Assembly: GCA_022841905.1 (NCBI GenBank) | Contig: JALHQO010000005.1 | Span: 124,001-188,000, forward strand | Source of the DNA: Hyphomonadaceae bacterium | GTDB lineage: Bacteria > Pseudomonadota > Alphaproteobacteria > Caulobacterales > Aquidulcibacteraceae | Length of the DNA stretch: 64,000 bases | Direction: 5' to 3' | In this document: in pieces, positions 1 through 64,000 of the stretch | Numbering within the stretch: position 1 is the first letter of the stretch | Layout: each line of letters opens with the position of its first letter | Position numbers and translations under genes: made by a program | Notes under the pieces: model-generated | Told to the model about the DNA's origin: nothing | The model's input: the letters and a program-made list of their open reading frames with translations, nothing else | The model's database searches: none

Positions 1-173
1 GCGCGCGTGCTTTGCGGCGTCACACTTGCACACACGCGGGTGAACTTGTGCGCCGCGTCGTGCGTTCGCCTGCCGACGTTGAGATGATTGATGTTTTCGC
101 GCCTTGTGGATCAGCAATTGACTGCCCGAAACGAGCCAGTAAGGGTGAGGCGGGATGATGGAGGGGTGTGGCC

Positions 174-671
174 ATGGCCGATGACGTGATCGGATATGAG
201 CAATTGATGCAGGACGCGCTTCGCAGCGTCGTCCGCGCCGCGCTTCAGGAGGCGGCGAACCCGCGCGGCCTGCCGGGCAAGCATCATTTCTACATTACCT
301 TCCGCACACACGCGCCGGGCGTGATCATCCCCGAACAATTGCGCACGCGTTATCCCGAAGAGATGACGATCGTGCTCGAGCATCAGTTCTGGGATCTCGA
401 AGTGTACGCTGATCGCTTCCGCGTCATTCTAAAATTCTCGGGCCAACCGCAGCCGATCACCATTCCGCTGAAGGCCATCACCCGCTTCTTCGACCCGAGC
501 GTGAAGTTCGGCCTGCAGTTCGAGCAGCAACACCAGATCGACGAAGCGCGCATGGCCTCCGGCGACGATTCCGGCCACCCCGCCGCGCGCGAACAAGCAA
601 CGGCCGCAGAGGCGCCAGCCGCACCGGCTGACGCCGCGGTGGTGAGCTTGGATTCTTTCCGGAAAAAATAA
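174..671 (+). CDS. sspB: SspB-family ClpXP adaptor protein (alpha type)
   Basis: SspB tethers ssrA-tagged and other substrates to the ClpXP protease. The 165-residue product has the compact SspB fold region (about residues 10-105), with the YITFRTHAPGV stretch typical of alphaproteobacterial members. An Ala/Pro-rich linker follows, then a conserved C-terminal tail VVSLDSFRKK, the expected ClpX-binding peptide. I chose the ATG at 174 because GAGGGG lies 7 bases upstream; a GTG at 168 is the longer alternative. A strong hairpin terminator follows the stop. In related genomes sspB often sits close to fumC; here about 4.4 kb of other genes separates them. Confidence 0.9.
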   Translation: MADDVIGYEQLMQDALRSVVRAALQEAANPRGLPGKHHFYITFRTHAPGVIIPEQLRTRYPEEMTIVLEHQFWDLEVYADRFRVILKFSGQPQPITIPLKAITRFFDPSVKFGLQFEQQHQIDEARMASGDDSGHPAAREQATAAEAPAAPADAAVVSLDSFRKK

Positions 672-693
672 GGTCGAGCACGCACCAAACAGG

Positions 694-727
694 AAGCGCT
701 CATCGCAAGGTGAGCGCTTTTATTTTG
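694..727. terminator. Bidirectional intrinsic terminator between sspB and the phosphatidyltransferase gene
   Basis: A 9-bp perfect stem (AAGCGCTCA at 694-702, TGAGCGCTT at 711-719) has an 8-base loop and is followed by a T-rich tail. It sits between two convergent stops (671 and 728), so it can serve both strands. Confidence 0.8.
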
Positions 728-1429
728 CTAGCGCTTATTCAAAAACCGCAGCGCGCGGTTCGTGCGCAGCAGCGTTGTCAGGATCGAGCCCAACAGGACG
801 AGCCACAGGAAGAAGGCGATGAACACGCCTTTGCCGCTATCGTTGACTGTGCCCCAACCGAGGATAGAGGCGGCGCCGGGCCCAAGTTGCGGATCGAAGA
901 TCGTCAGCAGCGCCGCGACCGTCATCCAAAACATGCGATGCGGCTTCGCCATCGGCCCGGAAAAATCCGCCGGCGCGCCCGCGCTCTTGCCGACTTCGCG
1001 CACATAGGCGGTCATCACCGCAAACACGGCTGCCGCCCAGCCAAGTGTCGCGTCGAACATGCCCGTCGCGGCCACCGCGTAGCCCGCACCGATCAGGACG
1101 AAAATATCCGCGAAACGATCCGGCACTTCATTCCAGATCGGCCCATCCGGGCCCCCTTTGCCGCCTTCGACCGCGACCATGCCGTCCATCATGTTGGCGA
1201 GCAGGCGCAGCTGGCAGAAGAGTGCGGCGCCAATGCACAGCATCACCCGGTCACCGCCGCTGGTCGCCAGCGACGTGGCGTAGAAGCACGCGCCGCCGAG
1301 CGCGGCGAACACGATGCTGGTGAACGAGATGAAGTTCGGCGTAACGCCGCTCCGCACCAGCGCGCTCGACAGCCATTGCGCCCAGCCGTGCGAACGTTGC
1401 GAGATGGGGCGGCGGTCGGCGTCAGCCAT
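728..1429 (-). CDS. CDP-alcohol phosphatidyltransferase family protein (YnbA-like)
   Basis: This is a predicted integral membrane enzyme (233 aa, several hydrophobic segments) that would transfer a phosphatidyl group from CDP-diacylglycerol to an alcohol. The CDP-alcohol motif is recognisable but altered: the first Asp is Asn (NMMDGMVAVE) and the third acidic position is also Asn (GPIWNEVPDR), while the DG pair and the last Asp remain. From memory the same pattern occurs in the YnbA-like branch. The gene overlaps the upstream small membrane gene by 8 bases and faces a CdsA-like and a PlsC-like gene. This suggests a dedicated phospholipid pathway; the alcohol acceptor is unknown. Confidence 0.8.
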   Translation of the reverse strand: MADADRRPISQRSHGWAQWLSSALVRSGVTPNFISFTSIVFAALGGACFYATSLATSGGDRVMLCIGAALFCQLRLLANMMDGMVAVEGGKGGPDGPIWNEVPDRFADIFVLIGAGYAVAATGMFDATLGWAAAVFAVMTAYVREVGKSAGAPADFSGPMAKPHRMFWMTVAALLTIFDPQLGPGAASILGWGTVNDSGKGVFIAFFLWLVLLGSILTTLLRTNRALRFLNKR

Positions 1430-1820
1430 GGTTACGTCTCCAGAGGCCCCAATTGTAGATCACCGCATACGTGGTGGACACGGTGAAGGGAAACGCGATC
1501 GTGGCCCAGATTTCCGGCGTGTCGGCAATGGTGTGCGCGGCATAGAGGATGATCAGGATCGAACCCGCCGTCATCAGCGGCGGCACGATCAGCGCCGCCA
1601 GCCGATTGAGGCGCGCGCTGAACGATTCCAGAAACTTCTTCAGCCCTAGCGTCAGCAACGCCGAGATCGTCCCCTGCACGATGCCGGCGAGCAGCATCTC
1701 GGGCTCGGAATGGTCGCGGTTTGCGAACACCGCCCAGCCGCCCATGACGATAAAGGCAAAGCCGACATGCGCGACGGTGCTGTTGGCCGCCCATTGGCGC
1801 AGCGATTGAAACGCGCTCAT
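1422..1820 (-). CDS. Small integral membrane protein of the phospholipid cluster
   Basis: The 132-residue product has about four hydrophobic segments (roughly residues 16-33, 42-60, 75-97 and 103-122) and no signal peptide. I do not recognise the family with certainty. It is first in a two-gene minus-strand operon; its stop overlaps the start of the phosphatidyltransferase gene, which implies translational coupling and a shared role in lipid metabolism, possibly as an accessory subunit or lipid transporter. The function is inferred from context only. Confidence 0.7.
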   Translation of the reverse strand: MSAFQSLRQWAANSTVAHVGFAFIVMGGWAVFANRDHSEPEMLLAGIVQGTISALLTLGLKKFLESFSARLNRLAALIVPPLMTAGSILIILYAAHTIADTPEIWATIAFPFTVSTTYAVIYNWGLWRRNHG

Positions 1821-1853
1821 TGACGCCGCTCCAGGTTGCGCGGAAATGAGGCC

Positions 1854-2840
1854 ATGAGCGGACTCACAGTCTCCGACGACGACTTCATCCTCAACATTCC
1901 AGAGCCAGTATTCCTGGGCTTCCTAGGCGTGCTGGCGCTGCTCCTGGTGGGCACCATCGCCGCGCTCATCCTGCCGCGCGCGCAGCCGGGCAAGTGGACC
2001 GACCTCGGACCGCGCATGCGCTCATGGTGGGTGATCGTGATCCTCGTCGGCGGCGCGCTTGTGCTCGGCTGGCAAGCCACGGCGATCCTATTTGCGCTCA
2101 TTTCGTTCCTCGCCCTGAAGGAATTCCTGACGCTTGCGCCGACGCGCAAGGAAGATCGGTTGATCGTGCTGCTCGCCTATCTCTCCGTGTTCGTCAACTA
2201 TGGGTTGATCTTCGCCGAGAGTCTTTTTCAAGACAGCTATCAAATCTATCTCGTCTTCCTGCCGGTTTATGGCTTTCTCATTTCGGCGGCGGCGATGGCG
2301 TGGATCGGGCGCACCGAAGGCTATTTGCCGACCGTGGGCATCATCCATTGGGGCATGGTCGTTTGCGTCTACAATATCGGCTACATCGCGTTCTTGATGC
2401 GCGTGCCCGACGCTGAAGCGCCCGCAGGCGGCGCAGGCTTGGTGTTTTTCCTAATCTTCATCACCCAGCTCAATGACGTCGCCCAATATTGCTGGGGCAA
2501 AGCGCTGGGGCGAACGAAAATCACGCCGAGCGTTTCGCCGAACAAGACGTGGGAAGGCGCCGTCGGCGGCTGGCTGACGACGGCGGTCGTGTTCTACTTT
2601 CTCGCACCGGTGTTCACGCCGCTCTCGCCTTTGCACGCGGCGATCATGGGCGTCATCGTGCCAATGGCCGGCTTCTTCGGCGACATCACCATGAGCGCGA
2701 TCAAGCGCGACCTGGGCGTCAAGGATACGTCACGGCTCATTCCCGGTCATGGCGGCGTGCTGGATCGGCTCGATAGCCTCACCTTCGCCGCGCCGGTTTA
2801 CTTCCATCTGCTCGCTTATTTCGCCATCGAGCGCTTCTGA
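1854..2840 (+). CDS. Phosphatidate cytidylyltransferase (CdsA/YnbB-like)
   Basis: The enzyme makes CDP-diacylglycerol from phosphatidate and CTP in the inner membrane. The 328-residue product has about seven or eight hydrophobic segments and a near-perfect CdsA signature at the C-terminus: SAIKRDLGVKDTS followed by PGHGGVLDRLDS. The first ATG (1854) is taken as the start; an in-frame TTG at 1836 would add six residues. The gene diverges from the phosphatidyltransferase operon and its stop overlaps the plsC start (TGATG). It is probably a second, specialised CdsA, because the housekeeping copy usually sits with uppS and dxr, which are absent here. Confidence 0.88.
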   Translation: MSGLTVSDDDFILNIPEPVFLGFLGVLALLLVGTIAALILPRAQPGKWTDLGPRMRSWWVIVILVGGALVLGWQATAILFALISFLALKEFLTLAPTRKEDRLIVLLAYLSVFVNYGLIFAESLFQDSYQIYLVFLPVYGFLISAAAMAWIGRTEGYLPTVGIIHWGMVVCVYNIGYIAFLMRVPDAEAPAGGAGLVFFLIFITQLNDVAQYCWGKALGRTKITPSVSPNKTWEGAVGGWLTTAVVFYFLAPVFTPLSPLHAAIMGVIVPMAGFFGDITMSAIKRDLGVKDTSRLIPGHGGVLDRLDSLTFAAPVYFHLLAYFAIERF

Positions 2841-3481
2841 TGCTGCAAACGATCCGTCGCTATGGCTTGATGCTGATCGTGCGCCCGATCGCGCGGCTTT
2901 TGTTCGGGCTCGATGTGATCGGCGCCGACAAGCTGCCAAAAGATGGCCCGGCAATCGTGGCGGCCAACCATAACAGCCACGTCGATACGATCGTGCTGCT
3001 CTGCCTCTTCCCCGCCAAGCTGCTGCACAAGATCAGGCCAGTCGCGGCGGCCGATCACTTCGACAAAGGCGGCTTCGGCTCGTGGTTCTCAAAAAACATT
3101 ATCGGCATCATCCCGATCAAACGCGGTGGCGCATCGCGCGGTGAGGACGTGCTACTCGCCGCCAAGGAAGCGCTGACACGCGGCGAAATCCTGGTCGTCT
3201 TCCCCGAAGGCTCGCGCGGCGAGCCGGAAGAGATGACACGCTTCAAGACTGGCGTTGCGCGCCTGGTTGAGTTTCATCCCGCCACGACGGTGACGCCGGT
3301 TTATCTGCAAGGCGCTGGCCGTTCGCTGCCGAAGGACGCGAAACTGTTGGTGCCGTTTAACACGACCGCCGTGGTCGGCGACCCGCTCACCTGGAACGGT
3401 TCGCATCACGGCTTCGTCGATGAACTCCGCGCGCGGATCGAAGCGCTAAAGGCGCAAGCGCCGCCGATGCGGTGGGAATGA
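2840..3481 (+). CDS. PlsC-family 1-acyl-sn-glycerol-3-phosphate acyltransferase
   Basis: This predicted acyltransferase would convert lysophosphatidate to phosphatidate, the substrate of the CdsA-like enzyme encoded just upstream. The 213-residue protein carries the catalytic HX4D motif (NHNSHVDT, about residue 39) and the glycerol-phosphate binding block FPEGSRG (about residue 118). A hydrophobic N-terminal segment probably associates with the membrane. The start codon overlaps the preceding stop, so the two genes are translationally coupled. Together with the divergent phosphatidyltransferase this gives acylation, CDP activation and head-group transfer in one cluster. Confidence 0.88.
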   Translation: MLQTIRRYGLMLIVRPIARLLFGLDVIGADKLPKDGPAIVAANHNSHVDTIVLLCLFPAKLLHKIRPVAAADHFDKGGFGSWFSKNIIGIIPIKRGGASRGEDVLLAAKEALTRGEILVVFPEGSRGEPEEMTRFKTGVARLVEFHPATTVTPVYLQGAGRSLPKDAKLLVPFNTTAVVGDPLTWNGSHHGFVDELRARIEALKAQAPPMRWE

Positions 3482-3483
3482 AC

Positions 3484-3531
3484 GGACCGCGCGTCTTCAG
3501 ACGCGCACGCGGGCCTGAAGGCCCGCGTTCC
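3484..3531. repeat. REP-like double palindrome
   Basis: There are two adjacent hairpins: GCGCGTC-TTCA-GACGCGC (3489-3506) and CGCGGGCC-TGAA-GGCCCGCG (3508-3527), flanked by GGACC and GTTCC. The TTCA and TGAA loops are complementary, so the two hairpins are mirror images. A second copy of the same architecture lies at 49645-49707. The element sits between the convergent plsC and rusA-like genes and may also terminate transcription. Confidence 0.7.
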
Positions 3532-3532
3532 T

Positions 3533-3883
3533 TTAGTCGCGTCTCACCGTTCGCACCGTAATCCGATCCCGCTCCCCCGCTCTGCGCTCACACAAGAGCC
3601 GCGCGATCTGGCTGTCATCGAAGAACACATGCCCTTTCAGCGCGTCGAGCAGCGCTTTCGCCAGATTATCCAGATCGAGCCGTGGCGCTTCGCCGACATA
3701 TTCCATCACCAGCTCGACCTCGAACTCGCCGTAACGCGGGCGGATCGGGAATTCTTTGCGGAAAAACTCATATACGAGCGGCTTGTAATAGCGCGCTTGC
3801 GTGGTGACGCCTTCGATGGCGATCTCGGCGCCGCCCTCGATCTCGCGCGCGCGAACTTTACCGCGTCCGGTCCAGTCGTTCAT
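3533..3883 (-). CDS. RusA-family Holliday junction endodeoxyribonuclease-like protein
   Basis: RusA-type enzymes are small dimeric nucleases that resolve four-way DNA junctions. The 116-residue product contains the diagnostic acidic block PRLDLDNLAKALLDAL (about residues 67-82), which provides the two Asp residues and the Lys of the active site. It then has VFFDDSQI, the further Asp pair. Length fits RusA (about 120 aa). RusA is usually phage-derived, but no other phage genes are nearby. The gene overlaps the stop of the upstream membrane gene by 4 bases, so it is co-transcribed with that gene. Confidence 0.75.
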   Translation of the reverse strand: MNDWTGRGKVRAREIEGGAEIAIEGVTTQARYYKPLVYEFFRKEFPIRPRYGEFEVELVMEYVGEAPRLDLDNLAKALLDALKGHVFFDDSQIARLLCERRAGERDRITVRTVRRD

Positions 3884-5058
3884 GCCGGCACGTGGTGGGT
3901 TGCGCGCATGGCGGCGAGCATTGCCGCGCGGAAGACGCCGCGGCGCTGGATTTCACCGTCAGGTGCGTAGTGGTGGACGGCAGCGTTGATCCCGCGCTCG
4001 CGCAGCGCCGCTTCCGCCTCCTCCAGCTTTCCCCAAAGCGCGACGAAGACGCAGCGCGGCGCGGCGCGCTCGGTGGCAATAACATCCAACTCCCAGGCCG
4101 TGCCTTGGGTGACTTGGCTCAAATCCACGACGATCGCGTCGCTCGAATCCATGAAGAGCTGCACCACCATCCGCCACCAGGCGTCGGACGTGCGCACCAT
4201 GAACGCTTCCTTAGAGACGAGCGCGGTTTGCACGTTGAGGCCAATGCGATCGCGCAAACGCTGCGCCAAATTGCGATAGTCGCGCGCGTTCAGCACGACA
4301 GCCGGCCCCATCGCCGAGCGATCGAACAAGCGCCAGACGAAGCGGATCGGCAATCCAATCACGAACCAAAGCGCGGCCAGCGGATTGCCGAGCGAAAGCA
4401 GCGCCATTTGCAGCCAGCCGAAACGCTCGCGCCGGATGTGCTTGTCGGAGAGCGTGGCGATATGGCCGTAAGGGCGCAGTTCGCTCGCCAGCATGCGCTC
4501 CAATGGTTCGGAGAGATGCCGCTCGTTGAACTTGCGCAAGAGCAAAACACGCGCGGGATGACGGCGCAGCGCCGATGCGACGAACCAGATGATCGCGAGC
4601 CACAAAACCACCGCGCCGACATACATGCCGATCTCTTCGGCATTGGCGGGCGCGCCAGTAAGTTCGCGCGCGAAGGCGAGCGCGAGGATCCCCAGAAAGC
4701 CGATGAACACGCCGCGCCCGCTCCAGAGGCGGATCGCGCGGCCCCAGCCGAAGAAGAGCTTGTCGCCGCGTCGCTGAAGGTCCGCGCCGCGGATGAAGCC
4801 GGGGACACTGAGGCGCCAGCGGTCAGCACTGATCGAGCGCGCGCGAAGCTCAACTTCGGCGGCGGCGCGGGCGGCTTCGGAGTGATCGGGATTTTGCACG
4901 GCGGCGCGCAGGACGCGGTCCGGCATGCGCCGGATGTCGTCTTCGGGCGGCGCTCCGTTCCGAAGCCCGCTCAGCGTCCGCATGTCGCGCAGATGCATGC
5001 GCCAATCGCTCCCCCCAAAGCCCCCAAAGGCTGCTTGATCGGGGTGACTCATGCCCAT
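3880..5058 (-). CDS. Membrane-anchored protein with C-terminal Rossmann/TIR-like domain
   Basis: The 392-residue product has a soluble N-terminal region (about 1-105), two clear transmembrane helices (about 112-132 and 140-163), then a C-terminal alpha/beta domain. That domain shows strand-like VLLLRKF, an acidic-hydrophobic block [20 protein letters not shown] and RCVFVALWG. The pattern of hydrophobic strand, short polar turn, then a Glu in a WEL helix resembles TIR and deoxyribosyltransferase-like folds, but I cannot assign a named family. The gene overlaps the rusA-like gene by 4 bases and diverges from fumC. A regulatory or defence role is possible, since two true TIR genes lie 2-5 kb away; the function is unknown. 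Confidence 0.7.
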
Positions 5059-5116
5059 ATCCCCTTCTGGGACAACGCGTCAGATTCTCCCAAAGTTACA
5101 CACCCGAGGCGCCGCC

Positions 5117-6502
5117 ATGAAGACCCGCACTGAAACCGACACTTTCGGCCCGATTCCGGTGGAGGCCGACAAGTATTGGGGCGCGCAGGCGCAACGTTCG
5201 TTGCAGAACTTCAAAATTGGCGAAGAAAAAATGCCGGCGCCGATCGTGCGCGCGCTGGGCATCGTCAAGCGCGCGTCGGCGGAAGCCAATATGGAGCTGG
5301 CCGGGCTCAATCCGGAAATTGGCGGCACAATTGTGAAAGCCGCGCAGGAGGTCATCGAAGGCAAGCTCAACGCGCATTTCCCGCTGGCCGTGTGGCAGAC
5401 CGGCTCGGGCACGCAATCGAACATGAACGCCAACGAAGTGATATCGAACCGCGCCATCGAGATGCTCGGCGGCGAGATGGGCTCGAAGAAGCCAGTGCAT
5501 CCGAACGATCACGTGAACATGAGCCAATCGTCGAACGACACCTTCCCGACGGCCATGCACATCGCCTGCGCCGAAGAGATCGAGCATCGGCTGATCCCGG
5601 CGCTGCAAAAGCTACGCAATGCGCTGAACGACAAGGCGCAAGCCTGGAAGGACATAATCAAGATCGGCCGCACGCACACCCAGGACGCAACGCCGGTGAC
5701 GCTCGGCCAGGAATTCTCGGGCTATGCGACGCAAGTCGAAAACGGCATTGCGCGGATCGAGCAGACTATGCCGATGCTGATGCAGCTGGCGCAAGGCGGG
5801 ACGGCTGTGGGCACGGGGTTGAATGCGCCGGTGGGGTTCGCGGAGCGCGTGGCCGAGAAGATCGCCGCGATCACGCAAATGAAGTTCACCAGCGCGCCAA
5901 ACAAGTTCGAGGCGCTGGCGGCGCATGACGCGATGGTGTTTAGCCATGGCGCCATCAACACGGTGGCGGCGTCGCTTTTCAAGATTGCCAACGACATCCG
6001 CTTTTTGGGTTCGGGCCCCCGCTCCGGCTTGGGCGAACTAGCGTTGCCGGAGAATGAGCCAGGCTCATCGATCATGCCGGGCAAAGTGAACCCGACACAG
6101 TGCGAGGCGCTGACGCAGGTCTGCTGCCAAGTGTTCGGCAATCACGCCGCCATTACCTTCGCGGGCGCGAGCGGGCATTTCGAACTCAACGTGTTCAACC
6201 CGGTAATGGCCTATAACTTCCTGCAAAGCGTGCGGCTGATGGCCGACGCGAGCGTGAGCTTCACCGACAATTGCGTCGTCGGCATCGCGCCGCGCCGCGA
6301 CAATATCGAGCGCGGCTTGAACAACTCGCTGATGCTGGTGACGGCGCTCGCCCCCAAATACGGCTACGACCGCGCCGCCAAAATCGCCAAAACCGCGCAC
6401 AAGAACGGCACCACCCTGCGCGAAGAAGCGATTAAGGACGGCATCGACGGCGCCGATTTCGACGCCATCGTGCGCCCAGAAAAGATGATCGGGCCGGGCT
6501 GA
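5117..6502 (+). CDS. fumC: Class II fumarate hydratase
   Basis: Fumarase catalyses reversible hydration of fumarate to malate in the TCA cycle. The 461-residue product matches class II length and has the superfamily signature [11 protein letters not shown], the [14 protein letters not shown] substrate block and NDTFPTAMH. The ATG at 5117 ([13 protein letters not shown]) is chosen because it matches family N-termini and follows CGAGGCG; an in-frame ATG at 5051 would add 22 unlike residues. It is followed by DUF4169 and ribbon-helix-helix genes, a common alphaproteobacterial arrangement. Confidence 0.95.
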
Positions 6503-6509
6503 AGTCACA

Positions 6510-6533
6510 GGAACCGCGCCTGCAACCGGTTCC
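6510..6533 (+). terminator. Possible weak terminator or attenuator after fumC
   Basis: A 7-bp stem (GGAACCG at 6510-6516, CGGTTCC at 6527-6533) has a 10-base loop and is followed by CTCGTTT. The tail is short, so termination may be partial. The remaining intergenic bases up to the DUF4169 gene hold nothing else I can identify. Confidence 0.4.
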
Positions 6534-6677
6534 CTCGTTTCGCTACAACAGCGCGCGCAAAGCGCAGCGCTCACGGAACGGAACTACCGTCTGTGCATTG
6601 AGCGAAAGCCATGCATTTGAACGACAATTCGACGCGCCAGTCTTGGCCTCTCGCCGGTACCGGCATACATCTCCCGA

Positions 6678-6857
6678 ATGAGCGACATCATGAACCTGAA
6701 GCGCGCGCGCAAAGCGCGGGCGCGCAGCGAGGCGGAGGCGAAAGCCGAGGCCAATCGCATCGCACATGGGCGCACGAAAACCGAAAAGAAGCTGACAAAA
6801 GCCGAACAGGAGGCCGTCGCGCGCAAGCTCGACGGACACAAGCGCAATGACGACTAA
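6678..6857 (+). CDS. DUF4169 family small basic protein
   Basis: This 59-residue, highly charged protein starts MSDIMNLKRARKARARSEAE and ends KLDGHKRND. The N-terminal 'NL(K/R)RARKARAR' block and the terminal 'LDGH' match DUF4169, a short helical family found downstream of fumC in many alphaproteobacteria. The function is unknown. Its 3' end overlaps the following ribbon-helix-helix gene by 11 bases, which implies coupled translation. Confidence 0.85.
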   Translation: MSDIMNLKRARKARARSEAEAKAEANRIAHGRTKTEKKLTKAEQEAVARKLDGHKRNDD

Positions 6858-7074
6858 AGGCGCACTTCTGAAGCGATCCATGCGTATCGCCGGTCACCGC
6901 ACCTCGTTGGCGCTGGAGCAGGAATTCTGGTCCGCGCTGGAGCGCATCGCGCGCGCGCGATCACAGACGCTGCCAGTGCTGATCGCCTCGATCGACGATG
7001 GCCGAGGCAAAGCCGCGCCGGACGCTTCACTCGCATCAGCGGTGCGCGTGTTCGTGCTGGAAAACCGAGTGTAG
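6847..7074 (+). CDS. Ribbon-helix-helix domain protein (RHH_4 type)
   Basis: The 75-residue product begins MTTKGALLKRSMRIAGHRTSLALEQ, giving the basic strand (SMRIAGHRTSLALE), and continues with two helices typical of the RHH_4 group. These proteins are predicted DNA-binding or arginine-repressor-like regulators. It starts inside the DUF4169 gene. The fumC-DUF4169-RHH order is conserved in alphaproteobacteria, though the target is not known. Confidence 0.85.
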   Translation: MTTKGALLKRSMRIAGHRTSLALEQEFWSALERIARARSQTLPVLIASIDDGRGKAAPDASLASAVRVFVLENRV

Positions 7075-7075
7075 G

Positions 7076-7145
7076 TAAGAGGGACTATGGACTAGGGACG
7101 AGAGGTCCCGTTCGTCCCCCGGCCCTCATCCCTCGTCCCAGCCGC
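7076..7145. repeat. Palindromic intergenic repeat running into the 3' end of the TIR gene
   Basis: Degenerate GGGACTA/GGGACGAG units (7081-7102) are mirrored by CCCTCATCCCTCGTCCC (7123-7139), forming an imperfect hairpin. The element encodes the last 17 codons of the minus-strand TIR gene, a tail absent from the related domain at 13733-14200. It appears to be an inserted or expanded repeat rather than functional protein sequence. Confidence 0.55.
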
Positions 7146-8144
7146 TCGCCCGTAGAGCGCCAGCGCGTAATAACACGGCGCGATCGAGCAATTGTACATC
7201 TGCACTTGGATGGTGAAGTTGTCGTTGTAAGCGGGCTGCACGGCGACGACGGGTTGATTGTTGGTGCTGGTATCCTGCGAGACTTGTCGCCCGGCGCTAT
7301 CGAACAACACCAAATCCAGATCGTTGCAGTCACGGTCGCAGACGCCGAGCACGCGATACTCGTAACCGACGGCGAGCTGCGCCGGGACATTCCAGCTCTG
7401 CCCTTGTGCAAGGCTGCCGCTAAACGGCTGGCCCACCAGTTGGAAACCCTGCTGCGCCGCGACGGCTTGCGCCTGCTGCAATTGCTGCAGGATGATCGCT
7501 TGCGGATCTTCGCCACCGGTCGCGGGCGGCGTCACCACGGCGCCAGTTGCGGGCTGCACTTGCGCGCTCTGCTGCGGATCGCTCGGGACCATCGAACCGA
7601 TGATTCCAAGCACGACAACTGTCGCCACCACCGCGCCGGCGACCCACACCCAAACCGGCAGGCCTTTCTTCTTCTCTGGTGCGACAGCGGCCGGCGGCGG
7701 CGGCGCTGCGCGCGGCGGCGCCGAGAACGCCGCTTGCGGCGCCGGACGCGGTTCGGCTTTGGTGAATTGAGCAACCGCATCGACAAAGCGGCGCCAGTTG
7801 GGATGATCGGCTTCGCCATTCCATGACGCGAGATTGGCGGACTGCACTTCGCCAAACCCGAACGGCGGCTGGCTCGCATCGATCATCACCGGGATGAGCA
7901 CGCCCTTATCGCGGCCCATGCGCGCTTCCTCGCGCACCCATTGCGACTTGGTCGAGTGCTCGCTCCACAACACGATCAGCGCTTTGCACTGTGTGAGCTT
8001 CTGCTCGATGTAATCGGCCCAGGTTTGGCCAGGCGGGATTTCGTTGTCCCAAAACACTTCGACGCCGGCGCTCTTCAGCCCCTGCGCGACCTGTTCGGCG
8101 CGCGCGCTATCCTCGCGCGCGTAAGACAAAAATACGTCGGCCAT
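7092..8144 (-). CDS. TIR domain - transmembrane helix - four-cysteine exported domain protein
   Basis: The 350-residue protein starts with a TIR_2-type domain (residues 1-125): FLSYARED, the FWDNEIPPGQTW loop, and SQWVREEARMG, whose Glu is the candidate NADase residue. A Pro/Ala-rich linker (131-157) leads to KKK and one transmembrane helix (161-186), so the TIR is predicted cytoplasmic. The C-terminal half (about 215-333) would be periplasmic and has Cys 269, 273, 319 and 324 in CDRDC and CSIAPC motifs, plausibly disulfides. The same domain occurs alone at 13733-14200 with identical cysteine spacing. AGGAGGGG precedes the start. A second TIR gene lies just upstream. Role unknown; receptor-like signalling or defence is an inference. 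Confidence 0.88.
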   Translation of the reverse strand: MADVFLSYAREDSARAEQVAQGLKSAGVEVFWDNEIPPGQTWADYIEQKLTQCKALIVLWSEHSTKSQWVREEARMGRDKGVLIPVMIDASQPPFGFGEVQSANLASWNGEADHPNWRRFVDAVAQFTKAEPRPAPQAAFSAPPRAAPPPPAAVAPEKKKGLPVWVWVAGAVVATVVVLGIIGSMVPSDPQQSAQVQPATGAVVTPPATGGEDPQAIILQQLQQAQAVAAQQGFQLVGQPFSGSLAQGQSWNVPAQLAVGYEYRVLGVCDRDCNDLDLVLFDSAGRQVSQDTSTNNQPVVAVQPAYNDNFTIQVQMYNCSIAPCYYALALYGRAAGTRDEGRGTNGTSRP

Positions 8145-8200
8145 GTCCCCTCCTGAGCCGCTGTCCTAGCAGCCTTGGCGGGGCAGGTTCAAACCGTGCG

Positions 8201-9154
8201 TTACAATCCCTTGGGATTGGGGCCGTATTGGTTCGGGCCGGGCTTCGACGGGAGCACCGCGATGACTAGAACCGCCAGACCGGTCGCGATCATCAAAATG
8301 CCGCCCACAGGCATGGCCGCCGCGCTCATCATGCCGCCGACGAAGTAGGCGCCGAACACCGCCGCGACCAGCCAGCCGCTCAAGCCCACATCGTGAAAGC
8401 GGCGGCTCAAGACGCTCAGGCTCGGCGCGAGCAGCGCGATGCTGGCCGCGCCGGAGACAAACTGTGTGTTCGGCATGCTGGTGTAAGAATTGAAACCGCT
8501 AGTGGCGCCATCGAGCACATAGGCGACGACCTGCACCGCCAGATTGAACGCGACCCACCACCAATATTCTGCGCGCCGCGCCCGGCCCTTGCCGTCGACG
8601 AAGAGACGAAAACATTTCTTGATATAGCAGAGCGGGGAAAGCGTCTCGACGTCGCCTGTAGCCTGCGGCTGCACTTGCGGACGCGGCGGCGTGTAGGCTG
8701 GCGCGGCGGCAGGCGGCGGCGTGTAGGCAGACGCAGCAGCGGCTTGCGGCGCCACTGCGCCGGCGCCATTCACGGCGCTGAACACGGCTTGGCTGAAGCG
8801 CTTCCAATCGGCGCTGTTGGGATCGCCGGTCCAGCTTGCGAGATTGGCCGCCTGCACTTCGCCAAACCCGAACGGCGCCGGCGAGCCATCGATCATCACC
8901 GGGATCAGCTTGGCTTTGTCGCGCCCCATGCGTGCTTCTTCGCGCACCCATTGCGAGCGCGTCGAGTGCGCGCTCCACAACACGATCACGGCTTTGCAGG
9001 CGGAGAGCTTGCCTTCGATATAATCGGCCCAAGTCTGACCGGGCGGGATTTCGTTGTCCCAGAAAACGTCGAGCCCCAACGCTTCCAGCCCCTGCGCAAT
9101 GCGCTCAGCCGGCGCCTGATCTTCGCGGGCGTACGAAATGAAAACGTCGGCCAT
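8201..9154 (-). CDS. TIR domain - DUF805 membrane protein
   Basis: The 317-residue product has an N-terminal TIR domain (1-125) very similar to the neighbouring TIR protein (shared FWDNEIPPGQTWADYIE and SQWVREEARMGRDK). A Pro/Ala linker (131-168) follows, then a DUF805 domain (about 173-317). The DUF805 part shows the GRARRAEYWWW entry motif, LSRRFHDVGLSGW and the terminal NQYGPNPKG, with about four transmembrane helices. The ATG at 9154 follows GGGGAA; a TTG at 9160 is less likely. The two TIR genes are tandem paralogues with different membrane modules, 56 bases apart, and probably form one operon. The biochemical role is not known. Confidence 0.88.
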   Translation of the reverse strand: MADVFISYAREDQAPAERIAQGLEALGLDVFWDNEIPPGQTWADYIEGKLSACKAVIVLWSAHSTRSQWVREEARMGRDKAKLIPVMIDGSPAPFGFGEVQAANLASWTGDPNSADWKRFSQAVFSAVNGAGAVAPQAAAASAYTPPPAAAPAYTPPRPQVQPQATGDVETLSPLCYIKKCFRLFVDGKGRARRAEYWWWVAFNLAVQVVAYVLDGATSGFNSYTSMPNTQFVSGAASIALLAPSLSVLSRRFHDVGLSGWLVAAVFGAYFVGGMMSAAAMPVGGILMIATGLAVLVIAVLPSKPGPNQYGPNPKGL

Positions 9155-9231
9155 GCGCAATTCCCCGCGATTCTCACGGCGAAACTAGCAATGCCCGCGC
9201 ACGAGTGCGAGCGCTGACGGTATCGATTTAC

Positions 9232-9399
9232 CTAGAAGGAAACGTGCGAGGCGCCGCCAGCGCCGCCCCGTTCATCGGCAATCTCGGAAGGCTGCGCGGG
9301 CTGAAGCGCCGTTAATGCCATGACGGAAAGCGCAACCACCATGATCACAGCAAAAAGCCCAGATAGAAGGCCTGCGCGGGTTTCCTTGTCGTCAGCCAT
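9232..9399 (-). CDS. Small single-pass membrane protein
   Basis: The 55-residue product starts MADDKETRAGLLSG. It has one hydrophobic helix (about residues 12-34) and a polar, Gly/Ala-rich C-terminus ending GGASHVSF. I do not recognise a family. It lies upstream of the TIR operon on the same strand with a 77-base gap and could be its first gene. A ribosome site is weak, and an in-frame extension to 9486 cannot be excluded. Confidence 0.45.
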   Translation of the reverse strand: MADDKETRAGLLSGLFAVIMVVALSVMALTALQPAQPSEIADERGGAGGASHVSF

Positions 9400-9434
9400 G
9401 CTGTGACAACAGACAGCGTTACATGAAGTTCCCG

Positions 9435-9887
9435 TTACTCTTGTGGAAGCGGGCCGCAATAGACGAGGCTGGTCGATGGTTGCCACGGCCCGCCCGACAC
9501 CATCATCGCGCGCGCGGACTCAGCGAAAGAGATACGCATGTCGTGCGAAGTCGTATTGCCCTCGGAACGACACGTCGCGGCCACAGCGTAGCCGGTGGCC
9601 GTCATCTGCACATTGCTGAAGTCGCACGACACGTCGCCCTGCGTGACGATGGCGTTTTCGCTGAACCGCCACGCCGGGGACTCGCATCCGCTTTGCGTAG
9701 TGGCCCACAGACCGACATAGCGCGGCGTAGAGCTCGGCGCTGGCAATGTGGGGGTCAGCGTCTCCGACGGACCGATTTGTGCGGCGGCCTCGGGATCTGG
9801 CTCGGGCTCAACGGGGTCGGCGCACGCAATCAACGCCACGGAAATCATCGCGGCTGCGCAGCGGGCGAGCACTTTGGAGAGCCTCAT
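9435..9887 (-). CDS. Predicted lipoprotein of unknown function
   Basis: The 150-residue product starts MRLSKVLARCAAAMISVALIAC. Basic residues, a hydrophobic stretch and the lipobox ALIAC predict cleavage by signal peptidase II and lipidation at Cys 22. A Pro/Glu-rich spacer is followed by a small domain (about 55-150) with several Cys residues and YVGLWA and WRFSENAIV strands, suggesting a beta-rich envelope domain. The start at 9887 is preferred because the 13 upstream residues would precede the signal peptide. No partner is evident. Confidence 0.75.
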   Translation of the reverse strand: MRLSKVLARCAAAMISVALIACADPVEPEPDPEAAAQIGPSETLTPTLPAPSSTPRYVGLWATTQSGCESPAWRFSENAIVTQGDVSCDFSNVQMTATGYAVAATCRSEGNTTSHDMRISFAESARAMMVSGGPWQPSTSLVYCGPLPQE

Positions 9888-9999
9888 CACCCGCGTTAAC
9901 ACCTGGCCGCTGTTCTCCGTTCCCAAAGCGCTCGCAAGCTGTGGTTAGCGGCACTATGTTCTCGGTTCGTGCTAGAAAGCCGTGCTACGGACGAGTCGA

Positions 10000-12408
10000 G
10001 TGAGCGACAACTTAGAACCCCTCCCCATTTCGCAGCGCGCGATGGCTGCGCCGCCTTATCTGGCGTCGCTCAACCCTGAGCAGCGTGCGGCGGTCGAGGC
10101 GCTCGACGGGCCTGTGCTGGTGCTGGCCGGCGCCGGCACCGGCAAGACGCGCGTGCTGACAACGCGGCTGGCGCATCTGCTCTCGACCGGCAAAGCGAAG
10201 CCGTGGGGCGTGCTGGGCGTTACCTTCACCAACAAAGCCGCGCGCGAAATGCGCGAGCGCGTGGAAAAGCTGCTCGGCCCCGGCGGCGGCGGCTTGCCGT
10301 TTCTCGGCACTTTCCACTCGATCAGCGCACGCATGCTGCGTTCGCACGCCGAACTCGTCGGCCTCAAAAACAATTTCACCATCCTGGATACGGACGATCA
10401 GGTTCGCCTGATGAAGCAGATCATCGAAGCCGAAGGCATCGATGAGAAGCGTTGGCCGGGGCGGCAACTCGCGGGCGTCATCGATGGCTGGAAAAACCGC
10501 GCGCTGACGCCGGACAAAGTGCCGAAGAACGAGGGCTTCTCATTTGGCGATGGCGCCGGCGTGAAGCTCTATGCGCACTACCAAGCGCGGCTGAAGATTT
10601 TGAACGCCTGCGATTTCGGCGATCTGCTGATGCACATGATCGATGTGTTCCAGCGCCATCCCGACGTGTTGGAAAGCTATCACCGTAAGATCACGCATCT
10701 GATGGTTGACGAGTATCAAGACACCAACGTCGCCCAGTATCTGTGGCTGCGGCTGCTGGCGCAGGCGTCGAAGAATTTATGCGTGGTCGGTGACGACGAC
10801 CAGTCGATCTATGGCTGGCGCGGCGCCGAGGTCGATAACATCCTGCGCTTCGAGCACGACTTTCCGGGCGCTGTCGTGGTGCGGTTGGAGCGCAACTATC
10901 GCTCGACCGGGCATATTCTCGCGGCCGCCTCGCATCTGATCGCCAACAATCGCGGCCGCCTCGGCAAGACGCTCTTCACCGACGACGAAGAAGGCCATCG
11001 CGTCAAAGTACGCGGCCTTTGGGACGGCGAAGCCGAAGCGCGGCTGATCGCCGACGACATCGAAGCATGGGTGCAAGGCAATCGCTCCTATGCCGAGTGC
11101 GCGGTGCTGGTGCGGGCGGCGTGGCAGATGCGGGCGTTCGAAGAACGCTTCCTGATGTTGCGCATCCCCTACAAGGTCATCGGCGGCCCGCGCTTCTTCG
11201 AGCGCGCCGAAGTGCGCGACGCGCACGCCTATCTGCGCTTGATCCGCTCCGAGGACGACGATCTCGCCTTCGAACGCATCGTCAATCAGCCCAAGCGCGG
11301 CATCGGCGAAAGCACGGTGCAGAAGCTGCACGCGCACGCCGGCAAACCGCCGGTGCGCTTCATCACCGATAACGGCCCCCTGTTCGACGCCGACACGGGC
11401 GAAGTCGTCACCGAACAAGCCGAAGCCCCGGGCGGCGCGACGCGCTTCCGCTCACTCGTCGCTGCGTCGCGCGAACTGGTGCTGACGGATGAGCTTCCGC
11501 TGAAAGCGCGCACCGCGCTGCGCAGCTTTCTCACCGATCTCGATCGCTGGCAGCTGCGCGCGCGCGAAATCAGCCACGTCGAACTCGCCGAGACCATTCT
11601 CGATGAGAGCGGCTACACCGAAATGTTGCGCAACGATAAGTCGCCGCAAGCGCAGACGCGGCTCGAAAACTTGAAGGAATTGGTCCAATCCATGGGCCAA
11701 TACGACACGCTAGAAGCCTATCTCGAACACGTCGCTTTGGTGCTCGATATCGAAGCTGAGAGCGAAGCGGAAAACGTGCAGCTTTCGACATTGCACGCCG
11801 CGAAGGGCTTGGAATTTCCGCTGGTGTTTCTGCCGGGCTGGGAAGAGCAAGTCTTCCCGTCACAGCGCTCCATCGATGAAAACGGCGAGAAGGGTTTAGA
11901 AGAAGAGCGCCGCCTTGCTTACGTGGGCATCACGCGCGCCCGCGAAAGCGCGCGCATTTCGTTTGCCGCGAACCGGCAGATTTACGGGCGCTGGCAAACC
12001 GTTCTGCCGTCGCGCTTCATCGATGAATTGCCGCCGGCGAGCGTCGATGCGGTGAGCGAGACCGGTTACACGATGCAAGCGGGTGGCGTGCGCGAGGCGG
12101 CGTCTCGGCTCGATGCGTATGCGCCCGGCGCGGGCTTCAACAGCGCTTATCAATCGCCCGGTTGGCGGCGTGCGCAGGAGCGCGGCGCGTTTTCATCGAA
12201 GCCGCCTTTGCTTGAAGGCGAAGCGCGCCTCATCGCGCGATCCGGCGAAGCCGACGCCGCCTATCGCCGCGGCGACCGCATCTTCCACCAAAAATTCGGC
12301 TACGGCCTCGTGCGCCTCGTCGATGGCAACAAGCTCACCGTGGATTTCGACAAAGCCGGCGAAAAACGCGTGATCGACAGCTTCGTCATTCCCGCTAGCG
12401 CGGCTTAA
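10000..12408 (+). CDS. uvrD: UvrD/PcrA-type ATP-dependent DNA helicase (superfamily 1)
   Basis: This 3'-5' helicase would act in nucleotide excision and mismatch repair. The product, about 802 residues, has the Walker A motif AGAGTGKT, motif Ia VTFTNKAAREM, the DEYQDTN Walker B, GDDDQSIYGWRGA, ERNYRST, LSTLHAAKGLEF and GITRARE, all SF1A hallmarks. The C-terminal segment (VGDRIFHQKFGYGLV-like, here RRGDRIFHQKFGYG) matches the PcrA/UvrD tail that contacts RNA polymerase. The start is uncertain: GTG at 9982, GTG at 10000 or ATG at 10042 all fit. The stop converges with the poly-Asp gene. Confidence 0.92.
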   Translation: MSDNLEPLPISQRAMAAPPYLASLNPEQRAAVEALDGPVLVLAGAGTGKTRVLTTRLAHLLSTGKAKPWGVLGVTFTNKAAREMRERVEKLLGPGGGGLPFLGTFHSISARMLRSHAELVGLKNNFTILDTDDQVRLMKQIIEAEGIDEKRWPGRQLAGVIDGWKNRALTPDKVPKNEGFSFGDGAGVKLYAHYQARLKILNACDFGDLLMHMIDVFQRHPDVLESYHRKITHLMVDEYQDTNVAQYLWLRLLAQASKNLCVVGDDDQSIYGWRGAEVDNILRFEHDFPGAVVVRLERNYRSTGHILAAASHLIANNRGRLGKTLFTDDEEGHRVKVRGLWDGEAEARLIADDIEAWVQGNRSYAECAVLVRAAWQMRAFEERFLMLRIPYKVIGGPRFFERAEVRDAHAYLRLIRSEDDDLAFERIVNQPKRGIGESTVQKLHAHAGKPPVRFITDNGPLFDADTGEVVTEQAEAPGGATRFRSLVAASRELVLTDELPLKARTALRSFLTDLDRWQLRAREISHVELAETILDESGYTEMLRNDKSPQAQTRLENLKELVQSMGQYDTLEAYLEHVALVLDIEAESEAENVQLSTLHAAKGLEFPLVFLPGWEEQVFPSQRSIDENGEKGLEEERRLAYVGITRARESARISFAANRQIYGRWQTVLPSRFIDELPPASVDAVSETGYTMQAGGVREAASRLDAYAPGAGFNSAYQSPGWRRAQERGAFSSKPPLLEGEARLIARSGEADAAYRRGDRIFHQKFGYGLVRLVDGNKLTVDFDKAGEKRVIDSFVIPASAA

Positions 12409-12773
12409 TCGTCGTCATCATCATCGTCGTCGTCATCATCGCCACTTCGCGCTGGGGCGGGCGTTGCAGGCGCTGGCGTGCGGCGGGCGTCGGTGACGCC
12501 GGGGAGGACTTGGCGTTCGCTTTCGGCGCTGGCGGCTTGCGGCACGTCAGCGGCGCCGCCGAACCAGGAGAACATGTTCCAACCGCCGCCATCGCGTTCA
12601 GCGCTTGGCGCCTGCGCGCTCGCCCTGCGCGCTGCGGCAGGCGCGATCTCGGATGCGTTGGCTTCCTCCACCACATCACCCGGATGCGTGATCATGTGCG
12701 TCACAGCGGCGGCGCCGGCGGCGAGCAGTGCTGCGGTGCCGACGCTGGCGGCGATAAATCCAGCTTTCTTCAT
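12405..12773 (-). CDS. Exported or membrane-anchored protein with an 11-Asp C-terminal tail
   Basis: The 122-residue product starts MKKAGFIAASVGTAALLAAG, a signal peptide or N-terminal anchor. It continues as an Ala/Pro-rich, low-complexity chain with a WNMFSWFGG patch and ends in eleven consecutive Asp residues. No family is recognised. The acidic tail could bind divalent cations or basic partners. Its stop overlaps the uvrD stop on the other strand by 3 bases. The mixed GAT/GAC codons of the tail argue against simple trinucleotide slippage. Confidence 0.65.
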   Translation of the reverse strand: MKKAGFIAASVGTAALLAAGAAAVTHMITHPGDVVEEANASEIAPAAARRASAQAPSAERDGGGWNMFSWFGGAADVPQAASAESERQVLPGVTDARRTPAPATPAPARSGDDDDDDDDDDD

Positions 12774-12890
12774 CGGATAGCTCCCTCGCCCGCCAAAACG
12801 CCGCTGACAACCTGAACGTCGCATGAATTAGCGCTCGCCGCGTGCGCGACCAGAGTTCCCTTTGGCCGGGCCGCCCTCTATCCAGCCTCC

Positions 12891-13745
12891 ATGTTGCTCC
12901 TCACCGCCCTCGGCACGCTGACCCAAATCCGCGCCGCCGCCGATGAACTCGATCGCCACGATCCCTCGCCTGCCGACGCGGTAAGCTGGTTCGAGGAGAA
13001 GCCAGGCAAATTCCGCATCGAAGTCTATGTGCCGACTAAGCAGGACGCAGCGTCGGTCGAAGCCATCGTCGGCGCGGCCGCGCCCGAACTGCACATGAAG
13101 CAGAAGAAGGTGAAAACCGCCGATTGGGTGGCGATGTCGCTTGAGGGCCTGCCCGCCGTGCGCGCCGGACGCTTCATGGTGGCGGGCGCGCATGCGCTGG
13201 CGAACGACGCGAGCGGGCGAAAGAAAATCTGGATCGAAGCCAGCGAAGCCTTCGGCACCGGCCATCACGGCACGACCTGGGGCTGCTTGATGGCGCTTGA
13301 AGGCGTACTGCGGCAGCGGCGCGTGACGCGCGTTCTTGATGTCGGCGCGGGCTCCGGCGTGCTGGCAATCGCGGCGGCGAAGAGCGGCGCGGAGGCGTTA
13401 GCGATCGAGATCGACACGCGCGCAGCAGCGATTGCGGAAATCAACGTGCGCCAAAACAAGCTCGGCCCGCGCGTGCGCGTGATCGCCGGCGACGGCGCGC
13501 GCTACATTGCGGGCCAACAGTTCGATCTAGTGTTCGCGAACATTCTGATGCGACCACTGATCAAGCTCGCGCCGAAACTCGTGCGTGCGCTTGAGCCCGG
13601 TGGAACGCTGGTGCTCTCAGGCCTGCTGCAAACGCAAGCGCCGCTGGTGCGCGAGGCCTACGCCAATCGCGGGCTCATCCTTGAGCGGCAGATTCCGAAA
13701 GAAGCGTGGATGACGCTTGTGTGGCGGAAGCCTCAGCGGCTGTAG
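12891..13745 (+). CDS. prmA: Ribosomal protein L11 methyltransferase
   Basis: PrmA trimethylates ribosomal protein L11 using S-adenosylmethionine. The 284-residue product has an N-terminal substrate-binding half (about 1-105) and a Rossmann methyltransferase half with the SAM motif DVGAGSGVLAIAAAK (about 150-164), FGTGHHGTT just before it, and the FANIL motif (about 220). ATG at 12891 opens directly with the expected N-terminus. The 3' end overlaps the convergent four-cysteine gene by 13 bases. Confidence 0.9.
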   Translation: MLLLTALGTLTQIRAAADELDRHDPSPADAVSWFEEKPGKFRIEVYVPTKQDAASVEAIVGAAAPELHMKQKKVKTADWVAMSLEGLPAVRAGRFMVAGAHALANDASGRKKIWIEASEAFGTGHHGTTWGCLMALEGVLRQRRVTRVLDVGAGSGVLAIAAAKSGAEALAIEIDTRAAAIAEINVRQNKLGPRVRVIAGDGARYIAGQQFDLVFANILMRPLIKLAPKLVRALEPGGTLVLSGLLQTQAPLVREAYANRGLILERQIPKEAWMTLVWRKPQRL

Positions 13746-14200
13746 ACGTTGAACGCATACCAGCACGGCGCGCTGCTGCAGCGGCTCATGACGGCCTCGA
13801 CATCGTAATTGCCGGTCACTGCGGGGCGGACATGGATGATCGGAACGGCGTCATCCAAGACGTCCTGGGCGACGAGTTGATTGCCGGCGGCATAGAGACG
13901 GAGATCGAAATCACCGCAGCGTTCATCGCAGACGCCGAGGATGCGATAGTCCTGGCCGGCGCGGAGCATGATGGTGTGCCGGCGCGCGCGGCGCTCGTTT
14001 AAGCCGCCCGCGAACGGGCCAGCGGCGCGCTGGTAGCCATCGTCGCGCAACAGAGCTTCACCGCGCGAGAGCTTCTGAGCCAGCTCGCGTGCGAACGGGT
14101 CCGGCACCTGCGCCGCGGCGGGTCCCGCCAGCAGCGCCAGCGCGGCGAAAGCCGCAAACGCCCGTTTCAACCCAAGCACCAAAGCTACTCCAGCGGCCAA
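13733..14200 (-). CDS. Secreted four-cysteine domain protein, paralogue of the TIR protein exported domain
   Basis: The 155-residue product has a signal peptide (about residues 1-30, ending PAAAQ) and a single mature domain. Cys 91, 95, 141 and 146 lie in LGVCDERC and CSSAPC motifs. Their spacing (4, 46, 5) is identical to that of the C-terminal domain of the TIR protein at 7092-8144, and flanking residues such as YRILGVCD and SAPC-Y/WYA also match. The domain resembles bacterial pre-peptidase-like beta sandwiches, but I cannot name it. It ends at YSR, without the repeat-derived tail seen in the TIR copy. Role unknown. Confidence 0.8.
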   Translation of the reverse strand: MAAGVALVLGLKRAFAAFAALALLAGPAAAQVPDPFARELAQKLSRGEALLRDDGYQRAAGPFAGGLNERRARRHTIMLRAGQDYRILGVCDERCGDFDLRLYAAGNQLVAQDVLDDAVPIIHVRPAVTGNYDVEAVMSRCSSAPCWYAFNVYSR

Positions 14201-14302
14201 TCGCCGTGAATTTGGGAGGAATGCTCTTAAACCTCCAGCCGGGAAGCCCTAGACTTGTCCGACTGAACCGCCCCTGAACCCAGGGCCAAAGGACGCTAAC
14301 TC

Positions 14303-16114
14303 GTGTTCCAAACCTATGACGATCCCGGCGGCCCCGCGCTCGGCCGCAAGCACCTGCCCCGCTTGAGAAAAGCGCTCAAGGCCGCAAACCTCGACGGCTT
14401 CATCGTACCGCACGAGGACGAATGGCAGAACGAATACGTGCCGGCGGCGTATGACCGCCTGGCGTGGACGACGGGCTTCACTGGCTCAGCCGGCGCGGCT
14501 GTCGTGCTGGCCGACCACGCGGCTGTGTTCACGGACGGGCGCTACACTTTGCAGGTGCGCGCGCAGGTCGATGGCGCGTTGTTCGAGTATCGCGATCTGG
14601 TCGATGGCGGGGTGCCCGCCTATCTGCGCGAACGCGGCAAGCCCGGCATGCGCATCGGCTACGACCCCAAACTGCACAGCCCCGACGCGCTCGATCGTCT
14701 GCGCGCAGCAGCGGACGCATCAGGCGCTGAGCTTGTCGCGTTGACGTCGAATCCGGTCGATGACATTTGGGACGATCGCCCGCCGATCCCGGCGGCGAAA
14801 GTCGCGCCGCACGCGGAGAGCTATACCGGCGAAAGTGCTGCCTCGAAGCGGCATCGGTTAGGCGAAGGCTTAAGCGGCGAAAAAGCTGACGCAGTCGTAA
14901 TCACGTCGCCAGCCTCGATCGCCTGGCTGTTCAACGTCCGCGGCGGCGATGTCGCGCGCACGCCGCTGCCATTGGGCGAAGCTCTTCTGCATGCGGATGG
15001 CACGGCCGATCTCTTTCTGGCGGACGAGAAAGTCTCGCCGGAATTGCGCCAATGGCTCGGCAACGAAGTCGCGATCAAACCCAGCGCGGAATTGCAGCCG
15101 ACGCTCGCCGCCATGCGCGGCAAACGCGTGCGTCTCGATCCGGCGACGGCGAGCGCGTGGTATTTCGAAGAGCTACGAAAAGCCGGCGCAGAAATCGTGC
15201 GCGGGACTGACCCGGTCGTGCTGCCGCGCGCCTGCAAAAACGCGGCCGAGATCGAAGGCTCACGCAAAGCGCACACGCGCGACGGCGCCGCGATCTCACG
15301 CTTCCTGCATTGGCTCGCGACCGAGGGCCAAAGCGGCAAGGTGCAAGAGATCGAAGCCTGTCAGAAGCTGGAGCAATTCCGGCACGACACTGGCGCGCTC
15401 AAGGATCTCTCGTTCGACTCGATCTCCGGCGCGGGGCCGAACGGCGCCATCGTCCATTATCGCGTCACCAAGAAGACCAACCGCAAACTCGCGCGCGGCT
15501 CGCTCTTCCTGATCGATAGCGGCGGCCAATATCTCGACGGCACCACCGACATCACCCGCACTGTCGCCATCGGCCGGCCGACAAAGGAGATGAAGGATCG
15601 CTTCACGCGCGTGCTCAAAGGCCACATCGCGCTCTCGCGCGTGCGCTTTCCAAAAGGCACCACCGGACACCAACTCGACGCGCTGGCGCGGATGAGCTTG
15701 TGGGAAGGCGGGCTCGACTACGATCACGGCACTGGCCACGGCGTCGGCTCGTATCTCGGCGTGCACGAAGGCCCACACCGCATCGCCAAGTTCGTCAACA
15801 CGCAGCCGCTCGAACCCGGCATGATCGTCTCGAACGAGCCCGGCTATTACAAAACCGGCGCTTACGGCATCCGCATCGAGAACCTGCAGGTCGTCACCCC
15901 TGCCGCCGACATCGAAGGCGGCGAGCGCCCGATGCTCGGCTTCGAGACGCTGACACTCGCGCCGGTCGCGCGCGAGCTCATCGTCAAGGCGCTGCTGACC
16001 AAGGATGAGATAACCTGGGTCAACGCCTATCACGCGCGTGTCTGGGAAAAGATCGGCCCGCAACTCGATGGCGAAGCGAAAGCTTGGCTGGAAGCAGCGA
16101 CGAAGCCGCTCTAA
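14303..16114 (+). CDS. pepP: Xaa-Pro aminopeptidase (M24B, aminopeptidase P family)
   Basis: Aminopeptidase P removes N-terminal residues before proline. The 603-residue size and three-domain layout (two creatinase-like N-terminal domains, then a pita-bread catalytic domain from about 310) match the long cytosolic XPNPEP1-like form. The five metal ligands are all present: LIDSGGQYLDGTTDITR gives both Asp, GHGVGSYLGVHEGP gives His, and SNEPGYY and GIRIEN give the two Glu. No signal peptide is visible. It is followed 26 bases later by an M20-like gene, so a peptide-utilisation operon is likely. Confidence 0.92.
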   Translation: MFQTYDDPGGPALGRKHLPRLRKALKAANLDGFIVPHEDEWQNEYVPAAYDRLAWTTGFTGSAGAAVVLADHAAVFTDGRYTLQVRAQVDGALFEYRDLVDGGVPAYLRERGKPGMRIGYDPKLHSPDALDRLRAAADASGAELVALTSNPVDDIWDDRPPIPAAKVAPHAESYTGESAASKRHRLGEGLSGEKADAVVITSPASIAWLFNVRGGDVARTPLPLGEALLHADGTADLFLADEKVSPELRQWLGNEVAIKPSAELQPTLAAMRGKRVRLDPATASAWYFEELRKAGAEIVRGTDPVVLPRACKNAAEIEGSRKAHTRDGAAISRFLHWLATEGQSGKVQEIEACQKLEQFRHDTGALKDLSFDSISGAGPNGAIVHYRVTKKTNRKLARGSLFLIDSGGQYLDGTTDITRTVAIGRPTKEMKDRFTRVLKGHIALSRVRFPKGTTGHQLDALARMSLWEGGLDYDHGTGHGVGSYLGVHEGPHRIAKFVNTQPLEPGMIVSNEPGYYKTGAYGIRIENLQVVTPAADIEGGERPMLGFETLTLAPVARELIVKALLTKDEITWVNAYHARVWEKIGPQLDGEAKAWLEAATKPL

Positions 16115-16140
16115 GCTTCCCCCTAAACGGGGGATGAGCC

Positions 16141-17655
16141 ATGACTGAGTGCAAAGACGGCGCGAGCCGGCGTGGGCTGCTGCAGGGCGCGGCGCTGGTG
16201 GCGGCGCTGTCGCCGGCCATCGCCGATGCGCGCACGCCGCGGCACAGCGAAATGCAACGCGCAGTGGACCGGATCAAGGAGCAGACGGTCGCCCAAATCC
16301 AGGATTGGATTCGGCATCCCTCGATCGCAGCTGAAAATCTCAACATGCCCGAGGGCGCGGAGTATATGCGCCGCCTCGCCGAGAACGCCGGCTTCACCCA
16401 CACGGAAGTCGTGGAGACGTCCGGCCATCCGGGCGTTTACGCCACTTGGGACGTCGGCGCGGAAAAGACGCTCGGCATCTATTTCATGTACGATGTGAAG
16501 CAGTTCAACGAAAGCGAGTGGTCCTCGCCGCCGTTGGCGGCAGCGCTCGTCGATCGGCCGCAGGGGCGCGTCATCATGGGACGCGGCGCTGTCAATCAGA
16601 AGGGCCCTGAGATGTGCTTCCTCGCGGCGCTGCATGCGCTGCGCTTGGCGGGCCGCACGCCGCCCGTAAACCTCGTGCTCGTCGCCGAGGGCGAAGAAGA
16701 AATCGGCAGCCCCAACTTCCACGAGATTGTGCGCCGGCCCGACATCATGGCGGCGTTGCAGCGCAGTGAAGGTGTGTTCATTCCCGTCGGCTGGCAGGAT
16801 CCCACAACCGGCGGCGTCACCGTCAATCTCGGCGCCAAGGGCATCATCGAGTGCGAATTGGTGGCGAGCGGCGAGCGCTGGGGCCGTGGCCCCGCGCGCG
16901 ACATTCACTCATCCAACAAGGCCATGGTGGATTCGCCAGTCTGGCGCCTAGTGGCGGCGTTGCAGACGCTGGTGACGCCAGACGGCAACACGCCCGCCAT
17001 TGACGGCTGGTTCGAGAACGTCCGCCCGCTCACCGATCGCGAACGCCAAATCATTCGCCAGAACGCCGCCAACACCAGCGCCGAAGATTGGCAGCGCCGC
17101 AACGGCGTGCCGCGCTTCATCGACGATCTCGCCTGGCCGGAAGCGCTCGAGCGCTTGGCGTCGCAGCCGACTGTAAACATCGAGGGCCTCGTCGCCGGCT
17201 ATACCGGCCCCGGCGGCATGACGATCCTGCCCGGACGCGGCACAGCTAAACTCGATTGCCGCTTGGTGCCGAACCAAACGCGCGCCGAAGCCGAACGCAA
17301 ACTGCGCGCACACTTGGATGCGCGCGGCCTCAACGATGTCGAAGTCAACGTCACCGGCGGCTACGATCCGACGGAAACACCGGAATCCGCGCGCTTGGTG
17401 CAAGGCCAACTCGCGGTCTATCGGCGCGCGGGATTGGAAGCGACGCTCAACCCGCGCTTGGCGGGCTCGTGGCCGGGCTCGGTGTTCACGCAAGCGCCAG
17501 TATCCATTCCAGCCGCGCAGTTCGGTTTGGGCCACGGCGGCGCTCAGCACGCGCCGGATGAGTACTTCGTCGTCGACAGCGCCAATCCGCGCGTGATGGG
17601 CGTCACTGGCGCCATCATGGGCTTTGTCGATTTTCTCTACGAGATGGCGCGCTAA
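16141..17655 (+). CDS. Tat-exported M20-family peptidase-like protein with altered metal site
   Basis: The 504-residue product carries a twin-arginine leader (SRRGLLQGAALVAAL) and an M20 dipeptidase fold. The expected metal ligands are changed: the HxD motif reads FMYD (Met 116 for His), and GRGxxDxKG reads GRGAVNQKG (Asn 152 for Asp). EGEEEIGS, the dimer-domain DIHSS and the late His in GGAQHAPDEY remain. From memory some sphingomonad and Hyphomonadaceae homologues share this pattern. It may therefore be a non-canonical hydrolase or a non-catalytic binding protein. The start overlaps nothing, and the stop overlaps the next ATG (TAATG). Confidence 0.85.
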   Translation: MTECKDGASRRGLLQGAALVAALSPAIADARTPRHSEMQRAVDRIKEQTVAQIQDWIRHPSIAAENLNMPEGAEYMRRLAENAGFTHTEVVETSGHPGVYATWDVGAEKTLGIYFMYDVKQFNESEWSSPPLAAALVDRPQGRVIMGRGAVNQKGPEMCFLAALHALRLAGRTPPVNLVLVAEGEEEIGSPNFHEIVRRPDIMAALQRSEGVFIPVGWQDPTTGGVTVNLGAKGIIECELVASGERWGRGPARDIHSSNKAMVDSPVWRLVAALQTLVTPDGNTPAIDGWFENVRPLTDRERQIIRQNAANTSAEDWQRRNGVPRFIDDLAWPEALERLASQPTVNIEGLVAGYTGPGGMTILPGRGTAKLDCRLVPNQTRAEAERKLRAHLDARGLNDVEVNVTGGYDPTETPESARLVQGQLAVYRRAGLEATLNPRLAGSWPGSVFTQAPVSIPAAQFGLGHGGAQHAPDEYFVVDSANPRVMGVTGAIMGFVDFLYEMAR

Positions 17656-18314
17656 TGTTCGTTGGCCACTACGCTGCGGCGATGGCCGCGAAGGCGATCG
17701 AACCGAAGGCGCCGATGTGGACGCTCGCGGCTGCGGCGCAGCTGGTCGATATCGGTTGGAGCGCTTTCATCATCGCCGGCATCGAGCGCGCCAGCGTCGA
17801 TCCATCCCTGCCCGGTTCGGCGCTCGTGCTCGAGCACATGCCATGGACGCACTCGCTGCCGATGGCGCTGGCGTGGAGCGTGGGCGCGGCGCTCCTGGTA
17901 ATACTGCTGCTGCGCTTACCGGTTTGGGCGAGCGCGATTGTAGGGCTCACGGTGTTTTCGCATTGGCTGCTCGATTGGCTCGTGCATCGGCCCGATCTTG
18001 AACTCTGGATCGGTGGGCCGCGTGTTGGTCTGGCGCTCTGGAATCATCCTGTGCCGGAGCAAGCGCTGGAGATTGGCTTGCTGGCCGTGTGCGGCGGCGC
18101 CTGGATCGCGAGCCGCAAGACGCTGGGGCGCTTCGCCTGGCCGGCGATTGCGTTCATCGGTTTTCTTGTCGTGCTGCAAGTCGTAGCGATGCTGTCGCCG
18201 CAACCGGCCGGGCCATTGCAGGCGCAAAGCGGCGTGATGATCTTGGCGATCTATCTCATCGTCGCCGGCTTGGCCGCGCTGACTGATCTGCGCGGCAAAC
18301 AAAAGGAAGCATGA
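17655..18314 (+). CDS. YdjM-like inner-membrane metal-dependent hydrolase family protein
   Basis: The 219-residue product has about six hydrophobic segments and His/Asp motifs near the membrane: GHYAAAMAAKA at the N-terminus, MPWTHSLPMAL (about 57) and HWLLDWLVHRPDL (about 100). These match the LexA-regulated YdjM-type putative hydrolases. Substrate and reaction are unknown. Its ATG overlaps the stop of the M20-like gene, so it is translationally coupled to it. Confidence 0.75.
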   Translation: MFVGHYAAAMAAKAIEPKAPMWTLAAAAQLVDIGWSAFIIAGIERASVDPSLPGSALVLEHMPWTHSLPMALAWSVGAALLVILLLRLPVWASAIVGLTVFSHWLLDWLVHRPDLELWIGGPRVGLALWNHPVPEQALEIGLLAVCGGAWIASRKTLGRFAWPAIAFIGFLVVLQVVAMLSPQPAGPLQAQSGVMILAIYLIVAGLAALTDLRGKQKEA

Positions 18315-18318
18315 CGGC

Positions 18319-19536
18319 TTAGGCCGCCTGCTCCAGCTTGTACTCGCGCGGTTCAGCGCACGGCGGTGTTTCCAATTGCGCGAGGACGGAGAGTGTGAAG
18401 GTCGAGCCATGGCCGAGCACGCTGCGCGCCTCGACATCGCCGCCCATCAGCCGCGCCAAACGGCGCGAAATCGCCAAGCCAAGGCCGGCGCCGCCATGCG
18501 TGCGCGTGATCGAGGCGTCGGCCTGCACAAACGGGCGGAACAGAATGGCAATCGTGTCCGCCGCAATGCCGATGCCGGTATCCTCCACGCTGAACACCAG
18601 ACGCTCGCCTTCGCGGCGCACGCGCAAAGTGATCACGCCTTGCAGCGTGAACTTGACGGCGTTGCTGAGCAGATTGAGCAAGCATTGGTGCAGCCTCAAC
18701 GCATCATTATAGACGACCCCGAAATTCTCCGAACCCAAATCGAGGTGAAGCCTATTGCCCCGCGCCGTCGCGAGCGGCCGGATGGTGTCGAGCGCTTCGC
18801 GCGCAACGCCCTCGACGGAAAAATTACTCGGCTCAAGGATCACCTTGCCGGCTTCGAGCTTCGACAGATCGAGGATCTCTTTGATCATCGCCAGTAGATG
18901 ACGCGAGGCGCTCAGGACATGGTCATGATCTTCGACATCGCGCTCGCGCCCGTCTTCGGCCGCAGTCTCTTGCAACATCTCGCTGTAGCCGATGACGGCG
19001 TGCAGCGGCGTGCGCAGTTCGTGACTCATCGTCGCGAGGAATTCCGACTTGGCGGCATTCGACTGTTGCGCCACCGCGAGCGCCAGCCGCTCGTGCTCCA
19101 ACGCATCCAACAACGCTTTTCGGTCGCCAAGGAAGATCGCGCCGGCTGATAGCGTCGATAACACAGAACCGAACGCAATCGCCGCATCAAGCGTGAAGCC
19201 GAAACCGGCAAAGGCGCCAGCCGCCGCCCAAAACACCGCCGCCGACATCGTCGCCACCAGGATGGTGCGATTGGCGCCGTAATAGACGAACGTGTGGCAG
19301 ATCGAGCCGATCAACCACGAGGCGCCGACGATCATCCCAAGCGGCGTGCCGCTCGCCAGAGCAAGGCCGCCCAACGCGCCGAACAAAATCGCGCTCGCGC
19401 ACTTTGCCGCCGCGTACCAGATCAGCTTCGGCTCAAATGCGCCGAGGGCGAGCAAGCGGTCCGCATAAGGCCGCCCGACAGATTCCCAAACGATCACCAA
19501 GGTCAGCCAAACGACGACGACCGGCCACACCACCAC
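18319..19536 (-). CDS. Membrane-bound sensor histidine kinase
   Basis: The 405-residue reading frame has about five N-terminal hydrophobic helices (residues 1-130) and a HisKA phosphoacceptor region with MSHELRTPLHAVIGYSE (His about 170). The HATPase domain has N-box QCLLNLLSNAVKFT, G1 VEDTGIGI and G2 GGAGLGLAISRR. No receiver domain is attached and no response regulator is adjacent. The GTG start at 19536 falls inside what looks like a transmembrane segment. A coding-like N-terminal extension exists in another frame up to the end of ligA, so a 1-base deletion near 19530-19545 may have cut the true N-terminus. The stop converges with the YdjM-like gene. Confidence 0.85.
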   Translation of the reverse strand: MVVWPVVVVWLTLVIVWESVGRPYADRLLALGAFEPKLIWYAAAKCASAILFGALGGLALASGTPLGMIVGASWLIGSICHTFVYYGANRTILVATMSAAVFWAAAGAFAGFGFTLDAAIAFGSVLSTLSAGAIFLGDRKALLDALEHERLALAVAQQSNAAKSEFLATMSHELRTPLHAVIGYSEMLQETAAEDGRERDVEDHDHVLSASRHLLAMIKEILDLSKLEAGKVILEPSNFSVEGVAREALDTIRPLATARGNRLHLDLGSENFGVVYNDALRLHQCLLNLLSNAVKFTLQGVITLRVRREGERLVFSVEDTGIGIAADTIAILFRPFVQADASITRTHGGAGLGLAISRRLARLMGGDVEARSVLGHGSTFTLSVLAQLETPPCAEPREYKLEQAA

Positions 19537-19725
19537 GGCGGAACAAGCGAGCGCAAAAGAGCCGCAAAGCCCACACGCGACTTCACGCTGCGCGCCGATA
19601 GCGCCATCGCCTGAGCGATGTCGTGTTCCGCTTCCGCGGCGATCGGGATGGAACTTTGCTGCACAGTGCTTTGTACGCGCTCATGGATAAGCAAGCGTTC
19701 CGCGCGCTGCTCATAGTTCCGTTGC

Positions 19726-22080
<2,355 letters not shown>

Positions 22081-22938
22081 TTAGAACACCGCGCCGAACG
22101 TGCGACGCAGCCAGCCGCGGCGTTCGGCATCTTCGGCGGAGACCTGGGCGACGCCAGACTCAGTCATCAACGCGAATGAGCGCTGATACCAATCGCTGCC
22201 CGGGAAGTTGTGCCCGAGAATCGCGGCCATGCGCTGCGCCTCTTCAGTCATGCCGACCGAGAGATAGGATTCGACCATGCGATGTAGCGCTTCCGGCGTA
22301 TGCGACGAACGCTGGTAGTTCGGGTTTTCCAGCACTTGGCGGAAGCGATTGATGGCGGCGAGATGCTGGTCGCGCTCCAGATAGAAGCGGCCGACTTCCA
22401 TCTCTTTGCCGGCGAGTTGGTCATAGACCATGTCGAGCTTCAGGCGCGCATCGCGCGCGTACGGGCTGTCGGGATAGCGGCGCACGACGTCGTTCAACGC
22501 CACTAAAGCGCGCTCGGTCGTGCCCTGATCGCGGCCGACATCGAGGATGCGCTCGAAATGGCAGATCGAGACGAGATAATAAGCGTAAGGCGCGCTTTCG
22601 TTGCCAGGGTGCAGCGCGATGAAACGCTGTGCGTCTTCGATTGCGGAATCGTATTCGTTGGCTTGGTAATGCGCATACGCTTGCATGAGCATGGCCCGGC
22701 GCGCCCATGAAGAATAAGGGTGCTGCCGCTCGACTTCTTGAAACACGATCAGAGCCGCCGCCCAATTGCGACGGTCGAGAAAGTCGGCGCCGCCGTTATA
22801 GAGCCGAGCAACCGGTTCATCGACGTACTGCACGTTCTCGCTTTGGCGATCGCCGCCAAGCACGCCACAAGCGCCAAGGCCGCCGGCCATCACTGCGACG
22901 GCCACCGCCCGCATCAGGTGCTTCTGTCGAGACATCAT
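22081..22938 (-). CDS. bamD: Outer membrane protein assembly factor BamD
   Basis: BamD is the essential lipoprotein partner of BamA in outer-membrane protein insertion. The 285-residue product has a signal peptide with lipobox GACG (lipidated Cys about 25) and TPR-type helical repeats: NGGADFLDRRNWAAAL, YPDSPYARDARLKLD and YYLERDQHLAAI-like (here FYLERDQHLAAINRF). It sits between lpxC and ligA on the minus strand, a typical alphaproteobacterial order. Confidence 0.93.
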   Translation of the reverse strand: MMSRQKHLMRAVAVAVMAGGLGACGVLGGDRQSENVQYVDEPVARLYNGGADFLDRRNWAAALIVFQEVERQHPYSSWARRAMLMQAYAHYQANEYDSAIEDAQRFIALHPGNESAPYAYYLVSICHFERILDVGRDQGTTERALVALNDVVRRYPDSPYARDARLKLDMVYDQLAGKEMEVGRFYLERDQHLAAINRFRQVLENPNYQRSSHTPEALHRMVESYLSVGMTEEAQRMAAILGHNFPGSDWYQRSFALMTESGVAQVSAEDAERRGWLRRTFGAVF

Positions 22939-23055
22939 TCACCCGGCCTCTTCTTGCTCAGGACACCAAAGCGCGCCGAAGCAGCGCCGACCAGCCTGAT
23001 ACAGGATGGAACGGCCCCCGCAAAGCCGCTGCCGCTGTCACGCGAATGGGGAAAG

Positions 23056-23979
23056 TCAGCCGGCCGCCGCAACGAGCGCGGGTGCGGTCGAAACGGCCTC
23101 TTCGGCGGCTTCGGCGTGCTCCCAGCACCACGCTTCTGGCGTATCCAGCAGCGCCCGAACCAGACGCGCATTGAGCGCATGGCCGGGTTGATCCGCCACA
23201 AAGCGGCCACAAATGGGCGCGCCCACGAGGCTCAGGTCGCCAATGGCGTCCAGAAGCTTATGGCGGACGAATTCGTCATCGAAACGCAGGCCTTCCGGGT
23301 TCGCCACCCGGCCGGCGTCGACGACGACCGTGTTGTCCATCGAAGCGCCGCGGCCAAGGCCGGCGGCGCGTAGCGCGTCGACATCCGACATAAAGCCGAA
23401 GGTGCGCGCGTCGGCGATGTCGTTCAGGAACGCCGCTGGTGTCAGCTGCACGCGGCGGCGCTGCACGCCGATGGCGGCGTCTGCGAAACGAATCGTGACG
23501 TCCAGATCAAGGCCGTCGAAATCATCAGCCGGCATCAGCGCCGCGCTCTTCGCGCCCATGCGCACTTCGATCGGCTCCAGAATGCGGATCACGCGCTGAG
23601 GCGCGTGTTGTTGTTTAACGCCTGCATTCAGCAGCACTTGCACGAATTGCGCGGACGAGCCGTCGAGGATCGGCACTTCCGGGCCATCCACTTCGACGAT
23701 CAGATTATCGATGCCCAAGCCGGCGCAGGCCGACATCAAGTGCTCAACCGTGGCGATCTCGACGCCGGCCTTGTTGGTCAACGTCGTGGCGTTGCGGGTT
23801 TCAGAGACTGAATCGGCATGGGCGCGAATGGCGTTATCGGTGATGCGCACGTCCGAGCGCACGAAAACGATCCCGGTATCCACAGGCGCCGGCGACAAAA
23901 CCATGCGCATATGAGCGCCCGAATGGACGCCAATGCCCGCACACACGGCCGGGCCTGCTATAGTCTGCTGACGACGCAC
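23056..23979 (-). CDS. lpxC: UDP-3-O-acyl-N-acetylglucosamine deacetylase
   Basis: LpxC catalyses the committed step of lipid A synthesis using zinc. The 307-residue product contains the zinc motifs EHLMSACAG and HKLLDAIGDLSL and the DGSSAQFV block. I chose GTG at 23979 (VRRQQTIAG) because it aligns with the usual N-terminus, and AGAGG lies about 8 bases upstream. An ATG at 24048 would add 23 non-conserved residues and is the main alternative. The gene diverges from a TPR-type gene that now separates it from ftsZ. Confidence 0.92.
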   Translation of the reverse strand: MRRQQTIAGPAVCAGIGVHSGAHMRMVLSPAPVDTGIVFVRSDVRITDNAIRAHADSVSETRNATTLTNKAGVEIATVEHLMSACAGLGIDNLIVEVDGPEVPILDGSSAQFVQVLLNAGVKQQHAPQRVIRILEPIEVRMGAKSAALMPADDFDGLDLDVTIRFADAAIGVQRRRVQLTPAAFLNDIADARTFGFMSDVDALRAAGLGRGASMDNTVVVDAGRVANPEGLRFDDEFVRHKLLDAIGDLSLVGAPICGRFVADQPGHALNARLVRALLDTPEAWCWEHAEAAEEAVSTAPALVAAAG

Positions 23980-24118
23980 CAGAACCACCTCTTGTCCCCC
24001 GACAGGGATTTTGGGCCCCCCGACCCACACTCGGAATATGGCGCCCATGCCCCTCCAGCCAACACACGTTGCGTTACGGTTTGTGACTGTTAAGGAATGA
24101 CCCGTAAGGCATTGAAAT

Positions 24119-25834
24119 ATGGGCGAAGATCGTAAACTCGCGGAGGCCGCCGAGGCGCTCCATGCAACCGCGCTGAAAGGCGGGCCGGGCGCGGCCCTGG
24201 CGGCGCGGCGTGCGGCGGTGCTGGCAGAGCGCGACGACCCAGACCTCGCACGCAAGGCGCTGGCGCTCGCCGCCCAGTTGGAACCTCTGGATCCTGCGCC
24301 CCGCCTGGCGCTCGCCCGGCTGCATGCCGAACAGGGCGATCTGGCCGCCGCCAAGGCCGAAGCGGCCGGGGTGCTGAGCGACGCCGTCGATCAAGCGGCG
24401 CGGGCGCGGGCTGCGTTCATGCTGGGCGAAATGGCGCGCGTCGGCAGCGATCGCGGCATGGCGCGCGGCTATTATGAAACGACGCTGAAGCTTGAAGACG
24501 CGCTGCTCGCCGCCAATCGCGCCGACCCGACAGCAGCGCGCTGGTACGCGCGCGCGCGCGGTCGTCTGGCAGAACTCGACGCAGGCGACGGTCACTTCGA
24601 CCGCGCTCTCGCCGGCGCCGAAGGCGCATTGGCTTTGCTGCGCGCCGCCGCCGCTCAGATCGGCGAGACCCCGGTGCTTGCCGCCGACATCGCAGATGCG
24701 GAGCTGCGCCTCGGCGCGCTGGAAATGGATTCAGATCAAGCGACGTCGGCGCGGCGGCGCTTCACTGAAGCGATCGGACGCTACGAGGCGTTGGCAATCA
24801 CCGAGAAGCAAGAGCCGCATTGGCGCGCCGTGCTTGCTGACGCTTGGGCGCTGGCGGCGGAGGCCGATTATGTGCGCGGCGCCCACGATGCGGCGCGCGC
24901 GGCGATGGACAAGGCGCTGCAGGCGCGGATTCGCTTAGCGGCGAACAATCCGGAGGAAGCCTGGGGCCTCGCCGGCACATGGCGTTTGCGCGGGGCGCTG
25001 CGTGCAGCACTCGGTGATGCGGACGCGGCGGCAGAATCGCTAACGCAAGCGCGGCTGTTGGCCGAGACGTTATGCACGCGCGCGGCTGGCGCCGAGGCGC
25101 CATCGCGCTTTGTGATCCGCACCCTGCTCGATCAGGCCGACCACGCCATCCGCAGCGGCGACCTCAATCGCGCCCGCGAAGCCGCCGACACGGCGCGCAC
25201 GCGGGCCGAAGCCATGGCGGAGACGCATCCTTCCGCCACATGGTTCACTGAGAATGCCGCCTGCTGGGATCGCCTCGGCGAAGTCGCCCGCGCAGCCGAA
25301 GCGCACGCGCAGATGCAAGACGCGTTTGCACGCGCCGTCGAGTTTCGCCGTATGGCGCGCGACCGCGATCCGGAGAACGCAATGCTTACGCGCGCCGTCG
25401 CAGGCGCGCTGGTGAAGCTAGGCGAAGCGGCACTGAACGCGGGCGCGGCGCAATCGGCGCGCGCGGCGTTCCATGAGAGCTCGGCAATCCGGCTCCATTT
25501 CGCCGACACCGCGCCGGACGATCGCCGCGCCGCCTATGCGCTCGCTGTCGCGCTGGAGCGTTTGGGCTTAGCGGCCCTCGCCTGCGGCGATCGCAACGCG
25601 GCGCGCGGCGCGTGGGAAGAAGAGCTGATGCTGGCCGAGCGGCTCTTCGCCAATGACGACAGCATCGAGGGCATCCGCTTCCGCGCCATCGTGCATGCTC
25701 ACCTCGCCGACGTCGGCGGCTCGCACGGCGAAGACCACCGCACGCAATCCATGGCGCTGTTCGATATCCTGGCGAAAGCCGGCGTCATCACTGAGCGCGA
25801 AGCGGCGTTGCGGAAGAAGCTCTGGGGCGGGTGA
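24119..25834 (+). CDS. Alanine-rich TPR-like repeat protein
   Basis: The 571-residue cytoplasmic protein has no signal peptide. It is built of helical pairs with TPR-like spacing, for example PAPRLALARLHAEQGDLAAA (about 60-80), ARYYE-like GYYETTLKL and DRALAGAEGALALL. The repeats continue to the C-terminus. No enzymatic motif is visible. It probably scaffolds proteins, but partners are unknown. It is inserted between lpxC and ftsZ and is coupled to the following PAP2-like gene (4-base gap). Confidence 0.7.
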   Translation: MGEDRKLAEAAEALHATALKGGPGAALAARRAAVLAERDDPDLARKALALAAQLEPLDPAPRLALARLHAEQGDLAAAKAEAAGVLSDAVDQAARARAAFMLGEMARVGSDRGMARGYYETTLKLEDALLAANRADPTAARWYARARGRLAELDAGDGHFDRALAGAEGALALLRAAAAQIGETPVLAADIADAELRLGALEMDSDQATSARRRFTEAIGRYEALAITEKQEPHWRAVLADAWALAAEADYVRGAHDAARAAMDKALQARIRLAANNPEEAWGLAGTWRLRGALRAALGDADAAAESLTQARLLAETLCTRAAGAEAPSRFVIRTLLDQADHAIRSGDLNRAREAADTARTRAEAMAETHPSATWFTENAACWDRLGEVARAAEAHAQMQDAFARAVEFRRMARDRDPENAMLTRAVAGALVKLGEAALNAGAAQSARAAFHESSAIRLHFADTAPDDRRAAYALAVALERLGLAALACGDRNAARGAWEEELMLAERLFANDDSIEGIRFRAIVHAHLADVGGSHGEDHRTQSMALFDILAKAGVITEREAALRKKLWGG

Positions 25835-25838
25835 AGCA

Positions 25839-26405
25839 GTGAGCGCACAACGCCTTTGCGCCAACGCTTTGTCCATCGTCGGCCACCCAGCCGTGCTGAC
25901 GCCGCTTGCGCTTGCGGCCGTCTCGCTGCGTGAAGGTCCGCTCAGCGCGCCAGTGTTCGGCGCAATCGGCGTCGCAGCTTTCGTGGTCGGCTACAGCGCG
26001 TTGCAGGTCGCGCGCGGACGCTGGAAGGACACCGACGCTTCAGTGAAGCAGGAACGCGTAGAGTTGAACGTATTCCTTGTGCTCTTGCTCGGCGGCGCAG
26101 CGGCGCTCGCCTGGTTCACCGGGCAACCCGCAAAGGTCGTCACCGGCTTTGCGCTGACCGCAGCGATTGTCCTGTGCGCACTCGCGTTGCGCAATGTGCT
26201 GAAGCTTTCCCTACACGTCGCATTCGCCGCATTTTCCGCGACTTTGTTTTGGCCTGATTGGCCCATCGTGCTCGCCGTGGCGACACTGGCCCTCGCCATT
26301 GCCTGGGCGCGACTGGCGCTTCACCGACACACGATGGCGGAGGTGTGCGTCGGCGCGCTGACCGGCGCTACAGCGGGCGTCCTGCTCGCGCTTATCGCGC
26401 CTTAG
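25839..26405 (+). CDS. PAP2-like membrane phosphatase family protein
   Basis: The 188-residue product starts at GTG 25839 and has five or six transmembrane segments. Its C-terminal motifs KLSLHVAF and [21 protein letters not shown] resemble phosphatase PAP2 motifs 2 and 3. The Arg and the His before the Thr-x-x-Glu are kept, while the usual Asp is Glu. The substrate would be a lipid phosphate such as undecaprenyl or phosphatidyl phosphate. It ends 3 bases into the convergent ftsZ stop region. Catalytic competence is uncertain. Confidence 0.65.
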
Positions 26406-27742
26406 CGCGGGTTCATCTGCCTGCGCAGGAACGCGGGGATTTCCAGCTCTTCATCGAGGTTGGGATCACGGTGCGCCGGGTCGTCTTCGCGTGCTGGCGG
26501 CGGCGTATCGTCTTCGACGTGGAAGTCGCTCAATTGCGGCTCTTCCTCACGCGGCTCGGGCTTTTTCCAGCCGAACAGGCTGAAGCCGCCGCGCTGACGC
26601 TCGGGCTCGATATCGTTGGCAAAGCTGGGGCGCGGCTCTTCATACGCGGGCGTGCGCACCGGTTGCGGCGGCGGCTCGCGCGGGGGTTCGGCGGCGCGCG
26701 GCGGCACGACGGGGCGGCGCACTGGCGCTTCAGCGGCGCGGCGCGCCGGCTCGACCACGGTTTGCTGCGTGACGATGGCCTCATCATCGATTCCGGTTGC
26801 GACCACTGACACGCGCATGCGGCCTTCCAGGCTTTCGTCGAAGGTCGAGCCCAGAATGATGTTCGCGTTCGCGTCGACTTCGGCGCGGATTTCGTTGGCG
26901 GCTTGATCGACTTCGTAGAGCGTCATGTCGAAGCCGCCCGTGATGTTGATCAGCACGCCCTTGGCGCCGCGCATCGAGACGATGTCCAAGAGCGGATTGG
27001 CCATGGCGCCGTGCGACGCATCGAGCGCGCGGTTGGGGCCGCCGGCTTCGCCAGTGCCCATCATCGCCGTGCCCATCTCGGCCATCACGGTGCGGACGTC
27101 GGCGAAATCGAGATTGATCAGGCCAGGCATCACCATCAGATCGGTGACGCCGCGCACGCCGGAATAGAGCACCTGGTCCGCAAGCTGGAATGCTTCGGCA
27201 AAAGTCGTGCGCTCATTGGCGACGCGAAAGAGATTTTGGTTCGGGATGACGATCAGCGTATCAACGTGCTTGCGCAGTTCCTGAACGCCTTGCTCCGCCA
27301 GCTGCATGCGGCGCTGGCCTTCGAAGTGGAACGGCTTGGTGACGACAGCGATGGTGAGGATGCCGCGTTCGCGCGCGGTGCGCGCAATTACCGGCGCCGC
27401 ACCCGTGCCCGTACCGCCACCCATGCCGGCGGCGACGAACACCATGTGCGCGCCTTCGAGAAACTCGATGATCTCCGGCTGGCTCTCTTGCGCAGCGGCC
27501 TGGCCGACTTCCGGACGCGCGCCGGCGCCGAGACCTTCCGTGATCGAATGGCCGAGTTGGAGACGATTCGGGGTCTTGGCGCGAGTCAGCGCCTGGGCGT
27601 CGGTATTGGCGACGACGAAGTCCACGCCCTGCAAGCCGGCGTCGATCATGTTGTTGACGGCGTTGCCGCCCGCGCCGCCGACGCCGAACACCACGATACG
27701 TGGTTTCAGGTCATGCATGGCCGGCGCGCTGTACTGACTCAT
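26402..27742 (-). CDS. ftsZ: Cell division protein FtsZ
   Basis: FtsZ is the tubulin-like GTPase that forms the division ring. The 446-residue product has the nucleotide motifs [15 protein letters not shown], the tubulin signature [10 protein letters not shown], and the T7 loop NLDFADVR. A long Pro/Arg/Glu-rich linker (about 325-425) leads to the conserved C-terminal peptide EIPAFLRRQ, which binds FtsA and other partners. ATG at 27742 is preferred (MSQYSAPAM) with GGAGCGGGAA upstream; the longer frame to 27886 lacks conserved sequence. ftsQ and ftsA are not upstream. A CtrA box and two GANTC sites lie in the leader. Confidence 0.95.
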
Positions 27743-27777
27743 TTCCCGCTCCAGAGCAGAACCGCGTCTCACGATTC
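27736..27777 (-). promoter_or_regulatory. Two GANTC (CcrM) methylation sites at the ftsZ start and leader
   Basis: GACTC at 27736-27740 overlaps the ftsZ start codon, and GATTC at 27773-27777 lies about 31 bases upstream. In Caulobacter crescentus, CcrM methylation of GANTC sites near the ftsZ promoter is known to stimulate transcription. The same logic is inferred here from the sequence only. Confidence 0.6.
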
Positions 27778-27822
27778 GCCCACGCTCGCACTCGACCCCA
27801 GGCTTGGTGTGACCGGGTTCGT

Positions 27823-27837
27823 TTAAGCTTTCGTTAA
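27823..27837 (-). promoter_or_regulatory. CtrA box upstream of ftsZ
   Basis: The sequence TTAA-GCTTTCG-TTAA is a perfect TTAA-N7-TTAA, the binding motif of the cell-cycle regulator CtrA. It lies 81-95 bases upstream of the ftsZ ATG and about 120 bases from the divergent AsmA gene. CtrA represses ftsZ in Caulobacter swarmer cells, so the position makes biological sense. Confidence 0.75.
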
Positions 27838-27955
27838 TAGTTCGAAGCGGAGGCGGCGCTTTTGCGGCGCGCGCGCGGCTAAACACAGGAACGGGCCGGG
27901 TTTTTTGGAACGGCGCTACGGCCAGCGGGTTGCCTAGACAGAGGTTTCAACGCCG

Positions 27956-30064
27956 ATGTCCACCGATCCCGAAGCGTACCGCCCGCGCGTCGCCGCAATT
28001 CGCGCCTGGGGCGCGAACGCGTGGTCGCGCACCCGCGCCGCTTCCGCCTCGGCTTGGTCGCGCACGCGCGCCGGCGCGGCTTCCACATTTACGCGCGTGC
28101 GCGCAGCGCCTTGGCGCCGGATCGGGCTTTGGGCAGGCGGCGTATTTGGCGTGCTGGTCGTCTCGCTCGTGCTGTTTGCGACGTTCGCGGACTGGAACGC
28201 GTTGCGCGGGCCGATCGGGCGCATGGCGTCGGCGGCGACCGGACGCGAGATCATTATTCGCGGCGATCTCGACGTCGATCCGTGGACGCTGACGCCGAAC
28301 ATCCGCGTGCATAATCTCTACGTTGGCAATCCGCGCATCTATCAGAATCGCGGCGCGTTTGCTGAAATCGCGGCAGCGGAAGCGTCAGTGCGGCTGCTGC
28401 CGCTCTTCATCGGCCGCTTCGAGTTCGTGCGCCTCAACCTGCACGGCGCCGACATCTCGCTCTATCGCGGCGAAGACGGCATTTCCAACTGGGCGCCTTC
28501 ACCAAACGATCGCGGCCGGCCCTTTGAACTGCCGGCGATTCGCGAGTTCTCGCTGAGCGACGGCCACATCCGCTTCGAAGACGATAGGCGCCGCCTCGTG
28601 CTCGACGCTGATTTCACCACGGCCGAGAGCGCCGACCGGCGCAATCCCGGCCAGTTCTCGTTGAGCGGCGAAGGCCAGATCAACGATCGCCCGTTCAGCT
28701 TGGAATTGACCGGCGCGCCGCTACTGAACGTCCGCCGCGATCGCCCCTACCCGTTCGTCGCCGACGTGCGCGCGGGCGGCACGCGCATTCAAGCGGATGG
28801 CTCGATCACACGCCCGTTCAGCTTTTCCCGCTGGCGCGCGGACGTTCAGGCCTCCGGCCCGGACTTGGCCGATCTCTACACACTGATCGGCTTAGCGCTG
28901 CCGAACACGCCGCCCTACGATCTCGAAGGCGTCGTCGAGCGCAACGGCCAGACCTTCGGCATGCCGCGCATTGCGGGCCGCGTCGGCGATAGCGATTTGC
29001 GCGGGAATTTCACCGCTTCGCGCCAGCGCGATGATCGGTTGTTGCTCGAAGGCGCCTTCGCCAGCAACTCGCTCGACTTTGACGATTTGCTCACCGTTCT
29101 CGGCGGCGCGCCTTCCACCGCCAGCGGCGAAACCGCTTCCGACGATCAGCGTCAGATCGCGGCAAACCTCGCCTCGCAAGGGCGCTTGTTGCCGAACGCG
29201 CAGCTCGACATCAGCCGCGTGCGCAACATGGATGCGCGTGTCACCTATCGCGCCGCACGCGTCCGCAGCGAGAGCATGCCGGTGCGGGCGTTGTCGCTCG
29301 ACATCAATCTCGACAACGGCCTCCTCACGCTCGATCCGCTGACATTGATGCTGACGCAAGGCCGCGTTGCCGGCGCGGTGTCGATCAATGCGCGCGAAGA
29401 GACACCGCGTGTCGATCTCGACGTGCGGATCACGGATGCGCGGCTCGAATCCATTTTCCGCGTCGGCGACCGTCAACCGATCACCGGCGCACTGCTAGGA
29501 CGCGTGCAATTGAGCGGCAGCGGCGGTTCGGTGCGCGATGCGGCCGCCACCGCGAACGGGCGCATCAGCCTCGTTACGCCTTCAGGCGACATACGCGAAG
29601 CGTTCGCGGAGCTTACCGGCATCAATGTAACACGCGGCCTCGGCCTGTTGCTGACCGGCGACCAGAGCACGATCGGCATACGCTGCGGCGTCGCGAGCTT
29701 CGATGTCGCCAACGGCACCGCCCAATCGCGCACCATCGTCGTCGACACCGACACGATCCTGATCCGCGGCGCAGGCAGCATCAATCTGCGCGACGAGACG
29801 CTCGACCTGGAGATCGAAGGCGAACCGAAAGAAGCGCGCTTGATCAGTATTGGCGCGCCGATTTCGATCGAGGGCCGTCTGCGCTCGCCGCAGGTGGGCG
29901 TCAATGCAAGCGATGCGCTGGGCCAAGGCGGCTTGGCGGCATTGGCGGCGTTGATCGCGCCGATTGCAGTGGTGCTGCCGTTCGTGGATGCAGGGCTTGC
30001 CGAAGACGCAAATTGCGCAGGCCTGCTGGCGGGACGCCGCGAAGAACCGGCGCGCGAAGGCTAA
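27956..30064 (+). CDS. AsmA family protein
   Basis: AsmA-like proteins are anchored in the inner membrane, extend into the periplasm and are implicated in phospholipid transport to, or homeostasis of, the outer membrane. The 702-residue product has a cytoplasmic Arg/Ala-rich N-terminus, one transmembrane helix (about 58-80), then the AsmA N-terminal block RGPIGRMASAATGREIIIRGDLDVD. It ends with the conserved AsmA C-terminal region (TNLDIEGEP-like, here LDLEIEGEPKEARLISIGAPISIEG in part, about 600-650). The Arg/Ala-rich N-terminal extension is unusual. It is divergent from ftsZ and shares its regulatory region. Confidence 0.85.
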   Translation: MSTDPEAYRPRVAAIRAWGANAWSRTRAASASAWSRTRAGAASTFTRVRAAPWRRIGLWAGGVFGVLVVSLVLFATFADWNALRGPIGRMASAATGREIIIRGDLDVDPWTLTPNIRVHNLYVGNPRIYQNRGAFAEIAAAEASVRLLPLFIGRFEFVRLNLHGADISLYRGEDGISNWAPSPNDRGRPFELPAIREFSLSDGHIRFEDDRRRLVLDADFTTAESADRRNPGQFSLSGEGQINDRPFSLELTGAPLLNVRRDRPYPFVADVRAGGTRIQADGSITRPFSFSRWRADVQASGPDLADLYTLIGLALPNTPPYDLEGVVERNGQTFGMPRIAGRVGDSDLRGNFTASRQRDDRLLLEGAFASNSLDFDDLLTVLGGAPSTASGETASDDQRQIAANLASQGRLLPNAQLDISRVRNMDARVTYRAARVRSESMPVRALSLDINLDNGLLTLDPLTLMLTQGRVAGAVSINAREETPRVDLDVRITDARLESIFRVGDRQPITGALLGRVQLSGSGGSVRDAAATANGRISLVTPSGDIREAFAELTGINVTRGLGLLLTGDQSTIGIRCGVASFDVANGTAQSRTIVVDTDTILIRGAGSINLRDETLDLEIEGEPKEARLISIGAPISIEGRLRSPQVGVNASDALGQGGLAALAALIAPIAVVLPFVDAGLAEDANCAGLLAGRREEPAREG

Positions 30065-30101
30065 GGGAACGAAAGTTCCGGCCTGCTCGTTGGCTTTGGC
30101 T

Positions 30102-30878
30102 ATGACAAGTTTCGCCGAAGCCATCTTCCAGCCGCCGCCCGAAGCGGAGCAATTCTATATCGACGGCCTTCGCCTGTTAGCGGAGAGCGACATTCCGTTT
30201 CTGCTCGCCGGCACGTATGCGGTCAGCGCCTATACTGGCATTTCGCGGCCGACGAAGGATTTGGATATTTTCTGCAAGGCAGGCGATTATCCGCGCATTC
30301 TCTCCTTCTTTCATGAGCGCGGCTATCAGATCGAAGTCGAAGACGAGCGCTGGATCGCCAAGGTCTATAACGACAAATACTTTTTCGACGTGATCTATAG
30401 CTGCCGCAACGCCGAGATCGCGATCACTGACGAATGGTTCGAAGATGCGCCTGAGATCGAGGTCTATGAAACCAAAGTCCGCATCATCAAGCCGACGGAG
30501 CTGATCTGGTCGAAAATCTTCGTGCAGGATCGCTATCGCTATGACGGCGCCGACGTTGCGCACGTGATCCTGAAGCAGCACGCGGAGATCGATTGGAAGC
30601 GGCTGGCGCGCTACATGGAGCTGCATTGGGAAGTGCTGCTGACGCACCTGATCAACTTCCGCTACATCTATCCGAGCGAGCGTCACCTCGTGCCGCGCTG
30701 GCTCATGGACGAATTGCTGACCCGCATGAACGCCCATCTCGACATGCCGGAATCGAACGTACGCGTGTGCCGTGGCCGCCTCTTCAGCGCGCGCGATTAC
30801 GTCACCGACATCACTGAATGGGGCTATGCCGACATGACCGGCAAAGGGCTGGAAGAACGCCATGACCCGGTCACCTAA
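30102..30878 (+). CDS. Nucleotidyltransferase-fold protein
   Basis: The 258-residue product has a nucleotidyltransferase core: LLAGTYAVSAYTGISRPTKD with DLD (Asp 53 and 55), the metal-binding pair, and FFDVIYS as the third strand. It resembles AbiEii/MNT-type families, but the C-terminal half (about 140-258) is not one I recognise. ATG at 30102 is chosen; an upstream extension overlaps the AsmA gene. The following phosphoesterase gene starts 17 bases before the stop, so the two products probably act together. Substrate unknown. Confidence 0.75.
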   Translation: MTSFAEAIFQPPPEAEQFYIDGLRLLAESDIPFLLAGTYAVSAYTGISRPTKDLDIFCKAGDYPRILSFFHERGYQIEVEDERWIAKVYNDKYFFDVIYSCRNAEIAITDEWFEDAPEIEVYETKVRIIKPTELIWSKIFVQDRYRYDGADVAHVILKQHAEIDWKRLARYMELHWEVLLTHLINFRYIYPSERHLVPRWLMDELLTRMNAHLDMPESNVRVCRGRLFSARDYVTDITEWGYADMTGKGLEERHDPVT

Positions 30879-31596
30879 CGGACGCTTGCGCGTCGCGGCG
30901 ATCGGCGATCTGCACGTTCAAGAAAGCCGCACCGACAATTACCGTGAGCTGTTCGCTGAAATCAGCGGCGAAGCCGACGTGCTGGTGCTGTGCGGCGATC
31001 TCACCAATTACGGCAAGACAGCCGAAGCGCTCTTGCTCGCGGAAGATTTGAGCGCGGTTACCATTCCGATAATCGCCGTGCTCGGCAATCACGATCACGA
31101 TTGCGGCCAGCCCGAGGTGGTGAAGACCTATCTCACCGACGTCGGCGTGCGCGTGCTGGACAATGGCGAGTCGTTCGAGATCGATGGCGTTGGCTTTGCC
31201 GGCTGCATGGGCGCGATGGGCGGCTTCGGCCGCGGCATGCTTTCAGCCTTCGGCGAGGCCGCGACCAAGGCATTCGTGCAAGCGGGCATGGAAGAGAGCA
31301 TGAAGCTCGAAAACAGTCTGCGCATGCTGCGCACGGAGCGCGCAATGGCCGTGCTGCACTACGCGCCAGTTATCGACACGCTTGAAGGCGAGCCGCGCGA
31401 GATCCTGCCCTTCCTCGGCAATTCCCGCCTCGCGCAAACCATCGATCAGTTCGACAATGTGCGCGCCGTCGTGCACGGCCACGCGCATCGCGGCAATCAT
31501 CGCGGCAAAACGCCGAAGGGCGTGCCGGTCTACAACTGCGCGCAAATGGTTGCGCTCGCCGAGACCGGCCGCCCTTACGCATTGATCGACGTTTAG
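30862..31596 (+). CDS. Calcineurin-like metallophosphoesterase
   Basis: The 244-residue cytoplasmic enzyme carries the full binuclear metal motif set: GDLHVQ, CGDLTNYG, LGNHDHD, LHYAP and GHAHRG. It could hydrolyse phosphodiesters, possibly a product of the coupled nucleotidyltransferase upstream. The two frames overlap by 17 bases. The stop overlaps the convergent Yip1 gene by 4 bases. Confidence 0.85.
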   Translation: MTRSPNGRLRVAAIGDLHVQESRTDNYRELFAEISGEADVLVLCGDLTNYGKTAEALLLAEDLSAVTIPIIAVLGNHDHDCGQPEVVKTYLTDVGVRVLDNGESFEIDGVGFAGCMGAMGGFGRGMLSAFGEAATKAFVQAGMEESMKLENSLRMLRTERAMAVLHYAPVIDTLEGEPREILPFLGNSRLAQTIDQFDNVRAVVHGHAHRGNHRGKTPKGVPVYNCAQMVALAETGRPYALIDV

Positions 31597-32213
31597 ACGC
31601 CGAACGGATTCGGCGGTGCGTAGCCGGGGACCATCGCCATAATCGAACCGACGATCGTGCCGAGTATCAGTTGCACGATGATCGCGACGACGATGATGGA
31701 GATCAGATAAATGACGCGCTTATCTTCTGGCGTGCCCATCACGCGCGGCAAGCCGATATAGATCAGCGCAAACGAATAGAGGCCGACCAGCGCCAGAATG
31801 CCAAGCGGCGGGAAAAGCGAAAACACGCCGGCGAGATAAAACGCCGTCGAGCCATACGCCGCGAGCTTATGCGCTTGGCCCATGTCCTGACGCGAACCAA
31901 AGCTCGACGCCAGCGCATTGGCGACAAACGCCAGTACGAACACCGAGCAGAGCGAAAGCGCCACTTGCACGGCGACGCCGATCAAGCCCGGCATCAGCGG
32001 TATGCGCCAGCCCAGTACGCCGAACACGCTCATGCCGATGAAGCTGCACAGCGCCGAGAAGAGCGCGAGCGGCAGCACGTAGCCAATGTAAATTTTCTGC
32101 ACATCGGCCGGTTCTGGCGCGATGCGATCCCATTCCGCTTGCGGCGTTAGGATGATGTTCTTGATGCGGTCTATGAGGCCTGCGCTGCTGGCGTTTTGTG
32201 GATCAATGGTCAT
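31593..32213 (-). CDS. Yip1 family membrane protein (downstream copy)
   Basis: The 206-residue product has five hydrophobic segments and the Yip1 N-terminal block IDRIKNIILTPQAEWDRI, followed by YIGYVLPLALFSALCSFIG. The bacterial family is of unknown function; eukaryotic Yip1 acts in membrane traffic. It is the second of two tandem paralogues on the minus strand, with a 72-base gap. Confidence 0.85.
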   Translation of the reverse strand: MTIDPQNASSAGLIDRIKNIILTPQAEWDRIAPEPADVQKIYIGYVLPLALFSALCSFIGMSVFGVLGWRIPLMPGLIGVAVQVALSLCSVFVLAFVANALASSFGSRQDMGQAHKLAAYGSTAFYLAGVFSLFPPLGILALVGLYSFALIYIGLPRVMGTPEDKRVIYLISIIVVAIIVQLILGTIVGSIMAMVPGYAPPNPFGV

Positions 32214-32285
32214 GACGCTCTCCCGTGCGACTCGCCCGGGATGCTAAGAGCGATGCGTTAACGGGAATAGCGAAAACGCGGTTGC

Positions 32286-32933
32286 TCAGTTGGTGACGCA
32301 GCTCGCCAGCGAGAACAAAACGATGCCGGCGACCATGGTCGCGATCGTTACGGTCGCGGCATAGGGCATGGCGCGCTCGACCGGCGCCTTCATCAGAATC
32401 GGCAAGCCGCGGAACATCAGGAACACCATCGCCCCGAGCGCGAACAGCGACAGCCACCAGAGCGGCGGCCACAAGCCGAACACGCCAGAGAGAAACGCCG
32501 GCGTTAGCGAATAAGCGGCAATCTTCTGCGCGGCGAGATCGTCCTTATCGGCATCGAAATTTTCCGCGACCGCATTGATCAGCACGCCGAGGAAGAACAC
32601 GAGACCGATGCTGACGAGCCAGGTGACGACGGCGCGGATCAGCGCTTCGCCGGGCTCGATCGTGAGTAAGCGATTGAACAGCGCCGAGCCGATCAGATCG
32701 CAGATCGGCGGAATTGCAGCGAGCGGCGCGACATAGCCGATCAGGATGGCGGGGACGGTCGTCTCCTCCGCCTTAATCTGCTCCCACTCTTTCTTCGGCT
32801 CGCGCAACAGGCCCCAGGCGCGCGAGAGAATGAACTCGCTTTTGTGCAGCGCCTCGCTGGCGCGCCGGCGCGCGTCCTCCACCGAAAAGCGGGCGCCGCC
32901 GCCGCGTGGTTCGTTTTCGTTGTCGGCCGTCAT
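32286..32933 (-). CDS. Yip1 family membrane protein (upstream copy)
   Basis: This 215-residue paralogue of the neighbouring gene has an extra charged N-terminus (about 1-35). It then has RAWGLLREPKKEWEQIKAEE and IGYVAPLAAIPPICDLIG, aligning with the same Yip1 positions, and five transmembrane segments. The two copies could form a hetero-oligomer. A palindromic repeat lies just upstream. Confidence 0.85.
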   Translation of the reverse strand: MTADNENEPRGGGARFSVEDARRRASEALHKSEFILSRAWGLLREPKKEWEQIKAEETTVPAILIGYVAPLAAIPPICDLIGSALFNRLLTIEPGEALIRAVVTWLVSIGLVFFLGVLINAVAENFDADKDDLAAQKIAAYSLTPAFLSGVFGLWPPLWWLSLFALGAMVFLMFRGLPILMKAPVERAMPYAATVTIATMVAGIVLFSLASCVTN

Positions 32934-32944
32934 TGAGAACTCCG

Positions 32945-33041
32945 GGCGGTAGGCAATAGGCAGCAGGCAATAGAGTCAACGCCTCGCAGGCGAAAGGCGA
33001 ACTCGCCCCACTGCCTAGCGCCCATGGCCGACTGCCTTCCC
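32945..33041. repeat. Imperfect long palindrome built of GGCAATA/GGCAGCA units
   Basis: The left arm GGCGGTAGGCAATAGGCAGC (32945-32964, continuing as AGGCAATAG) is loosely mirrored by ACTGCCTAGCGCCCATGG and CGACTGCC at 33010-33037. It fills the gap between the Yip1 gene and purA and shows no coding signal. Confidence 0.4.
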
Positions 33042-34331
33042 TTACGCCTTGAATGGATCGCGCATCAGAATGACGTCGTCGCGCTCCGGGCTGGTGGAGA
33101 CGATGGCCGCCGGGCAGCCGATCAGCTCCTCGATGCGGCGCACATACTTGATCGCGTTGGCCGGCAGATCGCGCGACGTGCGCACGCCGCGCGTGGCCGA
33201 CTTCCAGCCTTCGAGCGATTCATAGACCGGCTCGACCGCCTGCTGCTCTTTCAAGCTCGCCGGCAGATAGTCGATGACCTTGCCGCCGAGTTTGTAGCCG
33301 ATGCAAATCTTGATCTCATCGAAACTGTCGAGCACGTCGAGCTTGGTCAGCGCGATGCCGTCAATGCCCGAGAGCGCGATCGATTGTTTCACCAGCACGG
33401 AATCGAACCAGCCGCAGCGGCGCGCGCGGCCTGTGTTAGTGCCGAACTCGTGGCCGATTTCGCCGAGCCTTTGGCCATTCTCATCATGCAGTTCAGTCGG
33501 AAACGGGCCGGCGCCGACGCGCGTGGTGTAGGCCTTCACGAGGCCCAGCACGTAGCTAATCTTGCGCGGGCCTACACCCGAGCCAGCCGACGCCTGCCCT
33601 GCCGCGACATTGGACGAGGTGACGAATGGATAAGTGCCGTGATCCACATCGAGCAGCATGCCTTGCGCGCCTTCGAACAGAACGCGCTTCGAATCTTCGA
33701 ACGCGGCGTTCAGTACGCGCCACGCCGGCTGCGCGTACGGCAACACTTTCGGCGCAATCTCGGCCAAGTCCTTTCTCAACGCCGCGACATCGATCTCCGG
33801 CAGATCGAGACCTTTGCGCAAAGCGTTATGGTGCGCCGTCAGCCGCTCGATCTTCCAGTCGATCGCTTCGGGATCGGTAAGATCGGCGACGCGGATAGCG
33901 CGGCGGCCGACCTTATCTTCGTACGCCGGGCCAATGCCGCGCTTGGTCGTGCCGATCGAAGCCGCGCCCGCTTGCGCTTCGCGCGCGGCGTCGAGATCGC
34001 GGTGAAACGGCAAGATGAGACACGCTTGATCGGAGAGCACCAGCTTTTCCGGCGTGATCTTCACGCCCTGCGCGACAATCTTCTCGATCTCGCTCGCCAG
34101 CGCCCACGGATCGACGACGACGCCATTGCCGATAATGGAGAGCTTGCCCTGCACCACGCCCGACGGCAGCAGCGCCAGCTTGTACGTCGTGTTGCCCACC
34201 ACGAGCGTATGCCCGGCATTATGGCCGCCCTGAAAGCGCACCACGACATCGGCGCGGTTGCACAGCCAATCGACGATCTTGCCTTTGCCTTCGTCACCCC
34301 ATTGGGCGCCGACGACCACTACGCCTGACAT
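33042..34331 (-). CDS. purA: Adenylosuccinate synthetase
   Basis: PurA joins IMP and aspartate using GTP, the first committed step to AMP. The 429-residue product has the glycine-rich GTP motif [11 protein letters not shown] at the N-terminus, [23 protein letters not shown] and the C-terminal TTTRGTRTSR-like substrate loop (here [12 protein letters not shown]). Length is exact for the family. The patatin gene ends 9 bases upstream. Confidence 0.96.
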
Positions 34332-34340
34332 GTCTGCTCC

Positions 34341-35588
34341 TTAACCTCGGGGCTCGCGCTTGCCTCCCGGGCCGATCGGACCTTGGCGCGTCCACGGATC
34401 GGGATTGAACGAGTCCGGCGGCGGCGCAAGGCTGATAAACCGCGCGCCCGCCTTCTCGCCGAGATCGAGCAGAAGGTCGAGGTTTTTCCTGTGCTTATTT
34501 GTGATGAGGCTGGCGCGCTTCAGTTCAGTCTTACTCAGCGGCTTGCCGCGCAGTTCGCGGGCGGTTTCGGGCAGGAATTGGCCGGCTCGGTTCTTGTCGT
34601 CGCCTAGGCGAACATCGACGCGCTGATATGTCAGCAGCGGCGCGCCGGGCGGCGCCAGGTAACTCTTGTCCTCCTGATATTCCTTCTCCGAATTGATGTA
34701 CCAGCGCAGCGCGACGCGCGACATGCCTTGGAGATAGGCGATCTGTTGCAGTGATACGTCGTTCAACATCGAGCGAAGCGCGGAAATGGTACGGCTCACG
34801 AACAAGCGGCCGCCGACATTGCGCTCGCGCAACCAACCGGTGCCGAGCGACAAGAGATAGATTTGATCCTGGCCGAGATCCCATTCGAAACCGAATGCGG
34901 GATCGCGCACCAGCGAGAGCAACTCCATCGCGGGATTGTTGAAGCCGGCGACGCCGCCGTCGATGAACTCGCCTGGCGGTACGTTTTCTCTCGCGTGCTC
35001 GATGTGAATTTGCACGCGGCGGAAATAGTGCGGCGCCGCCGCACTCGCTTGTACAAGACTGCGCAGCTTGAAGCCGCTATTGGACTCGTATCCCACACCG
35101 GGTTGCTTGCGATCATAATAGTACCAGCGCGGATTATTGCAGAGCACCCAAGCGCTGCCGGTGTCGGCGCGCTTGGCGAAAATCGCGAGACCGGTTTCGA
35201 GATCGACCGACTCCAGTGGATCGTCGCCGAAAAAACGCTTCAACGCTTCGGCGAGCGGGTACTCGTCATAAGCAGGCTCCAGCAGACCAAACGCGCGCTT
35301 ACGCCCGAACACTTTCGGGATGATGGTGAGGTACGCGGTTTTGACATCATCCACCGTCCAGCCATGCGCCAAACCAGTCGCGATGATCGAGCCAGTCGAT
35401 GTGCCGCCGATCAAATCGAAATACTGGCTCAAGCGATAATTGTTGTCGCCGGAGCGCCGTTTCAGCTCCCTTTCCAATTCGCCCAGAATGCCAAGCGTGA
35501 TGAGACCGCGCACGCCGCCGCCATCAAGCGCAAGAATGCGCCGCTTACTCTTGGTATCAGCGAAAAATTGCTCGAACCGGCGCGTCAT
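34341..35588 (-). CDS. Patatin-like phospholipase
   Basis: The 415-residue product is a patatin-fold lipid acyl hydrolase. It has the oxyanion loop DGGGVRGLI (about 22-30), the nucleophile motif GGTSTGSI (Ser about 64) and the catalytic Asp in IDGGVAGFNNP (about 215). The N-terminal layout resembles CapV, the phospholipase effector of CBASS defence, but no cyclase or Cap gene is adjacent. No signal peptide is seen, so it acts in the cytoplasm. It is likely co-transcribed with purA by proximity only. Confidence 0.85.
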   Translation of the reverse strand: MTRRFEQFFADTKSKRRILALDGGGVRGLITLGILGELERELKRRSGDNNYRLSQYFDLIGGTSTGSIIATGLAHGWTVDDVKTAYLTIIPKVFGRKRAFGLLEPAYDEYPLAEALKRFFGDDPLESVDLETGLAIFAKRADTGSAWVLCNNPRWYYYDRKQPGVGYESNSGFKLRSLVQASAAAPHYFRRVQIHIEHARENVPPGEFIDGGVAGFNNPAMELLSLVRDPAFGFEWDLGQDQIYLLSLGTGWLRERNVGGRLFVSRTISALRSMLNDVSLQQIAYLQGMSRVALRWYINSEKEYQEDKSYLAPPGAPLLTYQRVDVRLGDDKNRAGQFLPETARELRGKPLSKTELKRASLITNKHRKNLDLLLDLGEKAGARFISLAPPPDSFNPDPWTRQGPIGPGGKREPRG

Positions 35589-35641
35589 GCATATCCCCCT
35601 GTCCCAACGGGCGGGAGATTAGCCGAAACACGCCGATAACG

Positions 35642-36223
35642 TCACTGGCCGAATTGGTAGCCGATGCGAATGCCAGCCTCATCGAGGCCTTGATTGCGGC
35701 CGCTGGCGAGGATTTGGCCGTGGCTCAAATGCTCGAAAAACAGCTGCGCTTCCCATGGGCCGTCGAAATCGTAGGTGAGCCCGATCGAGGTGCGGAAAAG
35801 CAGGTCAGAGCCGAGCAGCACGTTTTCTTCGGAGAACGCGAACGCTTCCGGCGTGCCGTTGGCATAGGGATTGTTCACCGCGCCATCGTGCACGACGATG
35901 CCGACACCCGGCTCAAGCGCCCAGTTCTCCGCGAAATTCCAACGCCATTCGAGACCGACGCCGCCGAAGCTCGTATTGCCCGCAGTGTTGACCGACGCCA
36001 TCGCGTAGGGCTCCGGCGAACCGGCCCAGTTCAAGAAATCCGGCGAGTCGAACGAGACTTGAAACTCGACGTTCGGCCCATCTTCCTTATTGGCGTTGTC
36101 GCAATTGGTGACGCAGATATTGTGCTGCATCACGCCGACATGAATTTCGTTGATGCCCGCATGCGCGGCAGGCGCAACAACCATCGCCGCGCCGAAGGCC
36201 GCGATCCCCGTCAATACCCGCAT
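35642..36223 (-). CDS. PagL-like lipid A 3-O-deacylase (second tandem copy)
   Basis: The 193-residue product has a signal peptide (to about residue 22, ending AHA) and an outer-membrane beta-barrel pattern of alternating aromatic strands. It has the acyloxyacyl hydrolase signature FFEHLSHGQI, with catalytic His and Ser as H-x-S, followed by SGRNQGLDEAGIRIGY and a terminal aromatic-Gln residue pair. PagL removes the 3-O acyl chain of lipid A. It is a tandem paralogue of the next gene, 23 bases away. Confidence 0.82.
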   Translation of the reverse strand: MRVLTGIAAFGAAMVVAPAAHAGINEIHVGVMQHNICVTNCDNANKEDGPNVEFQVSFDSPDFLNWAGSPEPYAMASVNTAGNTSFGGVGLEWRWNFAENWALEPGVGIVVHDGAVNNPYANGTPEAFAFSEENVLLGSDLLFRTSIGLTYDFDGPWEAQLFFEHLSHGQILASGRNQGLDEAGIRIGYQFGQ

Positions 36224-36246
36224 TGCACTCTCCCGTCACAGCGCAC

Positions 36247-36846
36247 TCAGTTCGCCGGATCGGGATCGAGTCTATAGGCAAATCGCAGGCCGACATAGTC
36301 CAAGCCTTGGTTGCGGCCTGAGTCCAGGATTTGACCGTGACTCATATGTTGCCAATAGAGCTGCGCCGCGAAATGATCACCGAACTCACGTTCGAGCGCG
36401 AAGGTGGTGCGGAACAAATCGCGCGAGCCCAGCAATTGGTTGTCGGCCACGAAGGCATTGGCTTCGGGAGAACCAGGCATGAACGGATTGTCGATTTCGC
36501 CGTCATGGACGATGTAGCCGAAGCCCGGCTCGAAGGCCCAGCCATCGGCGAATTCCCAGCGCCAGATCAGGCCAACGCCGCCAAAATTCACACCGTCACT
36601 ATCGGTCGCGAACGAACCCATCAGGTACAGGCGCGGCGAGCCGATCAAATTCAGAAAGTCCGGCGAACTCGAAATGATATCGAGTTCGACATTGGCGCCC
36701 TCGTGCTTGCCTTCGACAATGTCGCCTTGATCGGAGCGAATGTTGCCGACCACGCCCAGACGTATTTCTTCGATGTCCGCATGAGCCGGCGCGGCAAAGC
36801 CCGCGACCGCCAGTATCAGGGTCGAGGCCCACAGCTTCAATTTCAT
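36247..36846 (-). CDS. PagL-like lipid A 3-O-deacylase (first tandem copy)
   Basis: The 199-residue product starts MKLKLWASTLILAVAGFAAP, a signal peptide ending AHA. It is clearly homologous to the following gene (shared SSPDFLNLIGSP/DSPDFLNWAGSP, FGGVGL-WRW and HMSHGQI-SGRNQGLD). The H-x-S catalytic pair is kept. It ends in an acidic Asp-Pro tail rather than an aromatic residue, which is unusual for a barrel. The ATG at 36846 is preferred over the 36879 extension. Confidence 0.82.
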   Translation of the reverse strand: MKLKLWASTLILAVAGFAAPAHADIEEIRLGVVGNIRSDQGDIVEGKHEGANVELDIISSSPDFLNLIGSPRLYLMGSFATDSDGVNFGGVGLIWRWEFADGWAFEPGFGYIVHDGEIDNPFMPGSPEANAFVADNQLLGSRDLFRTTFALEREFGDHFAAQLYWQHMSHGQILDSGRNQGLDYVGLRFAYRLDPDPAN

Positions 36847-36910
36847 CGACAGTCCCCTCGCAAGCGGCCTCCGCCGCAAGCGAGAAACGCCGATATAATT
36901 GCGCGGTTCC

Positions 36911-38491
36911 CTAGAACCGAAGCAGCTTTGCGTACCGCACTTGCGGCAGCGCTTTGAGCGCCTCCATCACCGGAACCGGCGGCGCCTGATCGACGCCGAG
37001 AAGCGCGATGGCCTCGCCGCCCGCGCCTTCACGGCCGAGGTGGAAGGTGGCGATGTTGATCTGCGCGTCGCCCAGAAGTGTGCCGAGCGCGCCGATGAAG
37101 CCGGGCTTGTCGGAATTGTTGATGTAGAGCGTGAACGGGTGGAACGGCGCCTCAAGCGACATGCCCTTCACTTCGGTGATCCGCGGTTGCCCCGCGATCA
37201 CCGCACCCGCCACCGTGCGCCAGCCGCCGCCGGTTTTCACCTTGATGCGGATAAGGCTGTCATAAGTCGGCGACGCATCGCGCGTGCTCTCCGTCAGCGC
37301 CACGCCCCGCTCTTTGAGCAGCGCCGGCGCCGAGACGACGTTCACGTCCTGCAACAGCGGCCGCAGAACGCCCGCGAGCGCCGCCGCCGTCAGCGGCTTC
37401 ATGTTGAGCTTGGTGACATCGCCCTCGTATTCGATTTCGACCTCTTCCAGGCCTTCATCGACGATCTGCCCCGCAAACGCGCCGAGCTTTTCCGCCAGCG
37501 CCGCGAACGGCTTCAAACGCGGCGCCTCTTCGGCGGTGATCGAGGGCATGTTGAGCGCGTTGGTGACCGCGCCCGTCAGGAGATAATCGCTCATCTGCTC
37601 GGCGACTTGCAGCGCGACATTTTCCTGCGCTTCGTTGGTGGACGCGCCGAGGTGCGGCGTGGCGATAAAATTCGGCGCGCCGAAGAGCGGGTTTTCCTTG
37701 GCCGGCTCGACAGTAAACACGTCGAACGCCGCCGCCGCCACGTGTTCGCTCTCCAAAGCTTCGCGCAGCGCCGCTTCATCCACCAGCCCGCCACGCGCGG
37801 CGTTGACGATGATCACGCCTTTCTTGGTCTTGGCCAAGTTCTCACGCGACAGCACGTTCTTGGTCTTGTCCGTGAGCGGCACGTGCAGCGTGATCACGTC
37901 GGCGCGCGCGAGCAGCTCTTCGAGCTCCACCTTCTCGACGCCGATCTGCACGGCCCGCTCGGCGCTCAGGAACGGATCGTAAGCGACGACCTTCATCTTC
38001 AGGCCCAATGCGCGATCAGCGACGATCCCGCCAATGTTGCCGCAACCAATGAGGCCCAACGTCTTGGCGTAGAGCTCGCGCCCCATGAAGCGGTTCTTTT
38101 CCCACTTCCCGGCCTGCGTCGAAGCATTGGCTTCCGGCACTTGCCGCGCCGCCGCGAACATCAGCGCGATGGCGTGCTCAGCCGTGGTGATCGAATTGCC
38201 GAACGGCGTGTTCATCACCACGATGCCCTTGGCCGTGGCCGCGGGAATATCGACATTGTCGACCCCGATGCCGGCGCGGCCGATGACTTTGAGGTTCTTT
38301 GCGGCGGCGATGATGTCAGGCTTCACCTTGGTGGCCGAGCGAATGGCGAGGCCATCATAGTTGCCGATGATCTCTTTTAACTTGGCGGCGTCCGGCCCGA
38401 GCTGCGGTTGGAAGTCCACCTCGATCCCGCGCGTGCGGAAGATATTGACGGCGGCTTCGCTGAGTTCGTCGCTGATGAGGACTTTGCGCAT
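36911..38491 (-). CDS. serA: D-3-phosphoglycerate dehydrogenase
   Basis: SerA oxidises 3-phosphoglycerate with NAD in the first step of serine synthesis. The 526-residue product is the long form. It has a catalytic/NAD domain with GCGNIGGIVADRALG, the RSATKV substrate loop, GLVDEAAL and HLGASTNEAQ, then an intervening domain and a C-terminal ACT domain (DKPGFIGALGTLLGD) that likely senses serine. ATG at 38491 gives the usual MRKVLISD start. It follows serC by 42 bases in one operon. Confidence 0.95.
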   Translation of the reverse strand: MRKVLISDELSEAAVNIFRTRGIEVDFQPQLGPDAAKLKEIIGNYDGLAIRSATKVKPDIIAAAKNLKVIGRAGIGVDNVDIPAATAKGIVVMNTPFGNSITTAEHAIALMFAAARQVPEANASTQAGKWEKNRFMGRELYAKTLGLIGCGNIGGIVADRALGLKMKVVAYDPFLSAERAVQIGVEKVELEELLARADVITLHVPLTDKTKNVLSRENLAKTKKGVIIVNAARGGLVDEAALREALESEHVAAAAFDVFTVEPAKENPLFGAPNFIATPHLGASTNEAQENVALQVAEQMSDYLLTGAVTNALNMPSITAEEAPRLKPFAALAEKLGAFAGQIVDEGLEEVEIEYEGDVTKLNMKPLTAAALAGVLRPLLQDVNVVSAPALLKERGVALTESTRDASPTYDSLIRIKVKTGGGWRTVAGAVIAGQPRITEVKGMSLEAPFHPFTLYINNSDKPGFIGALGTLLGDAQINIATFHLGREGAGGEAIALLGVDQAPPVPVMEALKALPQVRYAKLLRF

Positions 38492-38533
38492 ATGAGATTC
38501 CTGGCGTGAGCGCTCGGCGTTCACGCGTTTGAT

Positions 38534-39709
38534 TTAAGCAGCTTTGGTTGCGAGTTCGGCGGCGAGCGTTTCGAACGCCCAATCGAGCCACGGCGTCAGC
38601 GCTTCGACGTCGGACGCCTCAATCGTCGCGCCACACCAGATGCGTAGCCCCGGCGGCGCCGTGCGATAGGAGGCGGCGTCGAGTGCGACACCTTCTTTTT
38701 CCAGCAACGCCGCGAGCTTTTTGGCGAAGTCCGCTTGCGCCTCTTCGCCGAGCGACGTCACGCGCGGATCGACGATCTTGAGGCACACGCCCGTATTGGA
38801 ACGAAGCTTCGGATCATCGACCAAATTGGCGATCCATGGCGTGCGATCGACCCAATCATGCAGCACTTGGGCGTTGGCGTCAGCGCGCGCATGAAGCGCC
38901 TTCAACCCGCCAATGCTCTCGCCCCACTTTAGAGTGTCGAGATAATCCTCGGTCGCCAGCAAGGACGGCGTGTTGATAGTGGCGCCCTCGAACAATTCGT
39001 CGTCGAGCTTGCCCTTCTTGGTCATGCGGAAGAGCTTGGGCAGCGGCCGGTCCGGCGCGTAGCTTTCGAGCCGCGCCACCGCGCGCGGCGACAGAATGAT
39101 CATGCCGTGCGCAGCCTCGCCGCCCATCACTTTCTGCCAAGAATAAGTGAGCACATCGCACTTGCCCCACTCGATTGGCTGCGCGAACGCAGCACTTGTG
39201 GCATCGTTGATGGTGATGCCTTCGCGGTCGGCGGCGATCCAATCGAAATTGGGAATCTTCGCACCCGACGTGGTGCCGTTCTGCGTGAAGATGATGTCGG
39301 CGTTCTTGCGCGCCTTCGAAAAATCCGGGAGCGCCCCATAGGGACGCGCCACATAAAGCGCCGCGTCGATCTTCAGCGCCTTAGCGTCGGTGACCCATTC
39401 TTCGCCGAAGCTTTCCCAGGCGAAGACATCGACCGGGCGCTCACCCAGCATCGACCACATCGCCATTTCCACCGCGCCCGTATCGGACGCCGGGACGATC
39501 GCGATTTTGTAATCGGCCGGCACTTCGAGCAGCGCGCGGGTGCGGTCGATTGCTTCTTTGAGCTTGGCTTTGCCGGTTTTGGAGCGGTGCGAGCGGCCGA
39601 GTGCCGCGCCTTCAAGCGCAGCAAGGCTCCAGCCAGGGCGTTTTTTGGTAGGCCCCGAGGAAAACCGGGGATCGGCCGGGCGCACTGCCGGCTTGGCGGG
39701 TATTGTCAT
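38534..39709 (-). CDS. serC: Phosphoserine aminotransferase
   Basis: SerC transaminates phosphohydroxypyruvate to phosphoserine with PLP. The 391-residue product matches the alphaproteobacterial type: FSSGPTKKRPGWS near the N-terminus, the PLP Lys in YSWQKVMGGEAAHG, and TPSLLATEDYLDTLKW. ATG at 39709 follows GGGAG at a good distance; ATG 39724 is an alternative. It is first in the serC-serA operon and is preceded by a putative serC leader structure. Confidence 0.94.
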   Translation of the reverse strand: MTIPAKPAVRPADPRFSSGPTKKRPGWSLAALEGAALGRSHRSKTGKAKLKEAIDRTRALLEVPADYKIAIVPASDTGAVEMAMWSMLGERPVDVFAWESFGEEWVTDAKALKIDAALYVARPYGALPDFSKARKNADIIFTQNGTTSGAKIPNFDWIAADREGITINDATSAAFAQPIEWGKCDVLTYSWQKVMGGEAAHGMIILSPRAVARLESYAPDRPLPKLFRMTKKGKLDDELFEGATINTPSLLATEDYLDTLKWGESIGGLKALHARADANAQVLHDWVDRTPWIANLVDDPKLRSNTGVCLKIVDPRVTSLGEEAQADFAKKLAALLEKEGVALDAASYRTAPPGLRIWCGATIEASDVEALTPWLDWAFETLAAELATKAA

Positions 39710-39714
39710 CAACG

Positions 39715-39790
39715 TGTCTCCCATCCTCACAGATGGACGTCCGCCGTTGGGAGCGGATGGCCCGCTGACCGTGGTGCTCCGGTTCGCGGC
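39715..39790 (-). promoter_or_regulatory. Putative serC leader RNA motif
   Basis: Read on the minus strand, the 80 bases before serC hold a short hairpin (GCGG-CCGC) and CTCCCAACGGCGGACG. A second hairpin, CCATC-TGTGAG-GATGG, follows. The CTCCCA and TGGGAG segments (plus-strand 39748-39753 and 39718-39723) can pair alternatively, as in an attenuator. The layout recalls the Rfam serC motif of alphaproteobacteria, but this is from memory and needs a covariance-model check. Confidence 0.5.
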
Positions 39791-39830
39791 CGATGACAAT
39801 GCGGCAAATGCTAATGTGTGCGCTTAGGGC

Positions 39831-39845
39831 GGGGGCGCCGCCCCC
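39831..39845. promoter_or_regulatory. GC-rich palindrome between serC and the toxin-antitoxin genes
   Basis: A perfect dyad GGGGGC-GCC-GCCCCC lies 40 bases before the antitoxin ATG and near the serC promoter. It could be the autoregulatory operator of the toxin-antitoxin pair or a hairpin in the serC transcript. Only the symmetry is certain. Confidence 0.35.
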
Positions 39846-39884
39846 TGTCTTGGCGTAAACCGCGCGCGGCGCTACATTCAATTC

Positions 39885-40106
39885 ATGAGCAAATTCGGCC
39901 AGATCACCTCTGCGTTGAAAGCCCTTCCCGAGAAACGCCGGGAGGAAATCGCGGCGATCATCGAGACACTCTTCCACGGCGACCTCCATCCAGAAAGCGC
40001 GCTCAACGACGAGCAAGTCACCGACTTGCGTGCTCGCCTAGCCGATCCCGGACCGTTTGCTTCGGATGAGGACGTTGACGCTTTCTTCGCCCGCCTGACG
40101 GTCTGA
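39885..40106 (+). CDS. Antitoxin of a type II toxin-antitoxin module
   Basis: The 73-residue acidic, helical protein contains LPEKRREEIAAIIETL and ends in DEDVDAFFARL, the type of helical tail that wraps a RelE/ParE toxin. It lies 3 bases upstream of the toxin gene, the usual antitoxin-first order. It probably represses its own promoter together with the toxin. Confidence 0.8.
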   Translation: MSKFGQITSALKALPEKRREEIAAIIETLFHGDLHPESALNDEQVTDLRARLADPGPFASDEDVDAFFARLTV

Positions 40107-40109
40107 GCG

Positions 40110-40379
40110 ATGCGGCGCGTCAGATGGCGCGCGCGAGCCCTTGCCGATCTGGAAACCATCAAAGCGTGGCTGCCCAACGCAAATCCCTCCAAGACTTTGC
40201 TTCGGATAAGAACAGCGGCGGATACATTGCGCCGGCTTGGCGACATTGGCCGCCCCAGCCGCGTCGAAGGCGTGCGCGAAATGTCAGTTCGCGCCGCGCC
40301 CTACGTCATCGCTTATCAAGTGGATGGCGATACGATCGACATTCTCGCCGTCTATCACACAGCCCAAGATCGGCGCTGA
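40110..40379 (+). CDS. RelE/ParE family toxin
   Basis: The 89-residue basic protein shows the RelE/ParE layout: RVRWRARALADLETIKAW helix, GRPSRVEGVREMSV strands and a final DTIDILAVYHTAQDRR strand and tail. RelE types cleave mRNA on the ribosome and ParE types poison gyrase; the sequence does not separate the two. It is the second gene of the pair and is convergent with the PhzF gene (1-base gap). Confidence 0.85.
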   Translation: MRRVRWRARALADLETIKAWLPNANPSKTLLRIRTAADTLRRLGDIGRPSRVEGVREMSVRAAPYVIAYQVDGDTIDILAVYHTAQDRR

Positions 40380-40380
40380 C

Positions 40381-41397
40381 CTACTTATCCGTCACCACAA
40401 TCCGCGGCGGCAGTGGGTCGCTTTCGGGGGGCGCAGGGTGCGATGTCGGCGGCGGCAGCGCGCCGTCGCGTTCCAGCCCTGGCAGCATTGGGTCTTCGAA
40501 GATGGCCGGCAGTTGCTTTGCGGCGCGCGGGCGGCGCTTTTTGCGTTTGGGCGCTTCGGGGTGATCCTCGACACGGTTGTGCAGGCGCGCGAGCGCCGGA
40601 TCGAGTTCGCCGCGCAGATAAACGGCCACCTGCCCCAACAAGCGCACGCTGGATAGCGTCTGGATGGCGCGAATGAAGCCGCCCCGGCGCGAGGCTTGTG
40701 AACCGACCACGCTTTCGAGATCGAGCCGATCGCACCAATACGGCGCGGTGTCCGCAAAGGCCGAACCCGTCACCGGATCTTCGTCCACACCCGCGCCTGG
40801 CGCGAAGAAGCGTTGCACGAAGTCGTACGGCTTGCCGTCGTCGGCCGGCGCGCTGACAACCAGGATGCCCTGGCGTGGTCCGCGGATGATCGTGTTGAGC
40901 GCCGCGATATCGGGCTTCAAGTTCACGACCGCGTCTTCGTTTTCCAGCACGACATTCGCGTACTCGCCAACGAACGCGTCGTAGATTTCATCGACGCCAA
41001 GCGCGAGCGCGACATCATCGTCCGGCGTCCACGGCGAGCGCTGCTTGCGCGGCAGATCGAGCGTGTAGCCTTCCGGCGTCGTCCGCACGACCAGCACGCC
41101 GGCGTGCGTATCGAACACCACGACTTCGAGATCGGAGTGAAGTTCACTCAAGATCATCGCACCCGCCGCCAACGTCGCGTGGCCGCAGATCGGCGCTTCC
41201 GTTGACGGCGTGAACCAGCGCAGCTGGTAATTGCCCTTGAGGCCGGTCGAGACCACGAACGCGGTCTCGCTGAGTTTGTTTTCGGTCGCGATGGCTTGCA
41301 GCACAGCGTCCGGCAGCCAGCGTTCCAGCGGCACCACGGCGGCCGGGTTGCCGGTGAAAACGCGATCCGTGAAGGCGTGCACGATCCAGATTTTCAT
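40381..41397 (-). CDS. PhzF family isomerase-like protein with C-terminal extension
   Basis: PhzF-type proteins share the diaminopimelate epimerase fold and catalyse isomerisations. The 338-residue product has the family motifs FTGNPAAVV, KLSETAFVV (catalytic Glu), GHATLAAG and GVDEDPVTGSA. The core ends near residue 268. A basic then Pro-rich extension of about 70 residues (RKKRRPRAAK to the end) is unusual. It is probably not part of phenazine synthesis, as no phz genes are near. Confidence 0.85.
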   Translation of the reverse strand: MKIWIVHAFTDRVFTGNPAAVVPLERWLPDAVLQAIATENKLSETAFVVSTGLKGNYQLRWFTPSTEAPICGHATLAAGAMILSELHSDLEVVVFDTHAGVLVVRTTPEGYTLDLPRKQRSPWTPDDDVALALGVDEIYDAFVGEYANVVLENEDAVVNLKPDIAALNTIIRGPRQGILVVSAPADDGKPYDFVQRFFAPGAGVDEDPVTGSAFADTAPYWCDRLDLESVVGSQASRRGGFIRAIQTLSSVRLLGQVAVYLRGELDPALARLHNRVEDHPEAPKRKKRRPRAAKQLPAIFEDPMLPGLERDGALPPPTSHPAPPESDPLPPRIVVTDK

Positions 41398-41466
41398 CGC
41401 GTTTTCTATGGCTGCTCCGGCGCGTCCGCGCCAGCAGTCACGCGGCTTAAGGTGAACGCGGTTCGC

Positions 41467-42282
41467 CTAAGAGGCGATTTTGCACGGCCAATTGTGCCCC
41501 AGCGGCTGATGCCCCTGCCCGAATCCCGGCGCGTGGCGGATCGCTTCCATCACGTAAGCGCGCGCCTTTTCCACGGACGGTTCGAGCGGCTCGCCTTGCG
41601 CGTTATAGGCGGCGATGGCGGAGGCGAGCGTGCAGCCGGTGCCATGCGTGGCACGGGTTTCGATGCGCGGGCTTTCGAACACGCGATAGCCTTCGCGCGT
41701 CAGCAGCACGTCGCGGATGATGTCGCCTTCGATGTGGCCGCCCTTGATCAGCGCCGACCAGGCGCCGAGGCGATTCACCAAAACATCAGCGGCATCCATC
41801 TGGCCATCGAGCCCGCGCACCTCGACGCCGGTGAGCGCTTCCGCTTCCGGCGCGTTCGGCGTCACGATCGCGGCAATCGGCATCAGTTCGTCGCGGATGA
41901 CAGCGATGGCGTCGCCATCCAGCAAAGATGCGCCGCCTTTAGCAATCATCACCGGATCGAGCACGACCGGCGCGCCGTCGCCCACCGCGTACCACGCCTC
42001 CATCACCGCGCGCACATGATCGGCCGAACCCATCATGCCGATCTTCCAGGTGTCAGCGCCGAGATCGCCCATCACCGCTTCGATCTGCTCGCGCACGATG
42101 TTCGGCGGCACGGCATGGACGTTCGTCACGCCCAGCGTGTTTTGCACCGTGATCGCCGTCACCGCCGTCATGGCGTAGCCGCCGAGCGCGGTGACGGTCT
42201 TGATGTCCGCCTGAATGCCGGCGCCGCCGCCGGAATCCGAACCGGCGACAATGAGAACGCGGCCTTTGGATTGGTAGGTCAT
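41467..42282 (-). CDS. thiD: Hydroxymethylpyrimidine/phosphomethylpyrimidine kinase
   Basis: ThiD phosphorylates HMP and HMP-P in thiamine synthesis. The 271-residue product has the substrate motif AGSDSGGGAGIQAD at the N-terminus, VQNTLGV, VLDPVMIAKGG and the catalytic anion hole ATHGTGCTLASAI. No other thi genes are nearby. It follows folP by 18 bases and may be co-transcribed with it. Confidence 0.93.
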   Translation of the reverse strand: MTYQSKGRVLIVAGSDSGGGAGIQADIKTVTALGGYAMTAVTAITVQNTLGVTNVHAVPPNIVREQIEAVMGDLGADTWKIGMMGSADHVRAVMEAWYAVGDGAPVVLDPVMIAKGGASLLDGDAIAVIRDELMPIAAIVTPNAPEAEALTGVEVRGLDGQMDAADVLVNRLGAWSALIKGGHIEGDIIRDVLLTREGYRVFESPRIETRATHGTGCTLASAIAAYNAQGEPLEPSVEKARAYVMEAIRHAPGFGQGHQPLGHNWPCKIAS

Positions 42283-42300
42283 GGCCGCTTCATCGCACGC

Positions 42301-43122
42301 CTAGAGCGTCGCGCGCCAGACCTTCAGCGCTTGCGCGGTTTCGGCGACGTCATGCACGCGCACCATGCCGGCATTGCCGTGCGCCGCGATCAAGGCCGCC
42401 GCGATGGAACCACCGAGGCGGCTTTTGCCGGCGTCCTTGGCGCGCTCATCGAGCGCCTGGATGAAGCGCTTACGCGAGGCGCCGATCAGCACAGGTTTGC
42501 GCGTCTCCTCGACGATGCGCGCGGTGGCGCGCAGTAGAGCGAGATTGTGTTCGAGCGTCTTGCCGAAGCCGATGCCGGGATCGACCCAAATATCTTCGAT
42601 GCCGCGCTCCTCGGCGGCGCGAACGCGCGCCTGCAGAAACGCGATCACTTCGGCGACAACATCGTCATAGCGCGGCTCGGCCTGCATCGAGCGCGGCTCG
42701 CCTTGCATGTGCATCAGCACGACGGGGCGATGCAGCGAGGCGGCTGTCTCCAGCGCGCCCGGTGCACGCAACGCGTTGACGTCGTTCCACATGCTCGCGC
42801 CGGCGGAGATAGCGGCGATGGCGACGGAGGGCTTCATCGTATCGACGGAGATCGGCGCCCGCGTCGCCGCGCGCAGTGCGGCGATCACCGGCACGACGCG
42901 CGCCATCTCTTCGCGCTCCTCGACCGGAGCCGCACCCGGGCGCGTGCTCTCGCCGCCGACATCGATAATGTCCGCCCCCGCCTCCAACATGGCGAGCCCG
43001 CGCGGCGCCGCCGCGCCCTCGCTCACGCCTCCATCGGAGAAGGAATCGGGCGTCACATTGAGGATGCCCATAATGTATGGGCCGCCGGCCAGTTTGGGCG
43101 GCGGCAGTGCAATCGGTGTCAT
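42301..43122 (-). CDS. folP: Dihydropteroate synthase
   Basis: FolP condenses p-aminobenzoate with the pterin pyrophosphate in folate synthesis. The 273-residue product has the family motifs MGILNVTPDSFSDGG, GGESTRPGA, WVDPGIGFGKTLEHN and GASRKRF. ATG at 43122 (MTPIALPPP) is chosen; an upstream extension to 43170 is not conserved. It lies upstream of thiD on the same strand. Confidence 0.94.
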   Translation of the reverse strand: MTPIALPPPKLAGGPYIMGILNVTPDSFSDGGVSEGAAAPRGLAMLEAGADIIDVGGESTRPGAAPVEEREEMARVVPVIAALRAATRAPISVDTMKPSVAIAAISAGASMWNDVNALRAPGALETAASLHRPVVLMHMQGEPRSMQAEPRYDDVVAEVIAFLQARVRAAEERGIEDIWVDPGIGFGKTLEHNLALLRATARIVEETRKPVLIGASRKRFIQALDERAKDAGKSRLGGSIAAALIAAHGNAGMVRVHDVAETAQALKVWRATL

Positions 43123-43288
43123 TGGCGGCGCGGATGACAAAGAGTATCCCGTTACGCAAGCTTGACGCACAGTGTAGCCCGCGCGCAGGTGTCACGCTCA
43201 CGAAAACGCGATCACTGAATGATCAAACGCTTAGGCGCCCCGAACCGGGCTTGAGCGCCACTGCATTTGCAAGGCACGTCTGCACACG

Positions 43289-43762
43289 ATGAGCGAATGG
43301 CGCATCAAATTGGGGCCAGTGCTGACGCCGATACTGCGCACATGGTGGCGTTTCCGCCGTCCCGCGACTTTGGGTGTCCGCGTGCTCTGCCGTGACGCGG
43401 AAGGCCGCATCCTGCTGGTGCGCCACGGCTACGCCAAAGGCTGGCACTTGCCTGGCGGCGGTGTCGAAGCGGGCGAAACAGCGGTCGAAGCCGGCATCCG
43501 CGAATTGGCTGAGGAAGGCGGCGTTGAAGCGATTGGCGCGCCAAAGCTTCGAGGCTTTTACGCCAACCACGCCAACTTCCCCAACGATCACATCGCGCTC
43601 TTCGAGGTCGAAACTTGGCGCCCCTGCGCGCCGCGCGACGGCCATGAGATCGCCGAGCGCGGCTGGTTCGCGCGCGACGCGTTGCCGGAAGGCGTCACGC
43701 CGGGGACGCTGCGGCGTTTAGCGGAAATATTTGACGGCGCGCCGCCAAGCGCCACTTGGTAA
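43289..43762 (+). CDS. NUDIX hydrolase
   Basis: The 157-residue enzyme would cleave a nucleoside diphosphate linked to another moiety. The NUDIX box GX5EX7REUXEEXGU is complete ([15 protein letters not shown] then RELAEEGGV, about 56-79). A short hydrophobic N-terminus ([13 protein letters not shown]) precedes the domain. The substrate cannot be read from the sequence. It is followed 23 bases later by the glyoxalase gene. Confidence 0.88.
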
Positions 43763-43785
43763 CGTCGAACCCGAAAGAGGCCCAC

Positions 43786-44226
43786 ATGCGCTACCTGCAC
43801 ACCATGATCCGCGTTGGCGATCTCGACGCCGCGCTCGACTTTTTCTGCGCCAAGCTCGGCTTGGTGGAGATGAACCGCATGGAGAACCAAGGTGGGCGAT
43901 TTACGCTCGTTTTTCTGGCAGCGCCCGAGGACGTCGAACTGGCCCGCGAACGCAAAGCGCCGATGGTGGAGCTCACTTACAATTGGGATGAAAACGAATA
44001 TGGCGGCGGCCGAAACTTCGGCCACCTCGCCTATCGCGTGAAGGACATCTACGCGCTCTGCCAAAAGCTCATGGACAACGGCGTCACGATCAATCGCCCG
44101 CCGCGCGACGGCCACATGGCGTTCGTGCGCTCGCCTGACGGCATTTCGATCGAGCTTTTGCAGGAAGGCGACCGCTTAGCGCCGCAAGAACCGTGGGCGT
44201 CGATGCCGAATACCGGCGCCTGGTAA
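43786..44226 (+). CDS. gloA: Lactoylglutathione lyase (glyoxalase I)
   Basis: GloA isomerises the hemithioacetal of methylglyoxal and glutathione. The 146-residue product starts [20 protein letters not shown], giving the first metal His, and has the VELTYNW motif with its metal Glu, GHLAYRV with His and SIELLQ with Glu. It has the compact nickel-type length. AAAGAGG precedes the ATG at 43786. A strong hairpin terminator follows. Confidence 0.92.
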
Positions 44227-44231
44227 GAAAA

Positions 44232-44255
44232 GGCCGCGCTCCGAAGAGCGCGGCC
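44232..44255 (+). terminator. Hairpin terminator after gloA
   Basis: A perfect 10-bp stem GGCCGCGCTC-CGAA-GAGCGCGGCC has a stable tetraloop. It lies 5 bases after the gloA stop and faces the convergent duplicated-domain gene, which ends at 44281. The following tail has few T residues. Confidence 0.7.
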
Positions 44256-44280
44256 TGATGCTTTGAGTGACGCGTTTCGC

Positions 44281-45204
44281 TTATTGCGAATAGAGTTCCG
44301 AGACGTGCAGCGTGGAGGGCTGCAGATCGCCTTCCGCGTAGGTGCCTACCCAGATGTCGTATTGGCCTGACGGCGCGCCTTGGATGGTGATGGCCGGGTT
44401 CAGACCTTCATTGCCGCCATCGTCGTCGCAGAGCCAATTGCCGCCGGCATCGTTGATGACGAGGGTGGTGTCGGCTTCAGACGTAACCGAGAAGATGAGC
44501 GGCAATTGGCCTGAGCCCGCCGTCCAGTTCACGCGATAGTCCGGCGCACGCGCGATCCAACCGGTGCACATTTCACTCACCACCGAAGCATGGATCGAAC
44601 CGCCAGCGTCGATCGCCATCGTGTGCGGATCGGGCTCAAAGCCGGCGACGAGATCAACCGCGCCATAGGCGGGATCGAGCGAGAAGTCAGGCGCGTCACC
44701 AGTGGTCGCGTCCGGCGCGGACGGGCCGCCGATTTCCGATAAGAAGAGCTGCGCAGAGGCATTTTCGTCCGCCGTGCCGTAGCGGCCGACCCAGATCTGA
44801 TAGCGGCCATTGCGCGGCTGCTGGATCGCCACCATCGGGTTCAAGCCGTTGCTGTCGTCGTTGCAGACCCACTGACCGTTCGGCGTGCGCACCGCGATCG
44901 TGGTGTCGGCATCCGATGTCGCGCCGATATAGAGCGCCGGAAAGTCGGCGACGTTGGCGGTGTAGCGCACAGTGTAGCTCGCGCGCGTGGCGACAAAGCC
45001 GGTGCAGTCGCCATTGACTGAACTCATGTCGATCGGGCCGCCGCCGAGCACCGAGACGGTGAACGGATCAGGCTCGAAGCCGGCGCGCAATTGCGTTTGG
45101 CCGTACGTGCCGGTGGCGCCGGTGTTGAGATTTTGCGCGTAAGCCGGCGCGGCGATCATCGCCAACGCCGCCACGGCGACCATAGTCCGAGTGAGTGATT
45201 TCAT
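44281..45204 (-). CDS. Secreted protein with two tandem pre-peptidase-like domains
   Basis: The 307-residue product starts MKSLTRTMVAVAALAMIAAP with cleavage near AYAQ. The mature part is an internal duplication. Copy one (about 38-155) and copy two (about 175-300) share AGFEPDP, DFPALYIGATSDADTTI / LPLIFSVTSEADTTL, QWVCNDD / NWLCDDD, GLNP, and GRYQIWVGRY / GQYDIWVGTY, with two Cys per copy. The pattern resembles bacterial pre-peptidase C-terminal beta sandwiches. No enzyme domain is attached. ATG at 45204 is chosen for its signal peptide. Confidence 0.8.
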   Translation of the reverse strand: MKSLTRTMVAVAALAMIAAPAYAQNLNTGATGTYGQTQLRAGFEPDPFTVSVLGGGPIDMSSVNGDCTGFVATRASYTVRYTANVADFPALYIGATSDADTTIAVRTPNGQWVCNDDSNGLNPMVAIQQPRNGRYQIWVGRYGTADENASAQLFLSEIGGPSAPDATTGDAPDFSLDPAYGAVDLVAGFEPDPHTMAIDAGGSIHASVVSEMCTGWIARAPDYRVNWTAGSGQLPLIFSVTSEADTTLVINDAGGNWLCDDDGGNEGLNPAITIQGAPSGQYDIWVGTYAEGDLQPSTLHVSELYSQ

Positions 45205-45308
45205 TGGTATCCCCGAGATTCCCTCTAGCGGCGCCATCTTCGCCTTCGGAACCCGCTTGGCAAGCGAAGAGCGAGCCGGTTTGCGGCGTTTTCGGGGTAT
45301 TTTGGGCT

Positions 45309-47165
45309 TCAGCGACGGCCGAAGAGCTTTTCGATGTCGGAGAGCTTCAACTCGACATAGGTCGGCCGGCCGTGATTGCATTGGCCGGAAAACGGCGTCG
45401 CTTCCATCTGGCGCAGCAACGCGTTCATCTCGTCGCCGGTCAAACGCCGGCCCGCACGCACCGAGCCGCGGCACGCCATTGACGAACACACCTCTTCCAG
45501 CCGCTCCTTCAACGCATGCGCTTCGCCCAGTTCAGCAACATCGTCGACCAAGTCTTTCAGCAAGCCGGCCGCATCGATGTGGCCAAGCAAAGCCGGCGTT
45601 TCGCGCACCAGCATGGCGCCCGGCCCGAACGGTTCGATAACGAGCCCCAACTGCGCCAGCTCTTCCACACGCGCGCCGAGCGCTTCCGCTTCGCTGGGAT
45701 CGAGTTCAACCACTTCGGGAATGAGCAAAGCTTGCCGGCGCACGCCGCCATTGGCCAACATCTGCTTCATGCGCTCATACACCAGCCGCTCATGCGCAGC
45801 GTGTTGATCGACGATGACGATGCCGTCCTCGGTTTGCGCGACGATGTAAGTCTCGTGCACCTGCGCACGCGCCGCGCCGAGCGGGAAGAAGCGCGCGTCT
45901 TCAGGATCGTGGTTCACCGCAGCGTGGATGGCGGATTCTAGATCGCCGGAGGCGCCGTGCTCGGCGAGATCGCGCGGCAACGCATCCACGCGCCCGCTCG
46001 GCATCATGAAATCGCCAGCGGCTAAGCGCTCTTCCGAAGCACCCCAGCTTTGCACGGTGGAGCGCAGGAACGGTTGCGGCGACTCAAACGCGCGCACCGC
46101 ATCGAGCGCGCTACGCGCCGTCGTGGTCGAAGCGCGGTGGCCAGCGCCGGCCAGCGCGTGGCTAAGCGCACCAACAATCAGCCCACGCACCAAAGCCGCA
46201 TCGCGAAAGCGCACTTCCGTCTTGGCCGGATGCACGTTCACGTCGACGTCGCCGGACGGCAGATCGAGAAAGAGCGCGGCCACCGGATGGCGATCGCGCG
46301 CGAGCAAATCCTGATACGCAGCGCGCACAGCGCCGACGATCAGCTTATCCTTCACCGGCCGGCCATTGACGAACAAATGCTGATGCTCGCGCGTGCCGCG
46401 ATGGAAGGTCGGCAAGCCGGCGAAACCGGAGAGCCGCACTTCGCCGCGGGTTTGGTCGAGCGCGATGCAGTTAGGCGCGAAATCGGCGCCGAGAATTGCA
46501 GCGAGCCGCGCACGGCGGCCTTCATTCTCCGGGTCGCGCTCCGCCGCCAAGCGCACATTGGTGCGCCCATCGTGCTCCAGTGAAAACGCTACGTCGGGCC
46601 GCGCCATGGCGAGGCGTTTGACGATGTCCGACACCGCCATCATCTCGGCGCGCTCGGATTTCATGAATTTGAGCCGCGCCGGCGTCGCAAAGAAGAGATC
46701 GCGAACTTCGATACGCGCGCCGCTTTCGCTCAAGCCGGTCCACGAGGCAGGTTTCGGCGCATGCAGCGCGCCGCCCTCAACCTCGATCACCCAAGCGCCC
46801 TCAGCCCCGCGCGCCTTCGACGTGATCGAGAGCCGCGCCACCGCGCCGATCGACGGCAGCGCTTCGCCGCGAAAGCCCATCGTGTGAATGTGGAGCAGGT
46901 CAACATCGCCGCTCGCGCCGGCTTCCAGCTTCGACGTAGCGTGGCGCTCGACCGCAAGCGCCAACTCATCGCGCGGAATACCGCCGCCATCGTCCTCAAC
47001 CGCGATCAACCCCAAACCGCCGCGCTCGATGCGAATAGCGATGCGCTTGGCGCCGGCGTCGAGCGCGTTCTCGACCAGCTCTTTCACCGCCGCCGCAGGG
47101 CGCTCAATCACCTCACCCGCGGCAATGCGGTTCACGGCTTCGGGGGGCAAACGGCGGATGGGCAT
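45309..47165 (-). CDS. mutL: DNA mismatch repair protein MutL
   Basis: MutL links mismatch recognition to strand incision. The 618-residue product has the GHKL ATPase N-domain: [25 protein letters not shown] and [10 protein letters not shown]. Its C-domain carries the endonuclease motif [12 protein letters not shown], plus ACRGSV and QCNHGRPT. It is therefore the nicking type of MutL found in bacteria lacking MutH. An Ala/Arg-rich linker separates the domains. A long palindrome lies upstream. Confidence 0.95.
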
Positions 47166-47194
47166 GAATCAGTGCAGCGTATCATATTCTGTTT

Positions 47195-47296
47195 CGTCAT
47201 TCCGGGATCGCGCAGCGAGACCCGGAACCCAGGGGCAAGCGACGTGCTGGCGGCCCCTGGGTTCCGGGCTCGACCTCCGGTCGCCCCGGAATGACG
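47195..47296. repeat. Long (about 102 bp) palindromic intergenic element
   Basis: The outer arms are CGTCATTCCGGG (47195-47206) and CCCCGGAATGACG (47284-47296). The inner arms are GACCCGGAACCCAGGGGC (47219-47236) and GCCCCTGGGTTCCGGGCTC (47253-47271). The whole forms a very stable hairpin between the divergent mutL and LOG genes. Elements with the CGTCATTCCGGG border are familiar from other alphaproteobacterial genomes. Confidence 0.75.
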
Positions 47297-47318
47297 GAGT
47301 TTGTGCTAAGCAGACTCA

Positions 47319-48116
47319 ATGGAAGAAAAGCCCAAACCCAACGCCGCTCAACTCGCATCGCCCAGTTTTCGGCTGGCCGCGCTCGATCAAGATTTTCTGC
47401 TCGGCGAATCCGCGCGCGGCGTGCGGTTTATGCTGGAGTACGAGAAGGCGGATCAGGCGCTCAAAGCCGCGCGCATCGCCTCCACCATTGTCGTGTTCGG
47501 CAGCGCTCGCATTCGCGAGGACGGGCCGGGCAAGCAACCGCTTTGGTACAGCGAAGCGCGCAAATTCGGACGGCTCGCGTCCGAACGCGGCGGCGCCTTG
47601 TGCGAGGAAGGCGGCATCCGCCGCAATGTCATCGCCACAGGCGGCGGGCCGGGCTCGATGGAGGCGGCCAATCGCGGCGCACGCGAAGCCGGCGCGCCAT
47701 CGATCGGCTTCAACATTCGCTTGCCGATGGAGCAAGAGCCGAACGCGTATCAATCGCCGGAATTCACCTTCAACTTTCACTATTTCGCCATGCGCAAAAT
47801 GCATCTGGCGATGCGCGCCAATGCACTGGTTGTGTTTCCCGGCGGCTTTGGCACCTTCGATGAATTGTTCGAGTTGCTGACGCTGCGCCAAACCCGCAAA
47901 GCCTCGCACGTGCCGATCGTGCTGATCGATGAAGGCTATTGGCGCGAGATCGTGTCGTTCGACAAGCTGGTCGAGTACGGCATGATCGATCCCGCCGACC
48001 TCACCCTCTTCCGCTTCGCCGACAATGCCGAAGGCGCATGGGAAGCGCTAATCGAGCAAGGCCTCGGCGACGCGCACGAAACGGACTCGGACGAAGATTT
48101 GGCGCGGGATATGTGA
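47319..48116 (+). CDS. LOG family (TIGR00730-like) Rossmann-fold protein
   Basis: LOG-type enzymes release nucleobases from nucleoside monophosphates; many are annotated as lysine decarboxylase-like. The 265-residue product has the two diagnostic motifs GGGPGSMEAANRGA (about 108) and PGGFGTFDELFE (about 178), with the Arg/Glu pair of the active site. An N-terminal extension of about 50 residues and an acidic C-terminal tail (TDSDEDLARDM) are additional. The substrate is not known. It is convergent with the TetR gene. Confidence 0.85.
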   Translation: MEEKPKPNAAQLASPSFRLAALDQDFLLGESARGVRFMLEYEKADQALKAARIASTIVVFGSARIREDGPGKQPLWYSEARKFGRLASERGGALCEEGGIRRNVIATGGGPGSMEAANRGAREAGAPSIGFNIRLPMEQEPNAYQSPEFTFNFHYFAMRKMHLAMRANALVVFPGGFGTFDELFELLTLRQTRKASHVPIVLIDEGYWREIVSFDKLVEYGMIDPADLTLFRFADNAEGAWEALIEQGLGDAHETDSDEDLARDM

Positions 48117-48123
48117 TCGACGC

Positions 48124-48723
48124 TCACGTCTGCGCGGCCACAAACGTCCGCAGCACTTCCGCCGCCACCTCGCGCGTGCGTCCGGCGGGCCGGCCGATCA
48201 GTAGCGCGAGGGAACGGCCGAAGAGGCCTGCGCCCATCGCCAGCGTGACGCTGATCAACACCAGGTCTTCGGCCTGTTGCGCGTCGAGGTCGCCGAACGA
48301 GACGCGTTTCAGCACCACGCGCTGCACCGCCTCGCGCACGCTCGATAGCCGCCGCCATTCACCAGTGAGTTCGAGCCAGGCTGCAAGACGTGCAGCGCCG
48401 CGCGTTTCGAACACGTCGAACAGCGCCTGCACGACGGCTTCCTGTTTAATCTCCGGCCCGCCGGCCTGATCGGCGAGCGCCAGCACATCGGCGACCAGCT
48501 GCTGCACCATGCGGTCCATGAGTGCTGCGTGCAGCGCGTCGATGGCGCCGAAATGATGCAGCACGCTGGCGTTGGCCACGTTGGCGGCGGCCGCGACGTC
48601 GGCCAGTTTCAGCGCCAGCGGCCCCTGCTCCACCAAGAGCGCCTCGGCGGCCGCCAAAATGTGCTCGCGCGCCGCTTCCGGGGTGCGGCGGGTGCGAACC
48701 TTACCAGTTTTTCTTATTGACAT
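48124..48723 (-). CDS. TetR family transcriptional regulator
   Basis: The 199-residue product has the TetR helix-turn-helix (about 15-62): EHILAAAEALLVEQG, LKLADVAAAANVANASVLHHFG. A variable ligand-binding C-domain follows. ATG at 48723 lies inside a 14-bp palindrome, its likely own operator. It is divergent from the metal-dependent hydrolase gene, the usual position for a local repressor. The frame extends upstream to 49224 without conserved sequence. Confidence 0.85.
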   Translation of the reverse strand: MSIRKTGKVRTRRTPEAAREHILAAAEALLVEQGPLALKLADVAAAANVANASVLHHFGAIDALHAALMDRMVQQLVADVLALADQAGGPEIKQEAVVQALFDVFETRGAARLAAWLELTGEWRRLSSVREAVQRVVLKRVSFGDLDAQQAEDLVLISVTLAMGAGLFGRSLALLIGRPAGRTREVAAEVLRTFVAAQT

Positions 48724-48731
48724 TTTTGTCA
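48718..48731. promoter_or_regulatory. TGACA-N4-TGTCA operator of the TetR regulator
   Basis: TGACA (48718-48722), TTTT, TGTCA (48727-48731) is a perfect inverted repeat overlapping the tetR start codon. It lies about 60 bases from the divergent hydrolase ATG. Repressor binding there would block both genes. Confidence 0.6.
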
Positions 48732-48792
48732 GTAGAGCCAAATTGCCGATCAAACGCAAGTCTAGCCGAGGTTCTCCCCCCGAGGTGCAATC

Positions 48793-49641
48793 ATGACCGC
48801 CAAATCGACACCCGCCGACGTGCAAATCCCCCCGCGCGATATCCGCTTCGATGTCGATGCGGCTAGGACCGGTCACTGGCTCGGCGGCGACCCGGTCGGC
48901 ACGGCCGTGTTCAATGCGCTCTCGATCACGTTTCCCGATGGCGAGCGGCTCTTCATCGATGCGGTGCGCCACTATCGCGGCGAACTCAGCGGCAAGCTGG
49001 CCGAGGATGTGAAAGGCTTCATCGCGCAAGAGGCGATCCACTCGCGCGAGCACCATCATCTCAATCAGCTGATCGATCGCGACAAGTATCCGGTCGCCGA
49101 GGTCGAAGCCGGCGTGCGCGAGCGCGTGGCGTTCGCCCGATCGCGCGGGCCGATGCGGATGCTGATCTCCACCATCGCGCTGGAACATTTCACCGCGATG
49201 ATGGCCGACGCGCACGCGCGCCATCTCGACTTATTCGAGAACGCCGATCCCGGCATCGAGCGCATGTGGCGCTGGCACGCGATGGAAGAGACCGAGCACA
49301 AGGCCGTCGCCTATGACGTCTTTCTGCACGCCACCAAGCACTGGTCGCCGCTGCAACGTTACATGCGCCGCACAATCGCCATGGCGCTGATCACCTATTT
49401 CTTCACCCGCAACATCATCCACTACGCCGCTTTGCTGCTCACGGCGGACGGCTATTCCTACAAAGACGCAGCCAAAGCAGTGCGCCGCTATGTGTGGCGC
49501 GCGCCGGGCATCTTTTCGCGCAATAAGAAGACCTATTTCGCTTGGTACCGCCCAGGCTTCCATCCGTGGGACGAAGACAATCGCGCGCTCGTCGCCGGCT
49601 GGCGGGCGGAGTTTGACGGCGCGGTTGCGAACGCGGCGTAA
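48793..49641 (+). CDS. Metal-dependent hydrolase (PF10118-like)
   Basis: The 282-residue product matches the 'predicted metal-dependent hydrolase' family: HWLGGDPVGTAVFNALSITF near the N-terminus, FIAQEAIHSREHHHLNQ (about 77-93) and MEETEHKAVAYDVF (about 158-171), which provide Glu/His ligands reminiscent of helical diiron carriers. A hydrophobic segment at about 195-220 may touch the membrane. The substrate is unknown. It is probably controlled by the divergent TetR gene. Confidence 0.85.
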   Translation: MTAKSTPADVQIPPRDIRFDVDAARTGHWLGGDPVGTAVFNALSITFPDGERLFIDAVRHYRGELSGKLAEDVKGFIAQEAIHSREHHHLNQLIDRDKYPVAEVEAGVRERVAFARSRGPMRMLISTIALEHFTAMMADAHARHLDLFENADPGIERMWRWHAMEETEHKAVAYDVFLHATKHWSPLQRYMRRTIAMALITYFFTRNIIHYAALLLTADGYSYKDAAKAVRRYVWRAPGIFSRNKKTYFAWYRPGFHPWDEDNRALVAGWRAEFDGAVANAA

Positions 49642-49644
49642 CCT

Positions 49645-49707
49645 GGACCGCGGGTCTCCAGACCCGCTTTCTTACGCAAAAGATGCGGGTCTGAAGACCC
49701 GCGGTCC
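49645..49707. repeat. REP-like double palindrome
   Basis: Two hairpins, GCGGGTC-TCCA-GACCCGC (49650-49667) and GCGGGTC-TGAA-GACCCGC (49685-49702), are bounded by GGACC and GGTCC and separated by 17 bases. The whole is itself an inverted repeat. It matches the architecture of the element at 3484-3531. It lies between convergent stops. Confidence 0.75.
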
Positions 49708-49712
49708 GTGGC

Positions 49713-51047
49713 TTACTCCAGCCCTTCGGGCTGCCCCACCACAACAAACGTGAACGCATCCGGATTATAGAGCCGGCGCAGCACGCGGTTGACGTCTTCC
49801 AGCGTCACGGCGCGGATGAGATCGTTGCGGCGGTTGATGTAATCGATGTCGCGCCCGGCGGCTTGATAGGAATGCACCACCGAGGCGATCTTGGCATTGC
49901 TATCGAGATCGAGCGCAAACGCGCCGGTGAGATAGGTGATGGCGTCGTTCACCTCGGCCTGCGTCGCGCCCTCAGTGTGCAGCCGGCGCAGTACATCGCG
50001 CGTCACTTCGAGCGCCTGCGCGACATTGCCATTCTCCGTCTGCGCCGAGCCGCGAATAAGCGCGCTGTGCTCGCGCACCGATGGGCCGGTGCCGATGCCA
50101 TAGACGAGCCCGCGCTGCTCGCGCACTTCATCGACCAGGCGCGACGAGAACCCGCCACCGCCAACGATATAATTGGCGACCGCAAGCGGGATCCAATCGG
50201 GGTCCTCGTCTTGAATACCGGGGGCGGAAAAAACGACGAGGCTCTGCGGCTGCGGCAGTTCGCGCACGATGAGCGGCGTTGGCGGACTTAAGACGACATC
50301 CGCCGGCTCGGGCGGCGCCGCCCCCTGCGGCAGCGCGCCAAAGATGTGATCGACCGCAGCGCCCGCAGCAGCAGCGTCAATGTCGCCGACGATGGTGATT
50401 TGCAAAGTGGCGCGATTGAACAACGCCGCGCGCCGCTCGATCAAACCCTGCCGCGAGATTGCCGCGACGCTCTCGCGTGATGTGCGCCCAGCATAAACGT
50501 GACCAGGATATTGCGCCTGATCCAGAGCGAGATTGGCCAGATAGCCCGCATTGGTCTCGCGTGTGCGCAGGCCAACGATCATCTGACGGCGAATGCGCTC
50601 CAGAGGCGCCGCATCGAAGCGCGGCTCGTGCAGCGCCAAGCGCGCCATTTCCCAAGCGGCGCCGCTGTTTTCGCTGAGAGTCGTGATGCTCATGCCGATG
50701 CCGTCCCAGCCGGCCGAGAAGCCGAGCGACATATTCAGGTCTTGCAGCCGTTCTTTGAACGCGTTGGCCTCCAGCGACCCTGCGCCCTCCGTCAGCATGT
50801 CGGCCATGACGCTGGTGACGCCGACCATGTCTTGCGGCTCAATGGCGGAACCGCCGCGCCAATAGGCGCGCATGACCACCATCGGCACGGTCGAATCCGA
50901 AACCAGCCACGCCTCGATACCGCCGGGCGAGACGATACGTTCGATATCGACGCCGGACTGCGCCGTCGCTTGCGGCGTCTGCGCCAATGCTGGCGCAAGT
51001 GGCGAGCTCACACAGAGCGCGAAAGCCAAAGCGAGAGCGCGGATCAT
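49713..51047 (-). CDS. M16 family peptidase-like protein, catalytically inactive subunit
   Basis: The 444-residue secreted product (signal peptide to about ALAQ, residue 23) has the M16 two-domain fold, including WRGGSAIEPQDMVGVTS and GGGGFSSRLVDEVREQRGL. The zinc motif HxxEH is absent. In bacteria such a subunit commonly pairs with an active M16 protein. Here the active partner is encoded immediately upstream, with a 4-base ATGA overlap. Confidence 0.88.
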   Translation of the reverse strand: MIRALALAFALCVSSPLAPALAQTPQATAQSGVDIERIVSPGGIEAWLVSDSTVPMVVMRAYWRGGSAIEPQDMVGVTSVMADMLTEGAGSLEANAFKERLQDLNMSLGFSAGWDGIGMSITTLSENSGAAWEMARLALHEPRFDAAPLERIRRQMIVGLRTRETNAGYLANLALDQAQYPGHVYAGRTSRESVAAISRQGLIERRAALFNRATLQITIVGDIDAAAAGAAVDHIFGALPQGAAPPEPADVVLSPPTPLIVRELPQPQSLVVFSAPGIQDEDPDWIPLAVANYIVGGGGFSSRLVDEVREQRGLVYGIGTGPSVREHSALIRGSAQTENGNVAQALEVTRDVLRRLHTEGATQAEVNDAITYLTGAFALDLDSNAKIASVVHSYQAAGRDIDYINRRNDLIRAVTLEDVNRVLRRLYNPDAFTFVVVGQPEGLE

Positions 51048-52393
51048 TGCGCTGCCTCCAGCGGCAGCAGCCAGCCTGTCACCGAGCTGTCGATATCGAG
51101 CGTGCCGCGCGCCAGCGTCAGCGCTTCCTCACGCGTCACCGCGCTGATGTCGTTAGCCCAGTTCACCACATCGTCGATCGACTCGCCTTGCGCCAGAGAC
51201 GCGCCATAGATGTTGGCGAGCGATTCCTGGCTGTCGCGTGCATAGATCGCCGCCGCCGAGAGCGAGGATTTTGCACGCTGCAACTCAACTTCGGTCGGTC
51301 CGTCGCGCAGATACTCGGCAATCACCGCATCGAGCGCAGCTTCGACGGTTTCCAGCGACACGCCATCAGCGGGCGTCGCCCAAACCGAGACGCTGCCGCC
51401 GCCGAGGCCGGAAGCATTGCTGCTGGCGCCGGCGCTGACGGCGATGCGCTGGTCTTCGACCAATGCGCGATAGATGCGGCTCGTCTCCGAACCGCCCAGC
51501 ACTTCGATGGCGACATCGAGCGCATGCGCTTGCCGGCCAGTGTCGGTGCCGTAGCTGATGGCGCGGTACATGCGCGTCATCGAGGGCTGGCGGACTTTCT
51601 CGTCGCGATGCGTCACGCGCATCGGCCCGATGCTCGGCGGATCGGACACCCAGGTGCGCGACGGCAAATCGCGCGTCGGCCGCAAGCGGCCGTAATAGCG
51701 CTCCGCCAGCGGTCGCAACTCTTCGGCCGAGATATCGCCGGCGATGACGAGGATGGCGTTGTTGGGCGCGTACCAGGTTTCGTAGAACGCCTCGGCGCTG
51801 GCGCGGTCCAGCGTGTTGATCTCATGCAGCCAGCCGACGATTGGCGTGCCGTACGGATGATGCGGCCACAGCATGGCGCGCATGCGCTCGCCCAAAATCG
51901 CGCCCGGATTATTATCGGTGCGCTGGCGGCGCTCTTCGACGATGACGTCGCGCTCGGAGAGGAACGTCTCATCCGAGTAGCGCAGATTGCGCATGCGATC
52001 GGCTTCCATGCGCATGACAAGATCGAGCCGGTCACGCGCGATGCGCACGTGGTAGGCCGTGTAATCCCATGAGGTGAAGGCGTTTTCGTCCCCGCCATTG
52101 CGGGCGATTTGGCGCGAAAACTCGCCGGGTGGAATCGTGCGCGTGCCCTTGAACATCAGGTGTTCGAAGAAGTGGGCGATGCCGGAATGCCCGCGCGGTT
52201 CGTCAGCCGCGCCGACGCGGTACCAGACCATGTGCGTCACGACAGGCGCGCGGCGATCGGGGATCACCACTACCTGCATGCCGTTGCGCAGTGTGAAAGT
52301 TTCAGGCCGCGGCAGTTCGCGCGCTGGCGCAGCCGACGCGAGCGCCAAGAACGCCAAACAGAAAGCGATGAAACGCGCCGATCGAGCCGCCAC
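51044..52393 (-). CDS. M16 family zinc metallopeptidase, active subunit
   Basis: The 449-residue product has a signal peptide (to about ARE, residue 25). It has the inverted zinc motif HFFEH in GHSGIAHFFEHLMFKGT (about 68) and the third ligand Glu in ERDVIVEERRQR (about 145). It would degrade peptides in the periplasm with its inactive partner. It lies 8 bases downstream of the DUF3035 lipoprotein in the lspA cluster. Confidence 0.92.
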   Translation of the reverse strand: MAARSARFIAFCLAFLALASAAPARELPRPETFTLRNGMQVVVIPDRRAPVVTHMVWYRVGAADEPRGHSGIAHFFEHLMFKGTRTIPPGEFSRQIARNGGDENAFTSWDYTAYHVRIARDRLDLVMRMEADRMRNLRYSDETFLSERDVIVEERRQRTDNNPGAILGERMRAMLWPHHPYGTPIVGWLHEINTLDRASAEAFYETWYAPNNAILVIAGDISAEELRPLAERYYGRLRPTRDLPSRTWVSDPPSIGPMRVTHRDEKVRQPSMTRMYRAISYGTDTGRQAHALDVAIEVLGGSETSRIYRALVEDQRIAVSAGASSNASGLGGGSVSVWATPADGVSLETVEAALDAVIAEYLRDGPTEVELQRAKSSLSAAAIYARDSQESLANIYGASLAQGESIDDVVNWANDISAVTREEALTLARGTLDIDSSVTGWLLPLEAAQ

Positions 52394-52401
52394 TAGCGGG
52401 C

Positions 52402-52941
52402 TCAGGTGCCGGGCAGCCGGATTCCGCCGCGATCGCGCGCGATCGTGACTTGGCCGCCGCCTGTCGCGCGGCGAATGGCTTCGTCGCGCTCGATGCGTTC
52501 AGCTTCCGCTTCAGCATTGATCGGCGTCGACGGCGCAGCGCCGCTGCCGCCGAAGGCGAGCAGACGATCGACGAAGCCTTCGCTGCGACGCACGACGCCT
52601 TGGCCTTCGTAATCGATCTGATCGCGAATACTGGGATCGACAGCGTCAGCGCCGGCGGCGCCGACGAACGCGCGCTCGCCTTGCGTGGCGGCGACCCCAA
52701 CTTCTTCACCGAACAGCGCCGCGCGTGCTTCAGCGTCGGCGTCAAGTTCTTGCGGACGCGCCTCGCCCGGCCGCGGCGGACGAAGGCTGTAATCCGGCGG
52801 CAGCGTCAGCGGCGCTTGGGTGACGACACGAAATTCGTCCGGGGATTGTTTGCCCGCGCCGACGATCCGCGAAACCGTCCCGCAGCCGCTGGCGGTCGCC
52901 GCGGCGGCCAGAACCGCAATCAACGCAATAGACTTGTTCAT
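52402..52941 (-). CDS. DUF3035 domain lipoprotein
   Basis: The 179-residue product starts MNKSIALIAVLAAAATASGC, with lipidated Cys about 20. It has the DUF3035 core: SPDEFRVVTQAPLTLPPDY and LRPPRPGEARPQEL. The family is found downstream of lspA in alphaproteobacteria; its role is unknown. ATG at 52941 gives a proper lipoprotein signal, whereas the upstream frame to 52992 does not. Confidence 0.85.
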   Translation of the reverse strand: MNKSIALIAVLAAAATASGCGTVSRIVGAGKQSPDEFRVVTQAPLTLPPDYSLRPPRPGEARPQELDADAEARAALFGEEVGVAATQGERAFVGAAGADAVDPSIRDQIDYEGQGVVRRSEGFVDRLLAFGGSGAAPSTPINAEAEAERIERDEAIRRATGGGQVTIARDRGGIRLPGT

Positions 52942-53065
52942 CGGACGCGCGTCTCCCTCAGGTTCTGGTCGTTCTAGCGAGGCCAGGCGCACCCGCCAAG
53001 CCGCAGTCCCAGTGAAGGGGTTCGCCCCTCATCGTGACGGTTATGGGGCGAATTCGCCCGAAAAG

Positions 53066-53626
53066 TCAGCCGCCTTGGCCGCCGCCCGGACGGGCGAACC
53101 TGGCCCTGATCTGGCTCCAAGGCGTGCCCTTGCCCGGCTCGGACTCGGTCAAAAAGATCATATCGAAAGCGAGCAGAATGGCGCCCACGGTGATCGCGGC
53201 GTCGGCCACATTGAACACCCAGGGGAACCAAAGCCCGTTGAAATCAAGGAAGTCCGCCACCGCGCCGAAGCGAATGCGATCGATCACATTGCCCAGCGCC
53301 CCGCCGACAACGAGCCCCAAAGCAGCCGCCGTCCACTTCCGCTCAGCGCTCTTCAGCCACCATAAAAAGACGCCCGAAATCACGAACGAGAGCGCCACGA
53401 GGCCCCAGCGCGCCAGATCCTGATCAGCGCGCAGCAGGCCGAAACTGACTCCCCGGTTCCAGACCATTTGCAGGTCAAAGAACGGCGTCAGCTCGATGAA
53501 GCGGCAATTATAGCCCAGTTCGAGGCAGCCCTCAGGGCTGAACCGGCCCGGTCCGAGCACGAGCCACTTGCTGATCTGGTCGGCGACGAAGACGACCGCC
53601 GCGATGATAAGGCCGAAGCGAAGCAT
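53066..53626 (-). CDS. lspA: Lipoprotein signal peptidase (signal peptidase II)
   Basis: LspA cleaves prolipoproteins after lipidation. The 186-residue inner-membrane protein has four hydrophobic segments and the catalytic Asp motifs GNVIDRIRFGAVADF and FNVADAAITVG. The N-terminal DQISKWLV is typical. Its substrates here include BamD, the DUF3035 protein and the lipoprotein at 9435-9887. In relatives it follows ileS directly; here two genes intervene. Confidence 0.94.
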   Translation of the reverse strand: MLRFGLIIAAVVFVADQISKWLVLGPGRFSPEGCLELGYNCRFIELTPFFDLQMVWNRGVSFGLLRADQDLARWGLVALSFVISGVFLWWLKSAERKWTAAALGLVVGGALGNVIDRIRFGAVADFLDFNGLWFPWVFNVADAAITVGAILLAFDMIFLTESEPGKGTPWSQIRARFARPGGGQGG

Positions 53627-53711
53627 GGCCGCGGGTTATGGACGCCCCCGCCAAAAGCGGCAAGGCGGCGCCGCCCTTCGCAACACTGGCGTTCCGGGCC
53701 ATGAAGGCCGG

Positions 53712-54632
53712 ATGCGGTTCATCCCCCTCCTTGCGCTCGCCTTCCTGGTCGCCGCGCCAGCGCGGGCGGAGCCTCTACACGACGCAGTCGACGCCTATGC
53801 GCTTTATCAAAACGACATCACCGCGCTGATCACGCTCGACGTCGCGGCAAACGATCTCGATGCGGCGCTCGCATTGGCGCTGCGGCACGATCCGGACCGC
53901 GTCGCGCAAGGCTGGCTCGCTTATGGCGCGCTAGCGGCGTCGCAATCGCCAGCGTTCGTGGCCGGCGTGCGGTCGCGCATCCGCGCTGCTGGGCGCGCGC
54001 CGGTGTTGCGACAGCTGACGCGTGACGCGACCTATGCGCGCCGACGCCCACCCGGCGCGGCGGAGGCGATCAACATTATTCTCGCCTCCAACGCCGCCGA
54101 CACCACGCGCATGATCGCCGCCGGCCATCGCTACAGCGGCTTCGGCGAAGGCATGGTTGAGAGCGCGTCAGATGCGGTGCGACGCGATACGCGCAGCGAA
54201 CAGATGCGCACGCTCGCGGGCATCGCACGCCCGCTCGCGCCAGACTTGGCGCCGCGCCTGCACCCTGGCGTACTCGGCGCAACACCACTGACTGATCCCT
54301 ACGCGTTCGGCGGCGTGCGCTTCTGGGACGCGCTGGCACGGCGCACGTCGGCATTGCCTGGCGCCGCGCAATGGCGCGAGCAACCATCGCGCGCCGACCG
54401 CATCAACCGCATGCTGACATTAGCTGGCCTCTTCATCGCCGAAGCCGGCGACACGCCGCGCGTGCGCGACATGCTGCGCGACGGCGCACTGACGGAATGC
54501 TTGGCGATGGAGCAGTTGGAGCTACGCCAATGCGCTTCCGTCTCCGCCTCCGCCAATGACGACGCCCACTGCATCGCCCGCCACGGCCTCACCGAACCCG
54601 CCGCGTGCTTCGCGCTGGCGCAAGCGCCCTAG
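53712..54632 (+). CDS. Secreted protein of unknown function
   Basis: The 306-residue product starts MRFIPLLALAFLVAAPARAE, a clear signal peptide. The mature part is helical and Ala/Arg-rich, with LARRTSALPGAAQWREQPSRADRI-like stretches (for example LPGAAQWREQPS) and three Cys near the C-terminus. I do not recognise the family. The 3' end overlaps the convergent aminopeptidase gene by 4 bases. It lies between lspA and the M17 gene on the opposite strand. Confidence 0.65.
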   Translation: MRFIPLLALAFLVAAPARAEPLHDAVDAYALYQNDITALITLDVAANDLDAALALALRHDPDRVAQGWLAYGALAASQSPAFVAGVRSRIRAAGRAPVLRQLTRDATYARRRPPGAAEAINIILASNAADTTRMIAAGHRYSGFGEGMVESASDAVRRDTRSEQMRTLAGIARPLAPDLAPRLHPGVLGATPLTDPYAFGGVRFWDALARRTSALPGAAQWREQPSRADRINRMLTLAGLFIAEAGDTPRVRDMLRDGALTECLAMEQLELRQCASVSASANDDAHCIARHGLTEPAACFALAQAP

Positions 54633-56230
54633 TCTTCGCTTTCCGCTTCAATCGGCTGAAAATCGCGCACGAAGCGTTCGAGAAGACGTACGCCAAAGGC
54701 GGCTGAGCCTTCGGGTTTCCAATCGTTGGGAGCGGTCCAGGCCACGTTGGCGATATCCAAATGCGCCCATGGAATCTCGCGGCTGATGAACTCGCCGATG
54801 AAATACGCGCCGGTGCCTGCGCCGGCGCCTGTCCCGCCCTGGTTGCGCAGATCGGCGATGGGTGAGCGCATGTCGGCGGCGTAGGAGTCGTCGATCGGCA
54901 AACGCCACAGCAACTCGCCCGTTGCACTGCCAGCCGCATTCAGTTGCGCGGCCAGCGCGTCATGGCGGCTGAACAGCCCCGCATATTCGCCGCCGAGCGC
55001 GCCGCCGACCGCACCGGTCAACGTCGCCACATCGACCACCGCTACCGGATCGAGATGCCGTTCCGCCCACGACAGCGCATCCGCCAGCACAAGCCGGCCT
55101 TCAGCGTCGGTGCTGATGACTTCGATGGTCGTACCGTTCATGGCCGTGAGCACATCGCCCGGGCGAATGGCGCCGCCATCGGGCATGTTCTCCGCGAGCG
55201 CCGCAATCGCGACGACATCTACCGCAGCGCGCGAGCGCGCCAGCGCCAATACCGCGCCAGTGACGCTGGCCGCACCCGACATATCCATCTTCATGTCGCC
55301 CATGCCGGCAGAGCCTTTGATCGAGATGCCGCCGCTATCGAAGGTGATGCCCTTGCCGGCGAGCACAATCGGCCCGTCCGCTGGCGCGCCGCGTCCACGA
55401 TACCGGATGACGAGCAAACGCGGCGGCCGTTCAGAGCCTTGGCCCACGCCCAACAACGCGCCCATGCCTTCGCGGCGCATCGCGGCCACGTCGAGCACTT
55501 GAATGGTCACACCAGGCACGCCAGCAAATGCTTCGCGCGCGCGGCGCACGAATGTTTCCGGATAAATGACGTTGGCCGGTTCGTTCGAGACGTCGCGCGT
55601 CCACGCCATCGCATCAATCAGCGCGCGGCCGCGCCCAGCATATAGCACCTGCGTTTCCGCGTGGACTTCGACGATAATGGTCGTCGAACTCAGCGTCTCG
55701 GCGTCGCGCGCGTCGTCACGATAAAGATCGGAGCGATACTCGCCGATGCCCATGCCGGTAGCGAATTCGGCGACGTCGCCGCTGCTCAATCCATGCGCCA
55801 ACACCTGCACCGCGCCCGGCTCTTCCAACAGCGCACGCCCGGTGACCGCGCCGGCCATCTGCACAACCGAGGCGGACGGCGTCTCGCCGAGGCCGACAAC
55901 GAGGATGCGATCCCACCCGCCAATGCCGCGTAGCGACAGCGTCTGCCGCGCGCGATAATTGAAACGGGCCGAAGTCAGCGCGCGCGTGATCGCTTCGCGC
56001 TCTTCGGCGCTCAAAGCTGCCGCGCGCATCTCCAGATCGCTCGCTGTACCGAGCGGGATGACAAGCGAGCCTGCCGCCGTGCCGAGATCAGACGAAAACC
56101 GCATTGGCCGCTGCTGCGCCGACGTCGCCACCGCCGCGCGCGCATAGGCGCCAGTTTGCGCGTCCGCCGTCGGCGCCGCGCCAACCAACGCCGCCGTCAT
56201 GGCGGCGGCGACAAAGATATTCACGTTCAT
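54629..56230 (-). CDS. Secreted M17 leucyl aminopeptidase family protein
   Basis: The 533-residue product has a signal peptide (to about ADAQ, residue 25), unlike the usual cytosolic PepA. It has the M17 catalytic motifs GKGITFDSGGISIK, MKMDMSGAA and STDAEGRLVLADAL (Ser in place of the usual Asn). It should release N-terminal residues in the periplasm using two metals. ATG at 56230 is chosen because the frame upstream lacks a signal. It is 104 bases downstream of ileS. Confidence 0.88.
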   Translation of the reverse strand: MNVNIFVAAAMTAALVGAAPTADAQTGAYARAAVATSAQQRPMRFSSDLGTAAGSLVIPLGTASDLEMRAAALSAEEREAITRALTSARFNYRARQTLSLRGIGGWDRILVVGLGETPSASVVQMAGAVTGRALLEEPGAVQVLAHGLSSGDVAEFATGMGIGEYRSDLYRDDARDAETLSSTTIIVEVHAETQVLYAGRGRALIDAMAWTRDVSNEPANVIYPETFVRRAREAFAGVPGVTIQVLDVAAMRREGMGALLGVGQGSERPPRLLVIRYRGRGAPADGPIVLAGKGITFDSGGISIKGSAGMGDMKMDMSGAASVTGAVLALARSRAAVDVVAIAALAENMPDGGAIRPGDVLTAMNGTTIEVISTDAEGRLVLADALSWAERHLDPVAVVDVATLTGAVGGALGGEYAGLFSRHDALAAQLNAAGSATGELLWRLPIDDSYAADMRSPIADLRNQGGTGAGAGTGAYFIGEFISREIPWAHLDIANVAWTAPNDWKPEGSAAFGVRLLERFVRDFQPIEAESED

Positions 56231-56334
56231 CGCATGTCCCCTGTTGCCGCGATATGGGCAAGTCGCTCGGTCGTTCGCAAGCCGTGTTCGCGCGACAGGG
56301 GCGCGGCGTGCGACGAACGTCCGTGCGGCGCGAC

Positions 56335-59325
56335 CTAGCGCGCCGCGTCCCATTCCATCACCGCTTGCGCGTCGCGCGGGGTGATGTCGGGAAAGCCGGG
56401 CAAGGCGGTCGCGGGATCGAAGTATTTCCACGAGCGGGCGCATTTGACGCCCGGCGCTTTTTCGACTTTCACGGCAACACCAGCGACCTCCGGCAAACGG
56501 AACGCATCGGCCGGGCCCTCACCAGCCTCGATGTCGATGCCGCTGGTGATGCAGAGTTCGGCGAAGTCGATCGCTTGCAACGACGCGCGCAGGCTCTCAT
56601 CGGCTACCCACACGCGCGGCCGCGCTTCCAGCGCCGCGCCGATCAGCTTTTCGCGCCGCGCCACTTCGAGCGCGCCGGTGACGACCGACCGCGCCTCGCG
56701 CAAGCGCGCCACTTCCTCGCCCGCGAAATCATCCTCCCACGCGGCCGGCGTCTCGGGAAAGAGACGCAAGTGCACAGAGACATCGTCCGGGAAGCGCGTG
56801 AGCCACGTTTCTTCCGCCGTGAACGGCAGGATCGGCGCAAGCCACGCGGTCAACCGCGAGAACACTTCGTCCAGAGCCGTGCGGCAAGCGCGGCGGCGTT
56901 CGCTCGACGGCGCGTCGCAATAGAGCGCGTCTTTGCGCACATCGACGTAGAAGGCCGAGAGATCGACGTTGCAGAACTCGACGATGGCTGAGAGCGCGAC
57001 ACGGAATTGGTAGGTCGTGTACGCATCGCGAACGGTGCGATCTAATTCCCAGAGCCGATGCATGAGCCAGCGTTCGAGCAGCGGCATGGATTTCACATCC
57101 ACACGCTCGCTCTCCTCAAACCCCTTCAGCGACCCCAACAGATAACGCAGCGTGTTGCGCAGCTTGCGATACATTTCTGTCGACTGATCGAGCATCGTCT
57201 TGCCGAGCCTAAGATCATCGCCGTATTCGGCGCCGGCGATCAGCAGGCGGAGAATTTCGATGCCGTTATTCTTCGCAATCGCCTGCGGCTCGATGACGTT
57301 GCCGATCGATTTGGACATCTTCTTGCCCTCCTCGTCCATCGTGAAGCCGTGCGTGACGACCTCGTCGTACGGCGCGCGCCCGCGCGTGGCGCAGCTTTCG
57401 AGCAAGGAGGAATGAAACCAGCCGCGATGCTGGTCGGAGCCTTCGAGATAGATCGTCGTCACCGGGTTTGCGAATGAGGGCCGCGTCGGCGCTTCGGGAT
57501 TGCCGACGACGAAGGCGTGCGTGGAGCCCGAGTCGAACCAAACATCCAAAATGTCTTCGACCTTCTCGTAATCGGCCGCCTTGTGCTTCGCGCCCAGAAA
57601 CTCTTGCGCATCCGTCGCCCACCACGCATCGGCGCCGCCGGCTTTCATCGCCGCGACAATGCGCGCATCGACGTCATCATCTTGCAGGATCGAGCCGTCC
57701 ACTTTCAACACGAAGATCGGCAGCGGCACGCCCCAAGCGCGCTGGCGCGAGACCAGCCAATCGGGCCGATCGTCGATCATGCCTTTGATACGATTGTAGC
57801 CGGTCTGATCGCCGGTGCGCTTCTGGCCCCAATCGACGCGATCAATTTCAGCAAGCGCCACCTGGCGCAGCGTGCGTCCGCCGCCAACGGCGTACGGCTT
57901 GTCCACGGCGATGAACCATTGCGGCGTATTGCGGAAGATGAGCGGCGCTTTCGAGCGCCACGAGTGCGGATACGAGTGCTTCAGCTGCCCGCGCGCCAGC
58001 AACGCGCCCGCTGCGATCAGCGCTTCCATCACTGCTTTGTTGGCGGGGCCGTCCTTGCCGATGTTCTTGCCGTCGAGCTGAAGGATTTCGAGGCCTTCGA
58101 AACCAGGTGCTTCCTTGGTGAAGCGGCCTTCTTCGTCGACAGTGAACGGGATGCCTTCTTGGCCGAAATGCTTCGTCCAGATGACAAAGTCGTCGGCGCC
58201 GTGCCCCGGCGCGGTGTGTACAAAACCTGTGCCGGCGTCATCGGTGACATGATCGCCGTCAAGCAACGGGACTTCAAAGTCGTAGCCCCGGCCTCGGAGC
58301 GGATGCGACGCGACGACCCCTCTGGCGTCAAATTCGGCAACACGCGTCCAGGATGCCGCCTTCGCAGTGCGCAACACATCTTCTGCTAGCTTGTCGGCGA
58401 GGACGAGCTTGTCGCCCACCTTCACCCACGGCTCAAACGCTAAGCCCTCTTCGATGCTGTCGGCGCGATAGATGCCGTAATTGATCTTCGATGAGAATGA
58501 GACCGCGCGGTTGCCGGGAATCGTCCAGGGCGTCGTCGTCCAGATAACGACGGAAGCGTCCTTCAACTCTTCAAGTCGCTTCAGGTGCGCTGCCTCGGCG
58601 TCTCCAGCGTCCCCCCAAACGCCCGTTGCCACATCGGCCACAGGAAACTTCACCCAGATCGTGGGGCTCGTCTTCTCCGCGTACTCCACTTCCGCTTCCG
58701 CCAGCGACGTCCGCTCCACCGGGCTCCACATCACGGGCTTACTCCCGCGATAGACCAGCCCCGTCCGCACCACGCGCAGAAACTCAGCCGCGATCGCGGC
58801 TTCCGCCTCAAAGCTCATCGTCGTGTAGTAATTGTCCCAATCGCCCTCGATGCCGAGGCGTTTGAATTCTTCGCGTTGTAGCGGGATCCATTTATCGGCG
58901 TATTCGCGGCAGGCTTTGCGAAACTCGACGGCCGGCACTTCCGACTTCTTCCTGCCCGCTTTGCGGAAATCTTCTTCGACCTTCCACTCGATCGGCAGGC
59001 CGTGACAATCCCAACCGGGCACGTAATCGCAATCGAAGCCCGCCATCTGGCGCGTGCGCACGACGAGATCTTTCAGGATCTTGTTTTCGGCGTGCCCGAT
59101 ATGGATCGGCCCGTTGGCGTAGGGCGGGCCGTCATGAAACACCGCTTTCGGGCGCTTGCGCGCCGCTTCACGCAAACGTGCATAGAGCCCGATCTCGGCC
59201 CAGTACGCCAAGCGCTCAGGTTCGCGTTGCGCCAAGCCCGCCTTCATCGGGAACGGCGTGTCAGGCAAAAACAGCGTTTCGCGGTAATCGCGCCCTTGAG
59301 GCGCGCCCTTCGGCTCATCGGCCAC
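56335..59325 (-). CDS. ileS: Isoleucyl-tRNA synthetase
   Basis: IleS charges tRNA-Ile. The 996-residue class I enzyme has the HIGH motif in [15 protein letters not shown] (about 73) and KMSKS in [12 protein letters not shown] (about 640), plus the editing domain ([31 protein letters not shown]). The C-terminal domain ends without the zinc finger of E. coli IleS. It heads the ileS-lspA neighbourhood typical of proteobacteria. Confidence 0.96.
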
Positions 59326-59555
59326 GAGGACTTCTCCGTATAAGCGAGTGATGTGTAGACGATCCCGGCGCCGCGGAGCGAGTGCTCAACACGGACCGGG
59401 CCTCAAATTCGAGGCGCCGCTATGGGGAAACGGAAGTGGTGCGGCATGCGTTGGGGCTCTACCACCCGCCTCCGCGGAACGCCACATGCATTGCGGGCGG
59501 CGCCCAAGAGGTCTAAATGCCCCGCCTTCCGGCCAGAAAAGCCCCGACCAAACCC

Positions 59556-60056
59556 ATGACCACAGCCCACGACATCTCTTTCGCCAAGCTCGATGAGCCC
59601 GGCGAAATCAAGCTCGAAGACTATGCCGGCAAGGCGGTGTTGGTGGTGAATGTGGCCAGCGCGTGCGGCTTCACCTCGCAATATCGCGATCTGGAAGCGC
59701 TCTACGAAGCCAAGGTCGGCAAGGGCCTCGTCATCGTCGGCGTGCCCTGCAACGATTTCGGCCATCAGGAAGCGGGCAGCGAGCGCGACATTCGCGAGTT
59801 TTGTGACAGCTCCTACCACGTCACCTTCCCGATGACGGCGAAGGTCGAGATCGCGGCCTCAGCCAAGCGCCACCCGTTCTACAAATGGGTGGCCGAGGAA
59901 TTGGGCGAGAGCGCCCTGCCGCGCTGGAATTTCCATAAGTACTTGATCGGCAAAGACGGCCAGCTCGTCGGCGCCTTCCCCTCCAAGGCCGCCCCGCTGG
60001 GGCCCGAGGTGCTGGACGCGATCAAGACCGCGCTTTGCGCCGGCGAGACGGTGTAG
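59556..60056 (+). CDS. Glutathione peroxidase
   Basis: The 166-residue enzyme reduces peroxides with glutathione or thioredoxin. It has the catalytic Cys in VASACGFTSQY (about 36), GVPCNDFGHQEAGS with the catalytic Gln, and RWNFHKYLI with Trp-Asn. Asp replaces the usual Gln before FG in the CNxFG motif. ATG at 59556 matches family starts; the frame begins earlier at 59517. Confidence 0.9.
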   Translation: MTTAHDISFAKLDEPGEIKLEDYAGKAVLVVNVASACGFTSQYRDLEALYEAKVGKGLVIVGVPCNDFGHQEAGSERDIREFCDSSYHVTFPMTAKVEIAASAKRHPFYKWVAEELGESALPRWNFHKYLIGKDGQLVGAFPSKAAPLGPEVLDAIKTALCAGETV

Positions 60057-60113
60057 CGGCAGCTACGATTACCGCAGGTAGTGCTTGCACCTTGTGTAAC
60101 CGCGCCTATCGTT

Positions 60114-60128
60114 CCGCCTCGGAGGCGG
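60114..60128. promoter_or_regulatory. Dyad covering the ribosome-binding site of a tetR gene
   Basis: CCGCCTC-G-GAGGCGG is a perfect inverted repeat whose right half contains the GGAGG ribosome-binding site of the GTG-initiated gene at 60133. It may act as an operator or limit translation. Confidence 0.4.
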
Positions 60129-60132
60129 TTCC

Positions 60133-60765
60133 GTGAGCTCATCCACGTCGGATAATAAGGCTGCGGCCCAACGATCGCAGGATCGAGGCGTTGCGCGCCG
60201 GCACGCCTTTCTGGAGGCGGCCCGCGAAGTCTTTCTCGAACAGGGCTACGAGGCGGCCAGCGTCAATGACGTGGTGCGCCGCGCCGGCGGCTCGCTGGCC
60301 ACCCTCTATGCCCAGTTCGGCAACAAGGAAGGCCTCTTCCTCGCCATCGCCCAGGATCTGCACGAAGAGCTGGTGCACGCGATGACGCCGCAGAACGTCG
60401 ACCACCTGCCGCTCGAAGAAGGCCTGCAAGTCATCGGCGAGCAATTCTGCCGCAACCTGATTTCGCGCGACAGCCTCGCCTTCTTCCGCATCATCGTCGG
60501 CGAAGGCCGCCACTTCCCGGAACAAGTGCAGCGCTACATCGCCCAAGGCGGGGCCGAGAAAGTGCGCGGCGTCATCGCGCGCAAAATCGAGGCCGCCGGC
60601 GCTCAGCTTGGCGACCCGGAAGTCGCGGCGTCCTATCTGCTCGAACTCTGGCGCAGCCGGCACCATTACCGGGCGCTCGCCGACGACAAATACAAGATCA
60701 GCGACGCCGACCTCGCCAAGCATGTCCGTGACGCAGTGCAGTTTTTCCTGCGCGCGGCCCGCTAG
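60133..60765 (+). CDS. TetR family transcriptional regulator
   Basis: The 210-residue product has the TetR DNA-binding domain (about 18-65): RHAFLEAAREVFLEQGYEAA and VNDVVRRAGGSLATLYAQFG, typical of AcrR-like regulators. Its C-terminal domain (TetR_C) includes SLAFFRIIVGEGRHFP. GTG at 60133 follows GGAGG by 7 bases. The regulated target is not evident; the glutathione peroxidase upstream and the glycine-rich gene downstream are both candidates. Confidence 0.88.
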   Translation: MSSSTSDNKAAAQRSQDRGVARRHAFLEAAREVFLEQGYEAASVNDVVRRAGGSLATLYAQFGNKEGLFLAIAQDLHEELVHAMTPQNVDHLPLEEGLQVIGEQFCRNLISRDSLAFFRIIVGEGRHFPEQVQRYIAQGGAEKVRGVIARKIEAAGAQLGDPEVAASYLLELWRSRHHYRALADDKYKISDADLAKHVRDAVQFFLRAAR

Positions 60766-60792
60766 GTTCCGATCTGAACCGCAAGCGGCCAT

Positions 60793-60823
60793 GCCGTTCA
60801 GCGTTCATTCAGACGCCGTTCAG
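60793..60823 (+). promoter_or_regulatory. Direct repeats upstream of the glycine-rich gene
   Basis: GCCGTTCAG occurs at 60793-60801 and 60815-60823, two helical turns apart, with CATTCAG between them. This spacing is typical of a tandem activator site. The regulator is unknown. Confidence 0.4.
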
Positions 60824-60886
60824 CCGGTTAATAGGATGCTCACCATTGCGAGGGTGCGCCTGCAAGGGCGCACAGGGAGCCTCAAC

Positions 60887-62143
60887 ATGAAAAAGACTCT
60901 CATTGCGGCGGCAGCCGTGTTGAGCGCGGCGGCTTTATCCGCGCCGCCAGCCTACGCGCAGCGTGGCGGCGACGACAGTGACCGCCGTGGTGAAGTGAGT
61001 GATCGTGGCGGACGCGGCGGCGGCGATCGTGATCGCGGCGGCCGAGGCGGCGGACGTCGCGGCGATGACGGCGGTGGCGGCGGCGGGCAACAGGCCGCGC
61101 CTCCTCCGCAACCGCAACCACCCCCGCGCAACCCGCTCGGCGGCCGGCCACGCGATCCGCAACCACAAGTCCAAGTCCAACAACAAGGCGGCGGCGATGG
61201 CGCGCGCTTCGGCGGCGATCGCGGTCGTGGCGGCGAAGGTGCGCGCGGCGGTGACGGACAACATGGCCGTGGCGGCGAGGACGGTCAGCGCGGTCGCGGT
61301 GGCGAAGGTGCGCGCGGCGGCGACGGACAACGCGGCGGTGGCGAAGGCCTGCGCGGCGGCGACGGTCAGCGCGGTCGCGGCCAATTCGACGGCAATCGTG
61401 GTCGCGGCGGCGAGGGCCAGCGCGGCGGCGATGGTCGCGGACAATGGGATGGCAACCGTGGTGGCGATGGCCAACGCGGCGGCGGTCAGTTCGATGGCAA
61501 TCGCGGTCGCGGCGGCGAAGGCCAGCGTGGCGGCGATGGTCGCGGTCAATGGGATGGCAATCGCGGTGGCGATGGCCAGCGCGGTGGCGGTCAATGGGAC
61601 GGCAATCGTGGCCGCGACGGCGATCGCGGGCGTGGCGATTGGGACGGCAATCGCGGCCGTGACGGCGGCCGCAGCGATGCGGGCGATCGTGGACGCGGCG
61701 GCCGTGACTGGGCGCGCGACGGACGCCGCGATTGGCGTGACGATGATCGGCATCGCGCCGATTGGGATCGCGGTCGCCAAGACCAGCGCTATCGTCCGCA
61801 CTGGAATACGCACAACGACTTCCGCCGGCCGCGCTACAGCGATTGGCGCCACGTGCGGCACGGCTATTACTTCGACCGCGGCTACTCCAACATTCTCTAC
61901 GGCTATTACGGCCGCAGATATTATTGGTGGAGCTATGACGGCTGGAGCCGCCCGTATCGGCGCTGGTCGGTCGGCTACGGCATCCCCTCATGGCTCTATT
62001 GGGAGCCGCTGCCGTGGGATCTCTACTACCGGCTGCCGCCCGCACCGTACGGCTGCCGCTATGTCTACGCTGATGGCGACGTACTGCTCGTAGCCATCGC
62101 CACCGGCATCATCCTCGACGCGCTGCTCTACGATAACTACTGA
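60887..62143 (+). CDS. Secreted glycine/arginine/aspartate-rich protein with RcnB-like C-terminus
   Basis: The 418-residue product has a signal peptide (to about AYAQ, residue 25), then about 250 residues of RGG/DGN low complexity. A 35-residue unit containing FDGNRGRGGEGQRGG occurs twice in tandem, with a degenerate third. The C-terminus (about 325-418) is folded and aromatic: YWEPLPWDLYYRLPPAPYG and a final LLVAIATGIILDALL, matching the RcnB-like family. ATG at 60887 follows CAGGGAG. RcnB proteins are linked to periplasmic metal homeostasis; the repeat region may bind metals or surfaces. Confidence 0.82.
   Translation: MKKTLIAAAAVLSAAALSAPPAYAQRGGDDSDRRGEVSDRGGRGGGDRDRGGRGGGRRGDDGGGGGGQQAAPPPQPQPPPRNPLGGRPRDPQPQVQVQQQGGGDGARFGGDRGRGGEGARGGDGQHGRGGEDGQRGRGGEGARGGDGQRGGGEGLRGGDGQRGRGQFDGNRGRGGEGQRGGDGRGQWDGNRGGDGQRGGGQFDGNRGRGGEGQRGGDGRGQWDGNRGGDGQRGGGQWDGNRGRDGDRGRGDWDGNRGRDGGRSDAGDRGRGGRDWARDGRRDWRDDDRHRADWDRGRQDQRYRPHWNTHNDFRRPRYSDWRHVRHGYYFDRGYSNILYGYYGRRYYWWSYDGWSRPYRRWSVGYGIPSWLYWEPLPWDLYYRLPPAPYGCRYVYADGDVLLVAIATGIILDALLYDNY
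61201..61680 (+). repeat. In-frame GGC-rich repeat array of the glycine-rich gene
   Basis: The DNA encodes RGGEGARGGDGQ-type and FDGNRGRGGEG-type repeats. The largest unit is about 105 bp and occurs about 2.5 times between roughly 61375 and 61630. Such arrays are prone to length change by recombination. The opposite strand carries long open Ala-rich frames, which are artefacts of this composition. Confidence 0.75.
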
Positions 62144-62166
62144 GCGCGCCAGAGGGACGCTAAGGG

Positions 62167-62198
62167 AGAGCCGCTCTGCGCAAGCAGGGCGGCTCTTT
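62167..62198. terminator. Bidirectional terminator after the glycine-rich gene
   Basis: A 13-bp stem (AGAGCCGCTCTGC at 62167-62179, GCAGGGCGGCTCT at 62184-62196) has a GCAA tetraloop, one G-T wobble and a short T tail. It lies between convergent stops at 62143 and 62203. Confidence 0.8.
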
Positions 62199-62202
62199 CG
62201 CA

Positions 62203-62877
62203 TCAATCGAAGCCGACGAACACCGCCGCCTCATCGACGCGCTTGCGTTCGGACACGACAGCATTGGCCGGAAAGCTCTCATCCGGCCAGCCCAGCGCGA
62301 TGCTCTTCATGATGACTTGATCGTCGGCGATGCCGGCATGCTCGCGCACCACCGGCGACTGCATGATGCCCTGGCTGTTGATCACCGCGCCAAGACCACG
62401 CGACCAGGCGGCGTTGACCAGAGCGTTCGCCACCGCGCCGCAATCGAACGGCGTATCGTCGCTGCCGTCCAACACGCGGTCATAGGTCACGATCACGCAC
62501 ACCGGCGCGTCGAACTGACGGAAGCCGCGCAGCACCCAATCTTGCCGCTTCTCCGCATCATCGCGCGCGATCCCCATGGCGGCAAACAATTGCTTGGCGA
62601 CGCCGATCTGGCGCTCGCGATGTGCGCCCGCGAAAGCCGGCCCGGTGCGAAACTCACGCGACTGCGGCACGCCCGCCACCATCCGCTCGGTGTTGCCTGC
62701 CCGAATGCGGTCGAGTGGCGCGCCAGTGACGACGTAAAAATTCCACGGCTGCGTATTCATCGACGACGGCGCCCGCATCGCCAGCGCGATGATTTCCTCG
62801 ATCAAGGCGCGCGGCACCGGATCGGGTTTGTAGCCACGAATGCTCCGCCGCCCCAGGATCACGTCATCAAACTGCAT
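62203..62877 (-). CDS. Nitroreductase family protein
   Basis: The 224-residue flavoprotein would reduce nitro compounds or quinones with NAD(P)H. It has the FMN-binding motifs GRRSIRGYKPDPVP and RAPSSMNTQPWNFYVV, and WSRGLGAVINSQG near the C-terminus. ATG at 62877 (MQFDDVILGRRS) is the family-like start. No partner gene is seen. Confidence 0.9.
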   Translation of the reverse strand: MQFDDVILGRRSIRGYKPDPVPRALIEEIIALAMRAPSSMNTQPWNFYVVTGAPLDRIRAGNTERMVAGVPQSREFRTGPAFAGAHRERQIGVAKQLFAAMGIARDDAEKRQDWVLRGFRQFDAPVCVIVTYDRVLDGSDDTPFDCGAVANALVNAAWSRGLGAVINSQGIMQSPVVREHAGIADDQVIMKSIALGWPDESFPANAVVSERKRVDEAAVFVGFD

Positions 62878-62946
62878 GCATCGCCCCGCCAAGTACTGGC
62901 GCGCCCATCGCACATCCAAGTGACTCCCGCCAGCGCCGAGCCAGCC

Positions 62947-63949
62947 CTAAAGCGCGAGCCGGTCTTTATCCATGCGCAGCGTGACGACAACGCCCTGTTC
63001 GCACCAATCGTGCTCGACCGAGCCGTTGAGTTGCGATGTCATGGTGCGCCTGAGAAGCTTGCTGCCAAAGCCGCTGAGCTCCGATGGCGCGACCACGGGC
63101 GGGCCGCCGCGTTCGGTCCAGACCACCACGACTTCGTTGTTCTCCGAAACGGCGGCGACATCGAGCGTGCCGCTCGGATCGGAGAGTGCGCCGTATTTCA
63201 CCGAATTGGTGGCGAGTTCGTGCAGCACCATTGCCAGCGCCGTCGCGCCGGCTTCGCCGACCGACATGCGCGGCACCGACACGCGAATGCGCCCGCTGAA
63301 CGCGCCCATGTCGTCATAGGGCGCGAGCAGGATGGTCAGCAGATCGCCCAGTAAGGCGCCATTTTCCTGGCCGCCAGGGACGGGTCGAACAAGGTCATGC
63401 GCCCGCCCGAGTGCGCTCAGCCGCGTCGTCAATTCCTTCGCCATCTCCGCCGCGGTTTCGGTTGAGCGCGACGTAATCATCGTCAGCCCCGTCGCAATGC
63501 TGAGCAGGTTCTTGACCCGGTGGCTCATTTCCCCGGCGAGCAGTTCGTGCGCTTCTTCGGCCTGCTTGCGGCCGGTGACATCGAGAAAAATGCCGAACAT
63601 CGTGCGGCCTTCGATGTCGGCGTCGTCACCCTGCCCGCGCGCCGATATCCAGCGGACGTAGTTGCCGGCGATAATGCGAAAATCGATCTCATACGGCCCC
63701 ACGATGGCGCGCGTGGCGGCGAACGCAGCGCGCACACGGTCGCGATCGGCAGGGTGAATTTTCGCGGAGAGATCTTTCGAAGATGACAAAGGGGCGGAAC
63801 GGCAGATCCCAGAGCTTGTAGCCGTGCTCGTCCATGGTGAAGCGGTCGGTGTCGACGTTCCACGACCAAAGCGCCACGCCTGCCGCGGTGACGGCAAGGC
63901 GCAAGTATTTGGCGTTCCACTCCGTCGATGAAGGGGGAACTGTCGTCAT
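62947..63949 (-). pseudogene. PAS - HWE histidine kinase, interrupted by an apparent 1-base insertion
   Basis: From 63949 the frame reads MTTVPPSSTEWNAKYLRLAV and a PAS start (GVALWSWNVDTDRF), but runs out of frame after FVIFE. Removing one A from the AAA run at 63775-63777 restores FVIFEDLSAKIHPADRDRV. The rest continues as a PAS tail, then the HWE kinase core: EMSHRVKNLLSIA (His), GRAHDL, LHELATNSVKYGALS and VVVVWTERGGP. The product would be about 333 residues and act as a soluble sensor kinase of the general stress or light-response type. It may be a real frameshift or a sequencing error. Confidence 0.8.
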
Positions 63950-64000
63950 GACGGCCTCACCTACGCACGGCGTGAACGACGGTCGGTACGCGACCGCACA

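Follow-up and report, generated by a model that had tools for sequence, protein, structure and literature searches.

In the window, that is, the whole 64,000-nucleotide stretch of DNA that was analysed, one gene encodes a protein in which a TIR_2 domain, a Pro-rich linker, a KKK triplet, a single helix and a C-terminal four-Cys domain follow each other in this order (Table 1). The TIR_2 match (PF13676) covers residues 4–108 with an E-value of 1.8e-24 and 87 bits against the curated Pfam cut-off of 28. Hydropathy analysis revealed one hydrophobic stretch at residues 164–182, and the AlphaFold model placed a helix at residues 165–185. Outside the TIR, cysteines occur only at positions 269, 273, 319 and 324, forming a CxxxC and a CxxxxC pair. 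The TIR, the KKK, the single helix and both cysteine pairs had been pointed out in a first-pass annotation, and all proved correct when the ORF, the Pfam match and the hydropathy were re-checked. The full-length model had a pTM of 0.41, thus it does not predict the relative placement of the domains. The last 15 residues (336–350) are private to the window gene and are absent from its 21 aligned relatives; the ectodomain of the nearest relative is 100% identical and ends at residue 336. The corresponding 3′ extension (7092–7139) reads into the inverted repeat GGGACGAG...CTCGTCCC (7095–7102 and 7132–7139), which at this convergent gene end is possibly a hairpin or a small repeat insertion.

Table 1. 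Features of the TIR locus in the window
Feature	Position	Strand	Basis
TIR-TM-ectodomain protein, CDS	7092..8144	minus	350 aa, ATG start; ORF list, orthologues, purifying selection
TIR domain, residues 1–128	7761..8144	minus	Pfam TIR_2; alignment to PdTIR 3h16 and others; Foldseek
Codon of candidate catalytic Glu E73	7926–7928	minus	invariant in 22/22 orthologues
KKK, residues 158–160, putative cytoplasmic-side charges	7665..7673	minus	sequence; flank counts in 22 orthologues
Single predicted transmembrane helix, residues 164–185	7590..7655	minus	hydropathy and AlphaFold model
Predicted exported domain, residues 213–335, modelled beta jelly roll with Cys 269/273/319/324	7140..7508	minus	AlphaFold model, Foldseek, conserved Cys
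Upstream neighbour, TIR_2 + DUF805, multi-helix membrane protein	8201..9154	minus	Pfam; 56 bp before the fusion gene, same strand
Secreted stand-alone copy of the exported domain, signal peptide ...LALLAGPAAAQ	13733..14200	minus	35% identity, E 2.5e-23

The own genome contains 15 TIR_2 matches, 13 of them above the cut-off. Foldseek aligned the modelled TIR of the fusion with SARM1, AbTir, PdTIR, TcpB/BtpA and Hydra TRR-2, the last being among the best matches. AbTir and SARM1 are TIRs that cleave NAD+, and we take the Glu of the W-x-x-x-E motif to be the catalytic residue in such enzymes (cf. the title of 7s2z, the E100A mutant of RUN1). This Glu, in helix C, is present here as well: the sequence WVREE, in which a candidate Glu had been proposed, occupies residues 69–73, and the candidate is its second Glu, E73. 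W69 and E73 were invariant in all 22 fusion sequences, and in phmmer alignments W69-x-x-x-E73 coincided with the corresponding motif in PdTIR (3h16) and RPV1 (5ku7). An NADase activity of the TIR with E73 as the candidate residue is plausible, an invariant Glu among related sequences being in itself weak evidence of catalysis.

According to the positive-inside rule, the basic flank of a membrane helix lies on the cytoplasmic side. Summed over the 22 sequences, the 12-residue flank preceding the helix includes 48 K/R and 12 D/E, while the flank of the same length after it includes 6 K/R and 25 D/E, and this excess of basic residues before the helix suggests, by the rule, that the TIR is cytoplasmic. 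The relatives of the ectodomain point in the same direction. Our export-signal rule was passed by 50 of 55 non-TIR relatives (76 scanned loci minus 21 TIR fusions; the 50 include L095 and L108, TIR fusions truncated at contig ends, in which the helix was taken as a signal) compared with 70 of 729 control ORFs, which form a rough baseline, as they were ORFs of 150–260 codons in any frame of loci L113–L165, mostly not genes, and fewer start codons were allowed for each than for the long ORFs among the relatives. The five relatives failing the rule were L115, L122, L152, L161 and L163. Many signal peptides of the non-TIR relatives end in ...AQ, and some carry a lipobox-like AAC. Together with the secreted copy in the window, these data supported the proposed orientation with the TIR inside and the C-terminal half outside. 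By prediction, the two domains thus lie on opposite sides of the membrane, the TIR probably in the cytoplasm and the C-terminal domain probably in the periplasm, and the reversed topology is disfavoured by both the charge bias and the export signals. The conserved cysteines and the likely location of the external domain suggest that it contains disulphides.

The C-terminal half of the window protein matched no significant Pfam family, and no significant match was obtained with 18 ectodomain relatives either, the best being PPC (PF04151) with an E-value of 0.11 in one of the 18, so the ectodomain was assigned neither to PF04151, which the window protein did not match, nor to any other known Pfam family. 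A sequence search of PDB chains gave no relative of the ectodomain; its one match (E 1.9) is a chance hit. A structure-model search of this domain, suggested in the first-pass annotation, was carried out by Foldseek on an AlphaFold model built from a 77-row alignment (pLDDT 96.6, pTM 0.88), which consists of one helix and eight strands. The C-terminal jelly roll of Tk-SP (3afg) was matched with an E-value of 2.7e-6 and a probability of 1.00, and the TM-scores by query length were 0.67 for 3afg and 0.67–0.70 over the Tk-SP chains. Further matches included KP-43 (1wmd), the collagen-binding domain of ColH (3jqw) and p24 GOLD domains, and DeCLIC (6v4s) was at rank 47 of the list. Because of the matches to Tk-SP, KP-43, ColH and p24 GOLD, the ectodomain is modelled as a PPC/GOLD-like (Tk-SP-type) beta jelly roll. 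It would share this fold with PPC (PF04151), the C-terminal jelly rolls of Tk-SP and KP-43, the DeCLIC lobes and GOLD, but it differs from the PPC/Tk-SP group in a signature of its own with two Cys pairs, and in the lack of a significant Pfam match.

The signature reads CDxxCxDxD ... D ... P ... C....C. In the 77-row alignment the four Cys were present in all rows, as were D58, D60, D65 and D79, while D63 was found in 76 and D70 in 70 rows; the motif used for gathering the alignment contained the first Cys pair with its Asp residues, which makes their counts partly circular, whereas the second Cys pair, D70, D79 and P86 were outside that motif. The motif scan, run on named genomes, yielded 125 confirmed stretches, from which 76 loci were taken, 21 with TIR fusions and 55 others. 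The named relatives belong mostly to Hyphomonadaceae, Caulobacterales or Alphaproteobacteria MAGs, and the family was also found in cyanobacteria, beta- and gammaproteobacteria, Bacteroidota, Gemmatimonadetes, Acidobacteria, Myxococcota and others (L113–L165). Most relatives are small secreted proteins with no known function. In other phyla, the ectodomain occurs beside PPC domains that score above the Pfam cut-off in L123, L137, L138 and L160 and just below it in L154, and in L118 it occurs with a trypsin-like protease. One protein of a Candidatus Latescibacterota MAG (L138:5249-7915) combines the jelly roll with three PPC stretches and a caspase domain. A phage-borne origin of the domain was considered and rejected, as none of ten motif matches in viral contigs was confirmed. 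Judging from these sequences, the external domain defines an apparently exported four-Cys jelly-roll family that has no Pfam match and extends over many phyla. Passages of PMC12664993 describe the periplasmic lobes of DeCLIC as jelly rolls with Ca2+ sites, whose nearest folds include Tk-SP and collagenase, and passages of PMC3599501 state that the Tk-SP jelly roll binds two Ca2+ and that maximal stability needs Ca2+. The conserved Asp residues raise the hypothesis that the ectodomain may bind Ca2+ as well. For the secreted copy of the window, this idea is weakened by R and A at the acidic positions 60 and 70, respectively.

The distribution of the fusion was surveyed in 299 genomes of the order with a profile built from 22 full-length fusions (E 1e-45). 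Matches were obtained in 43 genomes, 30 of which cover the whole protein, while 13 match only part of the profile and were excluded from the 30. The whole-length fusion was present in 26 of the 30 genomes of the genus and in four genomes (G011, G012, G013 and G025) belonging to two other genera of the same family. G041 and G010 contained pieces of the fusion near contig ends, G050 gave a match of the TIR part only, and no fusion match was obtained at this E-value in G038 and G053. At the class level, the ectodomain was found in two of 289 genomes, the own genome included; the jelly-roll version of the TIR-helix protein is taxonomically narrow. The dN/dS ratios of the window gene versus 11 orthologues, which are rough owing to nearly saturated synonymous sites in the more distant pairs, were 0.03–0.20 in the TIR and 0.00–0.39 in the ectodomain, while those of the two linkers reached 1.1 and 1.3. 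With the nearest pair set aside, identity in the remaining ten was 48–88% in the ectodomain versus 76–92% in the TIR, showing that the ectodomain evolves faster. Both folded domains are under purifying selection and the linkers are looser, which is the pattern expected of two working domains on a tether. A chance ORF is ruled out by the whole-length orthologues and by the dN/dS below 0.4 in both folded domains, and the product of the gene is a genuine conserved bacterial membrane protein.

The surroundings of the gene are conserved as well. The fetched loci largely retain the gene order fumC, [fusion], TIR-DUF805, ..., pcrA/uvrD-like helicase, prmA-like gene, secreted copy, aminopeptidase-like gene; of these neighbours, only fumC reaches its family cut-off. 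The TIR-DUF805 gene lies directly upstream of the fusion on the same strand with a gap of 27–93 bp in 19 of 22 fusion loci (the window and 18 of 21 fetched loci; the gap of L169 is approximate). Three fusions (L051, L174 and L179) have no such partner, and in the draft genome G050 (L209) a TIR-DUF805 gene stands in front of fumC where the TIR-ectodomain gene is absent, thus an obligate pairing is contradicted. Within a genome, the TIRs of the fusion and of TIR-DUF805 are 59–75% identical (11 pairs; 72% in the window). In a TIR tree that carries no support values, they form separate clades within the genus, so the pair goes back to a tandem duplication no younger than the genus. In the same tree, L050 and L054, fusion TIRs from two other genera, fall beside the TIR-DUF805 clade rather than with the fusion TIRs of the genus, which leaves the full-length match and synteny as the basis for orthology across genera. 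In two genomes, a third TIR gene, with a TIR and a MORN repeat, is located between the fusion and fumC (L176:168-1403 and L177:9859-11094; the Pfam run covers L176 only). Promoter and terminator signals searched locally around the gene pair were not above those in shuffles. The secreted copy sits 5.6 kb from the fusion gene, and these are the only two copies of the ectodomain in the own genome at E-values up to 1. An ectodomain match between prmA and the peptidase gene was found in all 21 fetched loci spanning this interval, a count that is not an unbiased rate, as the loci had been picked for prior ectodomain matches. At 728–3481, the window also contains a phospholipid-type cluster with CDP-alcohol phosphatidyltransferase-like, phosphatidate cytidylyltransferase-like and acylglycerol-phosphate acyltransferase-like genes, all scoring below the cut-offs.

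Genomes of the same order and class encode further proteins in which a TIR is followed by a linker containing basic residues and by a single helix, with other domains at the C-terminus. These were FGE-sulfatase in L203 (3.1e-45) and L258 (4.1e-49), Sel1 in L200 (1.5e-41), MORN repeats in L176 of the genus (8.8e-6) and L214 of the class sample (2.1e-8), and TPR in L232, L237 and L257, while others had no assigned domain. By resemblance to the Pfam-matched L203 and L258, three further proteins of the order (L204, L206 and L208) would also be of the TIR–one helix–FGE-sulfatase type. One helix with at least 80 residues after it was found in 15 of the 28 order loci with the best TIR_2 matches, the own genome excluded (seven of the 15 run off the end of the fetched stretch and one, L249, is an orthologue of the window fusion), and in 5 of 17 loci of the class sample; a few single helices are possibly false calls (in the class set e.g. 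that of L223). L046, an SH3 protein encoded by the own genome, was not counted, because it has no helix above the threshold. In L232, L233, L237 and L257, the helix is followed by a region starting with (S/A)(I/V)AVLPF and continuing with ..EYFADG/SDG; three of these four carry the TPR repeats, and L237 has a FlgO match below the cut-off. Elsewhere, this chassis presumably carries cyclase or winged-helix outputs, and if so, the TIR would be an exchangeable output domain. Since the layout of TIR, one helix and a long C-terminal part is frequent in the order, it represents a class rather than a curiosity, and the window protein is, as far as the sequences indicate, one member of this wider membrane-TIR class with exchangeable C-terminal parts. 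Such a variety of C-terminal domains is as expected of receptors.

Passages of PMC7075850 describe diverse architectures among the bacterial TIR groups, and also the animal Toll, Toll-like and IL-1 receptors, with which the window protein has in common a single span and, by prediction, a cytoplasmic TIR and an external domain. The order is reversed here, with the TIR at the N-terminus and the external domain at the C-terminus (type II topology), neither a leucine-rich repeat nor an Ig domain was found in the window protein, and homology extends only through the TIR fold. Thus, the protein does not fall into the Toll/IL-1 receptor family, in which an N-terminal LRR or Ig region is followed by a helix and a C-terminal TIR, and the Toll-receptor layout put forward in the first-pass annotation held as an analogy, in the single span and the TIR opposed to an external domain, but not in domain order or leucine-rich repeats. 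In this analogous sense, the window protein appears to be roughly the bacterial counterpart of that layout. With the NAD-cleaving TIRs (SARM1, AbTir and plant TIRs) and PdTIR it shares the TIR fold and the W-x-x-x-E motif, and it differs from them in being a predicted membrane-anchored protein with a periplasmic-type domain. Sections of PMC10907252 report TIRs together with DGR-diversified CLec/FGE sensors in multicellular bacteria, where the TIR effector and the variable sensor are in one protein or locus, an arrangement comparable to the TIR-helix-FGE-sulfatase relatives. The DGR systems use STAND or MoxR NTPases, none of which was seen at the window locus, and an FGE domain is absent from the window protein. 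Literature searches, covering few subscription journals, found no description of this TIR-helix-jelly-roll protein, no paper joining DUF805 or a pre-peptidase C-terminal domain with a TIR domain, and no paper on a TIR domain in Caulobacterales with a transmembrane part; the protein was described neither in the passages of the papers cited in this text nor in those of PMC7159879 and PMC8195603. As most subscription journals were outside the search, this absence is weak evidence. The earlier statement that this external domain was unknown from described bacterial TIR systems is in line with these searches, but the layout itself is not unique, as the 15 of 28 order loci show.

Considering these results, we propose, with a probability of about one half (0.5), that the protein is a one-component inner-membrane receptor whose periplasmic domain controls the clustering of the TIR, probably with an NAD-derived output. 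The periplasmic domain would bind a ligand, Ca2+ or another copy of itself, e.g. the secreted stand-alone copy. Such binding would determine how the TIR domains are spaced or clustered below the membrane, either by themselves or in combination with the TIR of the DUF805 partner. Once clustered, they would most likely function as an NAD+-consuming enzyme that yields a nucleotide signal, and with lower probability as a bare scaffold. The architecture, the fold, the conservation, the locus and the frequent pairing come directly from the computations, and from these we infer the topology in the cell, the ligand, the clustering, the enzyme activity, the partner and the role. A single helix connecting two domains is no proof that a signal crosses the membrane, and the external domain might only be an anchor.

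The main rival to the receptor, which we consider rather unlikely, is that the TIR is a non-enzymatic assembly module. The two TIR membrane proteins, perhaps with other TIR proteins of the cell, would assemble into a scaffold or cluster at the inner membrane, organised or anchored in the periplasm by the jelly roll. The GOLD-like fold is used for oligomerisation of single-pass proteins, and the Foldseek matches of the ectodomain agree with such a use, as does the presence of two neighbouring TIR proteins, whose TIRs are 72% identical and yet belong to separate clades within the genus, with no effector called among ten neighbours. Against a purely structural TIR stand the invariance of W69 and E73 of the NADase motif in 22/22 sequences and the structural matches to AbTir and SARM1.

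Bacterial TIRs are classical defence effectors, and in an envelope-triggered abortive infection, phage adsorption or DNA entry would disturb the periplasmic domain and make the TIR deplete NAD+. The PADLOC models of TIR-SAVED and ThsB do match the window protein; however, the matches are confined to the TIR region, so the likeness to Thoeris ThsB and type III ThcB, TIR-SAVED and retron-TIR is limited to a TIR_2-type domain in common. Thoeris type III ThcB4 scored 39 bits against a cut-off of 220, the NCBIfam scores were far below their cut-offs, and among the ten neighbours PADLOC (E 1e-10) found no partner effector, only generic UvrD-type helicase and methyltransferase matches, thus the protein was not assigned to any of the Thoeris or PADLOC TIR systems. 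No relative was confirmed in viral contigs. The gene occupies one housekeeping position in most genomes of the genus (26/30), unlike the patchy pattern of defence islands, and this presence together with the kept synteny spoke against a defence-island gene as the main reading. A defence role is therefore possible but improbable, and envelope sensing or envelope homeostasis is the more likely role. Least probable of all is that the jelly roll is a captured secreted-protein domain that stabilises or tethers without sensing, a reading in line with the Ca2+-dependent maximal stability of the two-Ca2+ Tk-SP jelly roll (PMC3599501, in the passages cited above) and with the many small secreted relatives of no known function, but one that fits poorly with an ectodomain that changes faster than the TIR and is nonetheless under purifying selection, and with the quite different C-terminal domains of the sister proteins, which agree better with sensing than with stabilising.

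The receptor reading can be extended to the order as a whole, although in its full form we regard this extension as speculative and unlikely. Alphaproteobacteria of the order would run a class of Toll-like one-component receptors, in which a TIR-linker-helix cassette is combined with exchangeable periplasmic sensors (jelly roll, FGE-sulfatase, Sel1, TPR and MORN), often together with a TIR-DUF805 partner, and a TIR-made NAD derivative would serve as an everyday second messenger of the envelope, not as an antiphage weapon.

Bacterial TIR domains are chiefly known from effectors of cytoplasmic defence and from proteins that are delivered to host cells, and transmembrane TIR signalling is usually regarded as an animal invention. 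The finding exposes an exported domain family that has no Pfam model and is present in many phyla, and G050 offers a natural case for testing dependence. The fusion itself is a tractable system for studying the functions of TIRs other than cell killing. With a conserved TIR at a housekeeping locus that is joined to a periplasmic-type domain through a membrane helix, transmembrane TIR signalling would be shown to have arisen in bacteria as well.
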